This document shows positions 1 through 29,702 of a stretch of 29,702 bases of DNA, one piece after another. The notes beneath the pieces were generated by a model that saw only the letters and a program-made list of their open reading frames with translations, was not told the origin of the DNA and ran no database searches. A program made the position numbers and the translations under genes. The stretch is from a virus, in the IMG/VR virus record IMGVR_UViG_3300024262_000173, positions 1 through 29,702 of that record; one strand, given 5' to 3'. The number at the start of each line of letters is the position of its first letter. Position 1 is the first letter of the stretch.

Positions 1-437
1 ACATAGTCCAAATTGAAGAGCTTCCTGCTCCAAAGAAAACTCCAAGCATCTAACACCTTAGTATCTTTTGAGTTGCCTGATTCTAGAGTTAGAGGGATGA
101 GTCTACTTGTGTCCAGTTCTAGCTGGTTATCTACCCTAGCTAATTCGGGAACATCTTCCCCAAGGAATTCAAAGTTCTTAATAAGCAGTTCTCGTTGAGC
201 CCTGAAGTAGGGGATGCCTTTGGCTTCTGCGTAGAGTCTGGTGAAGTTTCCTGATCTTCCTGTCTTAAAGCATTGCCACATACCGCTATCTATATTGATG
301 CTCATGTGCTTCTTCCAGTCATTAGATACGAACAAGGACTCCATGACAAATTCACGGCCACTAGCAGAGAGTTTGCCAATATCCTTAAAATTCTGCGTGA
401 TATAGTCTCTAATAAACTGAGGTGCTACTATGTACAT
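1..437 (-). CDS. Primase-like protein, N-terminal part (runs off left edge)
   Basis: Reading the minus strand from the ATG at 437 gives an open frame of 145 codons to the window edge with no stop. It begins MYIVAPQFIRDYITQNFKDI. Residues about 30-80 have the layout of a CHC2-type primase zinc-binding domain: an N-terminal helix, then the strand MSINIDSGMWQCFKTG followed by SGNFTRLYAEAKGI. This matches the usual pattern of short hydrophobic strand, G-x-W/F-x-C-F, G-x-x-G-[ND]-F, helix. Only one cysteine is kept, so zinc binding is doubtful; cysteine-poor versions occur in phage primases. The TOPRIM catalytic domain would lie beyond the left edge, so primase activity is inferred. A modest GGAAA lies about 9 bases before the ATG, inside the divergent nuclease gene. 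Confidence 0.6.
   Translation of the reverse strand, partial: MYIVAPQFIRDYITQNFKDIGKLSASGREFVMESLFVSNDWKKHMSINIDSGMWQCFKTGRSGNFTRLYAEAKGIPYFRAQRELLIKNFEFLGEDVPELARVDNQLELDTSRLIPLTLESGNSKDTKVLDAWSFLWSRKLFNLDY
430..437. other. Shared palindromic start codons of divergent genes
   Basis: The 8-bp perfect palindrome ATGTACAT contains the start codon of the plus-strand nuclease gene (430-432) and that of the minus-strand primase-like gene (435-437). Both proteins therefore begin Met-Tyr-Ile. The plus gene has a good Shine-Dalgarno sequence, GAGGTG at 419-424. The minus gene has a weaker one. Each gene's promoter and ribosome-binding site must lie inside the other's coding region. Confidence 0.7.
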
Positions 438-1242
438 AAAAACAATTTCCGAATCTAAATTCCAAACTTTTAAACAATGTCAACTAAAATACCGCTATCG
501 GTATGTTGATCGTCTACCTGAACCCGCCAAGACCAACACAGAGGCTCTCCACTTCGGGTCTTACATCCACAAGATCCTAGAGGAGGGTGTGGAAGCAACA
601 ACTCAGTCTGAGATGCTGTTGATCGCTGAAGAAGTGAAGGGCTCATACAAGGTATCAAAGAAGTACGATGGCAAAGATTTACGATGTATTGATAATTTTC
701 TTAAGTTTAATGCCAAGCTGGGAAAGACTGCGGGTATCGAGCTAGTCTTTGAAGTCCCCGTAAAGGAGGACATCACCCTGAACGGTATTATTGACCGTGT
801 GATCCAGGGTGAGGATGGGGGTTATCTCATCATCGACTACAAGACTTCTAAGAGAGAGAAGACTAAGGTAGAGCTTTATCAGGATACACAACTAAAAGGT
901 TATGTGTATGCCATCAGTAAGCTGTACGAGGTTCCCATCTCTAAGATCGTGGCTGCTCACTATTATCCCCTTACTAACAATTTCGTGCATGTCCAATACT
1001 CTGTTCCTCAAATCAATGCTCACTTAAGAAATATCGTTGATGAAGTCTGGAAGATCCGTAAGAAGAAGAAAGAGGAGATGAGGTCTAACAGAAACGAGTT
1101 CTGTAACTGGTGTCCATGGAAAGCTAATCATTGCCCTGAATTTAGTGAGTCACGGAATTGTCAGACAGCTATAGAAGAAAGTTTAAAACAGAAGAAGCAG
1201 ATAGTAGAAGAATTAAAAGCTAAGAAGAAGAAGAAGTCTTAG
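430..1242 (+). CDS. PD-(D/E)XK nuclease, Cas4/RecB-like with Fe-S cysteines
   Basis: This 270-residue protein has all the hallmarks of the RecB/Cas4-type PD-(D/E)XK nuclease family. H47 lies in HFGSYIHKILE, D122 in GIIDR, and D136 and K138 in the IDYKT motif. Q154 and Y158 lie in the following QLKGYVYA helix. A cysteine near the N-terminus (C17, in FKQCQLKYRYRY) plus a C-terminal cluster C225-x2-C228-x6-C235 (with C244) matches the four-cysteine iron-sulphur arrangement of Cas4 and AddB. The family cuts or resects DNA ends with a metal ion. In a phage it may act in recombination, replication or host-DNA breakdown. No cas genes are nearby, so a CRISPR role is unsupported. The start at 430 is favoured by GAGGTG six bases upstream and because the family's first helix begins right after it. 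The C-terminus is lysine-rich. Confidence 0.88.
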   Translation: MYIKTISESKFQTFKQCQLKYRYRYVDRLPEPAKTNTEALHFGSYIHKILEEGVEATTQSEMLLIAEEVKGSYKVSKKYDGKDLRCIDNFLKFNAKLGKTAGIELVFEVPVKEDITLNGIIDRVIQGEDGGYLIIDYKTSKREKTKVELYQDTQLKGYVYAISKLYEVPISKIVAAHYYPLTNNFVHVQYSVPQINAHLRNIVDEVWKIRKKKKEEMRSNRNEFCNWCPWKANHCPEFSESRNCQTAIEESLKQKKQIVEELKAKKKKKS

Positions 1243-1525
1243 GGTAAGTACCATATATAAAAGGGCGATAAATATCAATCTCTATCGACCTAAAGAAGTT
1301 TTCTACTTGATCTGGAGAGTACTTACACTTCTTAGTTAGGTAATTAAACAGCATCTCAAGCTTGATGGGCTTCTGTTTATTCATAGCATCCAGAACTTTC
1401 AACTGAAAATGCTTTACAAACTTTTCAGAGAACTTATGTCTCCACTTTTCTACGAATGAATAACTAAGCGTTTCATTTATCAAATCAAGGAAGTCTATAA
1501 TCTCGATGTCTAGGTTGTTACTCAT
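1220..1525 (-). CDS. Small hypothetical protein, 101 aa
   Basis: I do not recognise this protein with confidence. It is 101 residues, charged and predicted helical (for example FVEKWRHKFSEKFVKHFQ), with no signal peptide or membrane segment. Its last 23 bases overlap the end of the convergent nuclease gene, so its KTSSSS tail is the antisense of that gene's AAG repeat. The start at 1525 faces the A/T-rich gap shared with the virion operon. No Shine-Dalgarno sequence is visible before it. A small helical protein next to replication genes could be a late-transcription accessory factor of the T4 gp33 kind, but no motif proves it. It is judged a real gene because it fills the space between its neighbours and starts at the divergent promoter-like gap. 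Confidence 0.6.
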   Translation of the reverse strand: MSNNLDIEIIDFLDLINETLSYSFVEKWRHKFSEKFVKHFQLKVLDAMNKQKPIKLEMLFNYLTKKCKYSPDQVENFFRSIEIDIYRPFIYGTYPKTSSSS

Positions 1526-1563
1526 GGTTTAAATTTAATATATATAATATATAATAACACGAC
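1526..1563. promoter_or_regulatory. A/T-rich divergent promoter region
   Basis: This 38-bp gap between two divergent start codons is the largest intergenic space in the window and is made almost entirely of A and T. On the plus strand TATAAT occurs at 1543-1548 and again at 1550-1555, and similar A/T runs face the minus gene. With transcription beginning about 7 bases after such a box, the plus-strand message would have almost no leader. That agrees with the absence of a Shine-Dalgarno sequence before the ATG at 1564. The box also resembles T4-type late promoters (TATAAATA) only loosely. No -35 element is assigned. Confidence 0.5.
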
Positions 1564-1932
1564 ATGTCTAGATTTTCAAAACAAACTCAGAATTTTTTAA
1601 ACTCTGTTGGAGCAGATCCTCAGATGAGCGTCCAGATGGTCCCAAAGTCCGATTCTTGTGCTAATCCAGGAGATGTTTTATTTTTTCGATATAAATTAGG
1701 AATAGGAAAGGGTAGTAGGGCTGAAAGGCTGTTTCTGGTTACGGAGCCTATTACCAGAGAAGCAGCTACAGGTAATTTGCTATTAACAGGGTTTAAGATC
1801 CCCGAGGGTGGAAAATATACCCCAGCCTCTCTAGAAACTCTATATAAAAATAAGGAGTTACCTAAAGATAACTACAGAACTTATATTATGAGTCATATCT
1901 TTGGTCCCCTCAGAAGAATAAGGAAGTCTTAA
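1564..1932 (+). CDS. Hypothetical protein, first gene of the tail operon
   Basis: This is a 122-residue soluble protein of unknown function. Its middle (residues about 35-80) alternates hydrophobic and polar residues, as in NPGDVLFFRYKLGIGK and NLLLTGFKI, and suggests a small beta-barrel. The PGD-x-x-F-F-x-Y opening is common in short phage structural or assembly proteins, but I cannot name a family. The C-terminus is basic (PLRRIRKS). It lies two bases upstream of the tape-measure gene, the place where many phages encode a tape-measure chaperone; nothing in the sequence itself shows that role. There is no slippery heptamer near its end, so a lambda G/GT-type frameshift is not supported. The start lacks a Shine-Dalgarno sequence and follows the A/T-rich promoter-like gap directly. 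Confidence 0.75.
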   Translation: MSRFSKQTQNFLNSVGADPQMSVQMVPKSDSCANPGDVLFFRYKLGIGKGSRAERLFLVTEPITREAATGNLLLTGFKIPEGGKYTPASLETLYKNKELPKDNYRTYIMSHIFGPLRRIRKS

Positions 1933-1934
1933 TT

Positions 1935-3788
1935 ATGGTTATAGGAATGGTTGCGGGTGCAGTATTAGACACCACTATGGGTCCGTTAATTACGGCCATG
2001 GACAAATTATCCGAAACGGTTAGAGAATCTTTTCAATTTGCCGATAGGGCTCAAAAAGCATCCTTAGCCTTAGGTGTTAGTTATGAACAGACTAGCGAAT
2101 CCTTAGGCAGCACTATGAAGGGTCTTCGGGGAGACCTTAGCCAGAAGTTCCAGGCTGGTATCGCTAGTATGGAGGTTGGTCTTCAGGGGAACACCGCTGG
2201 TATTGCTAAACTTATCAACCAGCAAATGCTTACAGGGACGCAGTACCAACAAACCGCCAAAGCATTCGCTTCCTTAGAAGTTGGGTTAGGCTTGTCCAGA
2301 GGTCAGACAAATGCCCTAGCAGAGAACATGATAGGTCTTGGGGATAAGTGGGGAGTTAGTACAGATAAACTAGTTAAAGCCATGGAGAACTTAAAAGACA
2401 CTCTACCTGCTCAGAGGATAGCAGGGATGGGTCCAGAGGTCATGCAAGCTGTAGCTATGATGCAAGCCAAAGTTGGCCCCCAACTAGCACCAGAACTCAG
2501 TAAGATCATGAGGGCGATCTTTGACCCTTCCGTGGAAGGCACAGCAACCTTGATGAGGCTAGGTATTGGCAATATAAGAGAGAAATTCTCTCAAGATAGG
2601 TCTGCCCTACAAAACTTCAATCTCTTAGAAAGCGCATTTAAGACAGCGGCTGAACGCTTTAACAATATTGCTGGTGGATCAGATAAAGCATTTCACCTAA
2701 TTAGTAGAGCCCAACAAGCTTATGGAAAAACCTCTATTCATTTCACAACCTTAGTTGATGCCTTGAATGATCGTATAGCTAAGACTAATGATACCATGGC
2801 TGATTATGGGTCTACTTTGAAAAACTTAATGAAAGAGGCATTTGTAGGGTTCCAAGGAGGGATAGCTAAATTCTATCCACATTTCAAGGAGGTTATGGAG
2901 ACACTATCGAGAATTACGGGTGTTTTAGGAGAGCGTTTTGAAAACTTTGCAGATTCATTAGGTGGTGAAAAAGGGGCAGCGGAAACAATGAGAAAATTTA
3001 ATATAGCTATTGTTAAAGGTGCGATAATACTTTTTACTAACCTAGAGGGAATATTCAATTTGTTTGAGTCATTCGTAGTTACGGGGATCCCAACAGTATT
3101 TAATGGCATTAAGGATGGATTCCATGTACTTGTAAGACATGGGGGATATTTAGATTTGTTTACTATTGGTATCTTGTTGGCTACTAAAGCCATGCTGTCG
3201 ATGGCTGATATTCTTGGAGTTGAAAACGCGGCGTTCTTCAAAATGCAAGCCGATCAAAAGTTAAATGATATTACAGAAGTAGCCAAGATGGTACAAATAG
3301 CAGATATGTACCCTCATATACTGGATCCTGATAAGACCCAAGCATTCATATCTAGTTTGGGTGGAAAGCTACCAGCAGACGATTCAGGCGGTGCGAAGCT
3401 ATTTGCTGATTTCGTTTACAAACCAAAAACTGATATGGAAAAAGCCAAAGAATGGATGCGTAATACAGTCTCTGAGGGGATGGGGGAGTCCAAATGGATA
3501 AAAGGCTTAAATAGTCTATTACAGGATCTTGTTGGGGGTGAGGATACCGCGCATGATGATGCTGAGGAACAAAATCGATTATTAGGAGCGATTGAGGAAA
3601 ATACCGATACGAAATCAGGTTTCTTGGGAGAGTCAGCCAATCTTCTTGGAGATAATGTCCGAAGTATTTTAGGATTTGGAGGAGACGCTACTTTTGCCGA
3701 TATTCTTCAGATTCTCGAAACAGCAAATGATCAACGGGATGCAGCACTAGTAGCAGCGGGAGTAGGGGCAGCAATTGGAAAGCCTTAA
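1935..3788 (+). CDS. Tail tape measure protein
   Basis: This is a 617-residue, mostly helical protein rich in Ala, Gly, Gln, Leu and Met. Hydrophobic stretches lie near residues 355-382 (IVKGAIILFTNLEGIF) and 405-428 (YLDLFTIGILLATKAML), and a short Ala/Gly-rich hydrophobic end (LVAAGVGAAIG) closes the protein. This is the usual make-up of tape measure proteins, which set tail length, fill the tube before DNA ejection and may help cross the host membrane. The length is close to the 590 residues of T4 gp29. At about 0.15 nm per residue it predicts a tail near 90 nm. There is no peptidase or lysozyme motif. The ATG at 1935 follows AGGAAG at 1920-1925. Its position just before the tube-initiator and gp53 genes supports the call. 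Confidence 0.72.
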   Translation: MVIGMVAGAVLDTTMGPLITAMDKLSETVRESFQFADRAQKASLALGVSYEQTSESLGSTMKGLRGDLSQKFQAGIASMEVGLQGNTAGIAKLINQQMLTGTQYQQTAKAFASLEVGLGLSRGQTNALAENMIGLGDKWGVSTDKLVKAMENLKDTLPAQRIAGMGPEVMQAVAMMQAKVGPQLAPELSKIMRAIFDPSVEGTATLMRLGIGNIREKFSQDRSALQNFNLLESAFKTAAERFNNIAGGSDKAFHLISRAQQAYGKTSIHFTTLVDALNDRIAKTNDTMADYGSTLKNLMKEAFVGFQGGIAKFYPHFKEVMETLSRITGVLGERFENFADSLGGEKGAAETMRKFNIAIVKGAIILFTNLEGIFNLFESFVVTGIPTVFNGIKDGFHVLVRHGGYLDLFTIGILLATKAMLSMADILGVENAAFFKMQADQKLNDITEVAKMVQIADMYPHILDPDKTQAFISSLGGKLPADDSGGAKLFADFVYKPKTDMEKAKEWMRNTVSEGMGESKWIKGLNSLLQDLVGGEDTAHDDAEEQNRLLGAIEENTDTKSGFLGESANLLGDNVRSILGFGGDATFADILQILETANDQRDAALVAAGVGAAIGKP

Positions 3789-3800
3789 TAGGAATTAATT

Positions 3801-4853
3801 ATGACAAGTAGATTTATAGTAGATAGAGCATTATCAGAACGATCAAAGCTTATGTTTTACTTCCCTAAGCCAGGGGAGGGGGCCGATCATTATGTTATTG
3901 AAATGCCCTTCTTTGAAAATATTGGTATTAAAGAATCAAAAAAAGCAAGATACAAAAAGTACTCTTTGATTTCTAGATCAAGTGATCTATACAGTTACTT
4001 AGGAGCAGACTCACGACAACTCAACTTAACTTTCAATATGACGCTACCGCATATCTTGGAAGAGCATCCTGATATCACCATGGACAAGTTCGTTAGGTAT
4101 TCCAATGATGTTGGGAATATTGAATCTCAAAAGAGATTATTTTCTCACCCACAAGGACCAGAAATTGAGCCTTACGGGATGGCTGCATCACTAGGAACAG
4201 ATTATACTAAAAACTTAGCAAGGGATTCTGCGTCTATGGTATTAAGTAATGCTTTTGTGAGTGGAACTCTAAATACGGAGTCTCAAGTTTATTTAGCTTC
4301 TAAGTATGGTCTTGAGGATCAACTTATTGGTGATAAGTTTGATAGCATTTTGAAACCTTTCGGACCAGCACAAAACAAAGTTCAGAGCTTTATTCAAACC
4401 TTGCAAAATTTGGATGCTACTCAAAAAACCCAAGGAACCGTTGACGCTATCGCAGCAAAAAACGGATCCCTCACGGGGGAGAATTCTTTAAGACATAGAG
4501 TTATTGACCTCATTATTTATTGGACAAACATCATTAGATCTAGTGTAACGAATAACTCAAAAAATCCACTATTTGGTCCTCCTATAGTTAGATTAAATCA
4601 TGGAATCCTATATCAGGATATTCCCTGTATATGTACTAACTATTCAATTGACTATAATGAAGCAGCGGGATATGATTTAGATACCCTACTACCCAGACAG
4701 TTAAAAATAAGTATGAAATTAGAGGAAATAAGAACAGGAGACTTTGGTGAATATGATCCAGTAAATGTTATTAAGAGAGATAACTTAGCTGGATGGGAAT
4801 CTGTTGTTACAGGCGAGAATCATAGTATGGATCCAGGAGCGAGGAGACTATAA
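3801..4853 (+). CDS. Baseplate tube-initiator protein (T4 gp48/gp54-like)
   Basis: This 350-residue protein would sit between the baseplate hub and the tail tube, where gp48 and gp54 start tube polymerisation in T4. The C-terminal region (residues about 259-312) carries the pattern usual in this group: GPPIVRLNHGILYQDIP, then a beta-strand C-T-N-Y-S-I-D-Y, then LP-x-x-L-K-I-S-M-K-L-E-E-I. The N-terminal 80 residues are beta-rich, with SRQLNLTFNMTLP as one clear strand. A helical segment lies between. The length fits gp48 (364) and gp54 (320), but I cannot decide which. AGGA at 3790-3793 supports the start. The stop codon overlaps the next start as TAATG. The nearby tape-measure and gp53 genes agree with the assignment; the sequence signal alone is moderate. 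Confidence 0.55.
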   Translation: MTSRFIVDRALSERSKLMFYFPKPGEGADHYVIEMPFFENIGIKESKKARYKKYSLISRSSDLYSYLGADSRQLNLTFNMTLPHILEEHPDITMDKFVRYSNDVGNIESQKRLFSHPQGPEIEPYGMAASLGTDYTKNLARDSASMVLSNAFVSGTLNTESQVYLASKYGLEDQLIGDKFDSILKPFGPAQNKVQSFIQTLQNLDATQKTQGTVDAIAAKNGSLTGENSLRHRVIDLIIYWTNIIRSSVTNNSKNPLFGPPIVRLNHGILYQDIPCICTNYSIDYNEAAGYDLDTLLPRQLKISMKLEEIRTGDFGEYDPVNVIKRDNLAGWESVVTGENHSMDPGARRL

Positions 4854-5158
4854 TGGCTTCTTTAGGGAGAAATAGAGGACCTTATAGCTTAGACTATAAA
4901 GAAGTCCTACACCGAGGAGTTACCACAACAACTATTCTGAATACTCCTAAGTTTGATAATATACTAAAAAACTTAGATAGTGCTTATGAGTATGAAGTTG
5001 GATATGTTCCTTTTGGATATGAGCATAGACCCGATTTGATCTCAAATGTTTTTTATGGTAGTCCTAAGAATTGGTGGCTTTTGATGTTGGTAAATGGAAT
5101 TACCGATCCTGGAGAAGGCTTTAATGTAAGCCAGAGAATCCTCATCCCTAAAATATAA
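4853..5158 (+). CDS. Baseplate wedge protein gp53-like
   Basis: This 101-residue protein matches the gp53 wedge-protein family. The family core is visible as HRPDLISNVFYGSPKNWWLL, followed by a short loop and NGITDP, ending in a strand that reads RILIPKI. The double tryptophan W74-W75, the N-x-I-x-D-P turn and the final x-L-I-P are typical. In T4, gp53 joins neighbouring wedges to each other around the hub. This version is shorter than T4 gp53 (196 residues) and consists of little more than the core. GGAG just before the ATG supports the start. Both ends overlap neighbours by one base as TAATG, which suggests translational coupling with the tube initiator and the hub. Confidence 0.85.
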   Translation: MASLGRNRGPYSLDYKEVLHRGVTTTTILNTPKFDNILKNLDSAYEYEVGYVPFGYEHRPDLISNVFYGSPKNWWLLMLVNGITDPGEGFNVSQRILIPKI

Positions 5159-7587
5159 TGAAAGTCCCCTCAGCGAATGTAATTGTTGGCTTCGATAAAG
5201 AAGTTATGAGTAGGCTCTTTGCAGCAGGGTCAACATACGAGAGTCTACTTAAGGGATTAACCAATGATGGGATTGATGATGTTATGGTTTTTAACAACGA
5301 ATCAAATCCTAATTTTATTTCTTTTATGCATAGCGTCAGGCAGAAAGAGATGATTATGCAACTAAAACTCATTGATCCTAAATCAGAGTTTGAGAGAAGA
5401 TTTTTAGATCATGACATCACCCCACCCTTTAATGATACCGCTCTTCAGGATATTTCAGATGTAATGACAAGTAAGGCGAACGATGATGTTAAGAAAAGCC
5501 AAGAGAATTATGATAAAGAGTTTTTCTCGGAAATCGAAGAGAAGTTAAATACCCAGTATCAGAACAGATACATTTATATAGCCTACGGTTCAGGGGATAA
5601 CTTAGATTTCTGGGCTGGTCCTCACAGAATGGTTGTGCATAACATTGATCTTACTGTGAAAGGAGCTAAGGAAATCACTTTAACATTAGTTCCTAGTTTT
5701 ATGCCCCTTAAGCTGGGCGAAAGACGAGGGGCATATAATGAGATAGTAGATTTAGACTTAGCTGGACTAATTATTAGGTTTTCAGCACAATCTAAACCTA
5801 TAGAATTTACAAAAAGTCCATCCTATGATCCCCTAATGTATTTAGAAATTAATAAATCACCCGTTAAGGCTGCTAGAGCGTTGAACAAAGCTGATCTGGA
5901 GTATGGGGAATTTGACCCAGGCCAAGAACAATACTCTAATTTAGCATCAGAAGTAGGAAATTTTGATTTTCACGCTATCATCGTTGATACTTTAAGAAAA
6001 TATATTCAAAAAGCAACGGGAAATAAGAATGTAGTTGTTCTCCTTCCAAATATTAATTTCACTTGCAGACAATTACTTAATAATATTCTCCTAAACCAAA
6101 AAGCCTCATCTCCATATACTGGATCATCGAGACCGAAGTTGGCTTGGGATTATATATATGATCCCTCTATGAGTAGATTAGGGTATCTTCAAAATGCTAT
6201 TGATGAGATTTTATCCTCCTTTGGATTAGGGATTTACACAGTCCTTAAAGAGGGTAGTAACCCTGGAGAGTATTTAAAAGCACTTCCTACTAGTGATGTA
6301 TCAATAAAACAAGATTACGAGAAGAATACAAGTGCTTATACGAGATTTAAAGAGTACTTTGAGAAATATGATTTCTATGCTATACTTGAAAAGTCCAGTA
6401 AAAAGGGTATACCTGATCACTATAAGGTTATTAAAAATGTTGTTGATACAATTAATGCAAATTCTAAAGAAAGTTATCAAACAGACTTAGGTTTATATAC
6501 TGAGACTGATATAAAACTCTTGGACTTTTGGAGTCATGGCTTGGATTCGGATAATAGTAAGAGTTGGACTTTTGGTGGATATTCCAGATTTAGAAGTATT
6601 CGAGAAGCCATTATTTTTGGAGATAACGCACTGATTCAAAATTATCTTTACGGCAAGGCTGATTTGAATGCGAAATCTTATGACTCAGGAAAAACTCCTC
6701 CCATCCACCCCCTAGATTCGGCAACTATACTCACAAATAAATATAGTAAAGCAGTCAGGGAAATAACATACCCAGCACCCACGGGGACAGGCGCGTTCGG
6801 AGATGGCTCTGACCTGAGCGATCATTTTGAGTACATTGATAATTTAATACCAGACGATGATTATATTAAGAAAAACCGAATCCCTATTTTTAGATTTAAT
6901 ACAACAAACCCCAATGTATTAAATCTAAAAATGTCCCGTTCAAACCTTTATGGAACAGTAATGATGGCGGGATATACTAAAGTTATTGAGAGGAAATCGG
7001 CGGGAGTAGTGCAGGGAATCTTACCTACAGATATAGGAACACTTCCCATAAGAACTTGGGAAGCTGCGGTCTTGTACTTAGTAGAAAAAAGGTTTGCTAT
7101 GGGAGCAGGGGATGAAGATGCGATACTTGCTAGTTTATCAGGTAAGCTTTCTACGGATTTAATAGAAACTCTTGGGAAGGGGAGTGCTTTAGAGACTGCG
7201 AAGTATGTTGCAACACTTGTTCAACTGTTAGCTGATGGAGGGGAGGAAAATCATATGGGTTTGATAGAGCTTGCCCAAATCGCCCCTGGAAATCCACAAG
7301 CCATCATGTCTGATTTTGTAGAAAAAATGACTAGAGAATCTTTCGGTATTAACATAACAACTATACCGTATTTCCATGTCTCAGACAATTATAAATTTAA
7401 TTCCCCTTGTCTTTTGTATAGTGAGAATACTCCTATAAAACAATCTAGGCATGTAGCTAGGAGTAAATTGGATTCCTTCCTTAGTGGTCAGTATGATATA
7501 TTGGGTTGGAGACACATTATTACTACGAAAACTGCTACTTCAGAGTTTGGTCTTGTAAGAAGGAACTTTACCATAGGAGATAAATAA
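5158..7587 (+). CDS. Baseplate hub protein (gp27-like), enlarged
   Basis: This 809-residue protein is probably the central hub under the tail tube. The evidence is position (between gp53 and the spike) and two flanking beta-barrel-like parts. The first, residues about 138-200, contains FWAGPHRMVVHNIDLTVKGA followed by KEITLTLVP. The second, near the C-terminus, has LSGQYDILGWRHIITT (775-790) and ends in a strand with VRRNF. This S-G-x-Y-x-I-x-G-x-x-H-x-I pattern is typical of gp27/gpD-type hubs. T4 gp27 has 391 residues, so more than 400 extra residues lie between these parts; they contain no domain I recognise. No Shine-Dalgarno sequence precedes the ATG, which overlaps the gp53 stop as TAATG, so coupled translation is likely. 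Confidence 0.68.
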   Translation: MKVPSANVIVGFDKEVMSRLFAAGSTYESLLKGLTNDGIDDVMVFNNESNPNFISFMHSVRQKEMIMQLKLIDPKSEFERRFLDHDITPPFNDTALQDISDVMTSKANDDVKKSQENYDKEFFSEIEEKLNTQYQNRYIYIAYGSGDNLDFWAGPHRMVVHNIDLTVKGAKEITLTLVPSFMPLKLGERRGAYNEIVDLDLAGLIIRFSAQSKPIEFTKSPSYDPLMYLEINKSPVKAARALNKADLEYGEFDPGQEQYSNLASEVGNFDFHAIIVDTLRKYIQKATGNKNVVVLLPNINFTCRQLLNNILLNQKASSPYTGSSRPKLAWDYIYDPSMSRLGYLQNAIDEILSSFGLGIYTVLKEGSNPGEYLKALPTSDVSIKQDYEKNTSAYTRFKEYFEKYDFYAILEKSSKKGIPDHYKVIKNVVDTINANSKESYQTDLGLYTETDIKLLDFWSHGLDSDNSKSWTFGGYSRFRSIREAIIFGDNALIQNYLYGKADLNAKSYDSGKTPPIHPLDSATILTNKYSKAVREITYPAPTGTGAFGDGSDLSDHFEYIDNLIPDDDYIKKNRIPIFRFNTTNPNVLNLKMSRSNLYGTVMMAGYTKVIERKSAGVVQGILPTDIGTLPIRTWEAAVLYLVEKRFAMGAGDEDAILASLSGKLSTDLIETLGKGSALETAKYVATLVQLLADGGEENHMGLIELAQIAPGNPQAIMSDFVEKMTRESFGINITTIPYFHVSDNYKFNSPCLLYSENTPIKQSRHVARSKLDSFLSGQYDILGWRHIITTKTATSEFGLVRRNFTIGDK

Positions 7588-8715
7588 ATGAATTCACAAG
7601 ATGATCCCATAGGGCAACAGCTAATTTCATTAGCAGAAGTTTCCGATGTAACGGACGCGAGCCGAAGCGGAAGATTCGTAGCTAAAATTAAAACGCTAGG
7701 AGGCAGGACACAAACTGTTAATTATGTAAGCCCTTATGCCTCCAAGGGGGTAGGAGCATTCGTTGGCATTCCACAGGTAGGGGTCCAGATTCTAGTCTGT
7801 CAACCCCACCCCGAAACATCCGAGTGGTACTACATGGGCTCTACTTTCGCCCCAGAGCCGCTAAATGTCATTGATGGTCAATTCACTACCCTAGCAACTC
7901 ATTACCCCCTAGAGAGAGCCGCGCCGCTCCTATACAGGGCTAGAGGCGTTCCTATGGGAGTCCAGTTCACAGGCCCAGAGGGGGGAGGCATCTCAGTAAC
8001 TACGGAATATAACCCCGATTTCATTAACAGTAAGACAGAAATCACATCCAATATAAATAAGAAAATCACCCTAAGCGATAGTCCAGCTATTGACGCTATT
8101 ATTCTAGACTCAGGCAATGGAAGTACTATAAAGATTAGTGATAATCCTCAAAAGGGTACTCTTCCCGCTAGATCTATTGAAGTACAGAGTGTTGGTCCTC
8201 AAAAATATATCAATTTAGAGTCTCAGACTGATATCTTGGTTAGAGATGGTAGAGAGCTTCAGCTTCTTAATAACTCAACAGGTATCAATGCTGCTGAGGA
8301 TGAGAAAGCTAAATCAGGAAATGTAAATATTCAGAGCAAGTTGAGAGATGTGAATGTATTCACTCAAGCTAAGGAAGGTAGAATATTTATTGAATGCTTA
8401 AATGTAAACGGAAACAATCAGGTTATTGAAATCCAAACGAATGGAGCAGACGGAGCGATTCGTATTAAGACAAATGGTAAAGTAGATATTCAAGCTAATA
8501 ACATTGGAATTAATGCAACAGGGAATATTGATATGAAAGCTGGTGGTGCAATTAATATTGATGCAGGGGGGGACCTAAGCTTGAGGAGCGGAGGAACTGT
8601 GTACTCAGACGGAAGCCCCGATATTAGGCTAAACGAGGGTGGCTCCAACTTTGCTGAACCAAATATTGGCAATACAGAAAGCGCATACGATAATAGTGGT
8701 ATCACTACATACTAA
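7588..8715 (+). CDS. Baseplate central spike (gp5/gpV-like), no lysozyme domain
   Basis: This 375-residue protein has the plan of a membrane-piercing spike. Residues about 10-95 form an OB-fold (RSGRFVAKIKTLGG, then VGAFVGIPQVGVQILVC and EWYYMGSTF), the part that sits on the hub. The C-terminal part is a run of about eight-residue beta-turn repeats, clear from about 288 to 350: GNIDMKAGGAINIDAGGDLS and similar, as in the intertwined triple beta-helix of T4 gp5. It therefore probably forms a trimer. There is no lysozyme domain between the OB-fold and the helix, unlike T4 gp5, and no His-x-His metal site at the tip. AGGAG precedes the ATG, which directly follows the hub stop. The G+C content of the first third seems higher than in neighbours. 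Confidence 0.85.
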   Translation: MNSQDDPIGQQLISLAEVSDVTDASRSGRFVAKIKTLGGRTQTVNYVSPYASKGVGAFVGIPQVGVQILVCQPHPETSEWYYMGSTFAPEPLNVIDGQFTTLATHYPLERAAPLLYRARGVPMGVQFTGPEGGGISVTTEYNPDFINSKTEITSNINKKITLSDSPAIDAIILDSGNGSTIKISDNPQKGTLPARSIEVQSVGPQKYINLESQTDILVRDGRELQLLNNSTGINAAEDEKAKSGNVNIQSKLRDVNVFTQAKEGRIFIECLNVNGNNQVIEIQTNGADGAIRIKTNGKVDIQANNIGINATGNIDMKAGGAINIDAGGDLSLRSGGTVYSDGSPDIRLNEGGSNFAEPNIGNTESAYDNSGITTY

Positions 8716-8724
8716 GAGGCGATT

Positions 8725-11427
8725 ATGACATCATTTGATCACGAAACATTTTTAAAAGTTAAAGGCGAAACTGGCACTGGAACCCTTGAGGCTATAGGTA
8801 TGTCTTATGGTCTGCCTAGCTGTATGTTAAATCTGGGTAAACAAGCCTTGAGCTTATTACCCTCAGGATTACTTAGCGATATACAGTCTAAGATCTTTGG
8901 CGGTAAATCAAAAGCTGAGGAAGTAACTAAAGGATTTTTTAAGAAGCTGGGTATGAATACAGGAGTCTATGAAGTTCTTACTGAGGGAGGACTTTGGGAG
9001 TGGTATTCTGACACCTCTTGGATGGGGATAGATAATGATGAGAGTCAAGAGGGTGATAATTTAGCAGGGCTCTTAGGTGCTATTGATTATGCAGTCGATG
9101 TAGGTGCGGGTCTATATCAAAACTATGAGGCTTTACAAGATATAATTGGTGGTGCCAAAGATTGTATAGAAAAGTGGAAGACTGTCCATGACTTCAGAGC
9201 GGGTGGTTCTGGCGATCAGAGAGCTACACTGCCACCAGAGGAACAGGCAGAACTGCTTGACTCCCTCTACGCTGGAGACAAGGCTGGGTTACAAAAGACT
9301 ACTGCGTTTACTTCCCGTTGCAATGATTCCTTGGACCTGATTAATACTATCCTTCGGGAAAGAGCAGCCGACCCTTCTCTAGAACCATGCTTTTTAGACT
9401 CTGCCGAGCTTGATCCATTCCTTAGTCAAACGAACTACAAAAGATGTGCCCCCGAAGATCCTGAAGTTGGACAAGAAGAGCAAGAAGTATTCAGACTTAC
9501 TTACGGACCTCCTGAGTCTTCTGACGGCCAATATGTATTAACTACAGACGGACTCTATTACGATTCTCAGACGGGCGGTTTGGATCCTGTGTTTCTAGCT
9601 ATTTCGGGAATAGTCCCTGTCGGGGATCAGTGGAAATATGATTACGATCCCAACCTGGGAGGTAAGGGCCAAGCGGTTTCTATCAAATCGCTAAACCAGT
9701 TTAGAGACAACATCTTTGATCCTGATAGGATTGATGATAGTATTGGACTTCAGGAATACTATAACGAGGACCACTTCCTTGCAGTGTTGAAACAGCAAAG
9801 AAACAAAATAACCTTTGATTTGTCTGCTGATTTACAAGGGTTTATTGACAGTGGGGAAGCTCTATCAGTAGTACAGAATCAAAGACAATTGATTATCTCT
9901 GAAGTTGCTAATCATAATAATAAGATAAATAGAAGAAAGAAACAAATTGAGGTTGCAGTAAAAGCACCTCAAATCTACGGAGATGCTATGGGACCACTAT
10001 TCCCCCCAGGAGAAGTACCCATTAACGATTTCTCCTACTTAGCTGATTATAACTTATCTGTAGACCTAGAAAGACAGAATGCTTTGATTTTCAAGCAAGC
10101 AGATGTTGTAGGTATAGTGCTACCCATTGATGTTAAGTTTGTAAAAACGAGTCAAAAACCTAGATCTATCGCTATTGATCATATAAATGTTCCCACAGTA
10201 GGAAGGGGAGCAATACTTTATTCTCCGTCATCCACAAACGCAGGAACTGTATTGTCCCTAACTGACCAAATTGTAAACAAAGACTTGTTTGCAATATATA
10301 ATTTCCTTGAGACTACCTTGGAATTACCATCTTCAATAAATTACCCTGTAACGAACTGCGCTACTGAAAATAGATATAATAATGCTCAGTTGGTAGGAGC
10401 ATCTAAAAGAACACTATTCGTATCAGGTCTGGGTATCCCATACTTTGGAGGTATTGTTAAAAACAAATCCACAGACCCTGCTGGAGCCTCAGGTTTAGGA
10501 TCATACGGGAAGCTACCCGACACCAAAGAGTTCCAGGACCTAACTTATTCGCCAAGTGGATTTACTATAGAATGCTGGGCTCATGTCCCTAACATTATGG
10601 ATGGGGGCGTTGGATGGCTTAGTTCTACAGCATCCTCACTAACTAAAGTTATTCTGGCTAATGAGAATGTTGGTTCTGCCTCAGGAGTATTAGCTGTGGA
10701 TCATACTGGGGCTGAACGAGATCTGGATTACTTGGAAAACAAAAGAGGGGAGAGCTTTGTCCGAGGAATGGTTTGTGGATTTACTAGAGATAGAAGAATC
10801 ACCCAAGCTTCCGCAGGATACAGTAATAATAATTATGATAACGATCCAGCATCCTCATTGAGTTTCTTCATAGCTCCAACTCAGGCTAGAGACTCCTCCT
10901 CTGCTTCTTGGATCAATAACGATGACTGTCAGGATTATGAAACCTTCTACAAAATGAAAGTGGATCTTTCGGCTACGGATTTTGGCAATGTGTCTTCGCA
11001 ATTTGTCCTTATTGATATAGCCTGTGACCCGAGGACGGATACTATTAAGCTGTTTGCTGATGGGTCATTAGTCGCCACCTCAGCTATATCAGCCGTATTC
11101 GGTGTAGATATAGGGATCCCACCGAGCTTACCATCCTTTAAGAAAGATAATAGCTTCCAGTACTCCTCAACTACGGTGGACGGACCTACAGTAATCAAAC
11201 AAGGACCGCTACTAAATACCCATTACACCCCCTGGATAGTTGGTGGTGGGTATACGGATGGTATGTATCAACATGGAAACTTCCTAGGGGGAGATCGTGG
11301 AGGAATAACCAGTGGTCTTCGTGGACACCTAGGAAGTTTGAAATTTTACGCTAGAGCCCTAGATAACTCTGAAGTTTCAAAGAACTATAAAGCCCAACAG
11401 GGCTTCTTCAAGAATATTAAGATTTAA
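8725..11427 (+). CDS. Large baseplate-associated protein with LamG-like lectin domain
   Basis: This is a 900-residue protein. The C-terminal 300 residues (about 590-895) look like a concanavalin-A/LamG jelly roll: SGFTIECWAHVP at 612-623, IKLFADGSLVATS near 774, and the closing GSLKFYARALDNSEVSKNY near 871-889. This last motif is the usual end of LamG-type domains, which bind glycans or proteins. The first 580 residues are not recognised. They include a helical stretch (residues about 370-420, with NQRQLIISEVANHNNKINRR) that may be a coiled coil, and an acidic, Gly/Pro-containing part around 240-300. The gene lies between spike and gp25, so the product probably belongs to the baseplate, with the lectin-like part facing the host. 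GAGG precedes the ATG. The stop overlaps the gp25 start as TAATG. Confidence 0.68.
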   Translation: MTSFDHETFLKVKGETGTGTLEAIGMSYGLPSCMLNLGKQALSLLPSGLLSDIQSKIFGGKSKAEEVTKGFFKKLGMNTGVYEVLTEGGLWEWYSDTSWMGIDNDESQEGDNLAGLLGAIDYAVDVGAGLYQNYEALQDIIGGAKDCIEKWKTVHDFRAGGSGDQRATLPPEEQAELLDSLYAGDKAGLQKTTAFTSRCNDSLDLINTILRERAADPSLEPCFLDSAELDPFLSQTNYKRCAPEDPEVGQEEQEVFRLTYGPPESSDGQYVLTTDGLYYDSQTGGLDPVFLAISGIVPVGDQWKYDYDPNLGGKGQAVSIKSLNQFRDNIFDPDRIDDSIGLQEYYNEDHFLAVLKQQRNKITFDLSADLQGFIDSGEALSVVQNQRQLIISEVANHNNKINRRKKQIEVAVKAPQIYGDAMGPLFPPGEVPINDFSYLADYNLSVDLERQNALIFKQADVVGIVLPIDVKFVKTSQKPRSIAIDHINVPTVGRGAILYSPSSTNAGTVLSLTDQIVNKDLFAIYNFLETTLELPSSINYPVTNCATENRYNNAQLVGASKRTLFVSGLGIPYFGGIVKNKSTDPAGASGLGSYGKLPDTKEFQDLTYSPSGFTIECWAHVPNIMDGGVGWLSSTASSLTKVILANENVGSASGVLAVDHTGAERDLDYLENKRGESFVRGMVCGFTRDRRITQASAGYSNNNYDNDPASSLSFFIAPTQARDSSSASWINNDDCQDYETFYKMKVDLSATDFGNVSSQFVLIDIACDPRTDTIKLFADGSLVATSAISAVFGVDIGIPPSLPSFKKDNSFQYSSTTVDGPTVIKQGPLLNTHYTPWIVGGGYTDGMYQHGNFLGGDRGGITSGLRGHLGSLKFYARALDNSEVSKNYKAQQGFFKNIKI

Positions 11428-11891
11428 TGGCTGCTAATCAAACAGTTTCGGTTTTTGGAAGAATATCTCCAAAGTATACTAAAGAGGGACCAACCTCTCA
11501 AAGGCATGAGGTTTATGGATTATCCTTCCCCTTAGGATCTACTCCAGCAGGAGGATACTTTTCTAGGAGATCAGGGATTCATACGATAAGAAATTCTGTT
11601 AAGCAGCTTTTATTAACAGAGCGAGGGGAAAGAGTTATGCTTCCTAACTTTGGATGCAATCTAAGAAAATATCTTTTCCAACCTCTAAGCCAATCCATCT
11701 TTGAATCAATTAAAAAAGAGATCCAATATTCCTTTGAGAATTATATTGTTGGAGCCAAAATTGTAAAAGTATCTGTATTCCCTTTTGGACCAACAGGACC
11801 AGCAGGAGGAAATTCCCTTAAAGTGATTTTGTCTTTAGGCTTGAATACCGATGATTTAGAAATATTTGATGTTGAGGTAAACATATCATGA
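11427..11891 (+). CDS. Baseplate wedge protein gp25-like
   Basis: This 154-residue protein is a clear member of the gp25/GPW family, the most conserved wedge component of contractile injection systems. The core is HTIRNSVKQLLLTERGERVM followed by LPNFGCNLRKYLFQPL; T64-E65-R66-G67-E68-R69 and the NFGCNLR turn are the hallmarks. In T4, gp25 binds gp6 and gp53 and starts sheath assembly. An extension of about 45 residues precedes the core (Pro/Gly-rich). No strong Shine-Dalgarno sequence is present. The ATG overlaps the upstream stop as TAATG, and the end overlaps the gp6-like start as ATGA, so the three genes are probably translated together. Confidence 0.94.
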   Translation: MAANQTVSVFGRISPKYTKEGPTSQRHEVYGLSFPLGSTPAGGYFSRRSGIHTIRNSVKQLLLTERGERVMLPNFGCNLRKYLFQPLSQSIFESIKKEIQYSFENYIVGAKIVKVSVFPFGPTGPAGGNSLKVILSLGLNTDDLEIFDVEVNIS

Positions 11892-13474
11892 ACTTTTCAG
11901 GAACCATAGCATCAGACTTTATGAAGTTAGCAAATATCCCTGTTAGTAAGAGACCTTCACTTATTAACTTTGCTGCTACTGATTTTATCACTCTTCGCAA
12001 TTCCTTGATTGACTATGCTAAGGCAGTCTATCCAAGAGACTATACTGGCTTTGTAGAATCTGATTTAGGAATGATGTTCTTAGAGCTTGTGGCTTATATG
12101 GGATCTGTTATGTCCATGAAAGCTGATATGCTTGCTAACGAGAACTTCTTAGCTACCGCAACACAACGAGCTAGTGTTAAAAAGCTTTTAGAATTAGTTG
12201 GGGTTCAAATGAAAGGACCCCTTTCTTCTGCCGCTGATGTCAAAATTACTTCTCCTGTAGAGGTAACTGGAAATATCACTATCGCAGCAGCCGATAGAAC
12301 TATAGAAACTACCTCCCCTGAAGATGGAGGAGTTCTAACTTATACACTATACAAAGTTGTTAATGGAGTTGTTGATACAATCAACACTGGAGGTAACATC
12401 ATACTTTATCCTGTTGAAGGCCAAGGAACACCAGTAACAATATTTGAAAATGTAGTTATACAAGAGGGAACGCTTGTAAAGGATTCAGGAAGTTTCGCAG
12501 CTACCGAAGCTGTTAAGACTATTAAGCTTACACAAGGATCTATTGTAGAGGGTAGCATTCAGGTATATACTACTGGCCCCGACCCTACCAAGAATGGAGC
12601 CTTTGTTGAAGTGCCTAATGTATTCTTCGCCTCAGGAGCATCAGATAAGATTTTTGAAGTGCTTTACGATGATAATTATACAGCTACAGTAGTCTTTGGA
12701 GACGGCAGTGTTGGCGTTTCCCCAGACGATACCTCTAACTACGAAGTTTTCTATAGAGTGGGTGGGGGAACCCGTGGGAATATTGGGAAGGACATCATTA
12801 ATAATACTATTCCTGGTACAATCAATACACTTGCCAATTCATTAGCTATAACAAATACCTCAAAAGCTACAGGAGGTGCAGACGCTGAAACTTTAGAACA
12901 TGCTAAACGCTACGCCCCACTAACCTTTAGAAGACAGGATCGCTTAGTAACCTTAGAAGATTACTCAGTATTTGCTAATACCTTTATTAGCACTTTTGGT
13001 ACGATTGGAAAGGCTACTGCTGCTACACGCCAAGCATACTCCTCCGCTAATGTAATTGACATTTATGTATTAGAGAAAGCTTCAGACATGCAACTACAAC
13101 GAGCTACTACAAACTTCAAAACTCAATTACTAACTGCTATAAGTAAAAAGAGGATGGCAACAGACGATGTGGTTATTGTGGATGGTCTTATTAGAACACT
13201 AGACCTAGTTACAACAATTCGAATTGATAGAGAAGATGAGAAGAACCAGGACCAGATCAAAGCGAAAGTTAGAGATAAAATCATGAGCTACATGAATGTG
13301 GATAATCGTGATTTTGGACAGGATTTCATTGTATCTGAACTGAACAGACAAATCTTTGAAGTGGATGAGGTTAGAATTTCTACAGTAGATAATATAGAAG
13401 GGAGCCTTACGATTGATTTCAATGAGATTATTCAGTTGAATAATTTAACAATTAATGTATCCTTAATAGACTAA
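11888..13474 (+). CDS. Baseplate wedge protein gp6-like (baseplate J family)
   Basis: This 528-residue protein belongs to the gp6/baseplate-J family. Typical elements are the N-terminal FAATDFITLRNSLIDYAKAV, then a segment like DLGMMFLELVAYMGSVMSMK and NENFLATATQRASVKKLLEL. A beta-rich middle follows, with FGDGSVGVSP and YRVGGGTRGNIG, and then RRQDRLVTLEDYSVFANTF, the usual entry to the C-terminal domain. In T4, gp6 forms the inner ring that ties wedges together and drives the change from the high-energy to the contracted baseplate. T4 gp6 has 660 residues, so this one is somewhat shorter. The ATG lies in an ATGA overlap with the gp25-like gene and has GAGGT upstream. The stop overlaps the next gene as TAATG. 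Confidence 0.94.
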   Translation: MNFSGTIASDFMKLANIPVSKRPSLINFAATDFITLRNSLIDYAKAVYPRDYTGFVESDLGMMFLELVAYMGSVMSMKADMLANENFLATATQRASVKKLLELVGVQMKGPLSSAADVKITSPVEVTGNITIAAADRTIETTSPEDGGVLTYTLYKVVNGVVDTINTGGNIILYPVEGQGTPVTIFENVVIQEGTLVKDSGSFAATEAVKTIKLTQGSIVEGSIQVYTTGPDPTKNGAFVEVPNVFFASGASDKIFEVLYDDNYTATVVFGDGSVGVSPDDTSNYEVFYRVGGGTRGNIGKDIINNTIPGTINTLANSLAITNTSKATGGADAETLEHAKRYAPLTFRRQDRLVTLEDYSVFANTFISTFGTIGKATAATRQAYSSANVIDIYVLEKASDMQLQRATTNFKTQLLTAISKKRMATDDVVIVDGLIRTLDLVTTIRIDREDEKNQDQIKAKVRDKIMSYMNVDNRDFGQDFIVSELNRQIFEVDEVRISTVDNIEGSLTIDFNEIIQLNNLTINVSLID

Positions 13475-16400
13475 TGGGAGATAGCAAATATACACCAAAT
13501 CCTAGAAAATACTACAAGACAAACTTTGTAGATCTAGTGGAGCTTATCACCCCCGAGGTGTATAAGATGGAGGATTTATATTTAAGTGGCACTGAAGTAA
13601 ACCCCCTCTCTCAAGTAATCAACGCTCATATAAATGTAGCTGCCAACATCTCTAATGTTATATCCCTGTCAGGAGTGGCTAACAGCCAAACAAGTGCTTT
13701 AGATAGTATTGATGGAATAGCCCAGTATTTTGTAAAGCAAAATAAATTAACTAATATTAATCCCTTCTTATTTGAAAGTAAGATCATGCTTCCCCTGGGT
13801 ACTAGTTTAGCAGATTATGATACAAGTGGGGAGTTTTTTACCTACCTGTCTGGGACACTACTCCCAATGATTATACCTGCGTCCACTACTCAGGTGGATC
13901 CGCTTCAAGCTAATATAACAACGCTATCGGCGTTAACAGGGGATTCGAATACTAGTAGCGTCCATAACTATTTAGTGGATACTTTGGGTTGGATGTATTT
14001 TTTGAATACTTCTGCTGATGGAGGGTTAGATTATTCCCCATCTAGCTATGTCCTCAATTCTTTAAATTCTCTATACATGGGGACTACCCTAGAGACTATT
14101 GATGGAATTAAAGGATTAACTGAGTACTTATGGAGAAACAATGAGACTTGTTCGTTCGGTTCATATATACCTGACGGTTTCGCTTCGGGTATAGCAGACG
14201 GAATTACAGAATCTAGTGCGGGGGTTCTACCGACATATACTAGCGGAACACAAAGGCTTGATGCTCTCAAAACCTTAATGGAGGTAGTTTACTCCCCCCT
14301 CTATATTGACGAGCAAGACTATACTGTTAAATCAGCATTCGATAATTATATTGATGCCTCTATGAAATTAGATAATAGAGTATCTAATGGACCTCATAGA
14401 AAATTTACTAATATTATGGGGTATGAGTTTGCTGACCTCAATGACCAAGTTGAAAATATTGGTTTAATTTATGATATTGATAATGTTAAGGGTGAACATC
14501 TTCAATACATAGCAGACCTTATTGGATTTAAACTTCGTGGTAGCTCTGCTTCGAAGTGGAGACACCAATTACGGTTAGCCCTTGATCTTTATAAGAAATC
14601 AGGAACTTTAGAATCTATTCAAGTAGCCATCAATACATTAATAGTTGATTCCGTATTCGATGTTTCTGGTAGAGTCCAAGAGTTATGGGAGTCCTACCTA
14701 CCTCAGTTGATTTGGTATGCCCTAGGGACGGAATCCCCCTTATTTAGAGATCTAAATACTTGGACCCCTGGGCTGGCTAATCAAGCGGGAGTATTTTCGT
14801 ACAGTACTAGTAGTCTAGAAGACAATATCAAGATGGTTACGGATAGTATTCTTCTAGATATGTACAAAGCGTTTCCTGATAATTTCTTATTCCATGGAAA
14901 TAAATTCCCTGTACCCCAGTTTGCGGAACTCGATATTAATGGATGCACTACAAAACGATATACCATTATTAATGAGCCAGGAATGAAGCCGTTCCATATG
15001 CACTCTATAGACAGTAATGGATATCAAGCATACAAACAGGATGCGAAACTGTTTGGAGAGAGTAAAGCTTTTGATGCTGCGACAGGGTTCGGTGCGTTAG
15101 GTTCTGGTGTATACATGGCGGGGGAAGAACACCTAACTACTGGAGAAAGACCGCTATACCTTAAGCCTGAAGGAGATCTTAATTTCTTGTTTAGTTATAG
15201 AGGTAAACAGAATTTTGGGATGCCTCCGTTTGAGGAAGTAAAATACTATAGAGACTCTTCTATTACTGCTGATATGGTTAATTTCTTAGTAGAGAGGTTG
15301 AAATGCTTTATGGTAAAGGATTCCTTTGCTGATGAGGTTGGTAATTATATTCTTAGTAGTGCGGTAACGGATGAATCAGATCTTGGTGCTTTAAATGAGA
15401 TGCTGATGTTCTTTAGTTCAGTTCAGATTCCATCGAACTTTAACGATGTGATGCTTAGTATTTCGGACTACGAAAAGAACCTGCTCCCTCTGTGGAATGG
15501 AAAATCCTCACACCTATTCATCAACTTTAAAGATACTGATTTCGATTTTTCTAAAACTACATTAGAAGGTGATGGAAAGTATGCTTTGTATGAAGCAGCT
15601 AGAGTAGCAAAAGAATTTTCTCCTGCTCATGCTATTACTAGAGTAAATCTAACTGCTAGTGCAGAAGATGATTTTTCTACATCAAGTGCTAATTGGGAAT
15701 ACTTAGGCTTTGATAAGGATGATAATAGAGCTTCCTATACTTCAGCCTCTGTTCTAGGAAACTTTGAGATTAGTGGAGCAGCTATGGGGTTAGTAGCTCC
15801 AGGCAACTCTGATGGAAGAGGGGGACTGAATACTTTCAAACGAGACGCTGTAGATAGAATTACGGATGCCCTTGAATCAACTACTACTGCTACCTTTGCT
15901 CCTAGACGAGCATTAAGAAGGCGTAACTTTAAGTATACTCTTCCCAAAGAGGGATACTACGATAGGACTGGGTTTAATGGTCCTGTGAATTGGGACGCTT
16001 CTGCTCAAGAAAACTCTATGCCTTCTTCTTTAGGAGAACTTACCTTAGGGTATGTGGCTTCAGCAGCAGCGTTCTATCCCGTAGTTGATCCTATTAATCC
16101 ATCAGGCGTTTGGCATGAGTGTGAGAAGCTTGATTCTTCCCGTCAATTCTCTGGAGTTTATACTAGCGCAACTTATCCCTATAGAGGATTAACTCCCCTC
16201 GGATCAAATAACAAGATGCCAGAAGAGGAATCAGCCACAGCTAGGTATGTGGATAGAGGTCAAGTTCCTGAATTATATAATACTATGCATCAGCTTTTTG
16301 AAGCTAAGGCATACGATTACGCTAATGAGCAGATTAATCTAAATACCTCTCCTTACGATGCAGACGCTTATTGGAAGAACAATAGACAAAGCTTTGCTAA

Positions 16401-18705
16401 TGAAGCTATCGCTAGTGGCTTTGTTCTAAACTCTTTTGCTGACTACGAGAACTTCAGCTTCGGTACTGGATTGCAGAAAGCGCATAGAGACTACTGTAAG
16501 TACTTTAATAAACATTCTTTGGGATTAAATGAGATTGCTAAGACTGGAGGTAATATCTTTGCTCAAGTGTTTGGTAAGGGTCTTTACAACTGTGATTTTG
16601 ATCTAACTGGTTATGCTGCAACTACCTTAGAAGGAAACTATATCGCTTCTAGCGTTGCTAATGTGGTTCCTATCGCTTATAATGATGGGTCAGGTGTATT
16701 CAGTACCTGTGCGGTAGCGTCTTATGGAGATGGTATTGCTTCAGGAACTTACATTGCTTATGGCCCAGCCGAGTCCGTGCTTCCGCTTGTTGGTAATTAT
16801 GTATCTCCTTTTGATGTAAACACTGCACAATATTCTAATTACCAAGAATTTAATGCAGAGTTTAGAAACCCTAATATTTTAAGTGGTATTGAGTTTGTTC
16901 AAACTTCGGGGGCACCTAACGCTAATCAGTTTAGTGTGTTTAAATTAGATTCTTCCAAGGCTACCCCTGGAATGGAGAATGCTCTTATCAACAACAGCGT
17001 TATTAAGTGTAAGTCTCTTGGTGGATTGCCCAGACTTCGCTTTGATTTGTCTTCCTATGGAGATAGACCTAACCACTTTATTAAAGATCACAAGTTTAAA
17101 CTTAATGTAAAGTCTTTGGTTGCTGAAGAAAACTCTCCTATATTGGGAGGAGGTAAGTTAGGCGTATGGATTCATACTAAACCTAAGTACTTAGGAAACA
17201 GAAACTTACTTTCTTATACTGATGATCCTGGAAGTTCTCCTGGTTTAGATTTTCCTGCTGGGGACGGGAACGGGAATTATTGGGGATCACAGAATGCAAA
17301 TTCTTTTTCTAGTATTTTGGAGACTAACCCATTCGGTGGTGTATCTAGCATGGAATTAAGTGGTATGAATACCTCCCCAGGCCCGTACACATTTTTAATA
17401 TTCAACCCCGAATCTGTCATTGAAGGTGCTGGTTTTACTACTAGACCTAGAAATTTTAGGACTGGATATAATTCAATATGGAGTATGTATGTTAAACGAC
17501 CTACTTCAGGGTACTCCCCATCGAGTTTTTTCCTAATGATTAATGATAGAGGAGACCCAGAGTATGGTGTAAATAATGTATACTTTGATTATCAGGGTAC
17601 ATATACCGATTCTACAAGTGCGGTTCTTGTACCCAGGGATGTGCCGCTTGGGATTGGGTACAGGAGTTCTGTTGAAGATGTAGGAAATAATTGGTATAGG
17701 TGTTCCCTGATCGTGAGCGGGTTGGGGTATTATCATGCTGATAGAACCTTAGATGGAGATCAGTTTGATAATAGAATTTATATGACTAGCAGTACTGATA
17801 GTCCTGGTTATCCAAACTATTCAGAGCGGCTACTTCTTTATGGTCCTCAAGTAGAGCAATGGCCTATTGGTACAGGAGGCGAAGCTAAAACTGGACCTAC
17901 TCCTTACGAAGCAGTAGTAGGTGATATACCTGATCCTGTAACACCTAATGGATATCTATGGTCTTGGACTCCAAACGGAAAGTGGGAAGTTATAAAAGAA
18001 AGCAGACTATCCATTCCAGCAGTTAAGAATTCTCTAGCTCACATATACGATTTCCCAATTTATCAACCCGCACTTATTGATGAGGAATTCTGCTTAGGTA
18101 ATACTTCGGATTCAAATGAAGTTATAAATAATAATACTCTTAAGAATCTTAAGGAGGAGTATTTTAGAAACTTTGAAATAGAGTTCGATACTAGAAACTT
18201 TACTAAGCATAACAACTCTGAGTATCTTGATATTGTTCCTATGGATAATGATGTTTACGAAGTTACAGAACAAGTGAACAGGGATGACACGAATTACATT
18301 GTAGAAGTCTTCTTTATCCCTAACACTAATCCAGACAAGTACCTCCTAATTGATTCCATCGAGCTTCAAGATGTTACCCAGAGAGAGAATACGGGCATTG
18401 CAACTGGGCATGGAGTAGCTACTAGTGGCATCCCACTTAGACCTTTTGTAACAGAAGATAAACTTTACTTAGAGAAAGATCAACTTAGAGATGTTTTAAA
18501 GTTCTATAATGGATTGGCAGGACTAGGTACAGGAATGTATGCTACCTCCCTAGCTTCCAGAGATGCAATGATTACATCAGGTACTATGGAAGTAAGCGGG
18601 GGTAGTAGATTGAACTATAGACTAAGCCCAACTTGGGGTGCTGGTAATGCTGGCAACACTCAAGCTGACTACAATAACTTTACAAATGTGGAGCTAGATA
18701 ACTAA
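13474..18705 (+). CDS. Giant baseplate wedge protein (gp7/tail protein I-like) with inserted module
   Basis: At 1743 residues this is the largest gene in the window. Residues about 339-488 resemble the tail protein I/gp7-type wedge region: GEHLQYIADLIGFKLRGSSA, a conserved helix with LRLALDLYKKSGTLESIQ, then LPQLIWYALG and DMYKAFPDNFLFHG. In T4, gp7 (1032 residues) links the inner baseplate to the outer proteins gp8 and gp10. Most of residues 490-1240 is unrecognised. From 1244 to 1486 there is a foreign-looking module of the NPFGG/WYR type, inserted between LGVWIHTKP (1229-1237) and GYLWSWTPNGKW (1493-1504). These two parts look like neighbouring strands of one beta-sandwich. The C-terminus is Gly/Asn-rich. 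No Shine-Dalgarno sequence is seen; the ATG overlaps the gp6 stop as TAATG. Confidence 0.7.
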   Translation: MGDSKYTPNPRKYYKTNFVDLVELITPEVYKMEDLYLSGTEVNPLSQVINAHINVAANISNVISLSGVANSQTSALDSIDGIAQYFVKQNKLTNINPFLFESKIMLPLGTSLADYDTSGEFFTYLSGTLLPMIIPASTTQVDPLQANITTLSALTGDSNTSSVHNYLVDTLGWMYFLNTSADGGLDYSPSSYVLNSLNSLYMGTTLETIDGIKGLTEYLWRNNETCSFGSYIPDGFASGIADGITESSAGVLPTYTSGTQRLDALKTLMEVVYSPLYIDEQDYTVKSAFDNYIDASMKLDNRVSNGPHRKFTNIMGYEFADLNDQVENIGLIYDIDNVKGEHLQYIADLIGFKLRGSSASKWRHQLRLALDLYKKSGTLESIQVAINTLIVDSVFDVSGRVQELWESYLPQLIWYALGTESPLFRDLNTWTPGLANQAGVFSYSTSSLEDNIKMVTDSILLDMYKAFPDNFLFHGNKFPVPQFAELDINGCTTKRYTIINEPGMKPFHMHSIDSNGYQAYKQDAKLFGESKAFDAATGFGALGSGVYMAGEEHLTTGERPLYLKPEGDLNFLFSYRGKQNFGMPPFEEVKYYRDSSITADMVNFLVERLKCFMVKDSFADEVGNYILSSAVTDESDLGALNEMLMFFSSVQIPSNFNDVMLSISDYEKNLLPLWNGKSSHLFINFKDTDFDFSKTTLEGDGKYALYEAARVAKEFSPAHAITRVNLTASAEDDFSTSSANWEYLGFDKDDNRASYTSASVLGNFEISGAAMGLVAPGNSDGRGGLNTFKRDAVDRITDALESTTTATFAPRRALRRRNFKYTLPKEGYYDRTGFNGPVNWDASAQENSMPSSLGELTLGYVASAAAFYPVVDPINPSGVWHECEKLDSSRQFSGVYTSATYPYRGLTPLGSNNKMPEEESATARYVDRGQVPELYNTMHQLFEAKAYDYANEQINLNTSPYDADAYWKNNRQSFANEAIASGFVLNSFADYENFSFGTGLQKAHRDYCKYFNKHSLGLNEIAKTGGNIFAQVFGKGLYNCDFDLTGYAATTLEGNYIASSVANVVPIAYNDGSGVFSTCAVASYGDGIASGTYIAYGPAESVLPLVGNYVSPFDVNTAQYSNYQEFNAEFRNPNILSGIEFVQTSGAPNANQFSVFKLDSSKATPGMENALINNSVIKCKSLGGLPRLRFDLSSYGDRPNHFIKDHKFKLNVKSLVAEENSPILGGGKLGVWIHTKPKYLGNRNLLSYTDDPGSSPGLDFPAGDGNGNYWGSQNANSFSSILETNPFGGVSSMELSGMNTSPGPYTFLIFNPESVIEGAGFTTRPRNFRTGYNSIWSMYVKRPTSGYSPSSFFLMINDRGDPEYGVNNVYFDYQGTYTDSTSAVLVPRDVPLGIGYRSSVEDVGNNWYRCSLIVSGLGYYHADRTLDGDQFDNRIYMTSSTDSPGYPNYSERLLLYGPQVEQWPIGTGGEAKTGPTPYEAVVGDIPDPVTPNGYLWSWTPNGKWEVIKESRLSIPAVKNSLAHIYDFPIYQPALIDEEFCLGNTSDSNEVINNNTLKNLKEEYFRNFEIEFDTRNFTKHNNSEYLDIVPMDNDVYEVTEQVNRDDTNYIVEVFFIPNTNPDKYLLIDSIELQDVTQRENTGIATGHGVATSGIPLRPFVTEDKLYLEKDQLRDVLKFYNGLAGLGTGMYATSLASRDAMITSGTMEVSGGSRLNYRLSPTWGAGNAGNTQADYNNFTNVELDN
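17203..17931 (+). repeat. NPFGG/WYR module, copy A
   Basis: Residues 1244-1486 of the gp7-like protein. It has the order NLLSYTDDPGSSPG, SILETNPFGGVSSMELS (E1283), a central strand with SMYVKRP, GNNWYRCSLIVSGLG (W1407-Y1408-R1409), LLLYGPQVEQWPIG and GPTPYEAV. The GPQ-x-E-x-x-P ending is common in phage jelly-roll modules thought to bind carbohydrate. Confidence 0.75.
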
Positions 18706-21700
18706 TGAGAGGCGAAGTAGAAATTTGGGACGGAGACAAGCTACTCCACAAGGAAAGTAACCTTCTTGTGAATGGGGCAGGAGAATTGTTGGCTGACATT
18801 ATGACAGTCTCTCCTTCCCTATCTGGTATTGCAGATCATGCTACCTCTTCTATTCTAGATGCTTCTAACTATACCATTCAAGCTATCTCGTTTGGTAAGG
18901 ACGCATCTGCTTATCAGTACAATGCTCACGCTTTGAATAGTAGAAGGAATTTGCTTTACTATAGTACTCCCTCTGCTCAGGGAGATGATCCTAACGGACA
19001 AATTTATTGGAATACAACCTACACTGAAGTATGTTCGGCTCCTGAAATATTACCCCCTACTCAATATGAAAATGTTCCGTCTTCTGTAGCCCATGCGCTA
19101 TCTGTAACTGATATAAGTACTTCTGGAAACGGAGGATTTGCTTTTGGTTTTGGGAGTCCTTTGGGAGCCTTCCCCTCCTGGTCAACAAGTGGGGGGCAAG
19201 ATAATTGGTTTTGTTACTCAGTATACATAAAATCCCCAGTCCTCGATGAGCCGTATCATCCCTACCCCTATACTAGTACCGCACCTAGAAACAGACCCCA
19301 TATTAAAATGCAATTAGTTGGGGAGAATTTTGATAATCTTGGTGGTTTTGCAAAATCGAGATCAAGTACAGATCCGTATTTCGCCAGCCCAGACTTTACT
19401 ACCCTCTCTGGTGTTGGCATTGGATTTTATACAGATAATAGAGGAGCAGCTACTGGAGGCTATAGTATTGATTACTGGGATGAGGGATCAGGTATAGAGG
19501 AAGCAGGAAATGGGTGGTATAAGGTTTGGACCTCTGTTTTAGCCCCTGTTTCAGGGTTGAGTGGGATTAATATTACTATATCTCCTGCTGGATGGGAGGC
19601 TAGTCCTACTGGAGAAACTTCAGGTGGTATATATACATATGGACACCAACTTGAGTTAGGTAGATGGCCCACATCCAGACAATTTAATAATCAAGGATAT
19701 GAAGCTAATAATTGGGACCTTTCAGGTAGTGTACTAAATCGAGATCACAGCCCAGGAGCCGTAACAGATAATGGAACAGTTAGAGTATTAAATGATCCTA
19801 TACCCAATCCTAACATACTTTCTTATACAGTAGACCCTTGGGATAGTCCAGGAATCTCGCCAGGGAGTTATACTGCTGGTGAATATTGGTCTGCTAATAG
19901 TACGGGTTATGTGGCTTCTTTCTCCTCTATTCTTGAGACTAACCCTTTTGGGGGAGTTTCCTCAGTTGAATTGAGTGCCCCCGTGATTACTGGGGGAAAC
20001 TGGCCCCATATCAGTTTAAAGGAAGCTAGTGCAATAGCAGCCGCAGGTTATCCTGTTAATCAATCTAGAACTTTTAAAAAAGGGTATGATAATATATACA
20101 GTACTTATATTAAGAAGCCCTCGTCTAATGCTACCTCAGCCTTTTCCCTGGCACTTCAGGATTGGTACAACCCCGATCCCGAAGGAAACTCTGTTGTTTT
20201 TGAGTTTCGTGGTGGAGGTACTGTTCCTACATTTAAATCTACTAGTTACGGTTATAATAGTTACTTAATTGAAGCAGTAGGAAATGATTGGTATAGAATA
20301 ACTTTAATTATTTACGGTTTAGGTAGTGGAGGAGCTAACGGAGATACAGTTGAGGGTGATGGTATTGTGCCTTTTATCATGATGGGTCATCATGGGCTGG
20401 TTGACCCTACTGGTGTGTCCTTAAAACGACTGTGGTTCTATGCCCCTCAATTAGAACAGTGGCCCACTGGAACTAAACTTAGTCCTACAAAATATAGGGA
20501 AGTATCAGGAGGTGTCCCAACCTACGCAGAAGATAATTTACTAACCTCCTCCTATGTTCCCACTAACTACCTCTCAAGTCCTCCTAATCCTGAGAGTACT
20601 AGAGTAGAGGACGGGAATACTGCTTTATTTGATACCTCCTCTCCTCTTAGCGGATTTAATATGGGACAAAACTTAAATGTTATTCCTTATAGAGAACAAG
20701 GTAGTCAGCTTCCAAACTTCCTTAATTTATATCCAAACGATGCTGCTGGTGTATATTCTTCTTTTAATGTAAAAAAAGGACAGCAATTTTTAGATTGGAG
20801 GACAGCTGTATATCCACCTACCATTTATAGCTTTAGTGGAATGGGTTCTTTAGGTCCTCAAGCCTACTATCTTGGATGTTACCCAGAAGGTTCTAGTACA
20901 GGAGGATCTAATTGGGCTCTTGTGAGTTCTTTAGATAACTCTGCTGCTTACTTGCATGTTGCTAATGGAACTGATCCCAACTTTATCTCAGGAACCTACA
21001 ACAGCATAGTAAATGAAGCAAGCTCTATGGATGTTTCTGGGTTTGTTGGAAAGGTTTACGATGCTAAGAACAAAGTGGGCGTGGTATCTAATCCTAATCA
21101 TTGGCAGTACACTAATAATATATCTGATGACCCAGGCATTACTATCAATACTGACCTAGCGGGGAATTTTTACCAACTTGCTACTAGATTTGGTTCTGCT
21201 TCCTCGGTTCCAGAAACTAACCCGTTTGGTGGTGCTTCATCCATACAACTTAGTGCTACGGATGATTTAGCTGCGTTGGATTATTGGCCTATTATGTCTA
21301 CTCCAAAGATATTTTCATTAAGTTCTACGCATAATATTACATTTTCTGTGTATGTTAAACAGCCCACTGGGGAACCGCAAGGAGTTACTCGTTTCGGTAT
21401 CAATGTGTATAATGTCACTAAAACACACTCTACCACCGCATGGTATGATTTTAGTGGTACAGTTCACGGTTATCCCGCTAATGGTACTCCTGTTTTTGTT
21501 TCTATACCTGCGAATACTGCAAACTTTGTGGGACAAAAAATTGAGGATGCTGGGAACGGTTGGTGGAGGATGGTACATTCAGTTAGCGGGATAGGTGATG
21601 TTGCTTCCCCCAATCAATGGGAAGATGGAGATGATATAAGGCTTTATTTATATCTGTCTGACTCTGATGTGGTATATACCAATGTTGCGGGTTCTGCTCT

Positions 21701-22142
21701 TTTGATTTCAGGTCCTCAAATGGAACAACATCCTATTAGTTATAACCTTTCTGCTACCCCCTACCAACCTGTAGCAGGAGCTTCTCCAACTATAGCAGAA
21801 CAGAATGGTACAGGAGGACTTCATGTATCAGGAGGAGTAGATGCTACTAATTCAGGAACGGTTGAATATTCAATGTTAATAGGCTCAGGAGATGTAGGAT
21901 ACTCTAACCTGTATGGAGGTATATATAATATGGGGCTATGGACAATTGATATGGATAAAACACTTAAGGCAGGAAATACTCCCCCTTATTCGTTTGGACC
22001 CCTAAATAATCCTAGGAAATATAAACTGTTTTCTACGAAACATCTAACAAAGAACTTAGGCTTTATAGAAGATAGCGGTACTAATGCAGGATCGCTGAAT
22101 TATACAGACCTAACTATTAAGTGGAGATTACACTTCCTATGA
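18705..22142 (+). CDS. Multi-module baseplate/tail-fibre adhesin with three WYR modules
   Basis: This 1145-residue protein is built from a split frame domain with modules in between. Residues 1-81 (MRGEVEIWDGDKLLHKESNL, then LVNGAGELLADI and IQAISFGKD) and the last 100 (YGGIYNMGLWTID, then KLFSTKHLTKN and DLTIKWRLHFL) match the start and end of the next gene's product. Three putative carbohydrate-binding modules lie between: 82-330, 370-605 and 799-1028. Residues about 640-780 form another beta-rich part containing NLYPNDAAG and GPQAYYLGCYP. Such a protein would be an outer baseplate or fibre component touching the cell surface. GGAG lies about 12 bases before the ATG, and the start overlaps the upstream stop as TAATG. 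No enzyme motif is visible. Function is inferred from module type and position. Confidence 0.65.
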   Translation: MRGEVEIWDGDKLLHKESNLLVNGAGELLADIMTVSPSLSGIADHATSSILDASNYTIQAISFGKDASAYQYNAHALNSRRNLLYYSTPSAQGDDPNGQIYWNTTYTEVCSAPEILPPTQYENVPSSVAHALSVTDISTSGNGGFAFGFGSPLGAFPSWSTSGGQDNWFCYSVYIKSPVLDEPYHPYPYTSTAPRNRPHIKMQLVGENFDNLGGFAKSRSSTDPYFASPDFTTLSGVGIGFYTDNRGAATGGYSIDYWDEGSGIEEAGNGWYKVWTSVLAPVSGLSGINITISPAGWEASPTGETSGGIYTYGHQLELGRWPTSRQFNNQGYEANNWDLSGSVLNRDHSPGAVTDNGTVRVLNDPIPNPNILSYTVDPWDSPGISPGSYTAGEYWSANSTGYVASFSSILETNPFGGVSSVELSAPVITGGNWPHISLKEASAIAAAGYPVNQSRTFKKGYDNIYSTYIKKPSSNATSAFSLALQDWYNPDPEGNSVVFEFRGGGTVPTFKSTSYGYNSYLIEAVGNDWYRITLIIYGLGSGGANGDTVEGDGIVPFIMMGHHGLVDPTGVSLKRLWFYAPQLEQWPTGTKLSPTKYREVSGGVPTYAEDNLLTSSYVPTNYLSSPPNPESTRVEDGNTALFDTSSPLSGFNMGQNLNVIPYREQGSQLPNFLNLYPNDAAGVYSSFNVKKGQQFLDWRTAVYPPTIYSFSGMGSLGPQAYYLGCYPEGSSTGGSNWALVSSLDNSAAYLHVANGTDPNFISGTYNSIVNEASSMDVSGFVGKVYDAKNKVGVVSNPNHWQYTNNISDDPGITINTDLAGNFYQLATRFGSASSVPETNPFGGASSIQLSATDDLAALDYWPIMSTPKIFSLSSTHNITFSVYVKQPTGEPQGVTRFGINVYNVTKTHSTTAWYDFSGTVHGYPANGTPVFVSIPANTANFVGQKIEDAGNGWWRMVHSVSGIGDVASPNQWEDGDDIRLYLYLSDSDVVYTNVAGSALLISGPQMEQHPISYNLSATPYQPVAGASPTIAEQNGTGGLHVSGGVDATNSGTVEYSMLIGSGDVGYSNLYGGIYNMGLWTIDMDKTLKAGNTPPYSFGPLNNPRKYKLFSTKHLTKNLGFIEDSGTNAGSLNYTDLTIKWRLHFL
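18948..19694 (+). repeat. WYR module, copy B (divergent)
   Basis: Residues 82-330 of the multi-module protein. It opens with RNLLYYSTPS, has a strand with CYSVYIKSP, GNGWYKVWTSVLAP (W271-Y272-K273) and closes with YGHQLELGRWPTS. The NPFGG motif is missing and Arg is replaced by Lys, so this is the most divergent copy. Confidence 0.6.
19812..20519 (+). repeat. NPFGG/WYR module, copy C
   Basis: Residues 370-605 of the multi-module protein. Hallmarks: NILSYTVDPWDSPG, SILETNPFGGVSSVELS (E411), STYIKKP, GNDWYRITLIIYGLG (W529-Y530-R531), LWFYAPQLEQWPTG and SPTKYREVSGG. It is the copy closest to copy A in the gp7-like protein, although codons differ widely between the two. Confidence 0.75.
21099..21788 (+). 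repeat. NPFGG/WYR module, copy D
   Basis: Residues 799-1028 of the multi-module protein. Hallmarks: HWQYTNNISDDPG, ETNPFGGASSIQLS (E837), SVYVKQP, GNGWWRMVHSVSGIG (W953-W954-R955), LLISGPQMEQHP and ATPYQPVAG. The second aromatic of WYR is Trp here. Confidence 0.72.
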
Positions 22143-22738
22143 AAAATTTTACAGAAGAGTTAGGGATTAACGGTCACTTGACCATCATTAAGAAATTTAC
22201 TGATGGTCAAGAGGAAGTTGTATTCGATGATCACAACATCATCGTTTCGGGCATGGGTGTAGGACTCACTTATATGTTTACTGGGTCAGGATCTAATTCT
22301 GTCCTTGATTATCAGATTGACAGGTTCCAAATAGGAGTCTCTGGCCCTCCTACAGGTGGAGAGACTAGTGCTATTTATCAATTATCTGGCGCAGCTACAC
22401 TAGCTGAATACGGAGGGGGAAGTAACCTCTTTATAGATGTCAAAGACCAGATGACTAATGGTACGCTAACCTCTAATGCTGCTGCCCTCATTCCTGCTAA
22501 TAAAATTACAAAGATTTCAGATGCTTCTGTTAGGTATACCCTAGTGGTGGACGAAGAAGCTTGTAATAGTATTAGCAGAAACAGTACTGATATGAATATT
22601 AACGAGGTGGGGCTTTTGATGAAGAACCCAACAGGCAACACCGCAGACCAACCTCTCTTAGTAGCCTATAGAACCTTTAGTAATATACGAAAGACTAATG
22701 ATTTTTCTTTAATTTTCAGATGGACACTTAACTTCTAA
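22139..22738 (+). CDS. Small virion protein, single-domain relative of upstream adhesin
   Basis: This 199-residue protein shows in uninterrupted form the domain that is split in the preceding gene. It begins with strands NGHLTIIKKFTDGQEEVVF and HNIIVSGMGVGLTYMF, and ends with INEVGLLMKN, LLVAYRTFSNIRKT and FSLIFRWTLNF. This start and finish are common in phage tail-fibre or baseplate attachment proteins. A longer reading from GTG at 22121 is possible. I prefer ATG at 22139, because it makes the usual ATGA overlap with the upstream stop and has GGAG at 22123-22126, although the spacing is long. It may occupy the same kind of site on the baseplate as the larger protein, or act as its partner. 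A gp8-like role is conceivable but not shown. Confidence 0.68.
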   Translation: MKNFTEELGINGHLTIIKKFTDGQEEVVFDDHNIIVSGMGVGLTYMFTGSGSNSVLDYQIDRFQIGVSGPPTGGETSAIYQLSGAATLAEYGGGSNLFIDVKDQMTNGTLTSNAAALIPANKITKISDASVRYTLVVDEEACNSISRNSTDMNINEVGLLMKNPTGNTADQPLLVAYRTFSNIRKTNDFSLIFRWTLNF

Positions 22739-25700
22739 TGCCTTTTAACCCAAACGATATTTATACCAGCAGCGGTAGCGTTATGCTGTACAACTCTTGG
22801 ACTCCTTATGTGTCCAAGTACGATACTAGCTCCTTCTACAACTGGGAGCAGGACAACCTGCCTCTGTATGATCTAGAGGAGCGTACCTATGAGCTTTGGG
22901 AGCAGCAAGGGTTTACTACCTCGGCTGGAGTTCCTGGATTAGCTTTAACCGTTTCTGCTGATGCTCCTACTGCTATCTTAGCCGCTAACAACAATGTCTT
23001 TACAGATTTAAGTTCCTGCATTGCTGCTATTCCTAAAGTGGTTCGCTTCCCCGTCTTAGTTGAAGTTGGAAACTTTGGAGATCTTGGACTTCTAGAACTA
23101 CATAATTTCCGAATGGAGGAGAGAGGTTCTATTGAGATCATTAATAGAAACTTCGGTAGAGTTTATAATGCATCTGGGGATTGTGAAGACACAGTAGGTT
23201 TACCAACATATAATGCGTCTCATGCGCTTATGACTACTGTAAGCTCTTTGGATTTAAGCAGTACTTATTTGGAGACTTGTTGCGTTCATCTTGGAGCTAC
23301 GGTTTTGTCGGGTGGTGTCGATATTAGAGTGGCTAACCAAGGAAATTCCTTCTTTTATCCAAGGCACAATTTGAGGAAGGCACCTCTAACAGTGTCAATT
23401 AAATCTGCTGCACCACTTACAGGAGTTGCCCAACAATTCTCCTTTACTCCATATGAGAACATAATTAATTCAAACGATCTAACTAGGGCAACTATGGATA
23501 TGAGTGCAGTTAATCAAGCTACAGCGGCAGATATAAATCGAGCAGGGTTATCAGATCCTGAAAGATTATCTGTAGGTGGCAATACTTACTTTAACCACTG
23601 CTCTAAGATTAGTGTTAAGAACTGTGATGGTCCTATTTATATTAGAAACTTCTTTGTTGATGGTGAATCTACTGCTACAGGTGGAAGAGATGTAGGTATT
23701 CAAGTAACTAATTCTGATGTTCTTATTGAGAACTGTGCGTCAATAAGGTGCAGAGAAGCAGGATTTAAGTTCAACAACTCAAGAGTTACTCTTTCGAGAT
23801 CCGCTGCTGCTTATAGAAACTATAAGTTACTCACTACAACTACAAGACAAGCTTCGACTGGATATGGATTCCACGCAATTAATAGTGAAGTCTTAGTAAG
23901 TTCCCTTCCGACTCCTCTTGGAACCACCTACCCTGGGGACACTGGAGGTTCTGGAGTTGATTGTGCTATTATTGCTTCCAGAAACTACGCAGGGTTTGTT
24001 CTTGATAATTCTAAACTAGTAGGGGGAGTTCAAAGAGCGATAGCTACACAATCCTTGGGTGGTAGTATTATCGGTTCGGAACTAAACACAGGCTACGGAT
24101 TCCTTCTAAATAATTCCCAAATGGATATTAAGGGTCTCCTTGATGTGTATGGAAATTCTAAAGGGATTGAAGCCGATGGATCTAAAGTAACTTTCCAAAA
24201 CTTAAGTATTGATCATCATAGTAATGAGGCTATTCGATGTAGAAACTCAGCGTTTATCTTCGATTCTCCTGCTGCCCCAGGTTCTGCGGGACAAGCTGAT
24301 CGTAAACAATTAGATATGTCTGCTAATGGTCAGCACATTGATCTGATGAAGAATAGCTCCTTCGGCTTTAGAAGAAAAAATAACATCCCTAATATTTATG
24401 GAAACTCACAATTCAAAGTTTCTCATGGTGTTATTAAGTGGGGTGGAGCAAATAATAGCACTCTCCCCGCAATATCGGTTAATGATAATTCTACTTTAGA
24501 TTTGCTTCATGCTTATGTTGATGTAAATGGAACTAGTGAAAACATAGCTAATGTTCCTTCTTTTGGAAGAGGAATTAAGGCTACTGCTAATTCTAAAGTA
24601 AGCTGTTATGGATCTAAGACTGGGTGTACTTTTGTTTGGGGTCCAACAGGAATTACTTATCAGGCAAAGATGGCAGGAATCTATGCTGATCAAGCTTCGG
24701 AAATTAACCTACATGGTCCTACGGCTATTGGTCAGTTTGGTGTGGATGTTTTGGTAGAGAATAACTCTACACTTAACATAGAACCAGCAAGAACTAGAGA
24801 TTCCTTTGGTTTAGAAGTGAGTGGATTTGATTTAAGTTCTCAAGGAAACCATACTTCCGTAGAACTCCATGCTACTAGATCTTGCTTGGTAGCCAACAAG
24901 AACTCCACAATCAACATGGCTGATCTTGGTGCCTTCCCTGCAAACTGGGCTAGGACTGGGACAGGTCGAACAGCACTTTCTGTAGGTTTTGATTACCCCA
25001 TTAACACTTTTAATACTAGTGCTTATACTGGTTCTGGATCTCTTCAATTCTATCCCAACCCTCAAGATCCGACTGCAATCGCCCAAAACAATCTTGATGA
25101 TTTAGTTACTGGTGGTTTTACTGTTCCTGACCCCCCTGTTTTTGCAGAAACAAACTACATTAATCGTTTCTTTGCTACTCAAAATATTATTAATACTCTC
25201 TTGATTGACGCAAATATTGCTAAGATTACTCAGGGAGGGATGTGCTTACGAGCTACACAAGATAGCGTAGTTAATGCTAAGAATGTTCATTTTCCTATAG
25301 GAACGAACACTAGTCCAATGGATGGTCTTTATTACACCACCAGTGGTGATTCTTGCAGTAAGCTTATGATTTGGAATATTGCTGATAGCTCTAGACTGAA
25401 TGCCTCTTTCCTTTCTGTTAGTGGTATGTGGCCTGGAAGTACTCAGTACCATGGACCTAGCTCAATTTATGCATCCTCTGTTGATGGAGTTAACGCTGGG
25501 AATGATTACGATGCTCCTGCGTTTGGAGCCCCAGTGAATACGCCCGATACAGGATCCCTAAGCGTGTTGGATGCATTCGGAGCAGGTAGTTCTGTATGGA
25601 CTGTTCCCTCTGGTGTTAGTGTTAATAGCCCCTTTGATGCTTTCTATCCCATCTCTGGAATAGTTAATGATGAAACTTCAATTTCCTTGGCAGGAGCAGG

Positions 25701-26313
25701 AATTAATGTAAGTGGTAGTACCACTTATAAATACGGATCAGGACCACACAGTAGCAATAACCAAGGAGTTTTCCGTATTTACTGGACTCCAAAATCAAGT
25801 GCAAGGGTTCTCCAAACTGATTTGAGTGGCTACCTAAAAGGAACTTTCCCCAATCCAGCCTTCGCTGGAGAAACCTTTAGTGGAGTTATCGGACCAGCAT
25901 ATCAAACTTTTGCTCAAGGATATAATTGCTCTGGCCCCCTATCTTCCTTACTACTACTTGATGCGTTAGGAAATAATGTTACTAGTGGAACTTATCCTGA
26001 TCTTCTTAAGCTTAGTTACGACTCTGATGGGGATGGGGTTCCTGACGAGCTTTGGACATCTGGATTTTATTACTGTAATGAAATGCTAGAGGAGAATCCA
26101 ACACAATGTATGCTTGATGAGTCGGCAGGAGGCACTTTTGCTAATGCTAAAAATGCAAGTATTGGGATGTCGGGTAGACCTAGAAAAGTAACTATTTACA
26201 GGTCTAGAAGTGACGCTCCAGCTAATAGAGGTTCTGAAGCTTATATTGGAGACACATCTGGAGCAGTAGGATTTAAATCCGCTGCAATCTTTGATCTATC
26301 GAGGGACAACTAA
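22738..26313 (+). CDS. Parallel beta-helix tailspike-like adhesin
   Basis: This 1191-residue protein begins with a short docking-like motif (NWEQDNLPLYDLEER, residues 35-49) shared with the next gene. From about residue 280 to 890 it reads as a right-handed parallel beta-helix: many turns carry N-S or N-N-S followed by alternating hydrophobic residues, such as VTNSDVLIENCAS, FNNSRVTLSRS, LNNSQMDIKG, ADGSKVTFQN, NDNSTLDLLHA and ENNSTLNIE. Such folds occur in phage tailspikes that bind or cut host polysaccharide. I cannot point to catalytic acids. Near the C-terminus, DSDGDGVPDE (1095-1104) is a calcium-binding type loop. The last 180 residues look like a separate beta domain. No Shine-Dalgarno sequence is present, and the start overlaps the upstream stop as TAATG. 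Confidence 0.75.
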   Translation: MPFNPNDIYTSSGSVMLYNSWTPYVSKYDTSSFYNWEQDNLPLYDLEERTYELWEQQGFTTSAGVPGLALTVSADAPTAILAANNNVFTDLSSCIAAIPKVVRFPVLVEVGNFGDLGLLELHNFRMEERGSIEIINRNFGRVYNASGDCEDTVGLPTYNASHALMTTVSSLDLSSTYLETCCVHLGATVLSGGVDIRVANQGNSFFYPRHNLRKAPLTVSIKSAAPLTGVAQQFSFTPYENIINSNDLTRATMDMSAVNQATAADINRAGLSDPERLSVGGNTYFNHCSKISVKNCDGPIYIRNFFVDGESTATGGRDVGIQVTNSDVLIENCASIRCREAGFKFNNSRVTLSRSAAAYRNYKLLTTTTRQASTGYGFHAINSEVLVSSLPTPLGTTYPGDTGGSGVDCAIIASRNYAGFVLDNSKLVGGVQRAIATQSLGGSIIGSELNTGYGFLLNNSQMDIKGLLDVYGNSKGIEADGSKVTFQNLSIDHHSNEAIRCRNSAFIFDSPAAPGSAGQADRKQLDMSANGQHIDLMKNSSFGFRRKNNIPNIYGNSQFKVSHGVIKWGGANNSTLPAISVNDNSTLDLLHAYVDVNGTSENIANVPSFGRGIKATANSKVSCYGSKTGCTFVWGPTGITYQAKMAGIYADQASEINLHGPTAIGQFGVDVLVENNSTLNIEPARTRDSFGLEVSGFDLSSQGNHTSVELHATRSCLVANKNSTINMADLGAFPANWARTGTGRTALSVGFDYPINTFNTSAYTGSGSLQFYPNPQDPTAIAQNNLDDLVTGGFTVPDPPVFAETNYINRFFATQNIINTLLIDANIAKITQGGMCLRATQDSVVNAKNVHFPIGTNTSPMDGLYYTTSGDSCSKLMIWNIADSSRLNASFLSVSGMWPGSTQYHGPSSIYASSVDGVNAGNDYDAPAFGAPVNTPDTGSLSVLDAFGAGSSVWTVPSGVSVNSPFDAFYPISGIVNDETSISLAGAGINVSGSTTYKYGSGPHSSNNQGVFRIYWTPKSSARVLQTDLSGYLKGTFPNPAFAGETFSGVIGPAYQTFAQGYNCSGPLSSLLLLDALGNNVTSGTYPDLLKLSYDSDGDGVPDELWTSGFYYCNEMLEENPTQCMLDESAGGTFANAKNASIGMSGRPRKVTIYRSRSDAPANRGSEAYIGDTSGAVGFKSAAIFDLSRDN

Positions 26314-28808
26314 TGGCTGAACAAATATTTAATGATAGTAATTACCGATTCTCGGATCCAATTAGGTTTTTTAAAGCTAACGATCCTTACTACTTTGAGG
26401 TGGATAATATTCCGCTCAAGCAATTGCAAGAAAATTGCTTGTGGTTAAAAGATCAAGTTAGAAAAGACACTACACAAAAGCTTTTAGGAGTGAAGAGGGC
26501 TGATTTAGATGAGCTTCGTCCGTATGCTACGGGGGGAGACAGAGTGCTTCGTGTTAAGCCTGGGCGTTATACTGCTAGGATCAATGATGCTTCTACTAAA
26601 ACTCCACTTGCATACTTAAGTAAGGTTATGGGCATTGCGGTTGGTGATGTCGATGCGTGGGCTACTCCGCTTCCCAACCCTGGGGACTTTCCCGATGGAA
26701 AGAATGCTATTCTTCAAGCGGCACTAGATACCTTTAAGAACTCAATTGCTCAGGAAGCTATGGGTATGACGGGTCTTGCAGAAAGAGCCTTTACTTGGCC
26801 TGTTATTAACTCTGACACTCCGATTGATAATGACGGAGTAGACTTAACTGGAATGGCTTACGGAGATGAGGATGTTAACATTCCTGGTGGAGGCGCAGCT
26901 TACTCCCCAATGGTGATTACACAAGCTTTACTTTGGGCCAAGTCTCAAGGATCTACCGTAGCTTCTTACGCTCTGCCTAGTTTTGAAACTACCAATCCTA
27001 ACAACGGGTGGGCTAAGTTTCCTAGAACAGAAAGTTATTTCATTAAAAGGTGGAGAGGTGTTTCTCGTTTAGCCATTGTGGATATAGATGACGAAATTTC
27101 TATTGAAGTTCCTCAGTTTGACCCTACTGATTTTGACTACACTAATTCCCAGGGAGTTACGACTCCCGTTACAGGGGTGGAAAGCAGGATTGATTTAGTA
27201 TTTATTTACAGTAAGCCTGTTGATGCTAGTGGAGTTAATATTCTAAAGCCATCTGGTAAGGTGGGCATCACTAAACCAACTCTCGGCATTGTTCGTGGAG
27301 CAGGAATTAAAACAAACTTCCAAGAAAGCTCACAAACTAATAAAGATTATATTACCAACTTAAATGATGATCACGGTATTCTTGCACACCCTGGAGATCA
27401 GAAGAACATAAACATGGGGTTCACTTCTACCTCTGCTAATGATCTCGTACAAGATGTTAGAGGTTCCTTTCCTGCCCCTGATGATATCTTAAACATAGCT
27501 CCACTTATCTCTGAGAAACTAGAGGATAACGCATACGAGCTTGTTGGTCAGTCCATCCTCCCCGTAGCTTATGTGTGGGTTCAGAATGGTTCTCAAGTGG
27601 TTCTTAGTACGGATGTCATTGATATTAGGCCCTTGTTTAGGACTGCCGAATTGGCATACAACGAGAGGGCTGGTATTGGTGCTGCTATGCCCCAACTCTC
27701 ATTAGCTAACCCTGCGGTTGGTAAAGGTCAGTTAGACTATGAACTTAAACGAGTTTTTGATACTGTAACTGGTCATATTGAGTCTGTAGCAGCAACATCA
27801 GACACGCAAAGTGCAACGAACACTTTAGCCACAGGTTATGTATTTGGCGGTTGGAACTTTGGTCCTGAAGGAGCCCTTTACGATTACTATCAAGGAGTTT
27901 TCGCAGATGATGGGAACACAGACACTAATGCTGATGCTTATATTAAGCAGTATGTTAAGGGGAAATATGGAATAGGTAGTGCCGCTGCACAAATTATTAT
28001 CCCTTCTTACCCTGATTGGGACTTGTCTCAATGGTGTACGGAACAAGATCTTTCTGATAAGGGACTCTACCCTAATGATTATATTAATACCTTCTTCAGT
28101 CTAGCTGGAGATCTTGACCCCTCCATAGTTGCAGGAAGTAAAAAGAATGTAGTTTATCCTGATGGAACTACGACAGGTGGGGGCGTACCTGATAGATTAC
28201 AAAACTTCGGAAATACGGAAAGCTATCCCAGCACACAGTCTAGGGCAGGATTTCAGTATATTTCTAAAAAAATTAAGTTCACAAGACCAGCATGGTTAGC
28301 CGATTATAAAGTTGATATTGATTTAGTTAATAGTTTAGCGCAAACTACCATGGGGATTGGTGGCACTCACACAAGTAAAGGTCAGCAAGCAGGGTACTTT
28401 GGTCACTGGGTAGAAAAAGGTTTTGATGAGTTTACAGTTTATGTTGCCTTTGTTACTGACGATCTTAATTCTAGATCAGGTACTTCAAGTGCAAGATTCC
28501 CAGCCCCGCATACAGTAGTGGTCACTACTGGAGGTGGTAAGAAAAACTCAACTACTAATAGTGTTACTGTATCCGAAAGGGGTGGAGAACGATTTAGTGG
28601 TTTTGTGGTTCCCGTTGGAGATATTTTATATTCAAATACCTCACCGATATCTACAGGAAATGGTCTTGGCTATACTGGAAACCCAAGAATTGGAAAGTGT
28701 ACTTATCCCACTGTAATGTGGTCAATTTCAGGAATTCCTATTGCAGATGCACCGTATCTTTATGGGAATCTTAATGGAACTAATCCAACAATCACTTTAA
28801 AGCCCTAA
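26313..28808 (+). CDS. Virion structural protein with shared docking motif
   Basis: This 831-residue protein is of unknown detailed role. The N-terminus has DPYYFEVDNIPLKQLQEN (residues 24-41), aligned with the start of the preceding beta-helix protein. A part near 225-330 has YFIKRWRGVSRLAIVDIDDE and a beta strand with RIDLVFIYSKP. Further on, VIDIRPLFRTAELAYNERAG and PQLSLANPAVGKGQL form a well-ordered segment of a kind I associate with large-phage virion proteins. The end is beta-rich with Gly and Ser/Thr (GERFSGFVVPVGDILYSNTS). There is no signal peptide, membrane segment or enzyme motif. It is probably an outer baseplate or fibre-base component. The start has GAGGGA seven bases upstream and overlaps the upstream stop as TAATG. 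Confidence 0.65.
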   Translation: MAEQIFNDSNYRFSDPIRFFKANDPYYFEVDNIPLKQLQENCLWLKDQVRKDTTQKLLGVKRADLDELRPYATGGDRVLRVKPGRYTARINDASTKTPLAYLSKVMGIAVGDVDAWATPLPNPGDFPDGKNAILQAALDTFKNSIAQEAMGMTGLAERAFTWPVINSDTPIDNDGVDLTGMAYGDEDVNIPGGGAAYSPMVITQALLWAKSQGSTVASYALPSFETTNPNNGWAKFPRTESYFIKRWRGVSRLAIVDIDDEISIEVPQFDPTDFDYTNSQGVTTPVTGVESRIDLVFIYSKPVDASGVNILKPSGKVGITKPTLGIVRGAGIKTNFQESSQTNKDYITNLNDDHGILAHPGDQKNINMGFTSTSANDLVQDVRGSFPAPDDILNIAPLISEKLEDNAYELVGQSILPVAYVWVQNGSQVVLSTDVIDIRPLFRTAELAYNERAGIGAAMPQLSLANPAVGKGQLDYELKRVFDTVTGHIESVAATSDTQSATNTLATGYVFGGWNFGPEGALYDYYQGVFADDGNTDTNADAYIKQYVKGKYGIGSAAAQIIIPSYPDWDLSQWCTEQDLSDKGLYPNDYINTFFSLAGDLDPSIVAGSKKNVVYPDGTTTGGGVPDRLQNFGNTESYPSTQSRAGFQYISKKIKFTRPAWLADYKVDIDLVNSLAQTTMGIGGTHTSKGQQAGYFGHWVEKGFDEFTVYVAFVTDDLNSRSGTSSARFPAPHTVVVTTGGGKKNSTTNSVTVSERGGERFSGFVVPVGDILYSNTSPISTGNGLGYTGNPRIGKCTYPTVMWSISGIPIADAPYLYGNLNGTNPTITLKP

Positions 28809-28812
28809 TATA

Positions 28813-29702
28813 ATGCCTATTGAAGATCCTACATTCGGTTGCGGGACCTTCCTTCCTGGGATGGGTCCTGGTAACTTCTCCGATTTTGATGGTGGTGGAA
28901 CCATTGATGGTGGAGGAGGGGATGACCCTGATGATCCTGATGATAATGGACCTGATGGAGAGTTGGACGATGTTATTATAGATGATGATACTGGTATAGT
29001 CCACCCCCCTCCAGGAGTCATTCAACCAAGATTTGAGACTACATATTGGCGTTGTATTGAAGTTAATCAAATCAAAAAAGAGTGTCAACCCATAACTCAA
29101 GATTCCGCGCAAGCACCCCCAGCGAATTCCTTTCTATCACAAGCAGATTGTGAGCTTATTTGTAATAGTCCCCCAACACCAGGGACTGGAGGAGGAGGAG
29201 CCCCGAGGCCGCAACCTCCAGGACCACGAAGACCGTCAACCCCAGATGTTGCTCCCCCTGGTCCTGGAGGAGGAGCAACTTGTAAATGTACTGTTACTAG
29301 CCATTTCATTGGCCCATCAATTGCTGTGAATGGTATTTGTACTAGGCAAGTGACTCTTTTCCAAACCTGCGTTCCTTTAGGAGTCCCAGAGTCAAACCAT
29401 CGAGAGGAAATCGCTGCTTATGTGAATAATGGATGGAATGTTCAGGGTACTACTGCCCAAGGCCCTGCTGGATGTGTTTGTGGATCAAACGATTGTACCA
29501 ATAAAACCTTTACCCTTATAAAAGCTTGCCCAGATGATTTAGATTCTACCCCTAGGGGTGGTGGTGGAGGTGCTGCTCCTGGAGCCCCTAAAGATGACCA
29601 TCCAGGAGGCCCTACTACCCCTGGTGAGGACCCCCCAGGCCCTGGTGTTGGTGGAGGACCTGGAGGAACCCCTGGAGGAACGGCTAAAGGCCCTACTACC
29701 CC
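28813..29702 (+). CDS. Gly/Pro/Asp-rich cysteine-containing protein (runs off right edge)
   Basis: An open frame of 296 codons runs from ATG 28813 to the window end without a stop. It starts MPIEDPTFGCGTFLPGMGPG. An acidic linker follows (GGGDDPDDPDDNGPDGE, residues about 35-52). Then comes a small cysteine domain (YWRCIEVNQIKKEC, then FLSQADCELIC), a Gly/Pro linker, a second cysteine-rich domain (CKCTVTSHFIG, CTRQVTLFQTC, CVCGSNDCTNK) and a further Gly/Pro/Thr-rich linker up to the edge. The spacing F-x-S-x-x-x-C-x-x-x-C recalls short disulphide-bonded domains of the Kunitz-like type. This is only a resemblance. The gene begins four bases after the upstream stop and has no visible Shine-Dalgarno sequence. 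Given its place it may be a fibre or surface-decoration protein. Local G+C is higher than in neighbours because of Gly/Pro codons. Confidence 0.7.
   Translation, partial: MPIEDPTFGCGTFLPGMGPGNFSDFDGGGTIDGGGGDDPDDPDDNGPDGELDDVIIDDDTGIVHPPPGVIQPRFETTYWRCIEVNQIKKECQPITQDSAQAPPANSFLSQADCELICNSPPTPGTGGGGAPRPQPPGPRRPSTPDVAPPGPGGGATCKCTVTSHFIGPSIAVNGICTRQVTLFQTCVPLGVPESNHREEIAAYVNNGWNVQGTTAQGPAGCVCGSNDCTNKTFTLIKACPDDLDSTPRGGGGGAAPGAPKDDHPGGPTTPGEDPPGPGVGGGPGGTPGGTAKGPTT

Follow-up and report, generated by a model that had tools for sequence, protein, structure and literature searches.

What does a reading frame encode in which small clusters of cysteines alternate with glycine- and proline-rich stretches, and which is still open where the virus fragment that carries it ends? 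The window, by which we mean the whole stretch of DNA analysed, is a complete IMG/VR record of 29,702 bases. In the ORF list, the ATG of this gene, hereafter the bead gene, lies 4 bases past the stop of an upstream gene coding for an 831-residue protein, and its frame stays open up to the contig end. The features of the locus are as follows:

26313..28808, + strand: gene for the 831-residue protein, the constant neighbour of the bead gene and our handle to its relatives (33 in viral_contigs, 2 distant ones in genome_contigs)
28813..29702, + strand: 5' part of the bead gene (ORF 28813..29700+, 296 codons, cut by the contig end)
28813..28920, + strand: conserved N-terminal peptide, residues 1-36, PTFGCGTFLPGMGPGN..., with a lone cysteine, Cys10 (alignment of 37 N-regions)
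28921..29031, + strand: acidic linker, residues 37-73 (composition)
29032..29178, + strand: bead A, residues 74-122, with Cys 81, 91, 113 and 117 (A4 alignment)
29179..29274, + strand: Gly/Pro linker, residues 123-154, 66% G+P (composition)
29275..29532, + strand: bead B, residues 155-240, with 8 cysteines assigned to three core pairs and one extra pair (A3 alignment, AlphaFold2 model and cysteine pairing)
29533..29700, + strand: Gly/Pro/Thr linker, residues 241-296, 55% G+P, inside which the contig breaks (composition)

The bead ORF holds 13 cysteines in 296 residues (4.39%), compared with 58 in the 9,118 residues (0.64%) of the 13 other ORFs of the window, and aspartate plus glutamate make up 38% of its residues 37-70. 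With linkers of 55-66% G+P behind the acidic one, these values confirm the alternation of cysteine-rich beads with first acidic, then Gly/Pro-rich linkers that a preliminary description of this DNA had proposed, and the ranges it gave for the two mini-domains (residues 70-120 and 155-245) were correct. Bead A follows the pattern [YW]xC-x(n)-C-x(n)-[YF]x[TS]xxxC-xxx-C, and the cysteines of bead B are found at positions 157, 159, 176, 186, 221, 223, 228 and 239. The ORFs on the opposite strand over the bead gene are presumably mirror frames of its Gly/Pro codons and not genes.

When used as a query, the bead ORF gave no match in viral_contigs, cultured phages, PHROGs, Pfam or the PDB, the last three of which bear out the earlier remark that no known family could be recognised in its protein. 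Since the ORF alone was without matches, its relatives were reached via the upstream gene, whose product is 51-86% identical in the best segment to those of its 33 viral contigs. Twenty-six of these extend into the next gene, and in 26/26 the bead gene comes directly after the 831-residue gene. The product starts in all 26 with a peptide of the type [TS]F[GDEN]C[GN]..., which a pattern search recovered in 23 and missed in L008, L021 and L022; the same motif also served to find the N-regions of the 37-row alignment. A profile of the C-terminal domain matched 23/27 proteins, the misses being the window, L005, L012 and L020, which are all cut by contig ends. These four records break off in the N-terminal bead/linker region of the gene; linkers that are repetitive and variable may be hard to assemble, which would account for such ends. 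Scanning with a C-domain alignment (A1, 20 sequences, 56% mean column identity) led to 41 loci, many of them repeats of the same contigs, and we retained 37 distinct N-regions, 36 from ORFs with a C-domain match plus that of the window, with 210-1,476 residues and 1-83 cysteines each.

The family is thus made of an N-terminal peptide with a lone cysteine, usually 0-3 beads, linkers of variable length and, at the C-terminus, a conserved domain of about 630 residues. This last domain is absent from the window itself, as the contig ends first; by homology the ORF would continue into it, and a frame stop just past the edge, which had been considered, is not expected. In L002, the nearest relative, about 180 residues of linker lead from bead B to the C-terminal domain and no further bead lies among them, so the prediction that the beaded pattern goes on is right for the family and not necessarily for the window. 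Bead B was detected in 32/37 distinct N-regions, which places the beads beyond chance, the profile having been built from members of the same set. Bead A was found by profile in three only (the window, L007 and L021), with one copy in L007 and, as counted by a regular expression, 11 in L021. The latter (L021:12514-18924) is a member of 2,137 residues with 83 cysteines in its N-region, 11 A beads (regex) and at least two B beads. A third cysteine motif, GC..P.A.N[YF]......C, occurs in L066 and L079 (residues 90-150) and in L003 (residues 313-340), where it replaces or trails the B beads.

At the other end of the range, L048 has a linker and zero beads, and of the two distant relatives from genome_contigs, L083 shows the C-domain and a Gly-rich linker free of beads (C-domain profile E 7e-24), while L082 consists of the C-domain alone, with neither linker nor bead (E 4e-24). 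These three bead-free members mean that the beads cannot be essential. They also open a gradation that starts without a tether (L082), passes through a bead-free tether (L083 and L048) and reaches as many as 83 N-region cysteines (L021), along which the build-up of such a putative display protein can be traced. B-type beads were confined to the bead gene in the 11 records searched (9/11 positive). The two distant relatives came from scanning genome_contigs with the alignment of the upstream protein; the C-domain alignment found no match there. By tblastn, the C-domain protein, the upstream gene, the bead-rich part of L021 and the L082 proteins had no match in the phages, and neither bead B nor the contig end, searched as exact DNA in viral_contigs, led to an overlapping contig.

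We then considered which phage carries the gene. Upstream of the bead gene the window contains wedge-type baseplate genes, one gp25-type (11427-11888; PHROGs 'baseplate wedge subunit', E 1.9e-15) and one gp6-type (11888-13471; same annotation, E 4.6e-39). Downstream of the bead gene, L002 carries a head maturation protease and a gp23-type major head protein. The gp23-type major capsid protein (PF07068) is present in 13/16 relative records, the window record stopping short of it, and Portal_T4 in 4/9, with over 40 kb between it and the capsid gene in both records that show the two. The closest cultured matches have 24-27% identity for gp6 and about 30% for gp23, which indicates a T4-like clade for which the collection searched offers no close cultured member. 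Judged by its gp6/gp25-type genes and the gp23-type genes of its relatives, the phage belongs to an uncultured clade of T4-like myophages. The C-domain was not seen in the 35 kb examined of LR756511, a 595-kb uncultured phage record that gave the best gp6 match.

The next point concerned the evolution of the beads relative to their surroundings. A tree built by a quick method from 32 rows of the upstream protein pairs the window, with beads A and B, with L002, which has B only (support 99), and next with L007, which has A only (support 95). Over 150 pairs of single-B phages (151 pairs, one dropped for low cover), mean identity was 28% for the bead, 47% for the C-domain and 61% for the upstream protein, and the bead was less conserved than the C-domain in 85 of the 89 pairs having both. 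At the DNA level, the beads of L016 and L032 are 97-98% identical and the remainder 62-84%, except for the first 150 bases of the gene (91%), a pattern that we read as a recent bead exchange. L076 and L016 are only 41-60% identical in the bead and linker region, compared with 62-84% outside, which we read as a cassette replacement. Between L016 and L017, most of the stretch shows about 99% identity, and a linker differs by 32 residues. Conservation holds at the two ends of the chain and fails in its middle; on these comparisons, the beads change faster than the sequences on either side of them and appear to be swapped between phages.

Our preferred reading, to which we give a probability of roughly 0.55, is that the gene codes for a baseplate- or tail-associated T4-like protein in which the C-domain is an anchor and the beads are swappable, disulfide-stabilised accessory domains, probably for adhesion. 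The product would be a structural protein of roughly 900-1,000 residues, fixed in the particle, most likely in the baseplate or tail, by its C-terminal domain, for which conservation and gene order are the grounds. The long Gly/Pro tether that is N-terminal to this domain would display the small disulfide-held domains. Being optional, fast-evolving and exchanged, these may act as adhesion or recognition modules for a variable partner such as a host surface, a host-derived glycan or a particle, a role suggested by bead exchange and divergence and by analogy with the Ig-like adhesion domains of phages. The flexible tether, the disulfide-type mini-domains and the tail context of the preliminary description are supported, and 'surface decoration or tether' is still the best guess for the protein. 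The alternatives, roughly from the likeliest down, are that the N-region is a passive spacer, that the beads bind metal, that the cysteines lock subunits together and that the protein is not part of the virion.

The first alternative, that the N-region is a passive spacer or a particle-stabilising decoration which sets the reach of the tail or protects it and binds nothing, is in our opinion rather unlikely. The bead-free L048, L082 and L083 and the free variation of linker lengths, such as the 32-residue difference mentioned above, are in line with it, and high divergence and exchange are expected of unconstrained spacers too. However, the beads keep their fold and their paired cysteines (see below) across 20-30% identity and are seemingly exchanged as units, all of which would be needless for a pure spacer. 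We retain swappable accessory domains as the more probable reading of the N-region.

The cysteines of bead B were studied in 40 beads, that is 48 profile matches less four near-identical loci and four beads left out (the first of L008, the first of L021, the second of L030 and the second of L055). In the A3 alignment, C3 and C4 were kept in 40/40. The number of cysteines was even in 39/40 (2, 4, 6, 8 or 10), the sole odd bead being that of L050. When cysteines are lost, they are lost in company: three beads lack one cysteine of the CxC together with C5, and in the L030 and L055 beads both CxC cysteines, C5 and C6 are gone, leaving C3 and C4 only. Thirteen beads have extra cysteines before C3 or after C6, with exactly one on each side in 12/13 (L050 is again the exception). 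In 12/12 beads carrying both, an extra cysteine n residues before C3 has its partner n or n±1 residues after C6, the distances being (5,4), (7,6), (10,11), (11,10), (12,12) and (13,14). For these six distinct combinations the correlation is r 0.98 (exact p 0.007), and over all 12 beads the permutation p is 0.0004, kinship not being corrected for. The farther the extra cysteine lies before C3, the farther its partner lies after C6, which is the antiparallel register that a cross-strand bond gives. In the AlphaFold2 model of the window bead B, obtained from the A3 alignment (beta-beta-alpha-beta-beta, pLDDT 85.4), the extra cysteines 176 and 239 fall in or at the second and the last strand.

The same rule could be followed over the whole N-region, where the cysteine count was odd in 34/37 (exceptions L050, L066 and L079), as one lone cysteine plus pairs would give. 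As a control, the C-domains showed no such parity (13 even and 21 odd of 34). Four cysteines were invariant in 10/10 aligned A beads. Altogether, the parity, the joint losses and the register of the extra pair strongly support the view that bead B is closed by internal disulfides. A search for the Erv1/Alr thiol oxidase family gave no match anywhere, controls included, and was therefore uninformative.

These data bear directly on the second alternative, in which the beads are knuckles for zinc or another metal that fold in the reducing cytoplasm and contain no disulfides. Phage tails are assembled in the cytoplasm, and the CxC and CxxxC spacings of bead B could hold a metal; yet beads persist with anything from 2 to 10 cysteines, the two left in L030 and L055 are too few for a usual zinc site, and the extra pair shifts in antiparallel register as cross-strand disulfides do. 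The preliminary description had left the choice between disulfides formed after release and metal, of which metal fits the cysteine pattern less well, and we regard it as improbable. In the preferred reading, the bead disulfides would probably form once release of the particle exposes it to oxidising surroundings; how, and at what moment, so many bonds would form in a protein that is synthesised in a reducing cytoplasm is a question that this reading raises.

A similarly improbable proposal is that the cysteines serve in assembly or triggering, through inter-subunit disulfides that lock the baseplate until contact. It takes its model from the Agrobacterium phage Milano, for which PMC10811340 describes disulfides in the released contractile tail that cross-link sheath and baseplate subunits. 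The lone N-terminal cysteine, conserved and left unpaired within the N-region by the odd totals, is in favour of such a lock, but the even number of cysteines in each single bead points to bonds inside the bead, and relatives without beads exist. The Milano case also qualifies the earlier remark that disulfide domains are unusual in phage tails: unusual they are, with this one as a precedent. Milano has disulfides in a contractile-tail virion, as the present phages would have; the bonds of Milano join subunits, whereas the present cysteine pattern argues for bonds within small displayed domains. In a displayed protein of this kind, the lone cysteine could link or anchor the free end.

We looked for known folds that resemble the beads and the C-domain. 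Bead B had no significant match in Pfam, PHROGs or the PDB, and its model had none with Foldseek (best E 0.077). The order of its strands and helix is similar to that of ferredoxin-like alpha/beta folds (ribosomal S24e/S6, PilO), with a best VIA-align result of Z 4.9, rmsd 4.7 and 69 aligned residues; given the Foldseek E-value and a Z in the range of common arrangements, we take the likeness for one of these. A PKD-type Pfam model was matched weakly by 2/40 B beads (best E 0.0046), and no bead among the 40 reached a Pfam Ig family.

Kunitz/BPTI domains have six cysteines in three conserved disulfides. Bead A resembles them by its C-terminal [FY]xTxxxCxxxC element, which we take to be shared by that family, and differs from them in having four cysteines instead of six, so that we do not class it as Kunitz. 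Bead A was compared with Pfam within whole proteins, and as a profile with the PDB only, where 22 chains came up at E<=5, none of them significant; the best (E 0.2) was a phycobiliprotein, and three are, we assume, Kunitz-type (anntoxin, E 0.34; TFPI, 0.52 and 3.4). A joint alignment of both beads (A2) was dropped since the B beads landed on bead A. For the C-domain, sequence and profile searches of Pfam, PHROGs and the PDB gave no significant match (best PDB E 0.7), nor did the fold searches (PDB best E 0.075; one VIA row, Z 2.9; BFVD best E 0.033), and the absence of a fold match does not show a new fold. By these searches, bead A, bead B and the C-domain are three families outside the libraries used. 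No such bead protein was described in the open-access literature searched.

The closest parallel is with the Ig-like domains of phage virions, which according to PMC11853027 and PMC13370021 mediate adhesion to mucus or epithelium, variation of the domain altering the binding. Like T4 Hoc and other Ig-like accessory domains, the beads are optional, modular and variable, and their display would be a further likeness; unlike them, they are disulfide-type, have a predicted beta-beta-alpha-beta-beta fold and are encoded in a baseplate- or tail-side gene. If our reading is true, oxidation-dependent mini-domains do for these phages what Ig-like domains do for others. Such mini-domains are best known from secreted eukaryotic proteins. 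A bolder form of the proposal, possible but held tentatively, is a second, non-immunoglobulin modular adhesion system made of cassette-exchanged disulfide mini-domains on a baseplate or tail tether, with up to a dozen or more per chain (L021) and the lone cysteine bonding the free end covalently to the particle, which would close the beads into a loop.

As regards position in the particle, the gene directly after the C-domain gene in L082 has a PAAR motif (PF05488, E 1.9e-5, below the cut-off; phrog_281, E 2.8e-9). PAAR proteins are located on tail tips, and this neighbour favours a baseplate-side role for the C-domain. In other records the PAAR-like matches lie beyond the capsid gene, on its far side, and the L082 neighbourhood is not general. 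That the ORF is a non-virion protein, placed between the tail and head clusters by coincidence, would agree with a C-domain without known relatives, but with the same tail-cluster gene preceding it in 26/26 contigs, head genes downstream in L002 and the adjacent PAAR gene of L082, it is very improbable.

L082 is QCKN01000003.1, a contig of 130,604 bases in a Prochlorococcus single-cell assembly, with gp23, a head-protease-like gene and PAAR genes, which makes Prochlorococcus a possible host lead; L083 comes from a MAG labelled Altibacter, a flavobacterium. Both contigs may be viral sequence caught in assemblies and are thus weak host hints. In most of the relatives read, the gene that follows the bead gene (L002:15588-15983; L083:15150-15545) encodes a small, acidic product containing a CPLC motif. 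The L083 copy weakly matches the Rad50 zinc hook model (E 0.018), and the product may carry a zinc hook and serve as prohead core or scaffold. Two genes upstream of the bead gene, a 1,191-residue protein (22738-26313) contains 18 cysteines, and its N-terminal DNLPLxxLEER motif resembles the DNIPLKQLQEN of the 831-residue protein; the motif may attach both, as fibre-type proteins, to the baseplate. Finally, the second half of the 831-residue gene (about 27900-28660) is less conserved, with 65-69% DNA identity between the window and L002 compared with 81-88% before it and similar values in other pairs, as if this part of the protein were likewise exposed.
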